The notes below the pieces were generated by a model, which made no database searches, was not told the DNA's origin, and saw only the letters and a program-made list of their open reading frames with translations. The translations under genes and the position numbers were made by a program. DNA of 64,000 bases from Alphaproteobacteria bacterium (GTDB lineage: Bacteria; Pseudomonadota; Alphaproteobacteria; Micavibrionales; Micavibrionaceae). Shown here one piece after another: positions 1-64,000 of the stretch. The first letter of the stretch is position 1, and each line of letters starts with the position of its first letter. The stretch covers positions 1,178,320 through 1,242,319 of the forward strand of contig JAFLCW010000001.1 in assembly GCA_017302165.1 (NCBI GenBank), read 5' to 3'.

Positions 1-131
1 TTGAAAAGTTATGAGAAGCAATGGTAAAAGTTGAGCCAGCCCACGAGGAATAGCTGTGTTTGGTGTAAGCGCCATTCGCTCTTTGAAGCCGAATTGTTCC
101 GGTTGCCGGGGTATCGGCAGGAATTATCGGG
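1..131 (+). other. Disturbed upstream part of ntrY at the window edge
   Basis: This stretch should encode the part of NtrY just before the PAS domain. Frame 1 reads R-H-S-L-F-E-A at 67-90, and the frame of the downstream CDS reads a typical PAS entry (V-A-G-V-S-A-G-I-I-G) from 102. The two halves are therefore in different frames, joined across about 91-105. Frame 1 also has a TAA at 25-27, and the downstream frame has a TGA at 84-86. Either the gene has decayed here or the first ~110 bases are low-quality sequence at a contig end. I favour the latter because the protein is intact from 102 onward. The HAMP and membrane parts lie outside the window. Confidence 0.55.
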
Positions 132-1235
132 GTGGATCACGCCGGGCAGGTGACCTTGGCGAATACATCCGCTGTTCAACTCTTAGATCAGGAAAAAAAT
201 GTCCTCACCGGACGAAGTCTTGAATCCATCCTGCCTGGCATTTCGGAATTATTGGCCACCGCCCAAGCCAAACCCGGAAAGATGGCGCAAGGAGAAATCC
301 CATATCTGCAACGAAATGGACAAAAAAGATTTTTTCTGGTTCGCGTAGGGGTCGATATGATGGGCGAAGAAGAACGCGGTGCCGTGATTACCTTTGATGA
401 CATGACCGACCTTCAGAGCGCCCAGCGTAAAGCCGCATGGGCGGATGTTGCCCGCCGAATTGCCCATGAAATCAAAAATCCGCTGACACCCATCATGTTA
501 TCGGCGGAAAGATTAAAACGTAAATACGGCAAGGAAGTACAAACCGATCCGCAGATTTTTGCTCAGTGCATTGAGACCATCATGCGCCATGTGGGGGATA
601 TCGGGCGTATGGTGAATGAGTTTTCGGCGTTCGCGCGTATGCCGGAACCCGTCATGCAGGTTTATGATTTTAACGAAGACACCCGAGAAACCCTCGCGCT
701 TCAACGCGAAGCCCATGGGGATATTGATATACGCCTTAAAGGGCTTTTATCCTTAAAAACACCCGTGATGATTATGGCAGATGCCCAGCAAATACGTCAG
801 GCCATGACAAACCTGGTTCAAAATGCCATTGATTCAATTCATGGACGTATTCAAGACATTCCGGGATCTACCCCCGGGCGCATCGATGTCACCGCGCACA
901 TAGACAAAGAAAATACGCAGATCACCTGCGTGATTGCCGATAATGGGCGCGGATTGCCTAAGGATATTGCCCCGAGCCAGCTCATGGAGCCGTATGTGAC
1001 ACGGCGGGAAAAAGGAACAGGCTTAGGGCTCGCGATTGTCAAAAAGATTATGCAAGACCATAAGGGAAATTTGGTACTGGGTGTGGATGATACCATCAAA
1101 GGAATATCAGATTGGGAAGATCTGGGGGGGGCAACAATCTCGCTTGTGATTCCCATTCAGGCACAGGATAATCAATTGACGATGACAACACGGCCCACAC
1201 CAGAGACATTACCAAAAGTTCAGGCAATAGGTTAA
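132..1235 (+). CDS. ntrY: NtrY-like sensor histidine kinase (5' partial)
   Basis: Sensor kinase of the NtrY/NtrX two-component pair, which in alphaproteobacteria links nitrogen, redox or envelope signals to NtrX. Visible in order are a PAS domain (residues 1-95), an H-box with A-H-E-I-K-N-P-L-T and phosphoacceptor His112, an N-box with Asn231, then G-boxes D-N-G-R-G and G-T-G-L-G-L. The catalytic half is complete. The GTG at 132 is only the first usable start after a TGA at 84-86; PAS sequence continues upstream, so this is not the true N-terminus. The usual membrane segments and HAMP domain would lie before the window. Stops 4 bases before ntrX, which implies co-transcription. Confidence 0.85.
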   Translation: MDHAGQVTLANTSAVQLLDQEKNVLTGRSLESILPGISELLATAQAKPGKMAQGEIPYLQRNGQKRFFLVRVGVDMMGEEERGAVITFDDMTDLQSAQRKAAWADVARRIAHEIKNPLTPIMLSAERLKRKYGKEVQTDPQIFAQCIETIMRHVGDIGRMVNEFSAFARMPEPVMQVYDFNEDTRETLALQREAHGDIDIRLKGLLSLKTPVMIMADAQQIRQAMTNLVQNAIDSIHGRIQDIPGSTPGRIDVTAHIDKENTQITCVIADNGRGLPKDIAPSQLMEPYVTRREKGTGLGLAIVKKIMQDHKGNLVLGVDDTIKGISDWEDLGGATISLVIPIQAQDNQLTMTTRPTPETLPKVQAIG

Positions 1236-1239
1236 TCCG

Positions 1240-2682
1240 ATGAGTATTGATATCCTTGTTATTGATGATGAAGAAGATATTCGCCACCTGATCCAAGGGA
1301 TTCTTGAAGACGAAGGATATAAGACGCGGTCGGCGCGCGGATCGGCGACGGCGTTTGAACAAATTAGCAAAAAAACACCTGATCTGATTATTCTCGACGT
1401 CTGGCTTCAGGGAAGTGAAAAAGACGGACTTCAGATTTTATCCGCCGTCAAGGCAGATCACCCCCATCTGCCCGTCATCATGATAAGTGGCCATGGCACG
1501 ATTGAAACCGCTGTATCAGCCATCAAACAAGGGGCGTATGATTTCATTGAAAAACCCTTCAAGACAGACCGCCTGCTAACGATGATGGTGCGGGCACTTG
1601 AATCCGCCGCGCTTAAAAAAGAAAATATGTCCTTAAAGCAGAAGGCCGACATTGTCTCTGATATTCCTTATACCAGTCATTCTGCCATTGAATTAAAAAC
1701 CACGATAGACAAAATCGCCCCGGCCGGAAGCCGCGTGATGATTATGGGCGAAGCCGGATGCGGCAAGGAAACCATTGCCCGTTTAATTCATGCTAAATCG
1801 CCTCGGGCGCGGTATCCTTTTTCGGTCGTCAATTGCGCATCTTTGAATCTGGATAATTTTGAAACCATGTTATTTACCGGGGGTAATGGCCGATCACGCG
1901 GCGTTTTCGACGAAACGTCCGGCGGGTCTGTATTGCTATACGAAGTGTCAGATATCCCCATAGACATTCAAGGCAAACTGGTCAAAATTCTTCAGGATCA
2001 ATCTTTTCCCCCTGCCGGAAGTAAGGAGCCCATTCGTTTTGATGTGCGCGTTTTATCCTGCACGCGAAAAAATATGAGCGAGGAAATCAAGGCAGGACGT
2101 TTTCGGGAAGATTTATACTATCGCCTGAATGTAGCTTCTATACATGCCCCCTCTCTGCGGGAGCGGATACAGGATATTCCTAATATGGCGCGCGAATTCA
2201 TCGAAAAATTCGCCCGTGAGGCAGGATTGACGATACCCACGCTATCAGACTCTGCCCTCACGGCACTTCAATCTTATGTTTGGCCGGGAAATATTCGCGA
2301 ACTTAAGAATGAAATGGAACGCGCGGTGATGATGTGCGGTGGGCAGGATATGATTGACCGCCCGCATTTATCGCCAGCTATTATTGGGGAAAACGCCCTG
2401 AAGTTTAACGAAGGGCAGGGCGGTGATGATTATTTATCCATGCCCCTGCGCGAAGCCCGAGAGTTATTTGAGAAAAAATATCTTCAGGCGCAAATGATCC
2501 GGTTTGAGGGGAGTGTATCCGAAACCTCCCGCTTTATTGGGATGGAGCGCTCCGCGCTTCACCGTAAGCTTAAAACTCTTGGCATCACCGGCGGTGATAA
2601 GTCAGACGAAGAGGGATCTTCCGACCAAGATATGGAAGACGATGATACAATCGCCACCTCTGACAAACGAAAGTCGGCCTAG
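1240..2682 (+). CDS. ntrX: NtrX-like response regulator with degenerate AAA+ domain
   Basis: Partner of NtrY. Residues 1-120 are a receiver domain (Asp53, Lys105), followed by an AAA+ domain and a Fis-type helix-turn-helix ending in M-E-R-S-A-L-H-R-K-L, typical of NtrX. The Walker A motif is G-E-A-G-C-G-K-E (170-177). The sigma-54 contact motif GAFTGA is absent: the loop reads L-F-T-G-G-N-G-R-S-R (211-220). The Walker B aspartate is Tyr (L-L-Y-E, 232-235), while the W-P-G-N-I-R-E-L sensor II motif is kept. I infer a regulator that binds DNA but no longer works as a sigma-54 ATPase. 480 aa, close to normal length. Its TAG overlaps the next gene's GTG start. Confidence 0.92.
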   Translation: MSIDILVIDDEEDIRHLIQGILEDEGYKTRSARGSATAFEQISKKTPDLIILDVWLQGSEKDGLQILSAVKADHPHLPVIMISGHGTIETAVSAIKQGAYDFIEKPFKTDRLLTMMVRALESAALKKENMSLKQKADIVSDIPYTSHSAIELKTTIDKIAPAGSRVMIMGEAGCGKETIARLIHAKSPRARYPFSVVNCASLNLDNFETMLFTGGNGRSRGVFDETSGGSVLLYEVSDIPIDIQGKLVKILQDQSFPPAGSKEPIRFDVRVLSCTRKNMSEEIKAGRFREDLYYRLNVASIHAPSLRERIQDIPNMAREFIEKFAREAGLTIPTLSDSALTALQSYVWPGNIRELKNEMERAVMMCGGQDMIDRPHLSPAIIGENALKFNEGQGGDDYLSMPLREARELFEKKYLQAQMIRFEGSVSETSRFIGMERSALHRKLKTLGITGGDKSDEEGSSDQDMEDDDTIATSDKRKSA

Positions 2683-3356
2683 TGTTACAAATTTCTCAAT
2701 CCTCTCCCTATTCGGTTATTTTATTTGATTGGGATGGCACGCTGGTGGATAGCATGCCGTTGGTTCTGGCCGGGCATAATTTGGTGCGCGAAAAATTGGG
2801 ATATCCGTTATGGGGTATGGCAGAGGTTTTGAAATACGCCACCAAATCCGCGCGCGAGAATTTTCCGGTATTATACGGGGATCGGGCAGGTGAAGCCGAG
2901 AGCCTTTTTTATACCTATGTTAACGCACACCGTTTTGACATTCTAAAATCTTATCCGCAAACACATGACGCCTTAACGCACTTAAAATCGGCAGGTTTTC
3001 GTTTGGGCGTGGTGAGTAACAAAAAATATGAATATCTGAACATTGAAATCGACCATTTCGGATGGCGTTCTTTTTTTGAATCGATTGTCGGTGCGGGGGA
3101 GGCCGAGCAGGATAAACCGTCCGCGCTTCCGATAAAGCTGGCACTCTCTCGCATGGGATATAACCAAGACATCAAAACCGTTTTGTATGTGGGGGATACC
3201 ATCACCGATAAAGATACTGCGCATCATGCCGGAACCGATTGGGCCTATGTGCATCAGGGCGATGAAAAATCAGCCTTAATTGAACATAATCCGCCAGTTT
3301 GGCGGGGTGTTTCTGCGCTGGATCTGGCGCATTGGCTTTTGCAAAACAGGGCTTGA
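2682..3356 (+). CDS. HAD-superfamily phosphatase, phosphoglycolate-phosphatase-like
   Basis: Cytoplasmic HAD hydrolase of 224 aa. Motif I is D-W-D-G-T-L-V-D near residue 16, motif II is V-V-S-N-K near 110, and the acidic motif is G-D-T-I-T-D-K-D near 172. An alpha-helical cap lies between motifs I and II, as in the Gph/PpaX subfamily. The substrate cannot be read from sequence; phosphoglycolate or another small phosphate ester is likely. The GTG start at 2682 shares a base with the ntrX stop, so translation is probably coupled to the two-component pair, although a shared function is not evident. Confidence 0.85.
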   Translation: MLQISQSSPYSVILFDWDGTLVDSMPLVLAGHNLVREKLGYPLWGMAEVLKYATKSARENFPVLYGDRAGEAESLFYTYVNAHRFDILKSYPQTHDALTHLKSAGFRLGVVSNKKYEYLNIEIDHFGWRSFFESIVGAGEAEQDKPSALPIKLALSRMGYNQDIKTVLYVGDTITDKDTAHHAGTDWAYVHQGDEKSALIEHNPPVWRGVSALDLAHWLLQNRA

Positions 3357-3390
3357 AGCTTTCCGGGTTTGTCTTTAAAAGAGGCGCATC

Positions 3391-3399
3391 TGTGGATAA
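3391..3399 (-). promoter_or_regulatory. Perfect DnaA box upstream of hfq
   Basis: TGTGGATAA on the + strand is the exact complement of the consensus DnaA box TTATCCACA. It lies in the short gap between the HAD gene and hfq, 28 bases before the hfq start. One box does not make an origin, but it could let DnaA influence hfq transcription. Binding is inferred. Confidence 0.5.
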
Positions 3400-3426
3400 C
3401 AATAAAAATTTATAAGGGAGACCACG

Positions 3427-3678
3427 ATGGCTGAAAAAGCTCAGAATGTTCAGGATGTTTTTTTAAATAAAATCCGTAAAGAAAAAATGACGGTGACCGT
3501 GTTTTTGATGAACGGGGTCAAACTTCAGGGCATTGTGACGTGGTTTGATAATTTTTCGGTGCTCTTGCGCCGCGAGGCTTCGGTTCAACTTGTCTATAAG
3601 CATGCCATTTCGACCATCATGCCGGGCGAACCGTTAAGCCTTCACGAAGAAACAAACGTTTCCAAAGACGACGCCTAA
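3427..3678 (+). CDS. hfq: RNA chaperone Hfq
   Basis: Sm-like hexameric RNA chaperone that pairs small RNAs with mRNAs. 83 aa, close to the usual alphaproteobacterial length. The N-terminal Q-D-x-F-L-N segment, the Sm1 motif around [10 protein letters not shown] and the Sm2 motif Y-K-H-A-I-S-T-I are all present. The acidic C-tail is short. A GGGAG ribosome-binding site sits about 8 bases before the ATG. hfq followed at once by hflX is the classical order; the gap is 6 bases. A DnaA box lies in the upstream region. Confidence 0.97.
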
Positions 3679-3684
3679 GACATC

Positions 3685-4983
3685 ATGGCGTCTTCAGGTC
3701 GTGCGTTTGTCCTGCATCCGGTTTTGCCGGCAAAATTCAATCAACATGTGCGCTCACTCCCCGATATTCTGGATGAAGCCGGGGGATTAGCGCGTGCCAT
3801 TCACTTGGACGTGTTGGTGCTTGAGGCGGTTCGTGTCACGCGGATATCCCCGGCCACATTGCTGGGTAGCGGGGCGGTGGAGAGTATCGCCGAGCGTATT
3901 GCTGAACTAAAACCGACGTTGGTGATTATCAACGCCACGCTCTCGCCTATTCAGCAACGCAATCTTGAAAACGCGTGGAAGGTGAAGGTCATTGACCGTA
4001 CGGGACTTATTTTGGCAATTTTTGGCGAGCGTGCCCAAACCAAAGAAGGTCGCATCCAAGTAGATCTGGCCGCACTAGAGTATCAGAAATCACGGATTGT
4101 TCGGGCATGGACGCATCTGGAGCGTCAGCGGGGCGGGCTGGGGAAAACCGGGGGGCCGGGCGAAAAGCAGATGGAATTGGATCGCCGGCGCATTGATGGT
4201 TTTATCTTAAGTCTGAAACGGCAATTAGAAGAAGTGCGCAAGACCCGGGAATTGGGCCGAAAAAGTCGGGAGCGTGTGCCATTTCCGATTGTGGCCTTGG
4301 TGGGATATACCAACGCGGGTAAATCAACCCTGTTCAACCGATTGACGGGGGCAGGGGTATTTGCTGAGGACATGCCGTTTGCCACGCTTGACCCCACGCT
4401 CCGTGCGCTCAAACTTCCGTCTGGAAATAAAATCATTCTATCTGACACAGTGGGTTTCATTTCCCACCTGCCTACCCATTTGATCGCGGCGTTTCGGGCG
4501 ACGTTGGAACAGGTTCAATATGCGGATGTTATTTTGCACGTCCGTGACGTCTCGCGCCCGGATCATCATGCCCAGCGCCAAGACGTGATGGATGTCATGA
4601 AAGATTTAGGCGTGAATATCGAGCAGGATGAACGTATTTTTGAAGTCTTGAATAAAATCGACCTGTGCCCACCCGAGGATCAGGCCGAATATACCCGGCT
4701 ATCCCGTCTTGATTTAAAAACCATCCCCGTATCGGCCGTGACAGGTCAGGGCATGGATGTTTTGTTATCGGCGATTGATACATTTTTACTCCGGCATCAC
4801 CGCACGGCTCATTTCCGGCTGAAGATCGAAGATGGGCAGGCTTTGTCGTGGCTCTATCGTCATGGCGACGTTATTGATCGGACAGACCATAAAAAGACAA
4901 TCGATGTGAGCGTTTTGCTGGATGAAAAAAATAAAGGGCAATTCGAACGTCATTTCGGGTATAAAGACAGGCATGAACATTGA
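3685..4983 (+). CDS. hflX: Ribosome-associated GTPase HflX
   Basis: GTPase that splits or rescues stalled ribosomes, especially under heat stress. 432 aa. The N-terminal HflX domain and a glycine-rich linker (G-G-x-G-x-x-G-P-G-E) precede the G domain, with G1 G-Y-T-N-A-G-K-S-T near residue 211, G3 D-T-V-G-F, and G4 N-K-I-D near 331. Directly after hfq, as in many proteobacteria, and probably co-transcribed. The 3' end overlaps the start of the next gene by 11 nt. Confidence 0.95.
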   Translation: MASSGRAFVLHPVLPAKFNQHVRSLPDILDEAGGLARAIHLDVLVLEAVRVTRISPATLLGSGAVESIAERIAELKPTLVIINATLSPIQQRNLENAWKVKVIDRTGLILAIFGERAQTKEGRIQVDLAALEYQKSRIVRAWTHLERQRGGLGKTGGPGEKQMELDRRRIDGFILSLKRQLEEVRKTRELGRKSRERVPFPIVALVGYTNAGKSTLFNRLTGAGVFAEDMPFATLDPTLRALKLPSGNKIILSDTVGFISHLPTHLIAAFRATLEQVQYADVILHVRDVSRPDHHAQRQDVMDVMKDLGVNIEQDERIFEVLNKIDLCPPEDQAEYTRLSRLDLKTIPVSAVTGQGMDVLLSAIDTFLLRHHRTAHFRLKIEDGQALSWLYRHGDVIDRTDHKKTIDVSVLLDEKNKGQFERHFGYKDRHEH

Positions 4984-5785
4984 TCAAGACAAAGTCGCCG
5001 ATTTTATCCGTCAGGTGGCCGAAGAACGTATCTCCCCCCGTTTTCAAAAGCTTCAAGCTTCAGAGATTAATACCAAATCCGGGCCCAATGATTTGGTCAC
5101 GATAGCGGATCTTGAGGCAGAGATTGATCTCACTCGTCTGCTGTCCGGTTTAACCCCCGGTTCCTTGGTGGTGGGTGAAGAGGCCGTATCCCAAGGTAAG
5201 GTCGATATCAACTGCCTGTATCAAATGGACACCCCCATATGGGTGATAGACCCGGTAGATGGCACCCATAATTTCGCCACCGGCAAACCCGTGTTTGCGA
5301 CGATTATATCCCTTGTTCAAGGCGGGATCACCCGCGCCGGGTGGATTTACGACATTCCGGGCAACCGTATGTGCATGACCCAGCAGGGGGCAGGGACGTA
5401 CATGCATGGGCGCCGCTTGAAGATGAGGGAATTGGCCGATAATACATCAATGGATGTACTTCAGGGATTCATAAGTACACAGTTTGTTCCACGTGAAATC
5501 AAACCGCAGGTACAGGAAAAAGTCGCTGTTTTCGCGAAAACAGACACATGGATGTGTTGCGCGCATGAATATTTATCGCTCTGTCAGGGAGAGCGTGATT
5601 TTTCGTTTTATTCCCGAATCAAACCTTGGGATCATCTGGCGGGGGCGTTGATGGTGGCCGAAAGCGGCGGATATGCCCGTAAATGGGATGGCACGGCCTA
5701 TGTGCCGGGGGAACAAGTCGGCGGATTAATCAATGCCGCCAGTCCAGCACTTTATGACGCTATCCGGAAGCATCTTATTCCGTAG
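4973..5785 (+). CDS. Inositol monophosphatase family protein
   Basis: Mg-dependent phosphatase of the IMPase/FIG superfamily, about 270 aa. The metal motif is D-P-V-D-G-T near residue 89, with an upstream G-E-E and a C-terminal W-D-H-L-A-G-A motif. I start it at ATG 4973, where family similarity begins, rather than at an upstream in-frame ATG (4922) inside hflX. A second, more SuhB-like paralogue lies at 32461. This copy may act on histidinol phosphate or another sugar phosphate, but the sequence alone does not decide. Its end overlaps mazG on the other strand by 11 nt. Confidence 0.85.
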   Translation: MNIDQDKVADFIRQVAEERISPRFQKLQASEINTKSGPNDLVTIADLEAEIDLTRLLSGLTPGSLVVGEEAVSQGKVDINCLYQMDTPIWVIDPVDGTHNFATGKPVFATIISLVQGGITRAGWIYDIPGNRMCMTQQGAGTYMHGRRLKMRELADNTSMDVLQGFISTQFVPREIKPQVQEKVAVFAKTDTWMCCAHEYLSLCQGERDFSFYSRIKPWDHLAGALMVAESGGYARKWDGTAYVPGEQVGGLINAASPALYDAIRKHLIP

Positions 5786-6563
5786 AAGATTCAAGGTTTT
5801 TTTGTTTCTTCCAGTAATCCAGCCAGATTTCTAATGTGATCTGAGTCAGGTCAGCATATCCATCTTCCTTAAGAGCGGCTTCCATGCCCTTAAACCGCCG
5901 CTCAAACTTGGCCGAAGCGCGGCGCAGGGATTCCTCGCTATTCATACCGTTCATGCGGGCATAATTTACCAAACAGAACAAAATATCCCCCCATTCCTCG
6001 TCCTGATGGGCGGCATCCCCTTGCTCAAGGGCGGATTTAAACTCCGCCAGTTCTTCTTCGAGTTTATGAAAGGCCGACGCCGTATCCGGCCAGACATAGC
6101 CCACTTTGGCGGCTTTTTTCTGAAGTTTTTCAGCCCGAAGCAGGGCGGGAAGGCCGCGTGTCACGCCATCTAACACACTGTTTTTTTGTGGTTTTTCGGC
6201 ATATTTTTGGGCATCCCAGATATGGGTGACATCTTCGGCTGTCCGGGCTTTTTGATCTCCAAACACATGGGGATGGCGGGAAATCATCTTGTTTGCGACG
6301 CTTTCGGCTACATCATCGAGAGTGAACATCCCTTGTTCTTCCGCCATCTGGGCGTGATAGACCACCTGAAGGAGCAAATCTCCCAATTCTTCCTTCAAAT
6401 CCCTCATATGGCCGCGATCAATGGCATCGGCCACCTCATAGGCTTCTTCGATGGTATAAGGCACGATGGATTTAAAATCCTGCACGATATCCCACGGGCA
6501 TCCTGTTTCTTTATCCCGAAGACGAGCCATGACGGCACGGAGATGTTCAAGGCGAGTATTCAT
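5775..6563 (-). CDS. mazG: Nucleoside triphosphate pyrophosphohydrolase MazG
   Basis: House-cleaning enzyme that hydrolyses (d)NTPs to NMP and PPi. 262 aa with two MazG repeats. The first holds the metal-binding E-E-L-G-D-L-L-L-Q-V helix after E-A-Y-E-V-A-D-A; the second has E-E-E-L-A-E-F and E-W-G-D-I-L-F. The hallmark N-terminal C-P-W-D segment is present near residue 22. It is convergent and overlaps the IMPase gene tail to tail, leaving no room for a terminator between them. Confidence 0.95.
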   Translation of the reverse strand: MNTRLEHLRAVMARLRDKETGCPWDIVQDFKSIVPYTIEEAYEVADAIDRGHMRDLKEELGDLLLQVVYHAQMAEEQGMFTLDDVAESVANKMISRHPHVFGDQKARTAEDVTHIWDAQKYAEKPQKNSVLDGVTRGLPALLRAEKLQKKAAKVGYVWPDTASAFHKLEEELAEFKSALEQGDAAHQDEEWGDILFCLVNYARMNGMNSEESLRRASAKFERRFKGMEAALKEDGYADLTQITLEIWLDYWKKQKNLESSTE

Positions 6564-6622
6564 GCGGTATCAAGAATACCTATTTAATCCCACCAAGGAA
6601 GAGGAAACCTATAAATTCTTAT

Positions 6623-7021
6623 TTACCGGGGGTAAGAATCTCGGGGGGATCTATAGCGTATCATGATTTCTCTTTCATGCCATTGCGCGCCCTCATGCCA
6701 TATCCGCGCGTCGATAACATCAAAGTTTGGCGTTCTTTTAGCCAATTCAAAACATAGTTTTAGGGACTGACCAAAGGTATGCCCACTATGGCCAACCCCC
6801 TCGTTGAGGGCAGTTTCCAGCCCGCCCTCTACGTCGGCGGCTCCCCAAGCTCTATTAAGTACCTTAATTTTAACCCCGCCTCTGTTGGAGGGCAGGCTTT
6901 TTATATAATTCAACCCTTGCTGAGCTGACCTGATGATGGCATCTCTTACAAATTGATTGTCGACATCGACATTGGCCTTATCTAAGAGGCCAATCCATTG
7001 GCCGAGAGATTTAAGTCCCAT
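6623..7021 (-). CDS. Hypothetical protein, 132 aa
   Basis: No family recognised. The protein is soluble, without signal peptide or membrane segment. The C-terminal part has an ordered look (F-D-V-I-D-A-R-I-W-H-E-G, then R-E-I-M-I-R-Y-R), alternating strand-like segments. It begins a run of unknown genes between mazG and the MBL gene. The upstream intergenic region carries a 7-bp dyad at 7098-7122 that could be its operator. Coding is plausible from length and composition but unproven. Confidence 0.5.
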   Translation of the reverse strand: MGLKSLGQWIGLLDKANVDVDNQFVRDAIIRSAQQGLNYIKSLPSNRGGVKIKVLNRAWGAADVEGGLETALNEGVGHSGHTFGQSLKLCFELAKRTPNFDVIDARIWHEGAQWHEREIMIRYRSPRDSYPR

Positions 7022-7097
7022 GGGTGTTATCCTTGTTAATTATTTTCATAAACAATTGCATATTGTCAGCCTCATGGGAACAAAAAAGTGAAAAAAA

Positions 7098-7122
7098 TGT
7101 CTATTTTTTGAATTGATAGACA
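7098..7122. repeat. Inverted repeat in divergent intergenic region
   Basis: TGTCTAT (7098-7104) and ATAGACA (7116-7122) are perfect complements separated by 11 AT-rich bases. It lies between the divergent 132-aa gene and the frameshifted NIF3-like gene, so it may be a shared operator. It is not followed by a T-tract in a useful position for a terminator. Confidence 0.4.
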
Positions 7123-7152
7123 AAAAGAAAGGCCTTATTTAACTTTAGCCAG

Positions 7153-7465
7153 ATGAAAACATTCAAATTGGTCGTATACGTGCCGTTGACGCACGTAGAT
7201 AAGGTACGGGAAGCTATGGCACAGGCCGGCGGCGGCCGTTTAGGGCTAATATCATGGATGTTCTTTTACCGTTCGGGGCACAGGGCGTTATATCCCGCAA
7301 GCCGGTGCAGAGCCGCATATCGGCCAAGTCGGCCACCTTAACGAGATTGATGAAGAGCGCATCGAAATAACCGTTGAAGAACAATATCTTAAAGCAGTGG
7401 TTCAATCGATAAAGGGCGCGCATCCATACCAGGAAATCCCGATAGATGTGTATGAGTTTACATAG
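7153..7465 (+). pseudogene. NIF3/YqfO-type small protein, frameshifted
   Basis: Residues 1-30 from ATG 7153 (F-K-L-V-V-Y-V-P onward to G-G-G-R-L-G) match the start of the ~100-aa CutA-fold protein usually annotated NGG1p-interacting factor 3-like or YqfO C-terminal-like. After about 7242-7255 this frame turns to nonsense and stops at 7341. The +1 frame then continues the family: a C-S-F-T-V-R-G-T-G segment, G-A-E-P-H-I-G-Q-V-G, and the ending G-A-H-P-Y-Q-E-I-P with TAG at 7463-7465. One extra base near 7245 would explain it. Either a real recent pseudogene or a base error. Confidence 0.8.
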
Positions 7466-7569
7466 TGTGAGGGCATAAATTTGTGAGCGAGGCTATTAAA
7501 TAAGCTTTACTTTGTCATAAATAATTTTATATGGTATTGAAGTTTTACTTCTAATTCAGATGGTTATAT

Positions 7570-7908
7570 ATGAACGATAAGACCCAATCAAAAGTCCTTG
7601 CCTTAAGCACATTATTTCCAGGCCTAAAGTCGCAAGATGCTCTGTCAGTCGTTAGTATTCTGGAAGTTCTATCTAACGAAAGAAGAATTAATGAAATTTG
7701 TGAAAAGGTAAGATCAAAGGGCTCTGTTCCAAATGAATTTATACCTTATAGCATTGCTAGTGCGAAGCGCGACTGGAACAAAGATCGGCTGAGAGCGTGT
7801 CGATCAGAGCGCACTCCGGATCAGGTTCAGGAAGATAGAGAGAAGGCTGCCACTAGCATGCGGCGCTTAAGGGCAAACAGGCGGGAAGCCAAGCCAACTT
7901 TAGAATAA
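7570..7908 (+). CDS. Hypothetical protein, 112 aa
   Basis: Unrecognised small protein. The N-terminal half is mixed; the C-terminal half (from about residue 70) is strongly charged and helical, rich in Arg and Glu, and could be a nucleic-acid or protein interaction tail. The segment around P-N-E-F-I-P-Y-S is the only distinctive part. AT-rich upstream DNA, no obvious ribosome-binding site. It is convergent with the 238-aa gene, with two AT-rich hairpins between them. Confidence 0.45.
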   Translation: MNDKTQSKVLALSTLFPGLKSQDALSVVSILEVLSNERRINEICEKVRSKGSVPNEFIPYSIASAKRDWNKDRLRACRSERTPDQVQEDREKAATSMRRLRANRREAKPTLE

Positions 7909-7914
7909 GAAATC

Positions 7915-7959
7915 ATCACATGATCTAATGTGATAATATATATTATGGAAAATAATATA
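7915..7959. repeat. Two tandem inverted repeats between convergent genes
   Basis: ATCACAT/ATGTGAT (7915-7921 and 7928-7934, 6-base loop) is followed by TATATTAT/ATAATATA (7939-7946 and 7952-7959, 5-base loop). Both arms are perfect. The position between two convergent stop codons suggests transcript-end structures, but they are AT-rich and lack a T-run. Confidence 0.45.
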
Positions 7960-7960
7960 C

Positions 7961-8677
7961 TTATGGCACCAGTTTGGCTTTTGCTTTGTGGGCATATGTC
8001 TGTGGGATATGCGCTAACCCAATGATATCATCAAAATGCCCTTGATCGAGAGATATAGACTGGCCAACGCTGGGGCCTGCCGCAAACCACTTGGGTAACT
8101 TATCCCAAGCCAAATGCAAAACACTCACGCGATCTAACATTTGCTCGTTTATGCTTTTACCGCTTTTATCATCCTGGAATTCACGACCAAGAACATCTGG
8201 GTGTATGCCCATGTCGGCAATGGTTGTCCCGGTCGCCCGATGTTTAGCCGCCAGATAATTAACATGCTGGGAGCCGATAGAATATCCAACAATTTCAACA
8301 GATTGAACAGAAGGTTCGCGCATAATATCAAGATATACGCGCTCGGCTTCGAGCGTTTGACGGCTTACCTGTCCTGCCTTGGATTGAAAAATAGCCTGAA
8401 TATCTTTAATAAATCCGGCAAAACGACCACTTCCTTCATCTCGGATGATAGGAAGATCTGTGCCTTTATAAAAGATAATGGCATGTCCATCTTGTGAATT
8501 GACAAATACACTCGCCGCCAAACTAGTCGCACGATCATCAATTCTGGATTTAAAATCAAATACTTGATCCGATCCATCCGTGTATTTAGATGTAATGGAT
8601 ACCTCGCCATTATCAAAGTGGCGTCCATAAAAGTCCGCTGTCAGTAAAGGATCCAGTTTCCGTTCATTTTTTGCCAT
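7961..8677 (-). CDS. Orphan protein with an alpha/beta-hydrolase-like nucleophile motif
   Basis: 238 aa, cytoplasmic, no signal peptide. The segment V-E-I-V-G-Y-S-I-G-S (residues 127-136) fits the G-x-S-x-G nucleophile elbow with candidate Ser133, and F-Y-K-G-T-D (69-74) resembles the strand with an F-x-G-T motif seen before the oxyanion hole in class-3 lipases. An Asp near 155-161 and a His near 223-230 could complete a triad. These are motif-level similarities only; substrate and role are unknown. It lies in a patch of unrecognised genes. Confidence 0.5.
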   Translation of the reverse strand: MAKNERKLDPLLTADFYGRHFDNGEVSITSKYTDGSDQVFDFKSRIDDRATSLAASVFVNSQDGHAIIFYKGTDLPIIRDEGSGRFAGFIKDIQAIFQSKAGQVSRQTLEAERVYLDIMREPSVQSVEIVGYSIGSQHVNYLAAKHRATGTTIADMGIHPDVLGREFQDDKSGKSINEQMLDRVSVLHLAWDKLPKWFAAGPSVGQSISLDQGHFDDIIGLAHIPQTYAHKAKAKLVP

Positions 8678-8737
8678 AATGAATTAAACCAGATAGGGAA
8701 CATAATTGTCAAGAATCAGGCGAGATTGCTAAAAGGA

Positions 8738-9517
8738 TCAAGCTATCTCAATCCTAAGCCCATCATAGGCCGGTGCGTATCCTGGCGGGAGTCGTTTGGC
8801 CACCACGTCATAATCCATCGTCGGTGGCATATGGGTTAAATAGACCTGACGCGCACAGATGCGTTCGTTATACGCGATGACTTCGTCTATACAGGCGTGA
8901 ACTGGGTTCGTGAGGCTTTCATATCCGGCGGAATCCGCGATCCAGACATCTACCCCACGCAGAATATCGATCGCGGTATCATCGAGCCGTTTAAAATCCG
9001 TGGAATACGCGACCGAGCCCACACGAAACCCAAGTGAATCAATCGTGCCGTGGTCTTGCTTGAAAATATGTGCCTTTATATCGTTAAAATGCCAAATTTC
9101 ATTAAAATTAAGCACGTTTTCACTGCATACAGCCGAGTAAAACCCGTTTTCAGTGGTTTTAAACATGTAATCGACCCTTTTTTTAAGTCGATCTAGGGTG
9201 TACGCGTCTGAAAATACGGGAAAAATACGCTTTTCGAGCCGTTGGAGCGTTCTCAGTTCGTCAATTCCGGCCACATGGTCGGCATGTTCGTGGGTAAATA
9301 AAATAGCGTCAGGGACACGTAATTTTTCGCGGTTCATTTGTTCCCGAAAATCAGGCCCCGTATCGACAATCAGACAGGTCTGGTCTGTTTGGATGGCCAC
9401 CGAAGGTCGTGTCCGGCGATTTTTGGGGTTGGCCGGGTCGCAATTTCCCCACCAATTACCAATCGCTGGCACGCCCGCAGAACTGCCACAGCCCAGAATG
9501 ATGAGTTCGGCGGTCAT
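8738..9517 (-). CDS. MBL-fold metallo-hydrolase, PhnP-like
   Basis: Metallo-beta-lactamase-fold phosphodiesterase of 259 aa. The metal motif H-E-H-A-D-H is near residue 76, an N-terminal G-C-G-S-S-A-G-V-P lies near residue 9, and Y-L-T-H-M-P lies near the C-terminus. This signature belongs to the PhnP/cyclic-phosphate diesterase branch, and in alphaproteobacteria the gene commonly follows tatD. No phn genes are near, so a phosphonate role is not implied. It overlaps the tatD stop by 4 nt and is probably the last gene of the metG-tatD run. Confidence 0.88.
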   Translation of the reverse strand: MTAELIILGCGSSAGVPAIGNWWGNCDPANPKNRRTRPSVAIQTDQTCLIVDTGPDFREQMNREKLRVPDAILFTHEHADHVAGIDELRTLQRLEKRIFPVFSDAYTLDRLKKRVDYMFKTTENGFYSAVCSENVLNFNEIWHFNDIKAHIFKQDHGTIDSLGFRVGSVAYSTDFKRLDDTAIDILRGVDVWIADSAGYESLTNPVHACIDEVIAYNERICARQVYLTHMPPTMDYDVVAKRLPPGYAPAYDGLRIEIA

Positions 9518-10314
9518 GCAGGTTTTGCCTTGGTAAAGATATTAAAGAAGTTTTTATTACAATGATTTAAAAATGATTCTTCATCTAAATTCTTAAGTTT
9601 GGCAATAAAGCCTGCCGTATGGGTGACCAAGGCCGGTTCATTGACCCTACCCCGGAACGGTTCAGGCGCCAGAAAAGGCGCATCCGTTTCTATGAGAATT
9701 CTATCCAAAGGTATTGCTTTCGCAATATCATGCAATTCCTTGTTTTTATTGAAAGTTATCATGCCAGAGAAAGAGATATAGAACCCCTGCTCCAAGGCCG
9801 CTTCGGCAAGCGCCCGAGAACTGCTGAAACAGTGCAAAATCCCCCGAAGACCCGCCTGTGCGCCGCCCTGCTCCCGGATGATCCGGATGATATCGTTATC
9901 CGCATCCCGGGCATGAACAATCAGGGGTAACCCTGTGCGGATGCAGGCATTTATGTGTTTTCGGAATGAGGTTTGCTGCTCGTCGGCGGGAGAATAATTG
10001 TAGTAATAATCAAGGCCGCTTTCACCGATGCCGATGATCTTGGGGTCTGACTGCGCGAGGCGGACAAGTTCATCTTCGGTGATGGCCTTCTCCTCTGGCT
10101 TACCGCTATCGTGGGGATGTGTGCCCACCGTACACCAGACCCCGTCATGCGCCTGTGCGGTGGAGAGGATCAAGGGAAATTCGGTGGCCACCCGACAACA
10201 GATATTGACCATATGGGCAACGCCCGCCGCGTGGGCACGGGCGACAATTTCCCCCGGCGTCCCCAGCGACGAGATCCGGTCATGATTAAGATGGCAGTGT
10301 GAATCAATCCACAT
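9514..10314 (-). CDS. tatD: TatD-family metal-dependent hydrolase
   Basis: TIM-barrel metallohydrolase of the TatD/YcfH DNase family, 266 aa. The N-terminal D-S-H-C-H-L-N metal motif, G-E-S-G-L-D-Y-Y-Y mid-protein and I-E-T-D-A-P-F-L near the C-terminus are all present. metG-tatD-MBL is a well-known order; here a half-size EamA gene is inserted between metG and tatD. The 3' end overlaps the MBL gene by 4 nt. Confidence 0.93.
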   Translation of the reverse strand: MWIDSHCHLNHDRISSLGTPGEIVARAHAAGVAHMVNICCRVATEFPLILSTAQAHDGVWCTVGTHPHDSGKPEEKAITEDELVRLAQSDPKIIGIGESGLDYYYNYSPADEQQTSFRKHINACIRTGLPLIVHARDADNDIIRIIREQGGAQAGLRGILHCFSSSRALAEAALEQGFYISFSGMITFNKNKELHDIAKAIPLDRILIETDAPFLAPEPFRGRVNEPALVTHTAGFIAKLKNLDEESFLNHCNKNFFNIFTKAKPA

Positions 10315-10328
10315 GCCCCTTACTTTAA

Positions 10329-10787
10329 TCAGGACTTCAAGTAGATCAATGAAATTCCAGAGATGATGAGAAGGCCGCCCGCCGCCGTCCAGAGATTCAC
10401 TTGGGTGTCCTTCAGGATTAAATAGGCAAACAGCGCGGTAAAGAGCGGATAGGAAATCTCGATCAGGCTGGCGAGGGTAGCATTTTTCATTGAGATACTA
10501 TGAATGATTAAAAATGCCCCGCCGATAATCAAGATGGCTTGCAGAAAAACCAGCCCGGCGGCAGACGGGATGGAGACCATCAACCCAAAGCCCGGCGACA
10601 CCTGCCCCAGATACGCACAGATCAAAAACCAGATCGGAAGGGTAATCAGTTGCGAGGCAAACATGATAAAGGCCGGGGTCAGGCCATATTTTTTTAGCAG
10701 AATTTCCGTGACCACATACCCTGCCCCCCACATAATCGCCGCACCCAAGGCGCAGAAAAACCAGAGTGAGGGATGCGTGGCAGACAT
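10329..10787 (-). CDS. EamA-domain membrane protein, single-domain
   Basis: 152 aa made of about five hydrophobic helices with the EamA/DMT pattern: an early W-G-x-G-Y segment and a late A-L-F-A-Y-L-I-L-K-D. The usual DMT exporter is a tandem duplication of about 300 aa, so this is a half-size protein that would have to dimerise, as in small multidrug resistance-like proteins. The substrate is unknown. Lies 10 bases from metG, between metG and tatD. Confidence 0.8.
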   Translation of the reverse strand: MSATHPSLWFFCALGAAIMWGAGYVVTEILLKKYGLTPAFIMFASQLITLPIWFLICAYLGQVSPGFGLMVSIPSAAGLVFLQAILIIGGAFLIIHSISMKNATLASLIEISYPLFTALFAYLILKDTQVNLWTAAGGLLIISGISLIYLKS

Positions 10788-10797
10788 GATGCTTTCT

Positions 10798-12366
10798 CTA
10801 CCCAGTTGTCTTTTCGTCGGTCACCGCAAGGCGGGGAAACACCCCTTGCGGCGTGGGGATGGGCGTTCCGGCAGACAGCGCATGCGATGCGTCCAAATGT
10901 TCAAACCCCCGGTGTGTTGCCGGCACGCAGAGTTGACCCAGCAGAGTTTGAGACGCCTGCGGCATAACGGGCTGAATGATGATGGCCAGACACCGGATAA
11001 CTTCCGCCAGTACATAGAGCACCGTTTCCATCCGCTTGATGTCTGTTTTCTTAAGTGCCCAGGGGGCTTGGTGGTCAATATAGATATTGGCATCGCTGAC
11101 CAGCTTCCAGATAGTCTCAAGTCCGCGGTGAAACCGGAAGGCATCAAAATCTGCCCGGACATCAACCAGAAGTTTGAGATACGCTTGATCCAGCAAAGCT
11201 TGATCTTCGGGCGTAAACGTCCCCGGCGCGGAGATTTTGCCGTCGCAATTTTTAACAATCTGGGAGAGCGTGCGTTGTGCCAGATTACCCAGACCATTGG
11301 CCAGATCGGAATTGATCCGCAAGACGGCTTGTTCGTGACTGAAATTTCCATCCTGACCATGGGGGACTTCGCGCATCAGAATGTAGCGCGTTTGATCCAG
11401 CCCATAAGTATCGACCAGATCACGCGGGGCAATCACATTCCCGATGGATTTTGACATTTTCTGACCATCAACATTGATGAATCCATGGGCAAACACTGTC
11501 TTGGGCAACGCAATTCCCGCCGACATCAAAAAGGCAGGCCAATAAACACAATGAAACCGGATGATGTCTTTACCGATCACATGAAAATCGGCTGGCCAGA
11601 ATTTTTGAAACGAAGACGCTCCCGTGTCCGGATACCCAACGCCCGTGATATAGTTCGTCAGCGCATCCAGCCACACATACATGACGTGCGATTCATCCCC
11701 CGGCACCGGGACACCCCATTTAAAATTAGTGCGCGAAATGGATAAATCCTGAAGGCCGCCTTTCACAAAAGAAATGATTTCATTGCGCCGACTAGCGGGT
11801 TCAATGAATTCCGGGTGTTTGGTATAGAGATCAAGTAATTTATCGGTATAGGCAGAGAGTCTGAAAAAATAGCTGGGTTCTTCGACCCATTCAACGGGGG
11901 CGCCCGACGGCGCCAATTTCGTGCCGTCCGGTGCCGTGGTAATTTCATTTTCGGCAAAGAACCCTTCATCCCGAACCGAATACCACCCATCATATTTACC
12001 CAGATAAATGTCAGACGGGTTGTTTTTGGCAATGGCCTGCCAGATGGCCTTTGACGCCGTGTAGTGCCGAGGTTCGGTCGTCCGGATAAAATCATCATGC
12101 GAAATATTGAGCCATGACCCCATATCCTTAAATTCAGCCGCTATTTTGTCACAAAAGGCTTGAGGTTCTATACCGTTTTTCTCGGCGGTCTTCGCGACTT
12201 TTTGGCCATGTTCATCTGTCCCGGTCAGGAAATGGACATCATACCCATCCAGACGTTTAAACCGCGCCATGACATCGGTTAAGATGGCCTCATAGGCGTG
12301 ACCCAGATGGGGAGATCCATTCACATAGGCAATGGCTGTGGTGATGTAAAAAGATTTTTTGGTCAT
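10798..12366 (-). CDS. metG: Methionyl-tRNA synthetase
   Basis: Class I aminoacyl-tRNA synthetase charging tRNA-Met, 522 aa. The HIGH-type motif is H-L-G-H near residue 20, and the KMSKS loop is K-M-S-K-S-I-G-N near residue 305. The connective-peptide region has G-W-Y-S-V-R-D-E-G-F-F and no paired cysteines, so it is the zinc-knuckle-free form. The C-terminal dimerisation domain of E. coli MetG is absent, which is normal for this length class. Lies between holB and the EamA gene with very short gaps. Confidence 0.97.
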   Translation of the reverse strand: MTKKSFYITTAIAYVNGSPHLGHAYEAILTDVMARFKRLDGYDVHFLTGTDEHGQKVAKTAEKNGIEPQAFCDKIAAEFKDMGSWLNISHDDFIRTTEPRHYTASKAIWQAIAKNNPSDIYLGKYDGWYSVRDEGFFAENEITTAPDGTKLAPSGAPVEWVEEPSYFFRLSAYTDKLLDLYTKHPEFIEPASRRNEIISFVKGGLQDLSISRTNFKWGVPVPGDESHVMYVWLDALTNYITGVGYPDTGASSFQKFWPADFHVIGKDIIRFHCVYWPAFLMSAGIALPKTVFAHGFINVDGQKMSKSIGNVIAPRDLVDTYGLDQTRYILMREVPHGQDGNFSHEQAVLRINSDLANGLGNLAQRTLSQIVKNCDGKISAPGTFTPEDQALLDQAYLKLLVDVRADFDAFRFHRGLETIWKLVSDANIYIDHQAPWALKKTDIKRMETVLYVLAEVIRCLAIIIQPVMPQASQTLLGQLCVPATHRGFEHLDASHALSAGTPIPTPQGVFPRLAVTDEKTTG

Positions 12367-12369
12367 GAT

Positions 12370-13530
12370 CTATGACTTTCTCAACAAAGGAAAAACACCC
12401 AGAATACCGTGCCGACGATCCAGCGACCCCTGTTTCACCTGACCGAAATGCGCCGTGACGTTGTCACAAATAACAACCCATTCTTCAAGCGAATAATGCC
12501 CCCAGAGGTTTTTAAGAGGTTCTTTCTGAAGCACCCGGGGCAATTTGTCCCATGCCTGAAGGGCTTTGGCGCGGGTGAGATGAGACATCGTCCATTTAAA
12601 GTTTTCACAAAAACGGGCATATTCATCTTCGCGTCCCCGGCCATAAGTTTCGGCCGTCCCATGCACACGAACCCAGTCCCAATCCGGCCAACTGGCGAGG
12701 AGATCAACAACCGATGACAAAATGTCCATGCCGCTGCCTTCAAGTATTTGAAGCGCAGAGCCGGGCGAACCATCGGCCAGATGACACAGCGTGTCCGTGT
12801 CAGAGGCCGATATATCCGGGTGAAATTTTTTGACGAAGTCCAATATATCCGAAACCGGAAGGGTTTGAAACGGGATCAACCGGCACCGGGAGCGTATGGT
12901 CGGAAGCAGTCCCCCCAGCCGGTGTGTGACCAGAATAATCACGGTTTGGGACGGTGGTTCTTCGAGAATTTTGAGTAGCGCATTTTGTCCGTTGCGGTTA
13001 ATCGTGTCGGCATCATCGACAATCACGATTTTGTATCCGCCCCCCGACGCCGTCAGCCGAAGAAAGGGCGCGATTTTTCGCGCCGTTTCGACATTAATCT
13101 CATCTTTGTCTTCGGGTTTTTCAATCGTCAGCAAGTCTGTATGCCCGCCCGACGCCACCCGGTGAAAGACGGGATCGTCAGGTGCAACATCCAATGACGG
13201 CGCGGCGGTGGATGCCGTGTCCCCAAATAAACTATCTTGCGCCGATGACGCCGAACCTAACCCGTTTTTTAAAAGATATCGTGCCAATCGATATGCCATG
13301 GTGGCCTTACCGATCCCCTTGGGCCCTGAAAAAATAAGGGCATGGGGAATAGAACCTGACGCGATAAAATCCAGAAGGATTTTTTCAACGTCTTGATGGT
13401 ACCAACAATGGGGGTTTTCGCGCGGAGATAAGGCAGTCAGCGTGGCCGGCGAAGAAGAGGCGATATCATCTCTATCAAACGTTTCACCGTCTTCGTCCGG
13501 GATATCTTCATCAAACAAACCCGTTAGCAT
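12370..13530 (-). CDS. holB: DNA polymerase III delta' subunit
   Basis: Clamp-loader subunit, about 386 aa. A P-loop-like G-P-K-G-I-G-K-A is found after H-A-L-I-F-S, and E-E-P-P-S-Q-T-V-I-I-L-V-T-H follows the D-D-A-D sensor region, as in the delta'/gamma family. I start it at ATG 13530, which overlaps the tmk stop by 7 nt; an upstream in-frame start at 13620 lies inside tmk. The first ~45 residues are an acidic extension. tmk-holB-metG is a conserved order. Confidence 0.92.
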   Translation of the reverse strand: MLTGLFDEDIPDEDGETFDRDDIASSSPATLTALSPRENPHCWYHQDVEKILLDFIASGSIPHALIFSGPKGIGKATMAYRLARYLLKNGLGSASSAQDSLFGDTASTAAPSLDVAPDDPVFHRVASGGHTDLLTIEKPEDKDEINVETARKIAPFLRLTASGGGYKIVIVDDADTINRNGQNALLKILEEPPSQTVIILVTHRLGGLLPTIRSRCRLIPFQTLPVSDILDFVKKFHPDISASDTDTLCHLADGSPGSALQILEGSGMDILSSVVDLLASWPDWDWVRVHGTAETYGRGREDEYARFCENFKWTMSHLTRAKALQAWDKLPRVLQKEPLKNLWGHYSLEEWVVICDNVTAHFGQVKQGSLDRRHGILGVFPLLRKS

Positions 13531-14168
13531 GAAGCATGTTCCTTCAGACGCGATAGCGTGAGGTTCAGAATTTCCTGCGCGACGATATCTGGTTTTTTGG
13601 AGGCATCTACCACATGGCATCTATCGGGTGCCTGTTTGGCAATATCCCAAAAACCGGCACGTAGCTTTTGATGAAAGCCGATATCCAGACCTTCGAACGT
13701 ATCGCCCGTACTGACACGTTTGGACGTGCGGGACAACCCGGTCACCGGGTCAATATCAAAGATAAAAGTTATGTCCGGTTCGAAATCACCAATGGCGATG
13801 TGACGAAGCGTTTCAATGGAATCAAGATCAAACCCTTGCGCATAACCTTGATAGGCGCGGGTTGAATCCGTGAAGCGGTCACAGATAACGATCTTTCCCT
13901 TCGCCAAGGCCGGTTTAATCACCTGTTCCACATGCAGGGCACGTGCGGCAAACATGGTGAGTAACTGTGCCGATATCGGCCATGATTGTCCTTGGTGGGA
14001 TATAAAGGTTTCTCGTAAGCTTTCGGCGGCAGGAGTGCCGCCGGGTTCACGCGTGGTGACAACATCCAGCCCCCTGCCCCGAAGGGCATCGGCCAAAAGC
14101 ATCAACTGGGTAGTCTTCCCTGCGCCTTCGCCCCCTTCAAGGGATATGAATAAACCGCGCTGACCCAT
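13524..14168 (-). CDS. tmk: Thymidylate kinase
   Basis: Phosphorylates dTMP to dTDP. 214 aa. The P-loop is G-G-E-G-A-G-K-T-T near residue 12, the DR(E/Y) region reads T-T-R-E-P-G-G-T, and C-D-R-F-T-D-S-T-R-A-Y-Q-G is the dTMP-binding segment. A short lid follows near residue 150. Sits between dacA (9-base gap) and holB (7-nt overlap), within one minus-strand operon. Confidence 0.96.
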   Translation of the reverse strand: MGQRGLFISLEGGEGAGKTTQLMLLADALRGRGLDVVTTREPGGTPAAESLRETFISHQGQSWPISAQLLTMFAARALHVEQVIKPALAKGKIVICDRFTDSTRAYQGYAQGFDLDSIETLRHIAIGDFEPDITFIFDIDPVTGLSRTSKRVSTGDTFEGLDIGFHQKLRAGFWDIAKQAPDRCHVVDASKKPDIVAQEILNLTLSRLKEHASC

Positions 14169-14177
14169 GCGTGATAT

Positions 14178-15317
14178 CTATTTTCCTGACAATGTATGTT
14201 CAACGAACAAATGTAGTTTTTCCAAAAGTCCTTTAAAGAATCCCAGTTTCGGTACATCCGCACCGGCCATCAAGGGATATGATTTTTCAGGCATACCCGG
14301 CAGGGTGATAAAAAGTGTGGCGACTTCCTGTCCCTTGGTCAGGGGTGCCACCAAAGGGCCATTATAGACAACGCGCGCCGAAATATCGTCACGTCCCAAA
14401 CGTGGCAGGGTAAAGATTAAATCCTGCCCAAAGACAAGTGGCACGGTACGCGCAGTTCCCATGACGACGTCGGCTGTCTCCACGGTTTGATCCTGTGAAA
14501 ACAGTTTGACGTTTTCAAAACTGCGAAGCGCCCATTCCAATAGCCGGGAGGATTCATCTGCCCGTTCTTGCATACTGGCCAGACCATTGACCACCATAAT
14601 GACCCGCCGGCCGTCCATCACGCCAGAGCCGATCAAGCCATAACCCGCTTCTTCCGCGTGACCTGTTTTCACACCATCCGCGCCAATATTTTTATACAAA
14701 AGCGGGTTTCTGTTGCCTTGTTTGATGTTGTGATAGGTGAATTCCTTTTCAGCATAATATTTATAATAGTCTGGGAAGTTGGTGATCATGGCCTTGGCGA
14801 GAATGGCCAGATCTTCGGCGGTAGAATAATGTTCTGGATCTGGCCAGCCACTGGCATTGACGAAATGAGAATTTTTCATGCCGAGGCTTTCCGCCTTTTT
14901 GTTCATGGCCAACGCAAACGCCGATTCAGACCCTGCCAACCCTTCGGCCAGCACGATGGTGGCGTCATTGCCGGATTGAATGATCACCCCGCGCACTAAA
15001 TCTTCAACTTTGATCTTTGCCCCCAGTTCAACGAACATCTTGGAACCTTGCATGCTCCACGCGCGTTCGCTCACGGTGAATTCTGTATCAAGCGTGATTT
15101 TGCCTTCCTTCAATGCCTCAAAGACCATGTACATGGTCATCACTTTGCTCATGGACGAGGTGGGCATTTTTTCAGTGGCGTTTTTGGCAAACAGCACCTG
15201 ACCCGTGGCAAAATCAACAATATAAGCTTCGCGCGCCGGGGTGGTGGCCAGAGAGTCTTGAGCCTGAGCCGGGGAACAGATCAAAAACACCAAAAGACAT
15301 ATAAAAATCAAGCGCAT
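14178..15317 (-). CDS. dacA: D-alanyl-D-alanine carboxypeptidase (PBP5/6 family)
   Basis: Periplasmic low-molecular-weight PBP that trims pentapeptide side chains. About 379 aa from ATG 15317, which begins a clear signal peptide ending near A-Q-A-Q. Catalytic motifs are S-M-S-K (SxxK), S-G-N-D (SxN) and V-K-T-G. A C-terminal PBP5-type beta domain (residues about 270-360) and an amphipathic tail follow. It heads or joins the tmk-holB-metG run and neighbours rlpA and mltB, giving a murein cluster. Confidence 0.95.
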   Translation of the reverse strand: MRLIFICLLVFLICSPAQAQDSLATTPAREAYIVDFATGQVLFAKNATEKMPTSSMSKVMTMYMVFEALKEGKITLDTEFTVSERAWSMQGSKMFVELGAKIKVEDLVRGVIIQSGNDATIVLAEGLAGSESAFALAMNKKAESLGMKNSHFVNASGWPDPEHYSTAEDLAILAKAMITNFPDYYKYYAEKEFTYHNIKQGNRNPLLYKNIGADGVKTGHAEEAGYGLIGSGVMDGRRVIMVVNGLASMQERADESSRLLEWALRSFENVKLFSQDQTVETADVVMGTARTVPLVFGQDLIFTLPRLGRDDISARVVYNGPLVAPLTKGQEVATLFITLPGMPEKSYPLMAGADVPKLGFFKGLLEKLHLFVEHTLSGK

Positions 15318-15417
15318 GACAAACAACCTTGGGTATGAATCACGGATAATAACAACGCCCCATGAAAGCGGTTTCAACCCCCGGCGTCAATGGCATTAAA
15401 GGGCGCGCCGATAGGAA

Positions 15418-16362
15418 TTAATCAACGATCAGCCGCGCATCCCCCTGCCCGGCGGTGACCACCTGAGTCAAGGCGCGGTCGGCGGGTGCCACATCGGCAA
15501 AAGGGCCCACACGGACACGATAAAAGGACTGTCCGTTCACCTGAGCCGGATAGACCGCCGAAGGACCAATGGCGGCCAGACGCTGGCTTAAGGCTTCGGC
15601 GGATGATTTGTGAGAAAATGACCCGGCCTGAACGAAAATGCGGTCATGCAGGGTTTCCGGCGCGCTTTGGGTCACGACATGATCTGGGACAAAAAGACCA
15701 TCTGACGTGACATGCCCGGGGACATCGGCGGCCGAGGACGTGGAGGCCTGAACGGGGACGGTCGCAATCGGTTCCCGGGGGGCGGGCGGGATATAGGTGC
15801 CATTATTAATGGCGACTTCGTATCCTTTGGTGCTGATCCCCTGACGGGCTTTGCTCGCAACGCTTCGGCTGGCTTCGGGCAGAAGTTCAAGTTTCACCTT
15901 GGCGGTGCCATGGTTTTTAAACCCGAGCAATTCCGCCGCGCGCTCCGACACGTCAATCACCCGCCCCTTGGAAAAAGGCCCGCGGTCATTCACCCGAACC
16001 ACCACCGATTTGCCGTTATTTAAATTGGTCACCTTGACCAGCGAGGGCATCTGAAGCGTCCGGTGCGCCGCCGTTAATTCATTGCTGTCAAACCGTTCGC
16101 CGTTGGCCGTACGTTTGCCATGAAAACCGGGGCCATACCACGACGCAATCCCGGTTTCGGTATGGGAAAAACTTTCCTGAGGGACGTATGTTTGCCCGGC
16201 GATCTGATAGGGTTTGCCGACCTTATAGCTTTTTTCGCTCGTACCGGAACCATCAGAAGGCCCCATCACCTGTTTGGCCAGATGGGCGGCATATTGGGTT
16301 TCCGAACAGCCGGTGACAAAAAGGGATGCGGCCAGCGCAAGCATATATAAGTGTTTTTTCAT
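15418..16362 (-). CDS. rlpA: RlpA-family septal lytic transglycosylase lipoprotein with SPOR domain
   Basis: 314-aa lipoprotein: the signal peptide ends in V-T-G-C (Cys19), a lipobox. The RlpA-like double-psi barrel follows, with A-S-W-Y-G near residue 73, F-D-x-x-x-x-T-A-A-H and V-N-D-R-G-P-F. A proline-rich linker leads to a C-terminal SPOR domain (about residues 237-312) that binds denuded glycan at the septum. It pairs with dacA and mltB. Confidence 0.95.
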
Positions 16363-16379
16363 GAGATATCCCGGAAGAG

Positions 16380-17357
16380 TTATCGCGCGAGGGCGTCTGC
16401 AATTAATCCGACAGAAGTTGCAAAGTAGGTTGATCTATTCCACTTCATAATAACGTTATAATTGTTATACACCAAATACGCCTCGCCTGTCACGCCGTCC
16501 GGTGCCACGATTTGACCTAACATCTGTTGGGCCGGTAAAGGCTGACCGCTCGCATCCCGCAGCCCCATGGATGACCATTCAGATAACGGCTTGCGCACCT
16601 TGTCTTTGACGTAACTGGACGGGAACCCTGCCGGAAGTGTCACCCGCCGCCCCCATCTTTCCCCGTAATTCCATCCGCTTTGTTTTAAATAATTCGCGGT
16701 TGACGCAAAAACATCTGATTTTGTTTTCCAGATATCCTTATGACCATCCCCATTATGATCCACCGCATAGGCAAAAAAACTGGACGGCATGAATTGGTTT
16801 TGCCCCATCGCCCCCGCCCATGACCCAAGCATATCGGCCGCGGAGATATGGCCTTGATCGATGATTTTTAAGGCTTTGATCAATTCCTGTTTAAAAAATT
16901 CATGACGCCGTCCTTCCCACGCCAACGTGGCCAAGGCCGGGACAATCTTAAACCCGCCCGTATTGGCACCATAATTGGTTTCAACCCCCCATAAGGCGAC
17001 AATAAATTCTTTGGGTACGCCGTACCGCGCCTCAACATCGGCCAGCATATTGGCGTGGTCGCTTAACATCTGCCGTCCCTTGTTGATACGGTCTTGGGAC
17101 ACCATCGTGATTTTATATTGGGCAAAGGTTTTTTTCTTTTCGGGTTGCTTGCGATCCAGTTCAATCACTTTATGAATGGGCTGAATCCCCGTCAGTGCCG
17201 CATTAATCGTGGCCTGAGAAATCCCCAGACCGGCGGCTTCGCGCCGGAAGGATGACAACCACTGGTCAAACGATACCCCGCCCGTGGCCAACGCCGACAA
17301 CGGCAGACCCACGATCATGAACGCCAAAAAACAGGACAAAAGAGACATTTTTTTCAT
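16380..17357 (-). CDS. Lytic murein transglycosylase (MltB family)
   Basis: Periplasmic transglycosylase cutting glycan strands. About 325 aa from ATG 17357, chosen because it begins a signal peptide ending near A-L-A-T-G. The catalytic glutamate is in [10 protein letters not shown], and [11 protein letters not shown] and D[10 protein letters not shown] complete the SLT-2 signature. No peptidoglycan-binding C-terminal domain, no lipobox. 72 bases separate its start from the divergent tRNA-Ser. Confidence 0.93.
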
Positions 17358-17428
17358 GCCCCGAAAGATACCCCCTTTACGGGAATGCGTCCACCGTCTA
17401 ATGATTTGCGGGATACATGCCAATCGCC

Positions 17429-17518
17429 GGAGGAGTGGTCGAGTGGTTTAAGGCACCGGTCTTGAAAACCGGCGTGGGCGCAAGCCCACCGTGAGTTCGA
17501 ATCTCACCTCCTCCGCCA
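17429..17518 (+). tRNA. tRNA-Ser (anticodon UGA)
   Basis: 90-nt cloverleaf. Acceptor stem GGAGGAG (17429-17435) pairs with CTCCTCC (17508-17514), then discriminator G and encoded CCA. The anticodon stem ACCGG/CCGGT holds loop CTTGAAA, with anticodon TGA at 17463-17465. A long class II variable arm (GTGGGCGCAAGCCCAC) confirms Ser. TTCGAAT is the T-loop. It is divergent from mltB; the DNA downstream turns AT-rich with unknown genes. Confidence 0.97.
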
Positions 17519-17539
17519 TTATTAGAAAAAGTATGTTTT

Positions 17540-18028
17540 ATGATCTCATACAAATATTACCGAAAAGAAAAAAACCCCATTTATTATGCCGCCAAAGAAG
17601 ATCCAATAGCGTGGCATGAATTGCAGCTTGGAACTTATAAAGAACGCGTGGAGTTGGTTTATGACGATTATGTGTGGTTAGAAGAGTATTCGGAAATAGT
17701 TCAAGAAAAAACGAAAAAGAATATTGGCGAATGGATTAAGGCTATTAGTTTATTAGATAAGTCAAATGGCACATGTTATCTACTATTTGATTCTCATGAC
17801 GAATCTACATCTTGGATAAAATCTACCTTAGTCGGCGATATGCTAGAACTCCAAACAGGTTATTCCCATCTTGAAGGCTATCATTGGCATGATACGGAAA
17901 GGGTATGGGTAGAAAGTTCACTTCCGAATTTTATTCCTACGAGTGAAAAATTTGTTTTTTCCCGCGAAGAAATAATAAATCAGCTATTACCCTTTCATGT
18001 GGACTTTCAGACTCACGTGGCCTTTTAG
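17540..18028 (+). CDS. Hypothetical protein, 162 aa
   Basis: Starts 21 bases after tRNA-Ser. No known family recognised. The protein is acidic, aromatic-rich (many Tyr and Trp) and soluble, with no signal peptide. Its codon use is more AT-rich than the flanking housekeeping genes. These traits recall small immunity-type proteins of toxin systems, but that is a resemblance only; no toxin gene is adjacent. Position next to a tRNA suggests horizontal gain. Confidence 0.55.
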   Translation: MISYKYYRKEKNPIYYAAKEDPIAWHELQLGTYKERVELVYDDYVWLEEYSEIVQEKTKKNIGEWIKAISLLDKSNGTCYLLFDSHDESTSWIKSTLVGDMLELQTGYSHLEGYHWHDTERVWVESSLPNFIPTSEKFVFSREEIINQLLPFHVDFQTHVAF

Positions 18029-18099
18029 AGTTTTTGGTTCTTATTTAAAAATATCTGTTTCATAAGCTAAATAGATGTCCCCTTAATAAGGATATGTAG

Positions 18100-18519
18100 T
18101 TAATCCTCGTCCCCAAACCAGATACAGATAATCTTTTCCTCTTGTAAAATGAGAATTCCATTATCAAATGTTGCCTCTGTTGCTGGATTCCAGATAGATG
18201 ATCCTAACCTACGGTTGGTGTAAAAATGGGCTTTTCTTGAATCTATTTGGTTCATAATGCGAGCAACAAAATCACTAGCTTTCCCCAAAGGAAGAATTTG
18301 AGAATCGTAGGCCATGTCTTTATGAAGCAATTGAGTCAGAATAGCGGATGCTTCCTCTAATGGTATTTCAATGTAAATATAATCTAAATCCTTAAGTCCG
18401 AAGAGTGCCGCCAATTTTCCCATGCTTGCTTGATTGTCATGAACCTTAACGCCTAAAAATGAAATACTGCAATTTCTCAAATGACGAATTTCATTCAAAA
18501 GTTTTTCTAACTCCTTCAT
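18100..18519 (-). CDS. Hypothetical protein, 139 aa
   Basis: Unrecognised, soluble, slightly acidic protein ending in I-I-C-I-W-F-G-D-E-D. The central part (Y-I-Y-I-E-I-P-L-E-E-A) looks like a beta strand followed by a helix. It is AT-rich like its convergent neighbour at 17540. The two may have arrived together beside tRNA-Ser. No function can be assigned. Confidence 0.55.
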   Translation of the reverse strand: MKELEKLLNEIRHLRNCSISFLGVKVHDNQASMGKLAALFGLKDLDYIYIEIPLEEASAILTQLLHKDMAYDSQILPLGKASDFVARIMNQIDSRKAHFYTNRRLGSSIWNPATEATFDNGILILQEEKIICIWFGDED

Positions 18520-18663
18520 GGCTAGTGCCTCCTATTATTGTTGGTAATTTCTGCAGGTTTATGACTTTAAAACCATAGAGCGAAAAGGATTAAAAGACTA
18601 TTGAGATAGTCATAAATTTAAATGATATCTTTGGATTTTAATTTACTTTATTAATTGATGGTC

Positions 18664-18807
18664 ATGCGAAAAATACTAAAAATAATTATATTCACTATAA
18701 TTGCTGTATTCATAATTATCGTGATGTTAGGCATGTATAAATTCAACTATCTTTCAGGTAAGAGTAATTATGATGTTGATGTAAACCCGGTTTCTTTTTC
18801 AGAATAG
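18664..18807 (+). CDS. Small single-pass membrane protein, 47 aa
   Basis: ATG at 18664 to TAG at 18805-18807 encodes a 47-aa peptide: a basic start (M-R-K-I-L-K), about 18 consecutive hydrophobic residues, then a short polar tail ending V-S-F-S-E. That is the shape of a one-helix membrane protein. It ends 9 bases before the I78 gene and could be co-transcribed with it. There is no strong ribosome-binding site, and AT-rich DNA gives such ORFs by chance, hence modest confidence. Confidence 0.35.
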   Translation: MRKILKIIIFTIIAVFIIIVMLGMYKFNYLSGKSNYDVDVNPVSFSE

Positions 18808-18816
18808 GAACGCCCC

Positions 18817-19239
18817 ATGAAGAAAACTTTCTTTCTCCTTTTGCTTCTCTTGATATCCGCGCCGGGAGTGTGGGCGATGGGAAGTACGAAAGATGATCCG
18901 GCAGAGGTAGAGCCTATCATTGTCGGTCATGACAGAGATGCACATGGGTGTATTGGCAGTGCCGGATATACATGGTCTGAAGAACAAAAAGAATGTATAC
19001 GCGTTTTTGAGGTAGAGGCTTCAGGTGCCCCGTCTCACGCCCCCGAAGACACAGCGGTCTGTGCCTACCCCGAATTGATCGGCAAGAATATCAAAGATGT
19101 GGACACCAAGGCCTATTTCCCCGGGCGCGCGGTACGCGTGCTCCCGCCCGGTGCCATGGCCACGATGGATTATTCCGCTACCCGTTTGAATATCCATACG
19201 GATGAGGACGGGGTGATCAAGATGTTCGCCTGTGGGTAA
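18817..19239 (+). CDS. Exported peptidase-inhibitor I78-family protein with extra N-terminal domain
   Basis: 140 aa. The signal peptide (1-20) ends V-W-A. Residues 43-64 hold a small Cys pair domain (H-G-C-I-G-S-A-G-Y-T-W, then E-C-I-R-V-F-E). Residues 86-140 match the I78 inhibitor fold: L-I-G-K start, V-R-V-L-P-P-G, M-D-Y-S-A-T-R-L-N-I, ending F-A-C-G. I78 proteins inhibit serine peptidases; here the protein would act in the periplasm. AGGAA lies 7 bases before the ATG. Followed 6 bases later by the DUF2061 gene. Confidence 0.82.
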   Translation: MKKTFFLLLLLLISAPGVWAMGSTKDDPAEVEPIIVGHDRDAHGCIGSAGYTWSEEQKECIRVFEVEASGAPSHAPEDTAVCAYPELIGKNIKDVDTKAYFPGRAVRVLPPGAMATMDYSATRLNIHTDEDGVIKMFACG

Positions 19240-19245
19240 GGCAAC

Positions 19246-19521
19246 ATGGTGAAGCGTACGTTTTTAAAAACCATCAGTTACGCCGTCATGCACATGACGA
19301 TTGCCATTGCGGTGGCGTATATCTTAAGCGGAAGTTGGGCGATTGCCCTCGCCATTGGTCTGATTGAACCGTGCGTTCAGACCATTGCCTATTTTTTTCA
19401 CGAACGCGCCTGGCATAAAATTGAACAGCGCGCCCCCGCGTCAGACACTCATAACAGCGTGATTGACAGCGCCAGCCCGGTCACACGGTGGGTCGAAAAA
19501 ATATTACATCGGCATAAATAG
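19246..19521 (+). CDS. DUF2061 small membrane protein
   Basis: 91 aa with two hydrophobic segments (about 12-32 and 36-52) and the DUF2061 pattern: an early K-T-I-S-Y-A-V-M-H, mid A-L-A-I-G-L-I-E-P and a Y-F-F-H-E-R-A-W end of the domain. The function of the family is unknown. The C-terminal 30 residues are a polar cytoplasmic tail. Likely co-transcribed with the I78 gene. Confidence 0.85.
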   Translation: MVKRTFLKTISYAVMHMTIAIAVAYILSGSWAIALAIGLIEPCVQTIAYFFHERAWHKIEQRAPASDTHNSVIDSASPVTRWVEKILHRHK

Positions 19522-19589
19522 GCGAAGTCTTCGTTTTTCCCCCGCGGGTTTTCTTTGCCTTTTTGGGTGTAACCCTTTAAAAGCGCGGC

Positions 19590-21467
19590 ATGTCCGACCT
19601 TTTGCTCAGTGTTGAAGATGCCCTTGTCCTGATTGCGGGAAAACCGTTCTTTCAGGATTTAACCCTGCATATTCAGGCCGGGCGCAAAATCGCGCTGGTG
19701 GGCAAAAACGGCGCCGGCAAGACCACCTTGATGAATTTGATCACCGGGGACAAAGAAGTCGATGATGGCCGCAGATGGGTATTCGAAGGCGTCACGATTG
19801 GATACATGCAACAACATGTGGACCCCATCCCCGGCCAGAGCGTGAAGGAGTTTATTTTTAGCGGCTTTACCCGTCCGTGCGAGGAATGGGAAGAAGTGTA
19901 CAAAATTGAACGCGTCGTGGAACCTATTGGCCTTAAGCCCCATGACATGATGACCCATCTGTCGGGGGGGCAGTTACGCCGAGCTGCGCTGGCGCGGGCG
20001 TTGGTCGAAGAACCGGACATTTTGCTGTTGGATGAACCCACCAACCATATGGATTTAGAAACCATTGAATGGCTGGAGCAATATTTGAAATCCTACCGCG
20101 GGTCACTGGTGTGCATTTCACACGACCGCGCGTTTTTAGCGAATATTTCAGACCGTGTCTTTTGGCTGGATCGTGGGAAGTTAAAAGTGTCCCCCCGTGG
20201 ATTTGCCCATTTTGAAGAATGGTCACAGGACTTGCTGGATCAGGAAGCCAGAGCCCTGCATAACCGGGAACGCAAGCTGGAACTGGAATTAGAATGGGCG
20301 AACCGCGGCGTCAAGGCGCGGGTTAAACGCAATGTCCGGCGCGTGGAACTGGCGCGCAGTGAAAAAGAAAAGCTTGAAGCCGATAAGGCCGCTTATCGAC
20401 GCGTCGTCTCCCGGATTGAATTACCCCCGGCGACGGCGGCTGAGTCTTCGCACAACGTCGCCGAATTCATCAACGCGCAGAAAACATATCTGCACCCGCA
20501 GACCGGCGAAGAAAAAATTATTCTTGAAAAATTTAACATGCGGATCAAAATAGGCGACCGCGTGGGGATTATCGGTCATAACGGTTCGGGTAAGACGACA
20601 TTTTTAAAAATGTTGATCGGCGAGGTTCAGCCGGACGGGGGCAAGGTTAAGTTAGCGAAGGATTTACATTACTCGTACTTTGATCAGAAAAGATCTGCCC
20701 TCGACCCCGATAAGACCTTACAGCAGAATTTATGCCCGGATGGCGGGGATCATCTGGATGTCCGGGGCAAGCCGCGCCATGTGTGTGGGTATCTCAAAGA
20801 TTTTCTATTTGATCCGTCGGATGCGTGGCGAAAGGTCAGCACCCTATCGGGCGGACAAAAAAACAGACTTCTTCTGGCCAAGGTGCTCGCAGACCCGGGC
20901 ACGTTTCTTATTCTGGATGAACCGACCAATGACCTCGATATGGATACGCTGGACATGCTGGAAGAAGTTTTGACGGCATATGACGGTACGTTGATTGTGG
21001 TCTCTCATGACCGTGACTTTCTGGATCAGGTGGTCACCAAAATGCTGGCGTTCGAAGGTGAAGGCAGAATTGAAGGGATTGTGGGCGGCTATAGCGATTA
21101 TCTGGCCTTTAAGAAGTCGCAAGACGCGCCGAAAACAGAGCCGGACACCAAAATCCAGAACTTAAGTAAAAAACAGCCCAAGGCCAAAGAGGCTCCTACC
21201 CCATCCGTTAATGCCGCCGTCGCTGGAAAATTATCGTTCAACATGAAGCATGAGCTGGAGCGTCTGCCCGCGCAGATCGAAAAACTGGAATCCGATATTG
21301 CCGCCATGGAAGCTTTGCTCGCCAACCCTGATTTTTATATGCAGGATCCCAAGGCTTTTGATAAATGTGTCCGGGAGACCCCCAAACTTCGCGCCGCCTT
21401 GGAAAAGGCGGAAGAACGCTGGCTGGAGCTTGAAACCCTGCGCCAAAATTACGAAAAACAGGGATAA
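19590..21467 (+). CDS. uup: ABC-F family ATPase (Uup-like)
   Basis: 625-aa cytoplasmic twin-ATPase that acts on ribosomes or branched DNA rather than in transport. ABC1 has Walker A G-K-N-G-A-G-K-T-T near residue 38 and signature L-S-G-G-Q-L-R-R. A charged linker (about 210-270) follows. ABC2 has G-H-N-G-S-G-K-T-T near residue 330 and L-S-G-G-Q-K-N-R, each with D-E-P-T-N. The last ~70 residues form a coiled coil typical of Uup. No membrane segments. Confidence 0.92.
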   Translation: MSDLLLSVEDALVLIAGKPFFQDLTLHIQAGRKIALVGKNGAGKTTLMNLITGDKEVDDGRRWVFEGVTIGYMQQHVDPIPGQSVKEFIFSGFTRPCEEWEEVYKIERVVEPIGLKPHDMMTHLSGGQLRRAALARALVEEPDILLLDEPTNHMDLETIEWLEQYLKSYRGSLVCISHDRAFLANISDRVFWLDRGKLKVSPRGFAHFEEWSQDLLDQEARALHNRERKLELELEWANRGVKARVKRNVRRVELARSEKEKLEADKAAYRRVVSRIELPPATAAESSHNVAEFINAQKTYLHPQTGEEKIILEKFNMRIKIGDRVGIIGHNGSGKTTFLKMLIGEVQPDGGKVKLAKDLHYSYFDQKRSALDPDKTLQQNLCPDGGDHLDVRGKPRHVCGYLKDFLFDPSDAWRKVSTLSGGQKNRLLLAKVLADPGTFLILDEPTNDLDMDTLDMLEEVLTAYDGTLIVVSHDRDFLDQVVTKMLAFEGEGRIEGIVGGYSDYLAFKKSQDAPKTEPDTKIQNLSKKQPKAKEAPTPSVNAAVAGKLSFNMKHELERLPAQIEKLESDIAAMEALLANPDFYMQDPKAFDKCVRETPKLRAALEKAEERWLELETLRQNYEKQG

Positions 21468-21481
21468 TCCACCGCTTTTTC

Positions 21482-21509
21482 TTGACAGTTTGGAGGACTT
21501 ATATAATAG
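21482..21509 (+). promoter_or_regulatory. Probable sigma-70 promoter of rplU-rpmA
   Basis: A perfect TTGACA at 21482-21487 is followed by TATAAT at 21502-21507 (14-base spacer) or TAATAG at 21504-21509 (16-base spacer). It lies about 80 bases before rplU and after the ABC-F stop, where a ribosomal-protein promoter is expected. Confidence 0.65.
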
Positions 21510-21551
21510 TGCGCTACCTCAGTAACGATTTTGATTCCATATCATTTTATA

Positions 21552-21567
21552 AGTTATTGAAATAACT
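21552..21567. repeat. 16-bp palindrome in the rplU leader
   Basis: AGTTATT and AATAACT (21552-21558, 21561-21567) are perfect arms with a 2-base centre, 22 bases before the rplU ATG. Too tight a loop for a stable RNA hairpin as drawn; a DNA-binding dyad or a larger-loop leader structure is possible. Confidence 0.35.
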
Positions 21568-21588
21568 AACTTTTAGCGAGATTTAAAG

Positions 21589-21888
21589 ATGTTTGCAGTC
21601 ATCCGTACAGGCGGAAAACAATACAAGGTTTCAAAAAACGATATCTTGGAAATTGAAAAATTGGACGTCAAAGAAGGCGCCAAAATTGATCTGGATGTCC
21701 TGATGGTGTCTGATGGCACAACGGCCGACCTGTCAAATAAAGGTGCAAAAGTCAGCGCCAAAGTCATTAAACAGAAAAAAGATGACAAGGTTGTGGTATT
21801 TAAAAAGAGACGCCGCCACAATTATCGCCGTAAACAAGGTCACCGCCAGAATTTGACGGTTATCGAGATTACCGATATCGCGGCTTAA
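21589..21888 (+). CDS. rplU: 50S ribosomal protein L21
   Basis: 99 aa. Opens with M-F-A-V-I-x-T-G-G-K-Q-Y-K-V, the L21 hallmark. The basic C-terminal part contains K-K-R-R-R-H-N-Y-R-R-K-Q-G-H-R-Q, the L21 signature. First gene of the rplU-rpmA-obgE-proB block, in the usual order. A TTGACA promoter lies upstream. Confidence 0.98.
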   Translation: MFAVIRTGGKQYKVSKNDILEIEKLDVKEGAKIDLDVLMVSDGTTADLSNKGAKVSAKVIKQKKDDKVVVFKKRRRHNYRRKQGHRQNLTVIEITDIAA

Positions 21889-21948
21889 GTTTAAATATTA
21901 CCTGTAACAAACTGAAAATTATAAAAAAAAGATAACTGGAGAATAGCC

Positions 21949-22230
21949 ATGGCAACAAAAAAAGCAGGCGGTAGTTCCAAAAACGGCCGGGATTCAGCAG
22001 GCCGCAGACTGGGCGTAAAAAGATACGGCGGTCAAGCCGTTCTGGCCGGCAACATCATCGTCCGTCAACGCGGCACCACCTATGCCTCTGGCCGCAATGT
22101 CGGCATGGGTCGTGATCACACCATTTTCGCACTCGTGGATGGTCAGGTCATTTTCTCACGTGGACGCGGTGGCAAGCCCACGGTCAATGTTGTTCCGGCA
22201 AACGACAGCGTTGCCAGAGCCGCCGAGTAA
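21949..22230 (+). CDS. rpmA: 50S ribosomal protein L27
   Basis: 93 aa. The N-terminus [16 protein letters not shown] is the standard L27 form without the cleavable Firmicutes extension. The I-I-V-R-Q-R-G-T segment follows. Strong GGAG site before the start. A hairpin terminator follows the gene, so obgE may depend on read-through or its own promoter. Confidence 0.98.
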
Positions 22231-22250
22231 CCCGAATTTACACAGATATT

Positions 22251-22286
22251 CAAAAAGGGGGGAAAGGATGGCCTTCCCCCTTTTTT
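22251..22286 (+). terminator. Intrinsic terminator after rpmA
   Basis: GGGGGAA (22258-22264) pairs with TTCCCCC (22274-22280), with inner GG/CC pairing possible, and six T follow (22281-22286). The A-run before the stem also makes it usable on the other strand. Confidence 0.8.
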
Positions 22287-22315
22287 CATGCCCCTAACAA
22301 ATTAAACGGCACACG

Positions 22316-23323
22316 ATGAAATTTCTGGACGAAGCAAAAATATACGTGAAAAGCGGCGATGGCGGCGCGGGATGCGTGGCGTTTCGCCGGGAAAAATTCA
22401 TCGAAATGGGCGGCCCCGACGGCGGCAACGGCGGCAAAGGCGGTGATGTAATTATCGAGGTATCAAAAGAACTGAACACCCTGATTGATTTTCGTTACTC
22501 CCAGCATTTCAAGGCCAAAAACGGCATGCACGGCATGGGGGAAAACCGTTCCGGTGCGGGAGGTGATCCTCTGGTGATCAAGGTACCCGTGGGTACCGAA
22601 ATTCTGGATGAAGACCGGGAAACGGTATTGCTTGATCTCACGGTGCCCGGACAGAAAGTCGTGTTTTTAAAAGGCGGCGATGGCGGGTTCGGGAATGCCC
22701 ATTATAAATCATCCACCAACCAAGCACCACGCAAGGCCACACCCGGATGGCCGGGACAGGAACGCGCCATTTGGCTTCGGCTTAAATTGATCGCTGATGC
22801 GGGATTGGTGGGCATGCCCAATGCGGGTAAATCAACTTTTTTGGCGGCGTGTTCTGCGGCTAAGCCCAAGATTGCCGATTATCCCTTTACCACCCTGCAC
22901 CCGAATTTAGGTGTTGTACGTGCGGGAGACACTGAGTTTGTGCTGGCCGATATTCCGGGGTTGATCGAAGGTGCTCATGAAGGCCATGGGCTGGGTGACC
23001 GTTTTTTAGGGCATGTGGAGCGCACCGCCGTTATTCTTCATTTGATTGATATCACGCAAGATGATCCGGCCAAGGCCTATAAGGCCATCCGTAAGGAATT
23101 GGCGCAGTATGGCCAAGGTCTGGCGGAAAAACCCGAGATTGTTGCCCTGAACAAGGCAGATGCGCTCGGGCCTGAGTTGTCTCAGGATCAAGCCAAAACA
23201 TTCAAACGAAAAACCAAGATTAAGCCATTCATCATTTCCGCTGTTTCCGGTGAGGGGATGCGTGAGATGTTGTTTGCCATTAACGATATCATTCAACAGA
23301 ACCGCAAACTAAAAGATGTCTGA
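22316..23323 (+). CDS. obgE: GTPase Obg/CgtA
   Basis: Ribosome-assembly and stress GTPase, 335 aa. The glycine-rich Obg domain (about 1-158, G-G-x-G-G-x-G repeats) precedes the G domain with G1 G-M-P-N-A-G-K-S-T near residue 167, D-I-P-G-L-I-E-G-A and N-K-A-D. The variable C-terminal tail is short. The stop overlaps the proB start by 8 nt. Confidence 0.97.
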
Positions 23324-24458
23324 TATTCGTGATTTGATCGAGCGATCAAAGAAGATCGTGATTAAAATTGGGTCGGCCTTGGTGACCGATGATGCCACAG
23401 GAAGTGTTCGCCGCGCGTGGCTTGAGAGTTTGGCCGCAGATATCGCCGATTTAAGAAAAGCCGATAAGCACATTATTCTCGTCACATCAGGTGCCATTGC
23501 CTTAGGTCGAAAGGCGATGGGGGTATCCCCGGCGGAGCGTCCCGGTGCCATTTCCCTTGATATCAAACAAGCCGCGGCCTCGGTGGGGCAATTATATTTA
23601 TCACGTGCTTATGATGAATGCCTGTCTGTTCATGGGATTGTCAGTTCGATTGTATTATTGACCCCCCGCGACACCGAAGATAGGCGCTCACATTTAAACG
23701 CTAGAGCCACCTTATCGGCCTTGATGGCGCGGGGGATTGTCCCGGTCATCAATGAAAATGATACGGTCTCGACGGCTGAAATCAGGTTTGGTGATAATGA
23801 CCGTCTGGCGGCGCGTGTAGCGCAAATGATCGGCGCAGACCTGTTGATCCAGCTCTCCACGACCGATGGGCTTTATACCGCAGACCCGCGCCTTGACCCT
23901 GCGGCGGAACATATTGCGGATGTTAAACATATCAATGAGGATATTCAGCGCATGGCCGGGGATGCCCTCGCGGGCGTATCCACAGGGGGTATGAAAAGTA
24001 AATTAATTGCCGCAGATATTGCCACACTGGCAGGTGTGCCGATGGTGATTGCCAAGGGGACGGAATTACACGCGCTTTCTGCACTCAAAAACGGGGCGCG
24101 GGCGACCCTGTTTCACCCTCAAGGAACCCCCCTGTCCGCTCGCAAGAAATGGATTCAGGCGCACGTCAAACCGACAGGCACCATTGTGATTGATGATGGG
24201 GCACAGCAGGCGTTAAAGAACGGAAAAAGCCTTCTTCCGGCCGGGATTATCAGGATCAGCGGGACATTTCAGCGCGGAGATGCCGTGACGATTACCAATC
24301 AGGCGAACCAAAAACTGGCGGTGGGGCTGGCCGGATATGATATCGACGAAGCACAAGCCATTATGGGGCGTCATAGTCATGAATTTTTGGGTATTCTGGG
24401 ACATTCCGGCCGCGAAGAATTTATCCACCGAGACGATCTGGTCTTACTTTCCGGGTAA
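23316..24458 (+). CDS. proB: Glutamate 5-kinase
   Basis: First step of proline synthesis. 380 aa: an amino-acid kinase domain with K-I-G-S-A-L-V near residue 16, S-G-A-I-A-L-G and N-E-N-D-T-V, then G-T-G-G-M-x-x-K in the form [10 protein letters not shown]-terminal PUA domain spans about 285-378. Follows obgE with an 8-nt overlap. proA is 17 kb away at 41279. Confidence 0.96.
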
Positions 24459-24501
24459 AATCAGATAGAATCATACGGGTGTCTTTTATATCCGGAGATG
24501 A

Positions 24502-27105
24502 ATGATGATGTTTCGTACCGACCAGCCTGTTGCCCTTCGCCGGCTTGATTATGCGCCCCCTACTCATCTTATTCCATCCTTATCGATGACGATCGAACTG
24601 CATCCCACGGAAACGCGGGTCACAAATACGATGCAGGTGATTCAAAACAGGCCATCGTCCACACTTTTCTTAAACGGTGAGAAGCAGACATTAATCTCCG
24701 TACTATTAGATGGCGCGCCTGCGCTTTATCAAACCTCTGAAGAGGGTATTGAAATTGAGACTGGCGGCAAGACATCTTTTGAACTTCGTATTACCAGCCT
24801 GTGTAACCCGCAAGACAATACAGCCAACAAAGGTCTGTATATGTCCGATGGATTTTTTTGTACGCAGTGCGAGGCCGAAGGCTTTCGCCGGATTACCTAT
24901 TTTCTGGATCGTCCCGATATCTTGAGCCGTTACACGGTTAGATTAGAAGGTGATCAATCCGAACATCCTGTTTTATTGTCGAATGGGGACATTCCTGTGG
25001 ACACCGGCACCTTGCCGGGGCATCGCCATTATGCAGTATATCAGGATAATACGCCCAAGCCCTGTTACCTCTTTGCAATAACAGCCGGAAAAATCAGTTA
25101 TCTGGAAGATACATTTATCACGCGTTCGGGTAAGAATGTGCGCCTTCGGATTTATGTCGATGAGGTCGGCAAGATAAAACGTTGTGGCTGGGCGATGGAT
25201 TCCTTGATCCGTTCTATGAAATGGGACGAAGAAAAATGGGGGCGGGAATATCAATTTGACCGATTTGATATTGTCGCGGTCAGTAAATTCAATATGGGGG
25301 CGATGGAAAACACATCGCTTAACATCTTTAACGATGCCTTGATTTTAGGCGATGACGAGACAGCTACGGATTCCCAGCTTGAATCGATCGAAGGTGTTGT
25401 GGCGCATGAATATTTTCACAATTGGACAGGAAATCGCGTCACCTGCCGGGATTGGTTTCAACTGACGTTAAAAGAGGGGCTGACTGTTTTCCGGGATCAG
25501 GAATTTTCAGCCAACATGAATTCGCGGGGCATACAACGCATTGATGACGTAACACAACTTCGGGCGCGGCAATTCCCGGAAGATTCAAGCCCTCTGTCCC
25601 ATCCTATACGTCCAGACAGCGTCGTAGAGATTAATAATTTTTATACCGCTACCGTGTATGAAAAAGGGTCTGAGATCATCCGCATGACCCGTCTACTCGC
25701 CGAGGCTCGTCAGCCGGGCGGATTCCACAAAGGCACCGATATTTATTTTGATCGCCATGACGGACAAGCGGTGACCTGTGATGAATGGATTAAGGCGATT
25801 GCCGATGGATCAGGTGCTGATTTCACCCAGTTTATGCGTTGGTACGCGCAAGCCGGAACCCCCGAAGTCACGGCAGAATTTGCGTATGACGCGGCCGCCC
25901 AAAAAGCCAGCCTGACATTATCCCAGCACACGAACCCCACACCGGACGGAAGTCCCAAGGAACCGTTTCATATTCCTGTCGCGATTGGACTGGTTGCGCC
26001 AGACGGTCAAGATATGATCGGCACGCAGATCATTCATTTAACGGCACCCGTTCAGACATTCGCATTTGACAACATTCCCGTGCGCCCTGTGCCATCGATC
26101 TTAAGACAATTTTCCGCCCCCGTAAAATTGAAGGCCAATCAAACAAATGATGATCTTCGTTTTTTGATGGTGCATGACACGGATGATTTTAACAGATGGG
26201 ATTCTGGCCAGACATATATGCTCCGTATGTTGGAGGATATGATGGATCGTCAAATGAATTCTGTCCCTTCGGAGTTGATCGAGACACTGGGTCACCTTGT
26301 ACTAAAGTCTCACAATCAAGAGAGTGATCCGGCCTTTATGGCACGCATGTTATCGCTCCCCGATATATCAATCATTGGACAATCTCGGGATGTTGTAGAT
26401 CCGGATGAAATTTACCGTATCCGAAAAATGGTGATAGATTCGGTTACTCATAAATATCGAGATCAAATGCTGATTTCATATAAAAATCTATCCCATTCTG
26501 ATATATCAGGGACATCCGGCAGAGCGAAGGGTGTTCGGGCGCTTCGGAATGTCTTGCTTAGATATCTCGATGATCCTGCGTTGGCCGGCCTGCATTTCGA
26601 TCAGGCAAAAAATTTGACGGATCGTATCGGTGCGTTATCTGTTTTAATACATCACGACCATGCGGAAACACAGCGCGTTTTAGGTGCTTTTGAAGATAGA
26701 TATCTTCATACACCGCTTGTGATGGATAACTGGTTCCGTGTTCAGGCGGGGAGTACGCGACAAGATACCCTATCAACCCTGCAAGCCTTATTAGCACGAC
26801 CAGACTTTGATTGGACGACACCTAACCGCGTGCGGGCGGTGTTTGGGGCGTTTGGCATGAATGCCGTGATGTTCCACCACCGTAGTGGCCAAGGATACGC
26901 ATTTGTTAAAGATGCGATTGTAAAATTAAATACGATCAACCCAGAAATTGCGGCACAAATTTTAAGACCGTTCCGGGAATATAAACGTTACACGCCGGAT
27001 CGTCAGGCGTTTATGAAGTCGGCATTGATGGAAATAGCACAAACCCCCAACCTGTCACGGGATGTCTATGAAATTGTCCAAAAGACGCTTGGCGCCGAGA
27101 GATAA
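24502..27105 (+). CDS. pepN: Aminopeptidase N (M1 family)
   Basis: Cytoplasmic zinc aminopeptidase, 867 aa, the usual length of bacterial PepN. The substrate motif is G-A-M-E-N, and the zinc site is H-E-Y-F-H-N-W with the downstream Glu in L-K-E-G-L-T. The C-terminal DUF3458 helical half is complete. Three ATGs occur in tandem at 24502-24510; a GGAG lies just upstream. The end overlaps rnhB by about 40 nt. Confidence 0.96.
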   Translation: MMMFRTDQPVALRRLDYAPPTHLIPSLSMTIELHPTETRVTNTMQVIQNRPSSTLFLNGEKQTLISVLLDGAPALYQTSEEGIEIETGGKTSFELRITSLCNPQDNTANKGLYMSDGFFCTQCEAEGFRRITYFLDRPDILSRYTVRLEGDQSEHPVLLSNGDIPVDTGTLPGHRHYAVYQDNTPKPCYLFAITAGKISYLEDTFITRSGKNVRLRIYVDEVGKIKRCGWAMDSLIRSMKWDEEKWGREYQFDRFDIVAVSKFNMGAMENTSLNIFNDALILGDDETATDSQLESIEGVVAHEYFHNWTGNRVTCRDWFQLTLKEGLTVFRDQEFSANMNSRGIQRIDDVTQLRARQFPEDSSPLSHPIRPDSVVEINNFYTATVYEKGSEIIRMTRLLAEARQPGGFHKGTDIYFDRHDGQAVTCDEWIKAIADGSGADFTQFMRWYAQAGTPEVTAEFAYDAAAQKASLTLSQHTNPTPDGSPKEPFHIPVAIGLVAPDGQDMIGTQIIHLTAPVQTFAFDNIPVRPVPSILRQFSAPVKLKANQTNDDLRFLMVHDTDDFNRWDSGQTYMLRMLEDMMDRQMNSVPSELIETLGHLVLKSHNQESDPAFMARMLSLPDISIIGQSRDVVDPDEIYRIRKMVIDSVTHKYRDQMLISYKNLSHSDISGTSGRAKGVRALRNVLLRYLDDPALAGLHFDQAKNLTDRIGALSVLIHHDHAETQRVLGAFEDRYLHTPLVMDNWFRVQAGSTRQDTLSTLQALLARPDFDWTTPNRVRAVFGAFGMNAVMFHHRSGQGYAFVKDAIVKLNTINPEIAAQILRPFREYKRYTPDRQAFMKSALMEIAQTPNLSRDVYEIVQKTLGAER

Positions 27106-27733
27106 TCCTCTCGATTCTTCCTGCTCTCTGCGGGATTTTGATCAGGGGTTTGATCTTCCGGTATGTGGCATGGATGAAGTCGGCCGAGGGCCACTGGCTG
27201 GCCCCGTGGTGGCGGCCTGCGTATTCATCCCTCCTGAAAATTTGACTGATCCGATCTGGAATCATGTCAACGACAGCAAGAAATTATCATCCACTGCGCG
27301 TGAAAAATTGGATCCGGATATACGTGCACTCTGTTTTTTTGAAATCATCGACATATCGCCTGCTGAAATTGACCGGATTAATATCCATCAAGCCTCGTTA
27401 GAAGCCATGCGCCGCGCCTATCACAACATCGCGGATCGTCTCCCACCCCACCATGCCCTTGTAGATGGAAAATTCACACCCGCCCTGCCCTGTCCGGCGC
27501 AAGCGGTCGTCAAAGGTGACATGCGCTCGCTCGCGATTGCGGCAGCGTCCATTTTGGCCAAGGTTCATCGAGACCGTCTGATGACCCGGCTTCATGATGT
27601 TTTCCCCGTCTATGACTGGGATAAAAATGCAGGCTATGGGACGCCTGCACATCTGCGCGCGATTAAAACGCATGGGCTGACGCCACATCACCGTCTGTCC
27701 TTTGCCCCGTGTGCTGAGGCCTTAAGTCTCTGA
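27062..27733 (+). CDS. rnhB: Ribonuclease HII
   Basis: Removes ribonucleotides from DNA-RNA hybrids. 223 aa. G-M-D-E-V-G-R-G-P-L-A-G-P near residue 36 carries the catalytic Asp-Glu pair; D-S-K-K-L and V-D-G-K follow, and A-A-S-I-L-A-K-V-x-R-D is intact. The start may be ATG 27062 or 27068, both inside the pepN end, so translation is coupled. Lies immediately upstream of the ccrM promoter. Confidence 0.94.
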   Translation: MSMKLSKRRLAPRDNPLDSSCSLRDFDQGFDLPVCGMDEVGRGPLAGPVVAACVFIPPENLTDPIWNHVNDSKKLSSTAREKLDPDIRALCFFEIIDISPAEIDRINIHQASLEAMRRAYHNIADRLPPHHALVDGKFTPALPCPAQAVVKGDMRSLAIAAASILAKVHRDRLMTRLHDVFPVYDWDKNAGYGTPAHLRAIKTHGLTPHHRLSFAPCAEALSL

Positions 27734-27736
27734 TCT

Positions 27737-27831
27737 GACTCTGAAATCTAAAGAAACTCTGACAACGCATTGATTCTAAATATGGAATCAAATTTATATC
27801 TTGACGTGGACTCGCGCATGATTCATGATTC
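27737..27831 (+). promoter_or_regulatory. ccrM promoter region with six GANTC sites
   Basis: GANTC occurs at 27737, 27772, 27785, 27809, 27820 and 27827. A candidate sigma-70 promoter is TTGACG (27801-27806), a 17-base spacer, and CATGAT (27824-27829), so one site falls in the spacer, one touches the -10 edge and one overlaps the -10. Chance expectation for a GANTC in 95 bases is about 0.4. As ccrM makes the methylase for this motif, methylation-state autoregulation is the natural reading; it is inferred. Confidence 0.7.
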
Positions 27832-27855
27832 GACCGTAGAAAAACGGAGATTTAA

Positions 27856-28989
<1,134 letters not shown>

Positions 28990-29376
28990 TTGACGATCAT
29001 TCTTAATAACTTGGCTATGAATACGACCCATCAGATTTTTTTAAAGGAAATTGTCTTGAATGCCTCTGTGGGCGTCAATCCTGAGGAAAAAAACAATCGT
29101 CAGAACGTTATTGTTTCTGTCACAGTCGATGTAAAAACGCCAGAAAAGCCGATAGAGGACACGATTGAGCATGTCCTGTCCTATGACGATATTTTAAAAG
29201 ATGTCGAACGGATCGTTTTATCTGGGCATACGCATCTTTTGGAAATCTTGGCCGAACGTATTAAAGATAGTGTGCTTTGTTACCCACAGGCGGCAGGTGT
29301 GACGGTTATTGTTGAGAAACCGGACATTTACGAACATGTGAAGACTGCAGGCGTTAAACTGACGTGTTCCAGATAA
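28990..29376 (+). CDS. folB: Dihydroneopterin aldolase family protein
   Basis: Folate pathway enzyme making 6-hydroxymethyl-dihydropterin. About 119-128 aa. Family signs are G-V-N-P-E-E-K, the S-Y-D-D-I stretch and H-L-L-E-I-L-A-E-R-I, with a late V-E-K-P. The start is uncertain: TTG 28990 abuts the ccrM stop, while ATG 29017 fits the family N-terminus better. Neither has a good ribosome-binding site. Could also be the related FolX epimerase. Confidence 0.85.
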   Translation: MTIILNNLAMNTTHQIFLKEIVLNASVGVNPEEKNNRQNVIVSVTVDVKTPEKPIEDTIEHVLSYDDILKDVERIVLSGHTHLLEILAERIKDSVLCYPQAAGVTVIVEKPDIYEHVKTAGVKLTCSR

Positions 29377-29377
29377 T

Positions 29378-30277
29378 TTATCTAGGTTTTGAAGTGATCA
29401 GATCTTCAGGTTTTGACGATGAGAGTAACAGCACAGAATTGGCATCTTCAAACAAATCTATTCCATCTAATTTTCCTTCAAGAATAGCCAGGATACTTCC
29501 GTTTCGTCCCCGAATACTTCCCAGATATTCATGAAAATCAACCCGAAGGCGGACATAGGCAATACGTTTATATCTTTGCTGACGGACATCGATATCCACA
29601 TCAAGGACTTCTTTTTGTTTGCGCACCAAAAAGGCCTGCGCGACATGTTCATCGACGGGGACAAAATTATACGTGAAGGCTTGCTCCATGATGAGCATCA
29701 GATTTCGGGGGTAATCCTTGACCTCGCCGATACGTCCGCATAATTCACGATCGAGTGAATTTCCCCAGATTTCAAACCGCCGAATATTATTATACGCATA
29801 GACATCCATGATCGGGAATCCCTTGCGTACCTCGTCATATGTACCGAGCTCTACGGGGAGCACGAATTCAAATTTTGTTGGAAAGGATTCGTGGTTGATG
29901 TTCAGAAATTTTTTGGCGGATTCTCGAATTTTTTTCCATTCGAAGTCATTATTGACATTGTTTTGATATATGTCGCATTCATTAATCAACATAAAATTAT
30001 CAACGGCGCGATCATCGCCGCTATCAAAAACACCTAAGTTCCAATAGAGTTTCGAGAGATTTGCTGGCGTCCCCCGAACATACCCCGTTAATTTCGTTGA
30101 GTCAGGCGCGACCGTGGCATCACCCGTTTTAACATCACGGGCAATAGATTCAGATGTCACCATAGGCGTTTGTGGAAATTCAGAAGGTGTTTGCGCCAAC
30201 GCCGGGGTTATATCCACGCCTACCCACACGCATATCACAAAAACAAAAGGCCGGATGAACATCTTTATCATATTCAT
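29378..30277 (-). CDS. Exported hypothetical protein, about 300 aa
   Basis: A signal peptide is clear (hydrophobic stretch, then P-A-L-A-Q), so the mature protein is periplasmic. Distinctive segments are L-I-N-E-C-D-I-Y, a F-E-W-K-K-I pattern and L-C-G-R-I-G. It may belong to one of the alphaproteobacterial domains of unknown function such as DUF4852, but I cannot confirm this. No catalytic pattern is evident. I start at ATG 30277 rather than an upstream GTG. Convergent with folB, with one base between the stops. Confidence 0.7.
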   Translation of the reverse strand: MNMIKMFIRPFVFVICVWVGVDITPALAQTPSEFPQTPMVTSESIARDVKTGDATVAPDSTKLTGYVRGTPANLSKLYWNLGVFDSGDDRAVDNFMLINECDIYQNNVNNDFEWKKIRESAKKFLNINHESFPTKFEFVLPVELGTYDEVRKGFPIMDVYAYNNIRRFEIWGNSLDRELCGRIGEVKDYPRNLMLIMEQAFTYNFVPVDEHVAQAFLVRKQKEVLDVDIDVRQQRYKRIAYVRLRVDFHEYLGSIRGRNGSILAILEGKLDGIDLFEDANSVLLLSSSKPEDLITSKPR

Positions 30278-30316
30278 AGTATAAATTTTTATACCCGAAA
30301 TCACAAACTTCTTTTG

Positions 30317-31396
30317 CTATTTCATGACCTTGGTGACTTTTTGAAATAAGGTCGCTAGCCCTAGTTCCGCCACATTTTGACGGTCAACCGATTTAAGATG
30401 TGAGGGGACAAGCCCCTTCCACGTGATCTCACACGGAATCAAGGTCAGTTCAAAATGGGTAAAAACATGGCGAACATGTCTGCCGGGATGAACAATAATT
30501 TTTTGTCCTTTCAAAATATCCGGGTGGGTCATGCTATCGCTCTCTGATACCCATTCAGACGTTGGTAACCCAGCCATACCCCCAAACAAGCCTTTAGGGG
30601 GTCTTGTTTCATATAATATTTGGCCATGTTTGTTTTTGATCCAATAAACATACCCCTGTTTTTTGGGTTTTACGATTTTGGGTGATTTCATCGGAAGCTG
30701 TTCAGCGATATTTTGCGCACGCGCCAGACAATGACCAGAGACCGGACATAGACCGCATTTGGGCAAACGTGGGGTGCAGATCATCGCCCCCAGATCCATC
30801 ATGCCTTGGGCGTAATCACCTGGATGATCTGTACGTCCGACCGAGAGTTTTTCTGCGTACTGAATTAATATCTTTTTGGATTTTGGCAGAGGATCACTCA
30901 CCGCAAAGATACGTGACATCACACGTTCGACATTGCCATCCACCACCGTTGCGGGTTTTTGATGGCATATCGCATGGATGGCAGAGGCCGTATAAGGGCC
31001 AATGCCCGGCAAAGCCTTCAGCCCCTCCAGCGTTTCCGGGAATCTGCCGCCATGATGTGCCATAACGTGACGGGCGCAGGCATGCAGATTCCGAGCGCGC
31101 GCATAATAGCCCAGACCTGCCCAGTGTTTTAAAATAGCATCAAGCGGTGCGTCTGCCAGATCAGCCAAGGTCGGCCATAACGAGATGAATTTTAAAAAAT
31201 ACGGCGTCCCCATCGGGATGGTGGTCTGTTGCATGATAATTTCAGACAGCCATACAGCATACGGGTCAGCAGGCGCACCACCCTTGACACGCCAGGGCAG
31301 GTCTCGGCCTTTTTGCCAATACCAAGACAGGATAGAGGCCCTAAAACCGTTAATATCGAAAATAACGCCCTTGCCCTTCTTTTTTGATTCTGACAT
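30317..31396 (-). CDS. mutY: A/G-specific adenine glycosylase MutY
   Basis: Removes A opposite 8-oxoG. About 359 aa. The HhH motif L-P-G-I-G-P-Y-T-A-S-A-I, catalytic Glu in E-I-I-M-Q-Q-T, and Fe-S ligands C-x6-C-x2-C-x5-C (C-T-P-R-L-P-K-C-G-L-C) are all present. The C-terminal third is the Nudix-like 8-oxoG-sensing domain. The start is ATG 31396 or 31408, both overlapping the divergent dciA-like gene. Longer in-frame starts (to 31537) would overlap it deeply. Confidence 0.95.
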   Translation of the reverse strand: MSESKKKGKGVIFDINGFRASILSWYWQKGRDLPWRVKGGAPADPYAVWLSEIIMQQTTIPMGTPYFLKFISLWPTLADLADAPLDAILKHWAGLGYYARARNLHACARHVMAHHGGRFPETLEGLKALPGIGPYTASAIHAICHQKPATVVDGNVERVMSRIFAVSDPLPKSKKILIQYAEKLSVGRTDHPGDYAQGMMDLGAMICTPRLPKCGLCPVSGHCLARAQNIAEQLPMKSPKIVKPKKQGYVYWIKNKHGQILYETRPPKGLFGGMAGLPTSEWVSESDSMTHPDILKGQKIIVHPGRHVRHVFTHFELTLIPCEITWKGLVPSHLKSVDRQNVAELGLATLFQKVTKVMK

Positions 31397-31883
31397 GCTC
31401 TGCCCCATGTGTGCCTTAAGGCTTTTATCGGAGAGCATCCCGAAAGTCACGGATAAGACTTTTTCGCGGAAATTTATTTCGCTGGGGCGCATCGTCACCC
31501 ATTGGGCGGAAATCATGGGCGCGGATATGGCCAGCAAGGCTCAGCCGCTCAAAATTCACTTCCGGAAGCCCAAATCCCAGCGAAGCCTTCCCCAGACCAC
31601 GCTCGATATCGCCGTTTCCAGTGCGGATGCCGTGCTGTTGACCTATCAGAAAGACGTGATCCTTGAGAAAATTAACCGTGTTTTCGGCGAAAGATGGATC
31701 ACGGATATCAAGTTCGTGCATATGCCTGACAATCGTCCTCCGGCACGCCTCAAACCTAGAAAAACCTTGACGGATGAACAAAAAAGTCATTTATCACAAC
31801 TTCTTGAAGGGGTAACAGACCCGGATATCAAAGCGCGTCTGGAATCCTTTGGTTTATCGATGTTAGAGAGAGAAAATTCATGA
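31395..31883 (+). CDS. DUF721/DciA-like protein
   Basis: About 162 aa. The helix-rich N-terminal part (L-R-L-L-S-E-S-I-P-K-V) followed by I-V-T-H-W-A-E-I-M-G, then a strand region with L-T-Y-Q-K-D-V-I-L-E-K-I-N, matches DUF721. DciA in this family loads the replicative helicase in bacteria without DnaC. I start at ATG 31395 (or 31407) because family similarity begins there; the longer frame from 31185 runs antisense to mutY. The stop overlaps efp by 4 nt. Confidence 0.8.
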   Translation: MLCPMCALRLLSESIPKVTDKTFSRKFISLGRIVTHWAEIMGADMASKAQPLKIHFRKPKSQRSLPQTTLDIAVSSADAVLLTYQKDVILEKINRVFGERWITDIKFVHMPDNRPPARLKPRKTLTDEQKSHLSQLLEGVTDPDIKARLESFGLSMLERENS

Positions 31884-32452
31884 AAGTCACCGCCATTACA
31901 CTTCGTCCCGGGAATGTCATCGATTTAGAGGACGGTAAATTATGGGCTGTTACGAAATATGACATCATGCAACCCGGGAAGGGCGCATCTGTCATCCAGA
32001 TCGAAATGCGTGATATCCGTTCCGGGAACAAAAACAACATGCGTTTCCGCACGCAGGAAATGATTGAAAAAGTGCGTCTGGAACAGGCTGAATACCAATA
32101 TCTGTTTAACGATGGTGCAGATGTTTTTACATTCATGAATCAGGAATCGTTCGAACAGCTTGAAGTCAAACGTTCTGTTCTGGGAGATCAGGCGGCCTTT
32201 CTTCAAGATGGCATGATTGTTACCATTGAAACATTTGAGAACGAACCTTTAAGCGTTACCCTGCCCGATAGCGTGATTTTAAGAATCGTCGAAGCTGAAC
32301 CTGTGGTTAAAGGCCAGACAGCGTCGTCGTCATATAAACCCGCCATTTTGGAAAACGGGATCAAGGTTATGGTGCCGCCCCATATTGAATCCGGCATTCG
32401 TATTGTTGTCAAAACCGCCGATTCATCCTACGTCGAACGCGCCAAAGATTAA
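31880..32452 (+). CDS. efp: Elongation factor P
   Basis: Relieves ribosome stalling at polyproline. 190 aa, three-domain length. The loop tip is P-G-K-G with Lys34, the residue that EpmA lysylates; epmA is in this window at 62326. The C-terminal segment G-I-K-V-M-V-P and later V-K-T-A-D-S-S-Y are typical. The ATGA overlap with the dciA-like gene implies coupling. Confidence 0.97.
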   Translation: MKVTAITLRPGNVIDLEDGKLWAVTKYDIMQPGKGASVIQIEMRDIRSGNKNNMRFRTQEMIEKVRLEQAEYQYLFNDGADVFTFMNQESFEQLEVKRSVLGDQAAFLQDGMIVTIETFENEPLSVTLPDSVILRIVEAEPVVKGQTASSSYKPAILENGIKVMVPPHIESGIRIVVKTADSSYVERAKD

Positions 32453-32460
32453 GGTTTAAG

Positions 32461-33255
32461 ATGGCTTTGCAATCCCCTGTCATGTCCTTGATGATCAAGG
32501 CGGCCGAAAAAGCCGCCAAATCTTTGGTACGTGATTTTGGTGAAGTGGAACAATTACAAGTATCGCGCAAAGGTCCTGCCGATTTTGTGACAGCCGCCGA
32601 TAAACGATCCGAAGAAATCATTTTCGAAGAATTAAAACGCGTTCATCCGGATTATTCGTTTTTGATGGAAGAATCAGGCGAAGTGAAAGGCGCAGACACC
32701 GAGAATAAATGGATTATTGATCCGTTAGATGGCACGCATAATTTTATGCACGGTATTCCGCAATGGAGTATTTCCATCGCCCTTGAACAAAAAGGTCAGA
32801 TCATCGCCGGATTGGTATATGACCCAATTAAGTTTGAATTATTCCGCGCTGAAAAAGGAATGGGGGCGTTTTTGGCCAAAAAACGCCTGCGGGTATCCGG
32901 GCGTTCAGATTTTGAAAGTGCTGTTTTGGCAATCGGATATCCAAACCCGGCAGAAGATAGGAAGAAAAAACTTCTGGCAGAGTTGGACGTGGTGTGTAAC
33001 GTCGCCCCGATGATCCGCCGTTTTGGATCTGCGGCCTTGGATATGGCCTATGTCGCCGCCGGGCGATTTGATGGTTTTTGGGAACGTGGCCTAAAACCAT
33101 GGGATGCCGCCGCCGGAAGTTTAATCGTCAAGGAAGCCGGTGGATATGTGACCTCAATTGATAATGATGATAACCCCACCTATAGCCGTCATCTGGTCTG
33201 TGGTAACCCGGCCATTCATACGAACCTGAGAAAACTGCTCAAATCCGTAGTCTAG
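32461..33255 (+). CDS. suhB: Inositol-1-monophosphatase SuhB
   Basis: 264 aa. Motifs are V-T-A-A-D near residue 42, E-E-S-G-E, D-P-L-D-G-T-H-N-F near 86, and W-D-x-A-A-G in W-D-A-A-A-G-S near the C-terminus. This copy resembles SuhB (phosphatase and rRNA-transcription partner) more than the paralogue at 4973. Follows efp after 8 bases, as in many alphaproteobacteria. Confidence 0.92.
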   Translation: MALQSPVMSLMIKAAEKAAKSLVRDFGEVEQLQVSRKGPADFVTAADKRSEEIIFEELKRVHPDYSFLMEESGEVKGADTENKWIIDPLDGTHNFMHGIPQWSISIALEQKGQIIAGLVYDPIKFELFRAEKGMGAFLAKKRLRVSGRSDFESAVLAIGYPNPAEDRKKKLLAELDVVCNVAPMIRRFGSAALDMAYVAAGRFDGFWERGLKPWDAAAGSLIVKEAGGYVTSIDNDDNPTYSRHLVCGNPAIHTNLRKLLKSVV

Positions 33256-33287
33256 GCGCAGGCAGACACTGATGACTTTTTTATCAG

Positions 33288-34121
33288 ATGATCTATAGTC
33301 ATTTCATGTTCAGATATGCCGCTTTTTTCTGTCTCGCGCTGATCGGCTTTGGCCTTTCTTCTGCCATGGCACAGGATACTGATTTGCAGGGATATCAACC
33401 CCCGCCTTTATTTGGCGCGCCGCCCACCACCCAGCAACGGCCTGATAAACCTGTGATGATCGAACCTACGCGGTCTCCTGCTATCCCGTATGAGGCTCCG
33501 GCGCCCCAGAAAGACAAACGTCCGGTCATTACCCCGCAAACATCCAGCCCCAGAGATTTGCCCACCCCATCAAGACCCGGGGAGAAGGCCGACAAAAAGA
33601 AACCTGAGAGCATGGTCAAAGGCCCCGTTGAAATGCGGCCTGCCCCAGCTAGCCGTGTTGATTCTGCCCCGGTCGCTGATACGCCGATCCCCGCAGTTGC
33701 CGGAGTACCGAAAAAAACCATGCTGGAGCAACATCATGACCGATTACAGGCCGAAAAGTCGGCGGAACCTGAAGCGTCCAAGCCAGCCTTGCCTGTAGCG
33801 AATCTAGCGAGCCCCATCAAAAAAACGATCACCTATACGCGGGGTGCGCTTGAGATGACGCCAGAAAACCGAGCAATTTTAAATCAGGATATCATGCCCG
33901 TTCTGAAAGGAACGTCAGCACGGCTTGAAATCAGGTCATATGCTACCCCAGAAAAAGGGATACAAAACAGTGACCGGCGCATGGCACTCAATCGCGCCCT
34001 GTTCCTTCGCAGTGAGCTGATCCGGCAGGGTATCCCGGCAGACCGGATGGATGTCAGGGCATTAGGGGATAAAAGTGAAACGCCCCCGGCTGACCGGATT
34101 GATCTTATCCTGAGCCCTTAA
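33288..34121 (+). CDS. OmpA-like domain envelope protein with proline-rich linker
   Basis: 277 aa (or 271 from ATG 33306, which starts nearer the signal peptide). The signal ends near A-M-A-Q. Residues about 30-175 are low-complexity, rich in Pro, Lys and Ala. The C-terminal 100 residues resemble the OmpA peptidoglycan-binding fold, with N-R-A-L-F-L-R-S-E-L-I and R-M-D-V-R-A-L-G-D-K. No lipobox, so it is not a classical Pal. It probably spans part of the periplasm. Confidence 0.8.
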   Translation: MIYSHFMFRYAAFFCLALIGFGLSSAMAQDTDLQGYQPPPLFGAPPTTQQRPDKPVMIEPTRSPAIPYEAPAPQKDKRPVITPQTSSPRDLPTPSRPGEKADKKKPESMVKGPVEMRPAPASRVDSAPVADTPIPAVAGVPKKTMLEQHHDRLQAEKSAEPEASKPALPVANLASPIKKTITYTRGALEMTPENRAILNQDIMPVLKGTSARLEIRSYATPEKGIQNSDRRMALNRALFLRSELIRQGIPADRMDVRALGDKSETPPADRIDLILSP

Positions 34122-34135
34122 TCCAGCTTTCTGCG

Positions 34136-34144
34136 TGTGGATAA
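34136..34144 (-). promoter_or_regulatory. Perfect DnaA box upstream of dsbA-smc
   Basis: TGTGGATAA on the + strand, the exact complement of TTATCCACA, in the 139-base gap before the thioredoxin gene that leads to smc. It lies upstream of a TTGACA element at 34169 and a dyad at 34189-34216. DnaA control is inferred. Confidence 0.5.
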
Positions 34145-34188
34145 AGCCCCCCTCACCCGGCGAATTTATTGACATTGATCCAGCCAAT

Positions 34189-34216
34189 CTGTCAGTTATG
34201 TCTGGATATCTGACAG
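34189..34216. repeat. Inverted repeat in the dsbA promoter region
   Basis: CTGTCAG (34189-34195) and CTGACAG (34210-34216) are perfect 7-bp arms with a 14-base spacer, just upstream of a TATAGT -10-like hexamer at 34224-34229. Looks like an operator or a hairpin at the 5' end of the transcript. Confidence 0.4.
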
Positions 34217-34260
34217 GTAATGGTATAGTTTTTCAACCAACTTATGGCAAAGGATAGGTT

Positions 34261-35121
34261 ATGACTGAAACTCCTAACCCGAAAAAGAAAATGGCGGCGG
34301 TTCTGATTTCCGTCCTCGCGCTTGTGCTCCTGATCGGGCTATCAATGGGGGCTGGGTTATTTACGAAAAAAGATGCTTCGCCTGAACAGGCTCCCGTTTC
34401 GGTCGCTGAAACGGCGGGTGAACATAGCCACGATTCGATGGCACAGGATACACCTGTGGATACAGCCGTCACAGATGTAGTGAATAATGCAACGGTCGGT
34501 GCTGAGCCGAACGCCGCGCCAGCCTTAACAGCCGCCCCCTCTGGGACAATTGATATGAATGTGGTGAAAACCCCCCGTATTATAGGCTCTCCTGATGCTC
34601 CGGTAAAAATTATCGAATTTGCCTCGTTGACTTGCTCACACTGCGCGCATTTCCACAAAGACATCCTGCCCCAGTTAAAAGAAAAATATATCGATAAAGG
34701 GTTAGTATCGATTGAATTTAAGGAATTCCCCTTAAACGCGGCCGCACTGGATGCATCGATACTGGCGCGGTGTTTGCCGCTGGATAAATACGAAGCCTAT
34801 ATTTCTTTGTTGTTCAAAACACAGGATGATTGGACAGCTCAGCCTGATTACATCACGATTTTAAAACAAAATGCCAAACTGGCTGGATTGAGCGATGAGC
34901 AAGCTTCGGCGTGCCTTGCCGACCCCGCCGTGAAACAATTCGTGGCACAAGGTGTCAAAGAAGGAACGGAAAAATGGAAGGTTGAATCCACCCCGACCTT
35001 TATTATCAATGACGGAAAAGAACGCATTAGCGGGGCGATGCCGTTGTATGAATTCGAGCGCGTCTTCCGCGTCGTCACAGACGGCAAAGTGGCGGCGATT
35101 GAAACCCCCAAGTCAGAGTAA
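34261..35121 (+). CDS. DsbA-family thiol-disulfide protein, membrane-anchored
   Basis: 286 aa. One N-terminal membrane segment (about 11-34), an Ala/Pro-rich linker, then a DsbA-type thioredoxin domain with C-S-H-C at 125-128 and the cis-Pro region S-T-P-T-F-I-I near 240. It resembles the DsbA/Com1 proteins of alphaproteobacteria that precede smc. Acts in the periplasm as a disulfide oxidant or isomerase. 31 bases before smc. Confidence 0.92.
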   Translation: MTETPNPKKKMAAVLISVLALVLLIGLSMGAGLFTKKDASPEQAPVSVAETAGEHSHDSMAQDTPVDTAVTDVVNNATVGAEPNAAPALTAAPSGTIDMNVVKTPRIIGSPDAPVKIIEFASLTCSHCAHFHKDILPQLKEKYIDKGLVSIEFKEFPLNAAALDASILARCLPLDKYEAYISLLFKTQDDWTAQPDYITILKQNAKLAGLSDEQASACLADPAVKQFVAQGVKEGTEKWKVESTPTFIINDGKERISGAMPLYEFERVFRVVTDGKVAAIETPKSE

Positions 35122-35152
35122 CCAAGACGTATAACAAATTAAGTGATATCGC

Positions 35153-38100
35153 ATGATCCAGTTTAAAAAATTACGCTTGAGCGGATTCAAATCCTTCGTG
35201 GAGAAAACCGAACTGGAGATTGGCCCTGGTTTGACCGGCATTGTGGGGCCGAATGGATGCGGTAAATCTAATCTGGTCGAAGCCTTGCGGTGGGTCATGG
35301 GCGTGAGTTCCGCCAAGGCCATGCGAAGCGGTGCGGGCGGCATGGAAGATGTGATCTTTAACGGAACATCCACTCGCCCTGCCCGTAATCATGCCGAAGT
35401 ATCCTTGTTGATTGACAACACATCCCATTCCGCGCCAGCGGCCTATAATGGTGATACAGAAATCGAGGTCATTCGCAAAATCGAAAAAGATCACGGATCA
35501 TTATACAAAGTTAACGGCAAAACCGTCCGCGCACGTGATGTACAGATGTTGTTTGCCGACACGGCCACAGGGCCTACGTCGCCGGCATTGGTGTCACAAG
35601 GGCGTGTGACCGCTATGATTAACGCCAAGCCACAGGAACGCCGCCAAATTTTAGAAGAGTCTGCGGGAGTATCGGGTTTGTATGTTCGCCGTCATGAAGC
35701 CGAACTGCGGCTTCGGGCGGCCGATCAAAATCTTCAGCGTCTTCAGGATTTGGTCGGAAGCATGGAAAGCCGGATGAATGCCTTGCGCAAACAAACACGG
35801 CAGGCGGCCAAATATAAATCACTCAGTGCGGAAATTCGTCAGGCCGAAATGTCCATTGCCTGGTTGGAATGGCGTATTCTGCATAACCGCATTGCCTCAG
35901 CCCGGCATATCTTCGCCGAAGCCGAAAGTCAGGTGGCCACGCATATGGCCACTGTGACTCAGCTCACGAAAACACAAAACTCTCAGGCTGAAGATTTACC
36001 TGCTTTAAGAAAGACAGAAGCGGAAACGGCGGCGGCCTTGCAGAGCCATAAACTGACACTTCAACGCCTCGAAGATCAAGAACGTGATCTTGACCAGCAA
36101 CTCTCCGAAGCTAAGGCGCAGATGACACAGTTACTCGCCGACCGTGCCCATGAACAAAATGCGTTAAGTGAAAGCAGTGTTTCACTCGAGCGTATGCAGA
36201 GCGAAGAACAAAACCTCGTCCAATCCCAAGGACGCGAAGAAGAAACCATGACTGAAAAGACGCAAATCAAGACGCGTCTTGAAGAAAAAGTGCTGGGTCT
36301 TGAATCAGAATACGAAGCGTTTATGAAACGCGCCGCCGAAGCCAAGGCCAACCGCCAAGGTCTGGAGCGCCAAAAATATCAAGATGAATCACGCCTGAAA
36401 TCCACGCAGGATCGTCTCACATCGCTTCAATCAAAACTGGATACCCTCTCCCGCGAGAGCGAAGATGACCAACGCATGATTGATCTTCGTCAGGATATGG
36501 GAACGCTTGAATCAGATGTGGCACAATTTCGAACAGATTTAACACAGGCTGAAGAAAAACTGGCACAAGCCCGTGCCGAAGCCGAAACTGCCCGCAGTCT
36601 CTATCAGGAGCATGACAAGAAAAAGGGAAGTGTTGAAACCGAAATTAAAACATTGCAGTCGGTTTTGAACACAGATACCCAAGGCCAGTTCAAGCCGATA
36701 TTGGATGACGTTCAGCCCGATAAGGGGTTTGAAACAGCTCTCTCGCGCGCGCTAGGGGATACGCTGACGGCGTCAACCGACGGAGATGCCCCGGTGATTT
36801 GGCTGGATCGTGATTATGGGTCGTATGATTTCCCGGCACTGCCTGCGGGAGTCTCTGCGCTCTCCCCGCATGTGCGGGCGCCTCATCATCTGAAGGCCGC
36901 CTTAGCCTTCATTGGCGTGGTTGATACAGAAGATCAAGGGATTATGTCGGCGCGTGATTTAAAACCGGGTCAATCAATTGTGTCACGTGCGGGTGCCTAT
37001 TGGCGGTGGGACGGGCTTCATATTAAATCTTCGGCCTCGGATCGTCACTCCCTCTCGCTTCAACAAAAAAACAGATTGATGGAACTCGTCGCATTACTGC
37101 CTGCGCTTGTGGCTCAGGCGGAAAATGCTGAATCTGCTTATCATGCCGCTACACAAGCACGGGATCAGGCACAAAAATCTTTTGACGATCTGACGCAAAC
37201 CCTTCGGACAACGGAGCAAAATTTAAGAACACGTCAGAATGAATTGAACCGCCTGACCGAGCAAGGCTCTGCCCGAATGGCGGAACGTGCCAAACTGGAA
37301 GAAGGTATTGGCCGTTCAAAAGAAGATATAGAATCCTTGTCTGTTTCGATTACAGAATCATCACGTGCCTTGGATGCGTATGACCAAGCGACGCTCGAAA
37401 AACAAAACCTCGAAATTGAATCCTTAAGATCCCGGCTGGTTGAAACGCGGGATTCGCTTCGCGAAGCAGTCAGAGAACTCGATTCCATTACGCAAGAACA
37501 ATCACGCCGTAAGGCTCGCCTTCATGCCATTATGGATGAACGGCTTAATCTTCAGAACAGAACCATCCGGTCACGCGAGCGCCTGAAGGAACTGGATGAT
37601 CGTGAAATTATTTTAAAAGATAAACTTCAGACATTAGAAACACGTCCTTCGACCTTGTCAGCTGACCGTGCCGCGATGCTGGAAAAGATCAGCATCATGG
37701 AATTGGCACGTACTGAGGCCGCAGACCGACTGGCCGTCGTTGAAAATGAACTGGCGGAAACATCACGCGCCCTCAAAGAAGCCGAGCGTTTGATGGGCGA
37801 AGCCAGAGAGGTTCGCGCCGGATCACACGCCACCGTAGCGGCCGGCGAAGCGCAAATGACAGAGATTATCTCTCACATTCGCGAGCAATTTGATCTCTCC
37901 CCCGAAGAAGTGGGACTTGAATGCGGAATGTCCGCACAGGCAGAAGAATCCTTGCCGGAACTGGAGCCGTTTAAATCCCGCCGGGAAAAAATGGTGCGCG
38001 AACGCGACATGATCGGCCCTGTTAATCTTCGGGCGGATGTCGAGGCAGATGAGTTAGAGAAAGAGCTGTGCGGCATCCTCGAAGAACGTAATGATCTGGT

Positions 38101-38641
38101 TCAAGCCATTGAAGAATTACGCGAAGGGATCAATAAACTTAATAAAGAAGCTAAAGAACGATTGAACGCGGCATTTGATCATGTCAACGGTCACTTCAAG
38201 GATCTGTTCAAGCGTCTTTATGGCGGCGGTCAGGCAGAATTGAAGTTATTGGAATCGGATGATCCGCTTCAGTCCGGACTTGAAATCTTTGCCCAGCCGC
38301 CGGGTAAAACGCTTCAATCTCTCTCGCTTTTGTCTGGCGGTGAACAAACTCTGGCGTCGATTGCCCTTATCTTTGCGATGTTCTTAACTAACCCGTCTCC
38401 CATTTGCGTGTTGGACGAGATTGATGCGCCGCTAGATGATGCCAACGTTGACCGGGTGTGCGACCTGCTGGACGAAATTGCGGAACGGGGGGAAACACGT
38501 TTCCTGATTATCACCCACCACCGCTTGACGATGGCGCGCATGGATCGCCTCTATGGCGTTACCATGGCCGAACGGGGTGTGTCTCAACTCGTCTCCGTGG
38601 ATCTGAATAAGCAGATGGATTTCCTGGAAGCGGCGGAATAA
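35153..38641 (+). CDS. smc: Chromosome segregation protein SMC
   Basis: 1162-aa SMC ATPase that forms the condensin ring with ScpAB (not in the window). Walker A is G-P-N-G-C-G-K-S at 32-39. Two long coiled coils flank a hinge at about 490-640. The C-terminal head has the signature L-L-S-G-G-E-Q and Walker B V-L-D-E-I-D-A-P-L-D. Length is normal. The tail runs into atpI with a 7-base gap. Confidence 0.97.
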   Translation: MIQFKKLRLSGFKSFVEKTELEIGPGLTGIVGPNGCGKSNLVEALRWVMGVSSAKAMRSGAGGMEDVIFNGTSTRPARNHAEVSLLIDNTSHSAPAAYNGDTEIEVIRKIEKDHGSLYKVNGKTVRARDVQMLFADTATGPTSPALVSQGRVTAMINAKPQERRQILEESAGVSGLYVRRHEAELRLRAADQNLQRLQDLVGSMESRMNALRKQTRQAAKYKSLSAEIRQAEMSIAWLEWRILHNRIASARHIFAEAESQVATHMATVTQLTKTQNSQAEDLPALRKTEAETAAALQSHKLTLQRLEDQERDLDQQLSEAKAQMTQLLADRAHEQNALSESSVSLERMQSEEQNLVQSQGREEETMTEKTQIKTRLEEKVLGLESEYEAFMKRAAEAKANRQGLERQKYQDESRLKSTQDRLTSLQSKLDTLSRESEDDQRMIDLRQDMGTLESDVAQFRTDLTQAEEKLAQARAEAETARSLYQEHDKKKGSVETEIKTLQSVLNTDTQGQFKPILDDVQPDKGFETALSRALGDTLTASTDGDAPVIWLDRDYGSYDFPALPAGVSALSPHVRAPHHLKAALAFIGVVDTEDQGIMSARDLKPGQSIVSRAGAYWRWDGLHIKSSASDRHSLSLQQKNRLMELVALLPALVAQAENAESAYHAATQARDQAQKSFDDLTQTLRTTEQNLRTRQNELNRLTEQGSARMAERAKLEEGIGRSKEDIESLSVSITESSRALDAYDQATLEKQNLEIESLRSRLVETRDSLREAVRELDSITQEQSRRKARLHAIMDERLNLQNRTIRSRERLKELDDREIILKDKLQTLETRPSTLSADRAAMLEKISIMELARTEAADRLAVVENELAETSRALKEAERLMGEAREVRAGSHATVAAGEAQMTEIISHIREQFDLSPEEVGLECGMSAQAEESLPELEPFKSRREKMVRERDMIGPVNLRADVEADELEKELCGILEERNDLVQAIEELREGINKLNKEAKERLNAAFDHVNGHFKDLFKRLYGGGQAELKLLESDDPLQSGLEIFAQPPGKTLQSLSLLSGGEQTLASIALIFAMFLTNPSPICVLDEIDAPLDDANVDRVCDLLDEIAERGETRFLIITHHRLTMARMDRLYGVTMAERGVSQLVSVDLNKQMDFLEAAE

Positions 38642-38648
38642 CCCTTTC

Positions 38649-39020
38649 ATGATGGACACCCCCCCTGACACGCTAAAGCACCGGGTTCAGTCGGCCAAAA
38701 AACAGTTCGAATTGGATCATCATTTGAATAAACCTGATTCTGCCCAAGGCGGGATGGGGGATGGTGCCCGGGCGGGTATTGAACTGGTGGGGGGATTGAT
38801 CGGCGGGGGTATTTTAGGGTTCGCGCTGGACAGGCTTTTCGGCACATCCCCTATCTTATTCATTCTGTTCCTGATTTTAGGGGTTATGACCGGGTTTTAT
38901 AACATCTATAAAATTACTCAAAATATGGGGACGTCAGTGGGTTTTAAACCCTTGCCAACACCGCCAAAAAACGGTACACAAGGCGCGAAAAATAAATATG
39001 ACGAAGATGAATATAATTAA
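38649..39020 (+). CDS. atpI: AtpI/AtpZ-type ATP synthase accessory protein
   Basis: 123 aa with two membrane helices (about 36-55 and 66-90) and a G-x-x-x-G-rich first helix (L-V-G-G-L-I-G-G-G-I-L-G), matching the AtpI/AtpZ family that helps c-ring assembly. Its place just before atpB is diagnostic. The C-terminus is charged and acidic. Confidence 0.88.
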   Translation: MMDTPPDTLKHRVQSAKKQFELDHHLNKPDSAQGGMGDGARAGIELVGGLIGGGILGFALDRLFGTSPILFILFLILGVMTGFYNIYKITQNMGTSVGFKPLPTPPKNGTQGAKNKYDEDEYN

Positions 39021-39038
39021 GGGATAGACCGATACCAC

Positions 39039-39785
39039 ATGGCCAATCCAATTCAACAGTTTGAAATCTCGCCGATAATCCCCTTATCCTTGGGCTCTCT
39101 TGATATTTCCTACACCAATTCCTCTTTGTGGATGACGATTGCGGTTGTTCTGTCCACGGTGTTTTTAACGCTGGCTATGCGTCATAAAAAAATGGTGCCG
39201 GGACGCGTACAGGTTTTTGCCGAAATGACCTATGAATTCGTGGCTGGGATGATCCGCGATAACATTGGCCCCAAAGGCCAACAATATTTCCCGCTTATCT
39301 TTACCTTATTCATGGTTGTCTTGCTGGGCAATATATTGGGATTGGTGCCCTATTCCTTTACCTACACCAGTCACATTATCGTCACGGCCGTATTGGCCTT
39401 TGTTATCTTTTTCACCGTTTTGTGTATCGGATTTTATAAACACGGGCTTCACTTCTTAGAATTATTCGTGCCGCCCGGTATGCCATTATGGTTAACCCCC
39501 CTGATTGTCCCCATCGAAGTTTTATCTTTCTTTATTCGTCCCGTCACGCTTTCGGTGCGTTTGTTCGCCAACATGATTGCCGGTCACATTATGCTCAAGG
39601 TTTTTGCCGGATTTTCAGCCGGGATGGTGGCCATGGGGCTAGGCGGCGTGGCCTTTGGTATCCTGCCGATGTTGTTCAACACGGTTTTGATCGGATTTGA
39701 ATTATTGATTGCGTTTCTCCAAGCCTATGTGTTCGCGGTTTTAAGCTGTATTTACCTCAAAGATACAGTTGAAATCGGGCATTAG
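39039..39785 (+). CDS. atpB: ATP synthase F0 subunit a
   Basis: 248 aa with five to six membrane helices. The proton-channel helix carries the essential Arg in L-S-V-R-L-F-A-N-M-I-A-G-H. The C-terminal helix has Q-A-Y-V-F-A-V-L and Y-L-K-D. Forms the stator half-channels with the c ring. Confidence 0.98.
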   Translation: MANPIQQFEISPIIPLSLGSLDISYTNSSLWMTIAVVLSTVFLTLAMRHKKMVPGRVQVFAEMTYEFVAGMIRDNIGPKGQQYFPLIFTLFMVVLLGNILGLVPYSFTYTSHIIVTAVLAFVIFFTVLCIGFYKHGLHFLELFVPPGMPLWLTPLIVPIEVLSFFIRPVTLSVRLFANMIAGHIMLKVFAGFSAGMVAMGLGGVAFGILPMLFNTVLIGFELLIAFLQAYVFAVLSCIYLKDTVEIGH

Positions 39786-39845
39786 GTGTGGTGTATTCCG
39801 GGCATTATTTTTAACTCTTGGCTAACATAAAGGAAGGCTGAAAAC

Positions 39846-40073
39846 ATGGAACTCGAAGCTGTAAAACTCTTGGCTGGCGCGCTGGCACTTTTCCCCCTGT
39901 TCGGTGTGGGGATTGGTCTGGGGATGATCTTTTCATCCTATAACGAAGCCATTGGCCGTAACCCTGCCGCGGCAGAAATTCTGGACAAAAAATACTTTCT
40001 GGCCTTCGCGTTGACCGAAGCGTTGGCGATTTTTGCCCTGCTGATTTCGCTTTACCTCGTTTTCGTTGGCTAA
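39846..40073 (+). CDS. atpE: ATP synthase F0 subunit c
   Basis: 75 aa, a two-helix hairpin. The loop is Y-N-E-A-I-G-R-N-P-A-A, and the proton-carrying acidic residue is the Glu of L-T-E-A-L-A in helix 2. The rotor-ring glycine pattern G-V-G-I-G-L-G-M is in helix 1. Glu rather than a Na-type ligand set suggests proton coupling. A strong AAGGAAGG site lies before the ATG, fitting high expression. Confidence 0.97.
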   Translation: MELEAVKLLAGALALFPLFGVGIGLGMIFSSYNEAIGRNPAAAEILDKKYFLAFALTEALAIFALLISLYLVFVG

Positions 40074-40091
40074 TCACGGAGTTGTGATCTG

Positions 40092-40724
40092 ATGATCCGT
40101 CTGTCCGCATGGATAATGGGTGTTTGGGTGAGTATTGTTTCACCGGCTTGGGCCGAAGAAACAATATCTAGCCCTGCCCCCTCTATCGAGACATCGGGTC
40201 ATGCTGAACAAGCTGGCGGAGGCGGTTTGCCGCAATTTGACCCGACTTGGTTTGCCTCTCAGGCTTTCTGGTTGCTGGTTTTCTTTGCTTTTCTCTATGT
40301 GTTTTTCGCCCGAAAAACATTGCCGGAAATCGGCGGCGTTATCGGGGATCGTCAGGCAAAAATCAAATCAGACCTGGATCAGGCAGAACAATTATCCAAA
40401 TCTGCTGTGTCCATCCGTCAAACGTATGAAACAGGGCTAGATCAGGCACGTGCGAAGGCCGCCAAAGCTATCACAGACGTGGAAGCCTCCATGTCTAAAA
40501 GACTAGCCAGCCAGTCTGAGCAGTTTCGCGTTCGCGCCGAAAAACAAACCCGAGATGCCGAAGCAATGATTTCATCAGCCAAGCAAAAGGCCTTGGGGGA
40601 CATGTCAGGTATCGCGGCAGAGGTGGCCAGTGAAGCCGTGAAAAAAATCATCGGCGTTGGTGCGGATGTGAGTCAGGCCAAGGCCATTGTGCAATCCCTG
40701 TCAGATAAGGCAAAGGCGGCATAA
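40092..40724 (+). CDS. atpF': ATP synthase F0 subunit b'
   Basis: 210 aa. A signal-like N-terminal segment (ending P-A-W-A) and a second helix at about 52-73 (F-W-L-L-V-F-F-A-F-L-Y-V-F-F) precede a long coiled coil. Subunits b' and b together form the heterodimeric stator stalk in alphaproteobacteria. The N-terminal extension of about 45 residues is common in b'. Confidence 0.92.
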   Translation: MIRLSAWIMGVWVSIVSPAWAEETISSPAPSIETSGHAEQAGGGGLPQFDPTWFASQAFWLLVFFAFLYVFFARKTLPEIGGVIGDRQAKIKSDLDQAEQLSKSAVSIRQTYETGLDQARAKAAKAITDVEASMSKRLASQSEQFRVRAEKQTRDAEAMISSAKQKALGDMSGIAAEVASEAVKKIIGVGADVSQAKAIVQSLSDKAKAA

Positions 40725-40726
40725 TC

Positions 40727-41221
40727 ATGTTGAACGCTTTGGCACATGATACAAGCTTATGGGTCGCTATCTCTTTTGCCCTCTTTGCCTTTATTGCTTA
40801 TCGCTTGGGCAAGAATTCTGTTTTAAGTGGCCTTGATGCCAAAATTGACTCCATCCGCAAGGAAATCGCTACAGCCGAATCCCTGCGTCAGGAAGCGCAG
40901 AATCTGTTGTCACAATATCAACAAAAGCAAAAAGATGCCGAGGCAGAATCAGCCCAGATTGTCCGTCAGGCCGAAGCCAACGCCGCGCGTATCCAAGCAT
41001 CTGCAGAAGCCGAACTGACAGAAACCATGAATCGCCGGGAACAGCAATTGACCGAACGTTTGGCACGGCTTGAGAAAAATGCACTGGCGGAAATCCAATC
41101 TCATGCCGCCGAACTGGCCGTTAAAGCGACCATGGAAATCATCCTGAAGACGCTGGATGAAAAAACCAATAAATCATTGATTGACGAAACCGTTAAAAAA
41201 CTTCCCGCGCACCTGAATTAA
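40727..41221 (+). CDS. atpF: ATP synthase F0 subunit b
   Basis: 164 aa: one N-terminal membrane helix (about 9-28) then an unbroken coiled coil rich in Glu, Gln, Ala and Arg. Begins 2 bases after b'. Completes the F0 set I-a-c-b'-b; the F1 genes are elsewhere, as usual in this class. Confidence 0.94.
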   Translation: MLNALAHDTSLWVAISFALFAFIAYRLGKNSVLSGLDAKIDSIRKEIATAESLRQEAQNLLSQYQQKQKDAEAESAQIVRQAEANAARIQASAEAELTETMNRREQQLTERLARLEKNALAEIQSHAAELAVKATMEIILKTLDEKTNKSLIDETVKKLPAHLN

Positions 41222-41278
41222 TCGAGCCATACGCTAATAGTTTTGCTTCGTCCCGGGAATTTCCCCTTGTATAATCCC

Positions 41279-42547
41279 ATGACTATGGTTCAGCCTACGC
41301 ACATATCCCTTGAACAAATCGGCTATCAGGCGCGGCTGGCGACAGGCGTTTTGATGGCTACGCCCGTGGGTGTCATTGATCAAGCCTTGAATGATCTGGC
41401 AGATACGTTGATGGCTGAAGCGCAGGTCTGTCTCGATGAAAACAAAAAAGATGTTTTATCCGCGCAGAATAAAAAACTCTCCCCTGCGCTAATAGATCGA
41501 CTCACCTTGAATCTTGACCGTATTTCGGCCATGGCGGGTGCGATGCGTGAGGTCGCGACCCTTGCTGATCCCTGCGGATTGATTTTGGATGAATGGCAAC
41601 GTCCCAATGGATTATTTTTTCAAAAAATATCGGTTCCGATCGGCGTGCTCGGCATGATTTATGAATCACGTCCCAATGTCACGCTTGATTCCGCATCCTT
41701 ATGTTTGAAATCACGCAATGCCATCATCTTGAGGGGGGGGTCAGACAGCCTGCACTCATCGGGCTATCTGGTTGGGCTCATTCGAGGCGTCTTAAAAAAA
41801 CATGGGCTGCCCGAGGATGCGGTTCAGATGGCGCCGACGCAGGATCGGGATTTTGTGGGGGAAATGTTGAAAGCCAACGGCGTGATTGATGTTATGATCC
41901 CACGCGGCGGAAAAGAGCTGACCGCCCGTGTCCTGCGCGAGGCCACCATGCCGGTGTTCGCCCATCTGGATGGTAACTGTCATATTTACGTGCATGCCAG
42001 TGCCAAGCCCGATATGGCCGTTCAGGTGATTTTAAATGCCAAGTTGCGGCGCACGGGTATATGCGGCGCGGCGGAATCTCTGTTATTTGATCAAAACCTG
42101 CCTCAGGCGACGGCACAGCGTATTATCTCTGCGTTACTGGATCGCGGATGCGACGTGGCTGGGGACACCCCCACACAATTTTTGGATTTGCGGGTCACAC
42201 CCGCCACCGACGATGATTGGGGATCTGAATATCTGTCTGCCAAAATCAGTTGTAAATATGTGGCAGATGTTCATGAGGCCATTCATCATATTAACCGCTA
42301 TGGGTCTCATCATACCGATTCCATTTTAGCCGAAGACCCGGAAGCTGTTGCCCTATTCCTGATGCATGTCGATAGCGCGATTGTCATGCATAATACCTCA
42401 ACCCAGTTTGCGGATGGCGGCGAATTTGGCATGGGGGCGGAAATTGGGATCGGCACAGGAAAGCTTCACGCCCGGGGGCCTGTGGGATTATACCAACTCA
42501 CGACATTTAAATATGTGGTTCGGGGACAAGGACAGGTTCGGGCATGA
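41279..42547 (+). CDS. proA: Gamma-glutamyl phosphate reductase
   Basis: Second enzyme of proline synthesis, about 422 aa. The NADPH site region I-Y-E-S-R-P-N-V-T-L-D and catalytic Cys in R-R-T-G-I-C-G-A-A-E-S are present; the C-terminal G-A-E-I-G-I-G-T-G-K-L-H-A-R-G-P is a ProA signature. ATG 41279 is preferred (41285 also possible). proB is not adjacent. An ATGA overlap joins it to nadD, a common pairing. Confidence 0.96.
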   Translation: MTMVQPTHISLEQIGYQARLATGVLMATPVGVIDQALNDLADTLMAEAQVCLDENKKDVLSAQNKKLSPALIDRLTLNLDRISAMAGAMREVATLADPCGLILDEWQRPNGLFFQKISVPIGVLGMIYESRPNVTLDSASLCLKSRNAIILRGGSDSLHSSGYLVGLIRGVLKKHGLPEDAVQMAPTQDRDFVGEMLKANGVIDVMIPRGGKELTARVLREATMPVFAHLDGNCHIYVHASAKPDMAVQVILNAKLRRTGICGAAESLLFDQNLPQATAQRIISALLDRGCDVAGDTPTQFLDLRVTPATDDDWGSEYLSAKISCKYVADVHEAIHHINRYGSHHTDSILAEDPEAVALFLMHVDSAIVMHNTSTQFADGGEFGMGAEIGIGTGKLHARGPVGLYQLTTFKYVVRGQGQVRA

Positions 42548-43161
42548 CCTTCTCTCCCCCCTTATTGAACGATGCCCACAGATGGGCGGGACGGCGTGTT
42601 GGGCTTCTGGGCGGGTCGTTCAACCCGCCCCACGAAGGACATATGCATATCGCCCGGGTGGCGATGGCCAAATTCGGGTTGGATGCCGTCTGGTGGATTG
42701 TGACGCCACAAAACCCATTAAAACATCGTGCCGGCATGGCACCATATGCGGAACGATTTGCCAAGGTGCAAGAGATGACCGCCCGCACCCCGCGGCATAT
42801 GGCCACACATCTGGAACATAATCTGGGCACGACCTTTACCTATGAAACGGTAACGGCCTTGAGGGCACGATTTTCACGCACACAGTTTTTATGGATCTGC
42901 GGTATGGATAACGCCCATATTTTTCACCATTGGGATCGCTGGCAATCCTTGATCGACCAGATTCCGGTGGTCTTTATTGCCCGCCCCCCCGCTGGTAGTT
43001 TGGTTCAGAATGCCCCCATCCGTATGCAAACCCGAATCCCCCAATATCATGAGACTCAGGGACGAAAAACGGACCTAGCCCGGCCCGGTATTTTCTGGGT
43101 TCAGGGGGTTAAGATGCTAGATGTATCCTCAACTAAAATACGCAATATCAATAAGTTATAG
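42544..43161 (+). CDS. nadD: Nicotinate-nucleotide adenylyltransferase
   Basis: NAD synthesis enzyme, 205 aa. G-G-S-F-N-P-P-H-E-G-H near residue 23 is the T/HxGH nucleotidyltransferase motif; W-W-I-V-T-P-Q-N-P and the C-terminal D-V-S-S-T-K-I-R (ISSTxIR type) are clear. Overlaps proA by 4 nt and precedes rsfS, the standard proA-nadD-rsfS-rlmH order. Confidence 0.96.
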   Translation: MTFSPPLLNDAHRWAGRRVGLLGGSFNPPHEGHMHIARVAMAKFGLDAVWWIVTPQNPLKHRAGMAPYAERFAKVQEMTARTPRHMATHLEHNLGTTFTYETVTALRARFSRTQFLWICGMDNAHIFHHWDRWQSLIDQIPVVFIARPPAGSLVQNAPIRMQTRIPQYHETQGRKTDLARPGIFWVQGVKMLDVSSTKIRNINKL

Positions 43162-43170
43162 AATTTTATG

Positions 43171-43234
43171 AATGCAGTGCATTAACTTTTTGCTGTGCTG
43201 TTTCATTGCATGAAAATCGAATCTGGCGTAAAAT
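43171..43234 (+). promoter_or_regulatory. Promoter region with palindromes upstream of rsfS
   Basis: TTGCAT (43206-43211), 17-base spacer, TAAAAT (43229-43234) is a good sigma-70 match. AATGCA-G-TGCATT (43171-43183) is a palindrome upstream, and TTTCAT-TGC-ATGAAA (43201-43215) is another dyad over the -35. The 283-base gap before rsfS is the longest in the window and otherwise shows only one doubtful small ORF. Confidence 0.5.
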
Positions 43235-43287
43235 AAAGGCATGATGCTGGCGAAAGCCGTATGGAGACACACTGAGAGAGAGGCCGC

Positions 43288-43470
43288 GTGAGAGACTTTT
43301 CGTCTGGTCACAGTTCCTATTTCCTCGATTATTCACCCAAATCATTCACGCCTGATGACGATACGTTTGTGTCATCCTCTGCGTTGATGTTAAACGACCC
43401 CTTAACCCCCAACATAGGAGAGCCACAACATTTTAACCTCACGTATGAAAAACGGTCTATCACCCGTTAA
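43288..43470 (+). CDS. Possible small ORF / leader before rsfS, 60 aa
   Basis: GTG at 43288 follows a GAGAGAGG site by 4 bases and lies about 54 bases after a good promoter. The 60-aa product is unrecognised, Ser/Asp-rich and soluble. It overlaps the rsfS start by 26 nt, and rsfS has a poor ribosome-binding site, so translational coupling is conceivable. It may equally be a chance frame. Confidence 0.3.
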   Translation: MRDFSSGHSSYFLDYSPKSFTPDDDTFVSSSALMLNDPLTPNIGEPQHFNLTYEKRSITR

Positions 43471-43825
43471 TATCAAAGATCTCATCCTTGACTCTCTGGA
43501 TGGTGACAAAGCACAGGATATCGATTTGATTGACCTGCGGGGTCAATCCTCCCTCGCGGATTTCATGGTTGTGGCCACCGGGACATCGTCTCGCCAGATT
43601 GTGGCCTTGGCCGCCAAATTAAGAGACAGGTTAGAAGCACGCGGCATTAAGAACATCCGCACCGAAGGTATCTCTCAAGGGAATTGGGTGATTGTCGATG
43701 CAGGCGATGTGATTGTCCATCTGTTCAGACCCGAAGTCCGGCAATTTTACGACATTGAAGATATGTGGAAAATGCCCGCCGGAAAAGTTTCGGCACCGAC
43801 ATCGGATCATACGATCCTGGTCTAG
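43445..43825 (+). CDS. rsfS: Ribosome silencing factor RsfS
   Basis: 126 aa; binds L14 and blocks subunit joining. Family segments are D-I-D-L-I-D-L-R-G, A-D-F-M-V-V-A-T-G-T-S-S-R-Q, E-G-x-x-x-G-N-W-V-I-V-D and V-I-V-H-L-F-R-P-E-V-R. In the conserved nadD-rsfS-rlmH order. The C-terminal ~15 residues are variable. Confidence 0.96.
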   Translation: MKNGLSPVNIKDLILDSLDGDKAQDIDLIDLRGQSSLADFMVVATGTSSRQIVALAAKLRDRLEARGIKNIRTEGISQGNWVIVDAGDVIVHLFRPEVRQFYDIEDMWKMPAGKVSAPTSDHTILV

Positions 43826-43879
43826 GAAAAGTATATTTTATCCCTTCTTCTACAGCGCGTTCCGCGTTAAGCATAATAT

Positions 43880-44320
43880 GTGCTCACGATTGATTTGATT
43901 TGTGTTGGGAAAATGAAGGGACAGCATTTTGCCCCTGCCTTTGACCATTATCTCAAGCAAATCAAAGCCAAGATCACGATCATCGAAATTGATGCCAAAT
44001 CCACCCCGGATGAACATAAGCGTATCATGGAACATATCTCCCCCAAAGCGTGCATCATTGTCATGGACGAGCGGGGTAAAAATCTATCGAGCCGGGAGTG
44101 GGCGCAGAAGATTAATGACTTCCAGATTTCCGGCAGAGGATATCTTCAATTTATTATCGGCGGCGCGGATGGGCTCAATGAAGATATCCGAAATAAGGCC
44201 GACCTGATCCTTAGCTTTGGAATGCAAACATGGCCGCATATGCTCCTGCGGGTGATGTGGGCAGAACAAATTTACCGTGCACTTCAAATTCTGGCCGGGC
44301 ACCCCTATCATCGGGATTGA
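43880..44320 (+). CDS. rlmH: 23S rRNA (pseudouridine1915-N3)-methyltransferase RlmH
   Basis: SPOUT methylase, 146 aa. Opens with a V-G-K-M-K segment; D-E-R-G-K-N-L-S-S and F-I-I-G-G-A-D-G-L form the knot's AdoMet site; ends in L-R-V-M-W-A-E-Q-I-Y-R-A and H-P-Y-H-R-D as expected. The GTG start at 43880 fits the family N-terminus. Confidence 0.95.
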   Translation: MLTIDLICVGKMKGQHFAPAFDHYLKQIKAKITIIEIDAKSTPDEHKRIMEHISPKACIIVMDERGKNLSSREWAQKINDFQISGRGYLQFIIGGADGLNEDIRNKADLILSFGMQTWPHMLLRVMWAEQIYRALQILAGHPYHRD

Positions 44321-44321
44321 T

Positions 44322-45473
44322 ATGAATCATCTTATCGCCCTCACGACTTTTTGCTTGTTATTGTCCATACCGGCTATGGCACAGGACGCGCCCACCCCCT
44401 CGCCTGAAACGTTAAAACAGACCGAAAACGACTTAAAACAGACGGAGGCATTAAAAGAAAAACTGACTGAGGAAACACAGGCCTTACAAAAAGATCTCAA
44501 TAAAACGACCCAGAACTTATTATCGTTGGCCGATAGAATTGGGGAGAATGAGAAAAATCTAACGCGGATTGAGGGTCAGATTGCCCGCCAACAGGCCGAA
44601 CGGGCAGAGATTGAAACACGCCTGAACACCGATAGAGGAGCGCTGTCGGCTTTAATCATGGCTCTCAAACGCATGGACGATGTTCCCCGCGATGTTTTGA
44701 TGTTGAAACCGGGGGCACCACTGGAGACAGCGCAAAGTGCGCTATTGTTGGAAACGATTCTACCTCGGCTTTATGAACGCGCCAACTCTTTAAAAACAGA
44801 TCTCGCCCGGCTGGATGAATTGATCAAAAATCTGGCACGAGATAAACAGAATGCCGAAAAAACGGCTCTCCAACTTGCCGAAGAACAGAAAAAAATGACG
44901 GCTTTGCTGTCTGATCGGGAAAAAGCCTACCGCCGAACGGCAGGGGATTTAAAAACCCAGACCCAGACCGCCAGACGCCTGGCGAGTGAAGCCCAAACCT
45001 TGAAAGACCTCATTGGCCGTATTGAACAGAACCGGCAAAAGCAAGAAAACCTATCCCGGCAGAACGCATCCTTATCTCGGCTGAAAACGGCGCCGCCACC
45101 TAAAATGGGGGCGGGACGTCTTCCCGTTTCAGGCACCATCAAGGTTGGGTTTGAACAAACGGACGATATCGGCGCCCAGTCACAGGGATTAACCTTGGAT
45201 GCCCGCCCGGGGGCGTTGGTTGTCTCTCCTCTGGGGGGGGTGGTTCGGTATACGGGGGAATTTATGAATTATGGCCCCATGGTTATCATTGAACATCAAA
45301 AAGACTATCACAGCCTTATTGCAGGTTTGGGGAAAATTGATACAGTAGTAGGGCAAAGCGTATTGGCAGGGGAACCGGTAGGCCGCCTTGGAAATTCAGG
45401 GTTTCCCAGTCTTTATTACGAATTGCGCCATAACGGGCAACCCGTCAATCCGGGTCGCATTCTTAAATATTAA
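44322..45473 (+). CDS. envC: EnvC-like murein hydrolase activator
   Basis: 383 aa from ATG 44322: signal peptide ending A-M-A-Q, two coiled-coil blocks (about 25-115 and 150-250), and a C-terminal LytM/M23 fold. The usual zinc ligands are missing: the first motif is S-Q-G-L-T-L-D, and the last reads L-Y-Y-E-L-R, with Tyr for the expected His. That matches EnvC, a non-catalytic activator of amidases at the septum. Usually sits between rlmH and ctpA, as here. Confidence 0.9.
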   Translation: MNHLIALTTFCLLLSIPAMAQDAPTPSPETLKQTENDLKQTEALKEKLTEETQALQKDLNKTTQNLLSLADRIGENEKNLTRIEGQIARQQAERAEIETRLNTDRGALSALIMALKRMDDVPRDVLMLKPGAPLETAQSALLLETILPRLYERANSLKTDLARLDELIKNLARDKQNAEKTALQLAEEQKKMTALLSDREKAYRRTAGDLKTQTQTARRLASEAQTLKDLIGRIEQNRQKQENLSRQNASLSRLKTAPPPKMGAGRLPVSGTIKVGFEQTDDIGAQSQGLTLDARPGALVVSPLGGVVRYTGEFMNYGPMVIIEHQKDYHSLIAGLGKIDTVVGQSVLAGEPVGRLGNSGFPSLYYELRHNGQPVNPGRILKY

Positions 45474-45489
45474 CCTTGGGTTTTTTGCC

Positions 45490-46887
45490 ATGCGCTCTCT
45501 TGTCATTTGTTTCAGCCTTTTGATGACCCTCGCGGCCGGATATGTCATCGGTTACGCCACGCCGTTTGCCCACGCGCAAGAAGAACGCACCGTTGGGAAT
45601 GCACCGGCCGCCCTCACAGAAGATGAAAATGACACTTATCGTCAATTGGGGTTGTTTGGCGATGTGTTTGAACGCGTGCGCTCGCAATATGTCGATGAAG
45701 TGACAGACAAGGATTTGGTAGAACATGCGTTAAATGGCATGCTGACCAGTCTTGATCCCCACTCGTCATATCTGAATGAAAAAGATTTTTCCGACATGCA
45801 GGTTCAGACCCGTGGCGAGTTCGGCGGTCTGGGGATTGAAGTCACCATGGAAAGCGGTTTTGTCAAAGTGGTGTCGCCTATTGATGATACGCCTGCCTAT
45901 AAAGCCGGGGTCAAGGCGGGTGATTTTATCACGGCACTCGACGGTGAAAGCGTGATGGGCATGAATTTAAATGACGCAGTTGATAAAATGCGCGGCAAAG
46001 TGGGCACCAGCATTAAAATCACCATCAGCCGCGAAGGGGCTGAAGAACCTCTGGATTTCGTTATCAAGCGCGACATCATCAAGGTGCAATCTGTGAAATC
46101 ACGTGTCGAAGGCGGCGATGTGGGATATATCCGAATCACAGCGTTCAATCAAAATACGCAAGAAGGTGTCAATAAGGCACTGACCGATATTCAGGTAGAA
46201 CTGGGTCCGAAATTAAAAGGATATGTTCTGGATTTGCGCAACAATCCCGGCGGACTGTTGGATCAGGCCATTGCTGTGTCTGATGCGTTTTTAGAAAAAG
46301 GGGAGATTGTGTCCACCCGTGGCCGAAACCCCCAAGACATTAAACGTGATAACGCCACACCCGGGGATTTATCCGGCGGTAAACCCATTGTAGTTTTGAT
46401 CAATGGCGGGTCGGCGTCGGCATCGGAAATTGTGGCAGGTGCCCTTCAAGATCATAAGCGCGGTATTTTGCTGGGAACAAAATCATTCGGCAAAGGTTCC
46501 GTTCAAACCATTATCCCTGTGCCGGGCAACGGGGCGATGCGATTAACCACCGCACGTTATTACACACCGTCGGGTACGTCCATCCAAGCCAAGGGAATTG
46601 AGCCAGACATTTTGGTGGAACCTGCCAAGGTTGAACAGATCGAAGGAACAGATCGTTTCCACGAGAGCGATTTAAAAGGCGCACTGGATAAAGAAAAAAA
46701 TGCCCTTAAAAAGCCACCTGTCGATAAAAAAGACCCGAAGGCCAAGGAAGAAACAGATGCGTCGAAAAAAGAAGCCGATGATGCCAAGAAGGATTATCAG
46801 CTTTCCCGGGCACTTGATCTTCTGCGTGGTCTCTCGCTTTATGAAGGGCGTTACCATGAAGAAAAACCGACAACTAAAATGAATTAA
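45490..46887 (+). CDS. ctpA: Carboxy-terminal processing protease (S41)
   Basis: 465 aa. Signal anchor at the start, an N-terminal helical domain, PDZ domain (about 95-180), then the S41 core with L-R-N-N-P-G-G-L-L and the catalytic Ser in G-S-A-S-A-S-E-I and Lys in K-S-F-G-K-G-S-V. A Lys-rich tail (about 420-455) follows. I start at ATG 45490, not the longer frame inside envC. Cleaves periplasmic proteins, often murein hydrolases. Stop and next start share one base. Confidence 0.95.
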   Translation: MRSLVICFSLLMTLAAGYVIGYATPFAHAQEERTVGNAPAALTEDENDTYRQLGLFGDVFERVRSQYVDEVTDKDLVEHALNGMLTSLDPHSSYLNEKDFSDMQVQTRGEFGGLGIEVTMESGFVKVVSPIDDTPAYKAGVKAGDFITALDGESVMGMNLNDAVDKMRGKVGTSIKITISREGAEEPLDFVIKRDIIKVQSVKSRVEGGDVGYIRITAFNQNTQEGVNKALTDIQVELGPKLKGYVLDLRNNPGGLLDQAIAVSDAFLEKGEIVSTRGRNPQDIKRDNATPGDLSGGKPIVVLINGGSASASEIVAGALQDHKRGILLGTKSFGKGSVQTIIPVPGNGAMRLTTARYYTPSGTSIQAKGIEPDILVEPAKVEQIEGTDRFHESDLKGALDKEKNALKKPPVDKKDPKAKEETDASKKEADDAKKDYQLSRALDLLRGLSLYEGRYHEEKPTTKMN

Positions 46888-48014
46888 TGATGGCAAAGCC
46901 GCGCCTCACTCTTCCTTTTTCATCGCGTGCGTTTACGCATGGTATGTTAGTGGGCGTATCCTCAATGGTATTACTGGCCGGATGGATGGGCTTTCAAGCA
47001 GACCAGACCGCCTTAAGACAGTCTGAAAAACTGGCATCAAAAACGGCCCTGATCGATCGTCAGGGATCGCATATCATTGTGCGTAATTTGGAAGATGCGC
47101 CGTCAGAATCTGCCCTGCCCTCTGCCCCGATCGCCGGGTTATTTGAAGAAACGCCTCAGGGAAAAATTCCTCTGGCACGTCAAGAAGATGGACTTACCCC
47201 TTTCGATGCCTATAAACGCCCCTTTACGCCAACGCCGGATAAAAAGCCCGTGGCATTGGTATTTTATGATGTGGGTGTGTCTGCAACGCAGACACAAGCT
47301 GTTTTTAATGATTTCCCAGAAGATGTAACTCTCTCTCTTGTGCCTGATCTAACGAACGCCGCCGATATATCAGCACAGGCAAGACGTAAAGGACATGAAG
47401 TCTGGCTGAGCTTGCCCATTCAGACAGATCAATTCCCGCAAACGGATTTAGGCCCGCAAACAATTTTAAAAAATGCGGCGCCATCACAAATTAAAGAACG
47501 GCTATTTACATCGCTGGGTAAGATAAGCGGATATACCGGTATCATTACGCCCCCCGACCATGTTTTCTTGGAATCAGATACGGCCTTCATGCCTTGGACA
47601 TCTGAAATTTTCGGCAGAGGGCTGGCGATTGTTGATTCCCGCCAAGATCGGCCCTTTTTTGCCACGGCACTGGCACAAAAAAATGACTACCCCTACGCAC
47701 AAGCACAGGTGTATTTATCCCCCGATATGCCGCCACAGGACATCAAGCAAGCCTTAGCCGAAGCTGAGCGCATGGCCTTGTCGGGGACGGGCGTTATTAT
47801 TTTATCGGCACCAGCCCCCCTTCATCTGAAATACCTCAAGGCATGGGTGGGGATGATGGGTAATAAGCCGCTTCAACTCGCGCCGCTTTCGGCTTTGATG
47901 ACGGTAACACCCCCGGCAGAAACCACTGTCCCTTCCCCATCACCAGACGTGACGCAGACATCTGCGCCAACTTCTGTCCCGGTGCCTGAAACACCCGCAC
48001 CTGTCACCCCATGA
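46887..48014 (+). CDS. Divergent polysaccharide deacetylase family protein
   Basis: 375 aa. N-terminal membrane anchor (about 18-36), a linker, then a family-2-type barrel (about 120-320) resembling the YibQ-like divergent polysaccharide deacetylases (V-A-L-V-F-Y-D-V-G, L-S-L-V-P, L-S-L-P-I-Q). The C-terminus is Pro/Thr-rich. Deacetylase activity is not certain for the family. Follows ctpA and envC in many alphaproteobacteria. Overlaps rppH by 4 nt. Confidence 0.83.
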   Translation: MMAKPRLTLPFSSRAFTHGMLVGVSSMVLLAGWMGFQADQTALRQSEKLASKTALIDRQGSHIIVRNLEDAPSESALPSAPIAGLFEETPQGKIPLARQEDGLTPFDAYKRPFTPTPDKKPVALVFYDVGVSATQTQAVFNDFPEDVTLSLVPDLTNAADISAQARRKGHEVWLSLPIQTDQFPQTDLGPQTILKNAAPSQIKERLFTSLGKISGYTGIITPPDHVFLESDTAFMPWTSEIFGRGLAIVDSRQDRPFFATALAQKNDYPYAQAQVYLSPDMPPQDIKQALAEAERMALSGTGVIILSAPAPLHLKYLKAWVGMMGNKPLQLAPLSALMTVTPPAETTVPSPSPDVTQTSAPTSVPVPETPAPVTP

Positions 48015-48487
48015 CCCTGTATCGACCCTGTGTGGCTATTGCCCTGTTTAATACTGAAGGGCGCGTGTTTGTGGGAGAACGTCTGGACACACCGGGCGCG
48101 TGGCAAATGCCACAAGGAGGTATTGACTCAAATGAACCCATCGAACAAGCGGCTTTTCGAGAATTGCGCGAAGAAATTGGCACTGATAAAGCCACGCTCA
48201 TACGCGTTCACCCTGTCATCATACGATATGATATTCCTGAAGATGTCCGCGCGCGCCTGAATTTATGGAATGGGAAATATGCCGGGCAGGATCAAACATG
48301 GGTGGCGATGCGTTTTACGGGCACGAACAGTGACATCAATTTAACGCAGGATGATCATCCCGAATTTTCAAACTGGAAATGGGTGGCATTGGCAGACACG
48401 CTCTCGCTGATTGTCCCGTTCAAACAGAATGTTTACCGACAGGTGATAAACGCCTTTTCGGATATAGCCGCTATATCATCCGATTAA
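48011..48487 (+). CDS. rppH: RNA pyrophosphohydrolase RppH
   Basis: 158-aa Nudix hydrolase that starts mRNA decay by removing 5' pyrophosphate. The Nudix box reads G-G-I-D then E-x7-R-E-L-R-E-E-I-G. W-Q-M-P-Q-G-G is typical of RppH/NudH. The last gene of the ctpA run. Its stop overlaps the convergent tolB stop by 4 nt. Confidence 0.95.
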
Positions 48488-49788
48488 GGATTAATCGGAC
48501 TCCATGCCGGGTCAGACCCGTCTTGGGGTGTGGCCAAAAGACGTTCATTATATCCGGTGATGTCGATGGTATACACCTTCGCGCTTCGGCCAGATGAACC
48601 TGACGATTCTTTAAAATAAGTCAGCACGCGGCCATTGGGCGACCAGCTGGGTCCTTCAACGTGGAACGCCTTGGTAATCAACCGCTCCCCTGACCCGTCG
48701 GGGCGAATGACACCCACATAGAACTGGCCGCTTAACATTTTAACAAAGGCGATCAAATCCCCCCGGGGTGACCAGACGGGGTTGGCATATCTACCTTCGC
48801 CAAAGGTAATACGTTTGGCATTTCCGCCCCCATTATCCATGACATAGAGTTGCTGGGTTCCGCCGCGGTCAGATTCAAAAACAATCTGGCGTCCATCCGG
48901 CGCATAGGATGGCGCGGTATCAATACCCGGACTATCCGTCAGCTTGCGCGTGCGGCGAGTCCGAAGATCCATTTCATAAATATCTGTATTGCCGTTTTGT
49001 GCCATGCTCATGATGACTTCGTTACCATCAGGCGAAAAACGTGGCGCGAAGGTCATGTTCGGAAAATCACCCAATAATTCCTGACGTCCGGTATCAATAT
49101 TATAAAGATAAACACGCGGCTTACCTCCCCGATAGGACATATAGGTAATTTCCTGCGCGGTTGGGGAAAAACGGGGCGTCAGAACCAATGTGGACGCATC
49201 GGTGAGATAACGATGATTGGCGCCGTCTTGATCCATGATCGCCAACCGCTTTGAGCGTTTGGTCGCCGCGCCTGATTCAGACACATAGACGATACGGGTA
49301 TCGAAATAACCATCTTCCCCGGTGATGCGCTTATACACCTCATCGGAAATGATATGGGCAATACGTCGCCAATTCTGCGGGGTCGTCATATAGGCCATGC
49401 CGGAAATTTGTTGTTGAGAGAACACATCCCACAAGCGGAATTCAACGCGGGTGCGGCCATCAGCCGTTTGGGTCACGGAACCCGACACCAGACCCGGTGC
49501 ATTAATGGCGCGCCATTCGGCAAAACGGGGGCCATCTTTTTGGATAGAGACCGCATCTTGAATAAATGAATTCGGATTCAGCGGTGAAAATAACCCTGAG
49601 TTTTTCAAGTTATTAGAGATAATCTGAGGGATGTCGCGCGCCAATTGGGCAAATTCAGGTTTTTCGGGATAAAAGGAACTCACCGCAATCGGCAGTGCTT
49701 CGACCTTACCGCGTGTGACATCCACGGTTAATTGCGCCTGTGCCGGAAAGGCCAACAAAACCAAGACCAAAGACCAAATAAATTTCAT
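48484..49788 (-). CDS. tolB: Tol-Pal system protein TolB
   Basis: 434-aa periplasmic protein: signal peptide ending A-Q-A-Q, N-terminal domain, then a six-bladed propeller with repeated F-S-P-D-G or Y-A-P-D-G and W-S-P motifs. Works with TolQRA and Pal in outer-membrane constriction. pal and cpoB, which usually follow, are not here: the next gene is convergent rppH. Confidence 0.96.
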
Positions 49789-49800
49789 ACCCTGTATCCT

Positions 49801-50694
49801 TTACAACATTTCCCGGGGGTCAAAACGTACAACAATATCTTTCCACATATCAAACTTGTCTTCAGGTAATTCAAGCGGGTTGCATAACGGGCTTCGAATG
49901 GCGCGCATTGCGCTATCTGCCGCAGAACGGAAAAACGTGTCGTTATTATACCGACCCTGATCGAGAATGGTAGCACTTTGAACCGTACGATCAGGATTCA
50001 CGATCATCCGTATTTCCACCACAAGATCTTCAGCATACCGGGCACCAGCCTGAATGCTCCAGCATCGTGTTAATTGATAGCGGAGCGCATCCATCTCGCT
50101 CATGGTCAATTTTTGTGAAAACGCGGCCAATGGTGACGGTTGCGGCGGCGTCTCTGCATCCTTGTTCACCACATCTGTTTCAGGTTGTGGTTCTGTTTCC
50201 TGAAGATTTTTCAAGAGCGAGGCAAACTGATCCTCCTGCTTCACCTCGGGCTTTTCTTCGGGCTTAGGCTCAGGTTCTGGCTCAGGCTCTTTGAGTTTTT
50301 CCGACGGCGGCGGCGGAACATCAGGCTTAGCCTCAACCACTTTTGTTTTCGGCTTGGGCGGCTCCGGCGGGACAGCCTTAGGCGGCTCTTTTAAATCCAC
50401 CTTGGGGGGCGTTTTGGGTTTATCGATTTTCTTTTCAACCGGCTTGATCTCTTCTTTTTTTTCTTTCGGTGGCGGCGCTTCGACCGGGGGGCGATTGGTG
50501 GTCGTTTTGTCGGCGACCTCCACCAGTTCAACCGCAATCGGTTGTTCCAGCACTGGCGGAGTTTTAATAAAACGGGGCAAGGTCACCGTTAAAGAAATAA
50601 TCAACACAGCATGAAACACCACCGACAAGACCATCCCCTGCCGCGAGGGCATGATCTCGGATATATCCTCGGGATGTGTGGCGGGGTTACTCAT
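49801..50694 (-). CDS. tolA: TolA/TonB-type energy-transducing protein
   Basis: 297 aa: one N-terminal membrane helix (about 22-42), a long Pro/Lys/Glu linker (about 60-170), and a C-terminal domain with R-C-W and a V-E-I-R-M-I-V-N-P-D strand typical of TolA. Between tolR and tolB it can be called TolA with confidence. The linker would span the periplasm. Confidence 0.93.
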   Translation of the reverse strand: MSNPATHPEDISEIMPSRQGMVLSVVFHAVLIISLTVTLPRFIKTPPVLEQPIAVELVEVADKTTTNRPPVEAPPPKEKKEEIKPVEKKIDKPKTPPKVDLKEPPKAVPPEPPKPKTKVVEAKPDVPPPPSEKLKEPEPEPEPKPEEKPEVKQEDQFASLLKNLQETEPQPETDVVNKDAETPPQPSPLAAFSQKLTMSEMDALRYQLTRCWSIQAGARYAEDLVVEIRMIVNPDRTVQSATILDQGRYNNDTFFRSAADSAMRAIRSPLCNPLELPEDKFDMWKDIVVRFDPREML

Positions 50695-50715
50695 AGGGTG
50701 ATTATATATCGCCCT

Positions 50716-51162
50716 TTATGGCGATTTTGCGGAAGAATTGTTGGAAATTAAGGCGACTTTCTTGAACCCTGCCCCATTAATATCCCCCAGAATTTCCATG
50801 ACCTGACCATAATCCATAGTTTTGTCCGCGCGAATATAAATTCGGCGTTCGGGATCATTATTCGTCATAGAAGAAAGCAGAGAGATCAGCCGGTCGCGCT
50901 TCACCTCGGTTTCCCCCACAAACAAATTCCCGTCTTTGCTTAAGGAGACTTCGAGCGGTTTATTATCTTCATCATTCAGGGATTTCGCCCCCGAGTCCGG
51001 CAGGTCAATCGGCACCCCTGCCGTTAGCAACGGCGCGGCCACCATGAAGACCACCAGCAATACCAGCATGACGTCAACGAAAGGAGTAACATTTATATCC
51101 GACATGGGACGGTGAGAGGAACGCCCGCGTCTACTGCTATTTATATCCAGTTTCGCGCCCAT
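50716..51162 (-). CDS. tolR: Tol system channel protein TolR
   Basis: 148-aa ExbD/TolR family. M-S-D-I-N-V-T-P-F-V-D-V-M-L-V-L carries the proton-path Asp at the start of the single membrane helix. The periplasmic part has the I-R-A-D-K segment. Works with TolQ as the proton-driven motor. Confidence 0.95.
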   Translation of the reverse strand: MGAKLDINSSRRGRSSHRPMSDINVTPFVDVMLVLLVVFMVAAPLLTAGVPIDLPDSGAKSLNDEDNKPLEVSLSKDGNLFVGETEVKRDRLISLLSSMTNNDPERRIYIRADKTMDYGQVMEILGDINGAGFKKVALISNNSSAKSP

Positions 51163-51168
51163 ATCTGG

Positions 51169-51933
51169 TTATCCCGCCCGTTTGATGTCTTTTTTACGTT
51201 CCTGTGCCTCAAGATGACGCGACAGAATCGCAGAGAATTCCGCCACGAAGCCGTCCAGACGGCCTGCATATTTATTTAGCTTGCTGGAGAAAAAGTTATA
51301 CGCCACCACCGCCGGAATAGCGGCCACCAGACCAATCGCGGTGGCAAACAAAGCTTCGGCAATCCCCGGTGCCACCACCGCAAGCGATGTGTTATTGGAT
51401 TTAGCAATGGCGGCAAAGGAATTCATGATCCCCCAAACGGTTCCAAACAACCCGATAAACGGCGCGGTTGACCCCACCGTCGCCAGAAAAGTCATTCCCC
51501 GTTCCAAGGCGGTCATTTCACGTTGGATAGCCACACTCATCGCGCGTTCAACACGCTGACGGAGTGATGCCTGAAGATCTTCGTTCGTCGGTACGCCGCC
51601 GGATACCGTGTTCTGCCATTCTTCCATACCGGCAGAAAATGTTTTTAACATAGGGTCATCCGGGCTTTTTTTAATGCGTTGGTATAACTTATCGAGTGGC
51701 TCCCCCGACCAGAACGCATCTTCGAATTTATTGGCTCTGCGGTTTAACTTGGCAATCGTGGCACGTTTTTCGAATACGATTGCCCACACCCAGATAGAGG
51801 CCAAAAACAACATAATCATGACCGTTTTGACGATCAGATCCGCCTGCATGAACAGGCCGAACATACTTAAGTCCCCATGAAACGAGGCTCCGGCGGCAAC
51901 GGCTTCGACGGCGCGATCTGGGATAGGTTCCAT
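51169..51933 (-). CDS. tolQ: Tol system channel protein TolQ
   Basis: 254-aa ExbB/TolQ family, three membrane helices. The core helices carry T-V-G-S-T-A-P-F-I-G-L-F-G-T-V-W-G and G-I-A-E-A-L-F-A-T-A-I-G-L-V-A-A-I-P, both family hallmarks. ybgC ends 2 bases upstream, the usual Tol-operon order. Confidence 0.97.
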   Translation of the reverse strand: MEPIPDRAVEAVAAGASFHGDLSMFGLFMQADLIVKTVMIMLFLASIWVWAIVFEKRATIAKLNRRANKFEDAFWSGEPLDKLYQRIKKSPDDPMLKTFSAGMEEWQNTVSGGVPTNEDLQASLRQRVERAMSVAIQREMTALERGMTFLATVGSTAPFIGLFGTVWGIMNSFAAIAKSNNTSLAVVAPGIAEALFATAIGLVAAIPAVVAYNFFSSKLNKYAGRLDGFVAEFSAILSRHLEAQERKKDIKRAG

Positions 51934-51934
51934 G

Positions 51935-52345
51935 TTATTCTTCCTCTTTCACATAAGGTTTAAACTGAGTCCGGAGTTTCTCCGGCAGGCGTACAGGTTT
52001 TCCGGATTTGTCGATACAGACTACGGTTACCTTCATGCTAAAAAGCACGGAATTTTGGCAAAATATAGACTGTTTCATCACAAAAGACGTATTTTTCAAC
52101 GTGTGAATATGACTTTCGACCCGAAGCAGATCATCCAAACGCGCCGATTTAAGATAATCCGCCTCAAGATGCCGTATCACAAAAATAAGGCCATCCACTT
52201 CATCGAGTTCGGAACAGGACATGCCGAGCGTACGCATAAATTCCGTCCGGCCGCGCTCACAAAAACGGATAAAGCTGGCGTGATACATGATCCCACCCGC
52301 ATCGGTGTCTTCATAATACACTCTGAATTCGCATGAATGTTTCAT
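51935..52345 (-). CDS. ybgC: Acyl-CoA thioesterase YbgC
   Basis: 136-aa hotdog-fold thioesterase. The catalytic Asp is in Y-Y-E-D-T-D-A-G-G-I-M-Y-H. First gene of the Tol group, starting right after the ruvB stop. In E. coli YbgC hydrolyses acyl-CoA or acyl-ACP. Confidence 0.94.
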   Translation of the reverse strand: MKHSCEFRVYYEDTDAGGIMYHASFIRFCERGRTEFMRTLGMSCSELDEVDGLIFVIRHLEADYLKSARLDDLLRVESHIHTLKNTSFVMKQSIFCQNSVLFSMKVTVVCIDKSGKPVRLPEKLRTQFKPYVKEEE

Positions 52346-53368
52346 TTATTCGGCAAACATATCCGGGGGTGGGTTTTTAGGTTTCAGGCCAAAATATTGA
52401 TAGCCCTTACCCGCAACCATACGGCCGCGCGGCGTGCGCTGGATCAAGCCCTGCTGAATCAAATAAGGTTCAATCACATCTTCAATCACATCCCGCTGTT
52501 CAGACAATACCGCGGATATTGTTTCCACCCCGACGGGCCCGCCGCCATAGTTTTCAATGAGACAGGTCATATACCGCCGATCCATGGAATCAAGGCCGCT
52601 GGCATCAACATCCAGACGTTTTAACGCCATGTCAGCCGCCTTAGAGTCAATTTTAGATTGCCCCGCCATAGACGCAAAATCACGTACACGCCGCGTTAAA
52701 CGTCCGGCAATACGGGGCGTCCCGCGCGACCGCCGGGCAATTTCTTCAGCGCCATCCGGGGTCAGATCCATATCCAAAAGACGCGCCGAACGCTGAACGA
52801 TAAAAGCCAATTCATCCTGCGTGTAGAATTCAAGCCGAAGCGGAATACCAAACCGATCACGGAGTGGGTTGGTCAACAGGCCGCTCCGGGTCGTGGCACC
52901 GATCAGCGTAAAGGGCGGCAGATCAATCTGAACGGAACGCGCGGCAGGCCCTTCGCCGATAATCAGATCCAGTTTTCGGTCTTCCATGGCCGGATATAAA
53001 ATTTCTTCAACCGTGGCATTCAGGCGGTGGATTTCATCAATAAACAACACATCATGCGGCTCCAGATTGGTCAAAATCGCCGCCAAGTCCCCCGCCTTGG
53101 AAATCACGGGTCCGGATGTTGACCGAAATCCCACACCTAATTCCTTGGCGATGATTTGCGCCAAGGTGGTTTTGCCTAACCCCGGAGGGCCAAAAAGAAG
53201 TACGTGATCCATCGCATCGCCACGATTTTTGGCGGCATGGATAAATACCCGCAAATTATCTTTCACCCCGGCCTGACCGATGAAATCATCCAGACGCAAC
53301 GGACGCACAGATGTTTCTTCTGTGTGTTCACCATCCAGACGGTTTTTTTGCAAGGCGGGGTTGATCAT
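52346..53368 (-). CDS. ruvB: Holliday junction helicase RuvB
   Basis: 340-aa AAA+ motor of branch migration. Walker [10 protein letters not shown] near residue 61; Walker B L-F-I-D-E-I-H-R; sensor G-A-T-T-R-S-G-L-L; the C-terminal winged helix ends L-I-Q-R-T-P-R-G-R. Overlaps ruvA by 4 nt. Confidence 0.98.
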
Positions 53369-53976
53369 GCCGATAATTCCTTCAGGGCTTTTTTGATCAT
53401 ATCGGATAGATTGTCATTCGTCCCGTCCTGAACCGACAAAACCGCCTGAAACGCATCCGCCCGGGCATATCCCAGATTCACCAAAGCGGATACCGCATCT
53501 TGCACGGCGCCCTGTACCGGCACGGGCGCAGATTTATTCACATTCTTACCCACAGGCGCGGGGGATAATTCCATCTTCCCGGCCTTGTCCTTTAATTCCG
53601 TTAAAAGACGAAGCGCCAATTTGGGGCCGACGCCTTCGGCGCGGGTGATGCTGGATTTATCCCCTGAGACGATGATAAACGCCAGTTGTTCGGGAGGACA
53701 GACACTCAAGATAGACAAGGCCGCCTTGGGCCCCACACCTTGCACGGAGTATAAAAGCCGAAACCATTGTTGTTCGGCGGCATCAATGAACCCGTATAAA
53801 TTGATCGCGTCTTCACGGACATGGGTTTCAATCATCATTGAAACGGGATCACCCTTTTGCCCGGCGCGGGACAATGACCGGGACGACGCATGCACGACAT
53901 ACCCCACACCGCCCACATCTAGCAAAAGATAGTCGGTGCCCACATGATTGACAATTCCTGATAATTTTCCAATCAT
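53365..53976 (-). CDS. ruvA: Holliday junction protein RuvA
   Basis: 203 aa. Opens with M-I-G-K-L-S-G. OB domain, two HhH motifs (V-Q-G-V-G-P-K-A and A-E-G-V-G-P-K-L-A), an acidic-to-polar linker and a C-terminal RuvB-binding domain. Overlaps both ruvC and ruvB by 4 nt. Confidence 0.97.
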
Positions 53977-54464
53977 GTCCCATACACCTTTTTGGCTTGG
54001 GCGTGATGAGCATGGGTGATCGCCACCGCCAATGCGTCGGCTTCATCTTCGCCGATATCCCCGCAGGCGGGAAGTAAAACCCGTATCATCATCCCCATTT
54101 GTTCCTTGGCGGCGTGCCCTGCCCCCACAATTGATTTCTTGATTAGGTTGGCGGGATATTCACCCACGGACAACCCAAGGCGCGCCGGTACGACTAAAGC
54201 TACACCGCGCGCCTGACCCAGTTTTAAGGCCGCCAGTGGGTTTTTATTCACAAAGGTTTCTTCGACCGCCGATGTTTCGGGTTTAAACTGCGCAATGACC
54301 TCCTGAAGGCCTTCATCAATTTGCTTAAGGCGTTCCGGAATCGTCAAGGCTAATGTTGTTTTAATTAAACCCGAGGCCACATAAGCCAGACGATTGCCCG
54401 CCACATCAATCACGCCCCATCCGGTTTTTGTCAGGCCGGGATCAATGCCAAGGATACGGGTCAT
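53973..54464 (-). CDS. ruvC: Holliday junction resolvase RuvC
   Basis: 163 aa. Catalytic acids: Asp7 in G-I-D-P-G, Glu in V-E-E-T-F, and D-E-A-D-A-L-A near the C-terminus. Part of the overlapping yebC-ruvC-ruvA-ruvB run. Confidence 0.97.
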
Positions 54465-55210
54465 CCGGCAAGCCTTTGAAGGATGTCATCGCTCACCTCG
54501 AAGTTAGTGTACACATTTTGAACATCGTCGTTATCTTCCAGCACGTCTATGAGTTTTAGCACAGAGCGCGCCGTGTCTTCATCGACCGGGGTTTTGACAT
54601 TCGCGTTCCAGACAAACCCAGATTTCTCCGGTTCCCCCAGAATTTTGACCAGCGCGTCCCGCACCGGCGCAAAATCTGTGATGGAACAGGTAATCACATG
54701 ACTTTCGTCGTCGCTTTCGACATTATCAGCGCCTGCACTCAACGCGGCCTCAAACACAGATTCTGCAGATGATATCTTGGCGGGATAAATAATTTCCCCC
54801 ACATGGTCGAACATAAACCCGACGGAATTTGTTTCACCCAATGACCCGCCATATTTGGTAAACGACGCGCGCACATCGGCCACAGTGCGGGTTCGGTTAT
54901 CGGTCAAGGTTTCGACAATGATGGCCACACCCCCTGCCCCGTATCCTTCGTACCGGATAGATTCATAATCTGCATCTTTCCCGGCACCTGTGGCACTTTC
55001 GATGGCGCGTTTGATGCGGTCATTGGGCATGTTGACCGCACGCGCCGCCGCCAAGGCCGATCGAAGGCGGGGGTTTGAATTGACATCTGCCCCCCCCAGT
55101 TTAGCCGCGACCGTGATTTCACGTTGTGCCTTGGTGAACATCTTGGCGCGTTTGGCGTCTTGGGCACCTTTGCGGTGCATGATATTTTTGAATTTAGAAT
55201 GACCAGCCAT
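54461..55210 (-). CDS. yebC: YebC/PmpR-family protein
   Basis: 249 aa; starts [14 protein letters not shown], the family hallmark. Family members are transcription regulators or TACO1-like translation activators relieving polyproline stalling. Overlaps ruvC by 4 nt, the usual arrangement. Confidence 0.95.
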
Positions 55211-55290
55211 CAGAAAAAACCTCGTGCCCTATATCTATCATATGGGCGCGGGGGATCACAGTGAAAAGTCAATAAAAAGGCCGATATTCG

Positions 55291-56106
55291 TTATATCGTC
55301 GGCAGGTTGTTTTTCAGGCGGGGGCCGATAATCACAGAATCAATCGATGTCGCTTTTCCGGTTTTATCGTCCGTCACAATCAAGCATCCACAGACCGTGG
55401 CCTCACCTTCGGCGGGCACCATTTTTTCCCCCGGCATTTTACGCGTAAAGCGATAAGTGGAAATTTCAGGTTTAACCCCAATGACGCTATTATAATCCCC
55501 GGTCATTCCGGCGTCCGACTGAAAGGCTGTGCCGCCGTTCAAAATTTGGCCATCTGCCGTCGGCATATGGGTGTGAGTTCCCACAACGGCACTGACCCGG
55601 CCATCCAGATAATGCGCCAAAGCCATTTTTTCCGATGTGGCCTCGCCATGAAAATCAATAAAAATAGCCGATATATTCTGACCCATTTTTAGATTTTGTA
55701 AGACGTCATCGATTTTGGCAAAAGGATCATCCAGCGGATCCATAAAAAGCCGCGCCATCGCATTCATGACGGCTATCTTTGATCCATTGGGCAAGGTGTG
55801 AATAAACAGCCCCTCACCCGGTGTATGTTTAGGAAAATTTAACGGACGAAGCAACCGTGGGTCGCGGGCAATATAGGGAATGATTTCCCGTTGATCCCAG
55901 ACATGATTACCCGTGGTAATCACATCCACCCCCAGTGCATAAAATTCCTCACAGATTTTAGGGGTAATACCAATGCCATGCGCTGAATTTTCTCCATTCA
56001 CAATCACCACATCCGGTGAGAGCGCTTTTTTCAAGGTCGGCATATGTTTGGCCAGTGCATCCCGCCCTGACCGCCCCATCACATCCCCAATAAATAAAAT
56101 ACGCAT
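55291..56106 (-). CDS. YmdB-type metallophosphoesterase
   Basis: About 271 aa from ATG 56106. The TIGR00282-type calcineurin-like fold shows G-D-V-M-G near residue 7, N-G-E-N-S-A-H-G, T-G-N-H-V-W-D and V-G-T-H-T-H-M-P-T-A-D. B. subtilis YmdB is a cyclic-nucleotide phosphodiesterase; the substrate here is not known. Lies directly after fthC. Confidence 0.9.
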   Translation of the reverse strand: MRILFIGDVMGRSGRDALAKHMPTLKKALSPDVVIVNGENSAHGIGITPKICEEFYALGVDVITTGNHVWDQREIIPYIARDPRLLRPLNFPKHTPGEGLFIHTLPNGSKIAVMNAMARLFMDPLDDPFAKIDDVLQNLKMGQNISAIFIDFHGEATSEKMALAHYLDGRVSAVVGTHTHMPTADGQILNGGTAFQSDAGMTGDYNSVIGVKPEISTYRFTRKMPGEKMVPAEGEATVCGCLIVTDDKTGKATSIDSVIIGPRLKNNLPTI

Positions 56107-56115
56107 GACGAACAA

Positions 56116-56679
56116 TTATCCGTTTCTAAAATCCGTGATCCCCAGTGGCGTGATCATCATATCCAGTTTTTGATCATGTACTTCCGATGGCAGGTTAAAT
56201 AGCACGGCCTGTTCCCCATATCCAACACCGATTGCCAATATTTCTTTCTGGGCACGCAGATCCGCCAGTGCCGTATCATAATATCCCTTACCATACCCCA
56301 GACGATGCCCCCGCCGGTCGAACGCCAGTAACGGCACCAAAACAATATCCGGCAATATCGCCGCACCTTCCCGGGGTTCCATCAGACCAAAGACGCCGGG
56401 CACAAGCGGCGCCTTTCCATCCCATGACCGAAAAATCATGTGACGCGATTCTTTTTCCGTGACTGGTAAGGCACATGTGATCCCCGCCTTCAGGGCATCA
56501 TCCAGAATATATCGGACATCAAATTCACTTCCCCGCGGCCAGTATCCGGCCAACACCTGTCCGGCGCGTATGGGGATGTGTTTAAAGAAAAGGGCAGACA
56601 CGGACTCAAAATCCTCCTCACGCCGGGGAAGACGATCCCGGTGGAATATCGCTTGTTCACGCAAAGAGGATTTATTCAT
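56116..56679 (-). CDS. fthC: 5-formyltetrahydrofolate cyclo-ligase
   Basis: 187 aa. Segments R-D-R-L, A-G-Y-W-P, and the C-terminal G-Y-G-K-G-Y-Y-D with later G-V-G-Y mark the family. It converts 5-formyl-THF to methenyl-THF. In proteobacteria the gene often follows the 6S RNA gene, as it does here. Confidence 0.94.
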   Translation of the reverse strand: MNKSSLREQAIFHRDRLPRREEDFESVSALFFKHIPIRAGQVLAGYWPRGSEFDVRYILDDALKAGITCALPVTEKESRHMIFRSWDGKAPLVPGVFGLMEPREGAAILPDIVLVPLLAFDRRGHRLGYGKGYYDTALADLRAQKEILAIGVGYGEQAVLFNLPSEVHDQKLDMMITPLGITDFRNG

Positions 56680-56705
56680 GCCGGAGGATCATACACAAAA
56701 AATAA

Positions 56706-56867
56706 GAAAAGCCACGGAGGCCGTGTCAGCAACGGTATCCGCATGTGGCCCTGTCAAACAGGTGGGCGCCATATACCAAAGCCACGGCCTTGGCAGGGAC
56801 AGCTCCCTATGCGAACGATTATCGGCCTCTGGGATAAAGGCTGATCACGCGCCCCGTAGCCCTTCTA
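56706..56867 (-). ncRNA. ssrS: 6S RNA
   Basis: About 160 nt in the zapA-fthC gap, the classical 6S locus. On the minus strand GAAGGGCTACGG (56865-56854) pairs fully, allowing G-U, with CCGTGGCTTTTC (56717-56706), giving a 12-bp closing stem. Inner C-C-C-T-G/C-A-G-G-G pairing near 56797 and 56752 lies beyond an open middle, giving the 6S hairpin with a central bubble that mimics an open promoter. A T-rich tail follows. It would bind sigma-70 RNA polymerase. Confidence 0.82.
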
Positions 56868-56876
56868 TTAATTTCT

Positions 56877-56905
56877 ATATTACAGCTTTGACAGGCTTCC
56901 TGCAA
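56877..56905 (-). promoter_or_regulatory. Promoter of the 6S RNA gene
   Basis: Inside the zapA 3' end: TTGCAG (56905-56900), 17-base spacer, TAATAT (56882-56877). Transcription would begin about 56870-56866, matching the 5' end of the predicted stem. An alternative -10 is TATAGA at 56879-56874. Confidence 0.55.
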
Positions 56906-57230
56906 TGGTATCAATGCGGGCGGCCAGATGATCTATCGCCGAGATGATATTGGCTTCATCTTCGGGGGTCATCTGAATGGCCATAGGCGTCTTGGCGGCG
57001 GTATTCGCCGGGGGTGCCACCCGACCATCTTTCATATCAAAGACTTCATCGGCCAGCATGATTGACGCCAAAACCAACAAATGCGCCTCATTAGAGGCCG
57101 CCCCAGCACGGGATATTTCCTTTAACTTTTGATCTACATAGGCCGCCAGATCCCTCACCCGGCGTTCCTGCCCGTCATCACAGGCAATGCCGTACACGCG
57201 GCCATTCAGGGTAACATTGACTTCGGCCAT
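56880..57230 (-). CDS. zapA: Cell division protein ZapA
   Basis: 116 aa; stabilises FtsZ filaments. N-terminal V-T-L-N-G-R-V-Y-G-I-A-C-D-D-G and R-D-L-A-A-Y-V-D match ZapA; the C-terminal half is a coiled coil. Ends at the 6S gene, starts 1 base after the DUF4164-like gene. Confidence 0.92.
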   Translation of the reverse strand: MAEVNVTLNGRVYGIACDDGQERRVRDLAAYVDQKLKEISRAGAASNEAHLLVLASIMLADEVFDMKDGRVAPPANTAAKTPMAIQMTPEDEANIISAIDHLAARIDTIAGSLSKL

Positions 57231-57231
57231 C

Positions 57232-57474
57232 TTACGCTTTCCCTTCTTTCAGGATTTGTTCCACCTTGCTGATCGCGCTATCCAAGCGAGAGGCCAGCAT
57301 TTTGGTATCCAGCGCATTGGCGTTCACGGGCTTTTTAGCGCCGCCACTGACAACCGAGAATAAATCAGGCTGACCGGATTTTTTCGGTGCCTGTAATTTT
57401 TGATCCGCCATCTGAGACAGCGCCTCAATCTTGGCGTTAAGGTTAATCAAGGCGTTTTGAATACCGGCGCTCAC
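57232..57474 (-). CDS. Small coiled-coil protein upstream of zapA
   Basis: 80 aa, helical, no membrane segment. Alphaproteobacterial zapA is often preceded by a short coiled-coil protein (DUF4164-type); position and shape fit, but similarity is weak. Probably a ZapA partner or division accessory. Divergent from tkt. Confidence 0.7.
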   Translation of the reverse strand: MSAGIQNALINLNAKIEALSQMADQKLQAPKKSGQPDLFSVVSGGAKKPVNANALDTKMLASRLDSAISKVEQILKEGKA

Positions 57475-57648
57475 ACGTCATCTCCTGATAAGGGTAAATA
57501 TGCCCCCATTATGGTCACCCCTGCCCCCCCGTCAAGCATGACAGCAAAATTGTCCATAATTTTTATCAGAACACCCCCGTTCAGGTTGACCAATGCCCAT
57601 TTGGGCGGCATTGTAGGCCAAATTTGTAACCCAAGGATAATAGACCTC

Positions 57649-59616
57649 ATGTCGAATACCGCCAAAGCCACGTCTAACGAACCGATGCCACAGCTTGATT
57701 TATCCCTCATGGCCAATGCTATTCGGGTGCTGGCATTGGATGCGGTCAAAAAAGCCAATTCAGGACATACCGGTATGCCCATGGGCATGGCAGACATCGC
57801 GGCGGTGCTTTATTCCAAATTTTTTAAATTTGACCCCCAGAACCCGCACTGGCCGGATCGTGACCGATTGATCGTCTCAAACGGGCACGGATCGATGCTT
57901 TTATATGCCCTGAATTACCTGACGGGATATAACAAGATGACGCTCGAGGAGATTAAAAATTTCCGTCAGCTTCATGCTAAAACACCGGGGCACCCGGAAG
58001 TGGATGTGTCCTGCGGGATTGAAACCACCACGGGCCCCTTGGGTCAGGGGATTTCAAATGCGGTGGGATTTGCGCTGGCAGAACGCATCTTAAATGCACG
58101 CCATGGTGATGGTCAGGTCAATCATTACACTTATGTGTTTTTGGGAGATGGATGCTTGATGGAAGGTATCAGCCATGAGACCTGCTCACTGGCGGGACAC
58201 CTCAAGCTCAATAAACTCATTGCCTTTTATGATGATAATAATGTCACGATTGACGGCAAGATCGACCTGACCTTCTCTGACAACACGGTCAAAAGGTTCG
58301 AAGCATATGGATGGCATGTCCTTTCGATTGATGGCCATGACCACACGGCCATTGAACAGGCTGTGATCCAGGCACAATCATCATCGGCACCCACGTTAAT
58401 CTGTTGTAAAACGAAAATTGGGTTCGGTTGCCCGACCTTGGAATCTCAGCCCAAGGCGCATGGCGCGATTACGGATGATGCCGAAATCGCGGGCGTTCGA
58501 AAAAATCTCAACTGGCCGTATGCCCCCTTTGAAATTCCGGATCAAATTTTATCCATGTGGCGCCATGTCGGCGCGCAGGGAAATAAGGCTTATCAGGCAT
58601 GGGTTTCCAAAGGCGGCAAAGACGAGCCAATCTCTCTGTCCGGCCTTGACACCATCACCGCCGATTTAAAAAAATCTTTTTCAGCTGACAAACCTAAAAA
58701 AGCCACGCGCGTTGTTTCGGGCGAATGTCTTGAAAAACTGGTGGCGGCATTTCCGGCCATGGTGGGTGGCTCTGCCGATTTAACAGGATCAAATAATACA
58801 AAGGTCAAAGCATCAAAAGTGATTGAGGCCAAAAACTATGGCGGCAACTACATCAATTATGGTGTCCGCGAACATGGTATGGCCGCTATCATGAACGGTA
58901 TGGCGCTTCATGGGGGGATTATTCCCTATGCCGGGACATTCTTGCAATTTGCCGATTATTCACGTCCGGCGATACGGCTGGGCGCGCTAATGAAACAACG
59001 GGTCATTCACGTCATGACTCATGATTCTATTGGTCTGGGGGAAGATGGCCCCACGCACCAACCCGTGGAGCATCTCGCCGCCCTTCGCGCCATCCCGAAT
59101 TGTTATGTGTACCGTCCCTGTGATGGTGTAGAAACGGCTGAGTGCTGGGAATTGGCTCTCAAGAGAACAAATGCCCCGGCCATTATGGCCTTATCACGCC
59201 AAAATGTACCGTCTATGTGTTCAGATCGCGTGGAAAATATGTCGGCGAAGGGAGCTTATGTTCTGAGAGATTCTAAAGGTGAACCGGCCGTAACAATTTT
59301 TGCTACGGGATCAGAAGTCCATCTGGCCATCGAGGCCGCAGAACAGTTAGGGCAAGGTACGCGCGTGGTGTCTGTGCCATGCCTTGATTTATTGTGGGAA
59401 CAGGACGGGGAATATATCCAGTCGCTGATCTGTAATAAATCTATCAAGATTGCGGTTGAGGCCGGCGTGCGTCAGGGATGGGATTCTCTGATTGGCCCGC
59501 ATGGCATTTTTATCGGTATGCATAGTTTTGGTGATTCCGCCCCGGCCGAAAAACTCTATGCCCATTTCGGCATAACCGCTCAGGCCATTGTAGAGGCCGT
59601 TAAAACACGTATTTAA
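57649..59616 (+). CDS. tkt: Transketolase
   Basis: 655-aa ThDP enzyme of the pentose phosphate pathway. G-H-T-G-M-P-M-G near residue 43, the ThDP motif G-D-G-C-L-M-E-G-I-S-H-E, and the pyrimidine-domain Y-G-V-R-E-H-G-M segment are clear. I start at ATG 57649, preceded by AAGGA, not the longer frame across the divergent promoter gap. First of tkt-gap-fba. The 174-base gap to the small coiled-coil gene must hold both promoters; I see only a weak TTGACC at 57586. Confidence 0.96.
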   Translation: MSNTAKATSNEPMPQLDLSLMANAIRVLALDAVKKANSGHTGMPMGMADIAAVLYSKFFKFDPQNPHWPDRDRLIVSNGHGSMLLYALNYLTGYNKMTLEEIKNFRQLHAKTPGHPEVDVSCGIETTTGPLGQGISNAVGFALAERILNARHGDGQVNHYTYVFLGDGCLMEGISHETCSLAGHLKLNKLIAFYDDNNVTIDGKIDLTFSDNTVKRFEAYGWHVLSIDGHDHTAIEQAVIQAQSSSAPTLICCKTKIGFGCPTLESQPKAHGAITDDAEIAGVRKNLNWPYAPFEIPDQILSMWRHVGAQGNKAYQAWVSKGGKDEPISLSGLDTITADLKKSFSADKPKKATRVVSGECLEKLVAAFPAMVGGSADLTGSNNTKVKASKVIEAKNYGGNYINYGVREHGMAAIMNGMALHGGIIPYAGTFLQFADYSRPAIRLGALMKQRVIHVMTHDSIGLGEDGPTHQPVEHLAALRAIPNCYVYRPCDGVETAECWELALKRTNAPAIMALSRQNVPSMCSDRVENMSAKGAYVLRDSKGEPAVTIFATGSEVHLAIEAAEQLGQGTRVVSVPCLDLLWEQDGEYIQSLICNKSIKIAVEAGVRQGWDSLIGPHGIFIGMHSFGDSAPAEKLYAHFGITAQAIVEAVKTRI

Positions 59617-59706
59617 TTACATATTACAAACAAAGAATGCATTTTTTTGATTGCATCACACACGCCTCGGGTCTTTACTACGACACCATTTTAAACGGAG
59701 AAAAAC

Positions 59707-60738
59707 ATGACAGTTAAAGTAGCCATTAACGGGTTTGGACGCATCGGGCGTTTGGTTTGCAGAGCATTATATGAATCAGGTCGCAAGGACATTGAACTGG
59801 TCGGGATCAACGATCTGGCTACGACCGAAGCTAATAAAATCCTGTTGAAATACGACACCGTGCATGGACGTTTCCCGTTTTCGGTTGAGTCCCCGGACGA
59901 TAAGACACTGGTTATCAACGGACAGAAAATTGCTGTCTCGCAGGAACGCGACCCGGCAAACCTGCCTTGGGGCAAATTGGGTGTTGATATTGTGTTTGAA
60001 TGCACGGGAATTTTCACGAAAAAAGATAAGGCGGCATTGCATCTTCAGGCAGGTGCCAAAAAAGTCCTGATCTCAGCTCCAGCTGAAGACGAAGACATCA
60101 CCGTTGTTTTCGGCGTGAATTCCGACAAACTGAAGGCCGAACATCTAATCGTATCGAATGCGTCCTGCACAACAAACTGTCTGGCACCGATTGCCAAGGT
60201 TTTGAATGATGCCATCGGGATCGAAAGCGGATTCATGACCACGATCCATTCCTACACCGGGGATCAGAACACGGTGGATACGTTCCACAAAGACCTGCAC
60301 CGCGCCCGCGCCGCGGCGGCCAACATCATCCCGACCTCTACGGGGGCGGCCAAGGCTGTGGGCAAAGTTCTGCCCGAATTGAAAGGTAAGTTGGACGGCG
60401 TGGCCATCCGGGTGCCAACACCCAACGTATCTTTGGTGGATTTAAAATTCATCGCCAAGCGCGCCACCACCGCCGAAGAAGTGAACGGGGCAATTAAAAA
60501 AGCCTTGGGCGATATGAAAAACATCTTGAATGCCTATGATGAACCATTGGTGTCCAGTGATTTCAACCATGATTCACATTCATCCATCTTTTCCTATGAC
60601 GGCACCAAGGTGATTGACGGCAAGATGGTTCGGGTCATGAGCTGGTATGACAATGAATGGGGGTTTTCAAACCGTATGTTGGATACGGCCGCACAAATGC
60701 ATAAAGTGGGATATGCCGCCAATTCCAAGGCCGCGTAA
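59707..60738 (+). CDS. gap: Glyceraldehyde-3-phosphate dehydrogenase
   Basis: 343 aa. The NAD site [10 protein letters not shown] is near residue 8, and the catalytic Cys lies in [18 protein letters not shown] ends the catalytic domain. Good GGAG site. Follows tkt; pgk, which often follows gap, is absent here. Confidence 0.98.
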
Positions 60739-60762
60739 TAAAAACCAGATAGAGGATCAATC

Positions 60763-61848
60763 ATGTCACGTTTAAAACCCGGTGTTGTCTGGGGCGAAGA
60801 TTACAAAACACTCCTGAAGGCGTGCAAGGATGGGCAATATGCCCTGCCGGCGGTCAATGTCACAGGCACCAACACCATCAATGCGGTTTTGGAATCGGCG
60901 CATAAAAATAAATCCGACGTCATTATTCAATTATCAAATGGTGGTGCAGAATTTTATGCGGGCAAAGGCTTGCCGGATTCGTTTCAGGCCAAGGTTCTAG
61001 GTGCCGTTTCCGCCGCCCTTCATGTGCATGCACTAGCTGAACATTATGGCGTTTGCGTTATTCTTCATACCGACCATGCCAATAAAAAATTACTGCCCTG
61101 GATTGATGCCCTCGTGACCTATGGGGAAGAATTCTTTAAAAAACGCGGCTTCCCGTTATTTTCATCCCACATGATTGATCTGTCTGAAGAACCTATCGAC
61201 GAAAATCTGCATGAATGTGCACGTATTTTGAAACGCGTCGTGCCCTTAGGGATGAGCATCGAGATTGAACTGGGCGTCACAGGCGGCGAAGAAGACGGCG
61301 TGGGATCAGATGATATTGATAACGCCAAGTTATACACCCAGCCCGAAGATTGTTTGCTGGCGTATGAAACCCTCTCGCCGATCGGGCATTTTTCGCTCGC
61401 GGCATCTTTCGGGAATGTTCATGGTGTCTATGCCCCCGGTAACGTCAAATTGCGCCCGGATATTTTGAAAAACTCCCAAGCGCTCGTTCAAAAAACACAT
61501 GGGCTGAAGGCCAACCCGCTAGATCTGGTGTTCCATGGCGGTTCTGGGTCGGATAAATCTCAAATCGCAGAATCTTTGGGCTATGGCGTTTTCAAAATGA
61601 ATATCGATACCGATACGCAGTTTGCGTTTGCTGAATCGATTGGCAAATATGTCGAAGACAACGCCAATGCCTTTAAATATCAGATCGACCCCGAAACCGG
61701 CACGCCGTATAAAAAACAATATGATCCGCGCCAATGGCTTCGCGTTGGCGAAAAAGGTCTGGTCAAGCGCATGGACGAAGCCTTCGCCGATTTAGGATCT
61801 GCTGGAAAGTCACTGGCCGAAAGACCTGCCGGTTCCAAGGCCGCCTAA
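60763..61848 (+). CDS. fba: Class II fructose-bisphosphate aldolase
   Basis: 361-aa zinc aldolase. Metal ligands lie in H-T-D-H-A, E-I-E-L-G-V-T-G-G-E and G-N-V-H-G-V-Y, and V-F-H-G-G-S-G-S is the late His motif. The length and Y-A-P-G-N-V segment fit the E. coli FbaA (class IIA) type. GAGGA precedes the ATG. Confidence 0.97.
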   Translation: MSRLKPGVVWGEDYKTLLKACKDGQYALPAVNVTGTNTINAVLESAHKNKSDVIIQLSNGGAEFYAGKGLPDSFQAKVLGAVSAALHVHALAEHYGVCVILHTDHANKKLLPWIDALVTYGEEFFKKRGFPLFSSHMIDLSEEPIDENLHECARILKRVVPLGMSIEIELGVTGGEEDGVGSDDIDNAKLYTQPEDCLLAYETLSPIGHFSLAASFGNVHGVYAPGNVKLRPDILKNSQALVQKTHGLKANPLDLVFHGGSGSDKSQIAESLGYGVFKMNIDTDTQFAFAESIGKYVEDNANAFKYQIDPETGTPYKKQYDPRQWLRVGEKGLVKRMDEAFADLGSAGKSLAERPAGSKAA

Positions 61849-61864
61849 AGCATAGGTCTTGCCG

Positions 61865-62329
61865 ATGTTTGGCACCAAAAAGGGGTTATTACTTATCCTT
61901 TTGATTTTGGCTTTTGGGTCGGGCGCCCTCACCTGGGCAGATGTGCGCTCATGGGTTGTACAAGGCGAACCACAACCTACGCAGACACCTGAAGATATGA
62001 TTTCCCCAAGGGCACGGATACATATTCTACAGGGTGATCATCGGGGTGGTGGTCATATGTTTGGGGCGGGAAAGCCCTGTAAATCTGAATTCCCTCAAGG
62101 CTGGAATGAAGACAAAATCATGTCGGTTGTGACGTCTCTGGCCGCTAACGACAATCTGGATTGGCGGCAACAAAGCAATGGATATTTCACCGCCCAGAAA
62201 ATGGTCGAAGGCGTCAAGGTGCGTGTTGTCTTAGACCGGGAAAAAGATGATGTCGTCACAGCTTATCCTGTCAATGTGCCGCGGAACCCCTGCCCCGCGC
62301 CGGCCAATGACAACCGTAAGCCGGATTAA
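61865..62329 (+). CDS. Exported EndoU-like ribonuclease domain protein
   Basis: 154 aa from ATG 61865 (a TTG lies 6 bases upstream). Residues 8-26 form a signal peptide or anchor. Residues 52-138 match bacterial EndoU: I-L-Q-G-D-H-R-G-G-G-H with His59 and His64, K-S-E-F-P-x-G-W, and the closing V-T-A-Y-P. EndoU domains are usually the toxic tips of contact-dependent toxins; this one has no delivery domain and no evident immunity gene. It could be an exported nuclease. The stop overlaps epmA by 4 nt. Confidence 0.75.
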   Translation: MFGTKKGLLLILLILAFGSGALTWADVRSWVVQGEPQPTQTPEDMISPRARIHILQGDHRGGGHMFGAGKPCKSEFPQGWNEDKIMSVVTSLAANDNLDWRQQSNGYFTAQKMVEGVKVRVVLDREKDDVVTAYPVNVPRNPCPAPANDNRKPD

Positions 62330-63342
62330 GGTTTGCCACACCATAAGACATTGTCGATATCATCTGTTCCGGCACATAACATCACTAGCCGATCCACGCC
62401 CAAGGCAATCCCCCCGCTTTCGGGCATGCCTTGTTCAAGGGCAGAAATAAAATCCTGATCGACGGGGTATCGCTCCCCATAGAGCCGTTCCTTGATATCC
62501 ATTTCGGTTTGAAACCGTTTTACTTGCTCCCCGGCGTCGGTTAATTCAGAAAACGCATTCGCCAGTTCAATCCCACAGACATAAAGTTCAAACCTTTCGG
62601 CATATCGTGAATCATCGGCTTTTCGACGGGACAGCGAGGCCATAGACACCGGATAATCATATAAAATAGTGGGCGCATTCATTCCTAGATATGGTTCAAT
62701 ACGGGCATCCATCACCCGGAAAAACAAATCATCCCAGCCATCTTCTGGTGTGGCATGAAGCCCCAACGATTTAACCTGTCCCAAAAAAGCAGGCGTATTG
62801 TCCAACACCTCATTCAGGTCAATTCCGGCATAGTGCCGAAAGGCATCAACAACGCTTAATCGCTCCCACGGTAAAAAAGGATCGCACGTCATATCCCGGT
62901 AGCGAAAATGAGTAATTCCCGTTGCCTGCGCCACGGCCCGAAGCAAGTTTTCACAATCCATCATGATGTGTGTGTAATCCGCCCCGGCGCGGTACCATTC
63001 CAGCAACGTAAATTCAGGCGAATGACGCGCCGAGCCTTCGGCATTTCGAAACACCGGGCAGATCTGATAAAGCGTTTTCACCCCGGCCACCATGAGTTTT
63101 TTCATGGCAAATTCAGGGCTGGTATGCAGATACATGGTTCGAAAGACCTGCCCATCCACCCCCCGTTGATCCGTGGCAAAAGCGCGAATATGGGCATCCA
63201 TAACAGGGCATATTTGAAGAATCGGGGTTTCGACAGCGTCGAACCCCTGCCCATCAAAAAAACCCCGAATAGCGCCCATAACCCGTTGACGCACCTTTAA
63301 AAAAGGCCTTTTTTGATCAAATTTATGCGAAAGCCACCACAT
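62326..63342 (-). CDS. epmA: EF-P lysyl-modification ligase EpmA
   Basis: About 338 aa, a lysyl-tRNA-synthetase-like protein without the anticodon domain. Class II motifs are F-R-N-A-E-G-S-A-R-H-S-P-E-F-T-L-L-E-W-Y (motif 2, given in part) and a final G-I-A-L-G-V-D-R-L. It adds lysine to EF-P Lys34, present at 31880. EpmB is not in the window. I start at ATG 63342, as upstream in-frame residues look non-native. Divergent from rpmE. Confidence 0.92.
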   Translation of the reverse strand: MWWLSHKFDQKRPFLKVRQRVMGAIRGFFDGQGFDAVETPILQICPVMDAHIRAFATDQRGVDGQVFRTMYLHTSPEFAMKKLMVAGVKTLYQICPVFRNAEGSARHSPEFTLLEWYRAGADYTHIMMDCENLLRAVAQATGITHFRYRDMTCDPFLPWERLSVVDAFRHYAGIDLNEVLDNTPAFLGQVKSLGLHATPEDGWDDLFFRVMDARIEPYLGMNAPTILYDYPVSMASLSRRKADDSRYAERFELYVCGIELANAFSELTDAGEQVKRFQTEMDIKERLYGERYPVDQDFISALEQGMPESGGIALGVDRLVMLCAGTDDIDNVLWCGKP

Positions 63343-63403
63343 TATCTTGCAATCTTTCCCTAAACATCCTATAAAACGCGGCAATAAGATAAGGAATATC
63401 ATG

Positions 63404-63637
63404 ATGAGAGCAGACATTCACCCCGATTATCACGAAATCAACATCGTTTTGACCGATGGCACGACGTATAAGTCCCGTAGCTGTACCGGCAAGGCAGGTG
63501 ACACTATTCGTCTGGATATTGACCCTTTGAACCATCCAGCATGGCAGGGCGGCACACAAAAAGTGATCGAGAAAGCCCAGCTCAAGAAATTCAACAACAA
63601 ATACGGCAATCTGTTCGGAAGCGAAGAGAAGAAGTAA
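63404..63637 (+). CDS. rpmE: 50S ribosomal protein L31
   Basis: 77 aa from ATG 63404, giving M-R-A-D-I-H-P-D-Y-H, the L31 start; ATG 63401 is the alternative. Only one Cys is present, so it is the zinc-free form. AAGGA lies 8 bases upstream. A strong terminator follows. Confidence 0.95.
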   Translation: MRADIHPDYHEINIVLTDGTTYKSRSCTGKAGDTIRLDIDPLNHPAWQGGTQKVIEKAQLKKFNNKYGNLFGSEEKK

Positions 63638-63656
63638 TCGTTGTTGCCTGTTATTC

Positions 63657-63682
63657 AAAAGCCGCCCGTGGGCGGCTTTTTT
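63657..63682. terminator. Bidirectional intrinsic terminator between rpmE and valS
   Basis: GCCGCC (63661-63666), CGTG loop, GGCGGC (63671-63676), six T after and four A before. Serves rpmE on + and probably valS on -. Confidence 0.93.
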
Positions 63683-63692
63683 ATTGTGTAAT

Positions 63693-64000
63693 TTATGCGG
63701 CGAGTTGATCGAGCGCGGCCGACAGCTTGGCGATCAATCCTTGGGCTTCGGCTCGGCGTGATTTCTGTTCGGCAATAATATCTTCGGGGGCATTGGCCAC
63801 GAATTCCTGATTCTGAAGTTTCTGGTCAATCTTACCGATATCCTGTTTTAATTTATCAATCTGTTTGGTCAGGCGTGCCCGCTCCTTGTCCAGATCAATT
63901 AATTCGGCGATCGGCAGAATAAAGGTCGCTTCGTGGATCACGGATTTAATAGCCTGTTTGGGCGGTATATCTGTCTGCCCAATAGAACTCAGCCGTGCCA
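63693..64000 (-). CDS. valS: Valyl-tRNA synthetase, C-terminal end (partial)
   Basis: The C-terminal coiled-coil arm of ValS: I-A-E-L-I-D-L-D-K-E-R-A-R-L and F-V-A-N-A-P-E-D-I-I-A-E-Q are specific to it. The frame stays open to the window edge; the catalytic part lies outside. Ends facing rpmE, with a shared terminator between. Confidence 0.94.
   Translation of the reverse strand, partial: ARLSSIGQTDIPPKQAIKSVIHEATFILPIAELIDLDKERARLTKQIDKLKQDIGKIDQKLQNQEFVANAPEDIIAEQKSRRAEAQGLIAKLSAALDQLAA

Follow-up and report, generated by a model that had tools for sequence, protein, structure and literature searches.

The ccrM gene of this Micavibrionaceae bacterium, which encodes the GANTC adenine methyltransferase, is preceded by six GANTC sites, three of which lie in or touch the core of its predicted promoter, and the core arrangement recurs in front of ccrM in relatives across the Micavibrionales. 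Judged from the sequences, the fixed positions across the order, the near-uniqueness of the arrangement in each genome and the free middle base of two of the sites strongly support a selected, methylation-related promoter element at ccrM. We propose that ccrM has a sigma-70 promoter whose core would consist partly of CcrM sites and which would be gated by hemimethylation, giving a pulse after fork passage that shuts itself off. We put the probability of this reading at somewhat above one half (about 0.55).

The ccrM locus and its GANTC cluster

The window, by which we mean the whole 64-kb stretch of DNA that was analysed, belongs to an assembly of 2.0 Mb in 5 contigs. The ccrM product resembles CcrM of PDB entry 6pbd over its full length (E=3.5e-158) and has a DPPY motif and a C-terminal RAMA domain (PF01555 and PF18755). 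We based the orthologue call on this full-length similarity to a solved CcrM and not on NCBIfam NF050803, a model built, judging by its name, on Caulobacter-type CcrM, against which the product scored 611.8 bits, under the equivalog cut-off of 830. The closest named CcrM loci were from Micavibrio MAGs. A search for known RNA families in 27000-29500 found none, and no intrinsic terminator was found in 27650-27900, so that read-through from the upstream gene rnhB is possible. Elsewhere in the same genome, a ParB-type domain and an N6/N4 methyltransferase occur together in single ORFs (G000 C1:49978-51183 and C2:90117-91235), which suggests ParB-methylase fusions.

Table 1. Features of the rnhB-ccrM region (positions in the window; a dot marks sites given without a strand).
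Feature	Position	Strand	Basis
rnhB (ribonuclease HII), upstream neighbour	27062-27733	+	NCBIfam NF000595, 228.8 bits (cut-off 167); PF01351
rnhB-ccrM intergenic region with six GANTC	27734-27858	+	
Upstream site U1 (GACTC)	27737-27741	.	
Upstream site U2 (GATTC), 13 bp before U3	27772-27776	.	
Upstream site U3 (GAATC)	27785-27789	.	
Predicted -35 element TTGACG	27801-27806	+	promoter scan; aligned in relatives (TTGAC is the alignment anchor)
Core site 1 (GACTC), within the -35/-10 spacer	27809-27813	.	
Core site 2 (GATTC), starting 11 bp downstream of the start of site 1 and sharing its final base with the beginning of the -10	27820-27824	.	
Predicted -10 element CATGAT	27824-27829	+	promoter scan; straddles core sites 2 and 3
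Core site 3 (GATTC), covers the last three -10 bases	27827-27831	.	
Predicted transcription start	27836 (about 27835-27837)	+	inferred from the -10 position
Shine-Dalgarno-like GGAG	27846-27849	+	sequence
ccrM orthologue, 376 aa, GANTC adenine methyltransferase	27859-28989	+	PDB 6pbd, PF01555, PF18755

The gap between rnhB and ccrM measures 125 bp, and the six sites reported there by the first-pass annotation are at exactly the coordinates it gave (Table 1). GANTC is rarer in the window than expected (163 per 64 kb versus a shuffle mean of 278), and the cluster upstream of ccrM is the densest in the window, any other 95-bp stretch holding three sites at most. None of 200 Markov simulations reached six GANTC in 95 bp, despite a higher total number of sites. 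Comparison with the other intergenic regions of the genome had been proposed as a check, and across 464 kb of this genome the density was 2.17 per kb overall and 2.65 per kb in sampled intergenic DNA, far under the 48 per kb of the rnhB-ccrM gap. The Poisson probability of such a cluster is 1.4e-6 per 125-bp region, and we estimate that the genome has about 535 intergenic regions of at least 60 bp. A pattern search of the whole genome for three sites with short gaps returned 29 GANTC triples, versus 14 for the reversed motif CTNAG, and a run of five closely spaced GANTC sites occurred at the ccrM locus only. The second densest intergenic cluster in the sampled DNA, with five sites in 147 bp (G000:C1:581025-581171, equivalent to L228:11025-11171), sits between two minus-strand ORFs, one of which resembles a pilus chaperone by our own reading of its sequence.

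A cluster that arose by chance or from base composition, with no regulatory meaning, is barely credible. Intergenic DNA of alphaproteobacteria is generally enriched in GANTC (PMC3973325), and the enrichment in the sampled DNA of this genome is mild (2.65 versus 2.13 per kb); against a chance origin stand the Poisson estimate, the constant positions of the sites in dozens of diverged relatives and the once-per-genome signature at ccrM described below. We rejected chance clustering because the Markov simulations, the genome-wide search for runs and the intergenic density all spoke against it.

Anatomy and conservation of the predicted core promoter

The sole sigma-70-like promoter found upstream of ccrM has a spacer of 17 bp. 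Sigma-70-like matches are frequent by chance (mean of 0.5 per shuffle), and hence conservation carries the weight for the ccrM promoter. The first-pass annotation had put one GANTC in the spacer, one at the edge of the -10 and one over the -10 hexamer, and this placement held for sites 1, 2 and 3, respectively (Table 1). The -10 thus lies between and across two methylation sites, in the form GANT[CATGAT]TC. The context of site 3, TGATTCG, fits the extended GcrA motif YGAKTCG, and within the ccrM promoter of this window site 3 is the only one with the exact context.

We aligned 48 distinct promoters of relatives, anchored on the TTGAC of the -35; all counts from this alignment ignore shared ancestry. 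Eight further Micavibrionales upstream regions, some of them incomplete, did not align to the scheme. A GANTC stood in the same place as site 1 in 41 of the 48 promoters, as site 2 in 41 and as site 3 in 34, against 3% each for other positions, and CATGAT was present at the -10 offset in 37. The resulting Micavibrionales consensus reads TTGAC-N3-GANTC-N6-GANTC-AT-GATTC. Site 3 was absent or shifted in 14 of the 48 relatives and is therefore not strictly required. At least two upstream GANTC sites were found in 34 of the 48, with equivalents of U2 at -87/-88 and of U3 at -74/-75 in many relatives and a site near U1, at -121 to -125 from the ATG, in a number of them. An arrangement without conservation in relatives would have counted against the first-pass annotation, and the alignment of orthologous promoters turned out in its favour. 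In L025 and L211 (family f5, Micavibrionales) we observed a variant ccrM promoter, TTGACGGATTC, in which the second core site is missing and a GANTC adjoins the -35 without a gap.

Pairwise identity among the 48 promoters was 0.68-0.73 within the sites and 0.30-0.37 outside promoter elements, with 0.36-0.37 between the sites and about 0.3 in the upstream or downstream flanks. At sites 1 and 2, the information content is 0.27-0.29 bits for the middle base and 0.9-1.2 bits for the surrounding G, A, T and C. With the middle base nearly free, as would be expected if selection maintained a site that CcrM can methylate, the methylatable motif itself is the conserved unit. Site 3 always has a T in the middle because this base is also the last one of the -10. 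The low identity between the sites bears on a further explanation, in which a different protein would bind over the GANTC sites and keep CcrM away from them, a methylation-blocked switch of the MucR kind. MucR does shield some GANTC sites in Caulobacter and Sinorhizobium (PMC5172544), but such a protein would need conserved sequence between the sites, where identity is just 0.36-0.37, and we consider this explanation very improbable.

The signature TTGAC-N3-GANTC-N6-GANTC was present in exactly one copy in 37 of 58 related genomes, and in 36 of these, all but G019, it lay just upstream of ccrM; a reversed-pattern control had no matches in the 58 genomes. Across the class, 58 of 385 genomes contained the signature, compared with three matches of the control pattern, and in 23 of 26 newly fetched loci the signature preceded ccrM by 33-186 bp in the same orientation. 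Among named loci, grouped by their record titles, a relaxed two-site core was present in five of seven from Azospirillum/Niveispirillum and six of ten from Sphingomonadales, and in none of the 16 Hyphomicrobiales and four Caulobacterales loci examined.

Proposed methylation gating, GcrA and chromosomal position

With parB taken as a marker of the origin region and position expressed as the fraction of the parB-terminus half-chromosome, ccrM lies at 0.95 in this genome and at 0.95, 0.88, 0.81 and 0.99 in four others, near the terminus in all five; the value of 0.99, for G023, rests on a rounded genome size. The GC skew changes sign near ccrM in three of the four genomes checked (this one, G022 and G024); in G051 the change is some 0.15-0.3 Mb away. 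In Caulobacterales and Rhizobiales, ccrM is reported to lie midway between origin and terminus (PMC8116508).

In the reading we prefer, the sites would be methylated in this organism; GANTC methylation was seen in another Micavibrionaceae population (PMC9296519). Sites 1 and 2 lie one helical turn apart, site 1 in the spacer, and sites 2 and 3 extend over opposite ends of the predicted -10. In the fully methylated state, m6A in and beside the -10, together with GcrA, would keep the promoter low. The fork passing the terminus-proximal ccrM would leave the sites hemimethylated and the promoter would then fire, with GcrA probably acting at sites of the YGAKTCG type. Newly made CcrM would remethylate the genome and its own promoter and so shut ccrM off. 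The conservation of the arrangement, at fixed spacing in the order and more loosely beyond it, suggests that ccrM reads its own methylation state and in this way senses a just-copied chromosome. The sign that we infer, on when hemimethylated and off when fully methylated, has precedents in Caulobacter, where ctrA P1, with a GANTC at about -29, is active when hemimethylated (PMC4287350, PMC8116508) and ccrM is described as being transcribed from the hemimethylated chromosome only (PMC2217572), and in the six-GANTC gcrA promoter of Agrobacterium, which CcrM represses even in E. coli (PMC11514494). These precedents and the location of ccrM at 0.81-0.99 of the way from origin to terminus lend indirect support to the tie to fork passage that the first-pass annotation had suggested. 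A point against gating is that hemimethylation is short-lived at the terminus, and this would limit the pulse of CcrM.

GcrA is encoded in 56 of the 58 related genomes, and the GcrA of this genome has the DNA-binding and sigma-interacting domains of the Caulobacter protein (PDB 7ye1, 5yiu, 5yix). Of the 116 core sites, 41 carried YGAKTCG, the motif of GcrA activation in Caulobacter (PMC7987155), compared with two of the 101 sites further upstream (Fisher P=6e-11, ancestry ignored); the core contained one or more copies in 33 of 48 relatives. GcrA prefers fully methylated DNA (PMC3667746) and helps open complexes to form at methylated promoters (PMC7403470), so that methylation could activate ccrM instead. 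In this positive autoregulation, methylated core sites would recruit GcrA and RNA polymerase, and timing would come from the level of GcrA or proteolysis of CcrM. We regard it as rather unlikely and at the same time as a serious rival to hemimethylation gating. It would account for the enrichment of YGAKTCG in the core and the near-universal presence of GcrA, and in Caulobacter a GANTC in the spacer marks promoters active at 40-60 min (PMC4287350). Such a loop would have difficulty in leaving the unmethylated state and has no shut-off, and in the closest precedents, those for ccrM and for a gcrA promoter rich in GANTC, full methylation goes with lower activity (PMC2217572, PMC11514494). Beside full-length GcrA, several of the genomes contain ORFs of 61-74 aa whose match to the GcrA profile is confined to its C-terminal, sigma-interacting part (G007 C13:42480-42644, G009 C19:32778-32945, G021 C61:20127-20285 and G035 C5:19419-19577), possibly GcrA competitors or gene remnants.

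GcrA might also be irrelevant, m6A in or next to the -10 altering sigma-70 binding or melting directly. Sites 2 and 3 do overlap the -10, and CcrM lowers the activity of the Agrobacterium gcrA promoter in E. coli, which is free of GcrA (PMC11514494); since a direct effect would explain neither why core sites are rich in the GcrA-type context nor why site 1 lies in the spacer, away from the -10, we think it improbable.

CtrA is encoded in this genome (71% identity to the Caulobacter CtrA query), and neither a CtrA box (TTAA-N7-TTAA) nor a DnaA box was found in the rnhB-ccrM intergenic region. TTAA-N6-8-TTAA was present in two of 56 Micavibrionales regions upstream of ccrM. In loci from outside the Micavibrionales, a CtrA box and the GANTC core occurred together in two of 66 (Fisher P=0.005, with a loose CtrA pattern and relatedness ignored), a suggestive sign that the two rarely co-occur. 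In this genome, CtrA-like boxes precede ctrA, and the 200 bp upstream of it lack GANTC. In a set of eight 200-bp regions upstream of ctrA (L189-L196, among them L192), CtrA-like TTAA boxes were seen and five of the eight had no GANTC.

Many alphaproteobacteria have no CtrA sites before ccrM, and control by methylation was left undecided (Brilli et al. 2010, PMC2877005). For these bacteria, the conserved core of two or three GANTC sites is a concrete candidate for ccrM control, and together with the terminus-proximal locus it makes fork-passage timing of methylase synthesis directly testable. More tentatively, the Micavibrionales ccrM, and its counterparts with the two-site core in Azospirillum and Sphingomonadales, may be a self-contained, terminus-proximal sensor of completed replication, with even the -10 assembled from CcrM sites, that gives one CcrM pulse per cycle without CtrA, perhaps an older wiring that CtrA replaced in Hyphomicrobiales and Caulobacterales.

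Comparison with known methylation-sensitive promoters

Methylation-sensitive promoters of the GcrA/CcrM system are already known. Our searches of the openly readable literature at hand turned up no methylase promoter with a core made partly of its own sites and conserved throughout an order, and priority is unproven. The ccrM promoter described here drives an orthologue of the methylase driven by the Caulobacter crescentus ccrM promoter. Unlike that CtrA-dependent promoter, it has no TTAA-N7-TTAA and carries six GANTC sites, of which three lie inside the core or touch it; of the features of CtrA-activated promoters of the Caulobacter/Brucella type, CtrA itself is encoded and the CtrA box is absent. 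The parallel with the Caulobacter ccrM promoter drawn in the first-pass annotation is thus incomplete, since ccrM there is activated by CtrA.

The ctrA P1 promoter of Caulobacter likewise has a GANTC beside the -35, at about -28/-29, and is active in the hemimethylated state (PMC4287350); GcrA protects it from -35 to +7 when it is fully methylated (PMC3667746). P1 has a single site and belongs to ctrA, whereas the methylation sites here are on ccrM, and methylation control seems to sit on ccrM rather than on ctrA. The gcrA promoter PG of Agrobacterium tumefaciens also has six GANTC sites, there in 250 bp. Methylation by CcrM lowers its activity, and firing upon hemimethylation has been proposed (PMC11514494). 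Unlike the ccrM promoter, PG controls gcrA, and sites built into the -35/-10 spacing are not described for PG in the part of the source available to us.

The ccrM promoter shares with the GcrA-dependent methylated sigma-70 promoters of mipZ, podJ and other genes a GANTC in the spacer or near the -10 and the YGAKTCG context (PMC7987155). Of the features of the GcrA/CcrM type, it has GANTC in or next to the predicted -35/-10 promoter, YGAKTCG at a core site and GcrA encoded in the genome. In Caulobacter, 96 cell-cycle start sites are preceded by GANTC within 50 bp, and just 11 of these have more than one (PMC4287350). Unlike Caulobacter promoters of the GcrA type, the promoter described here combines three GANTC sites in the core with three upstream, on the methylase's own gene.
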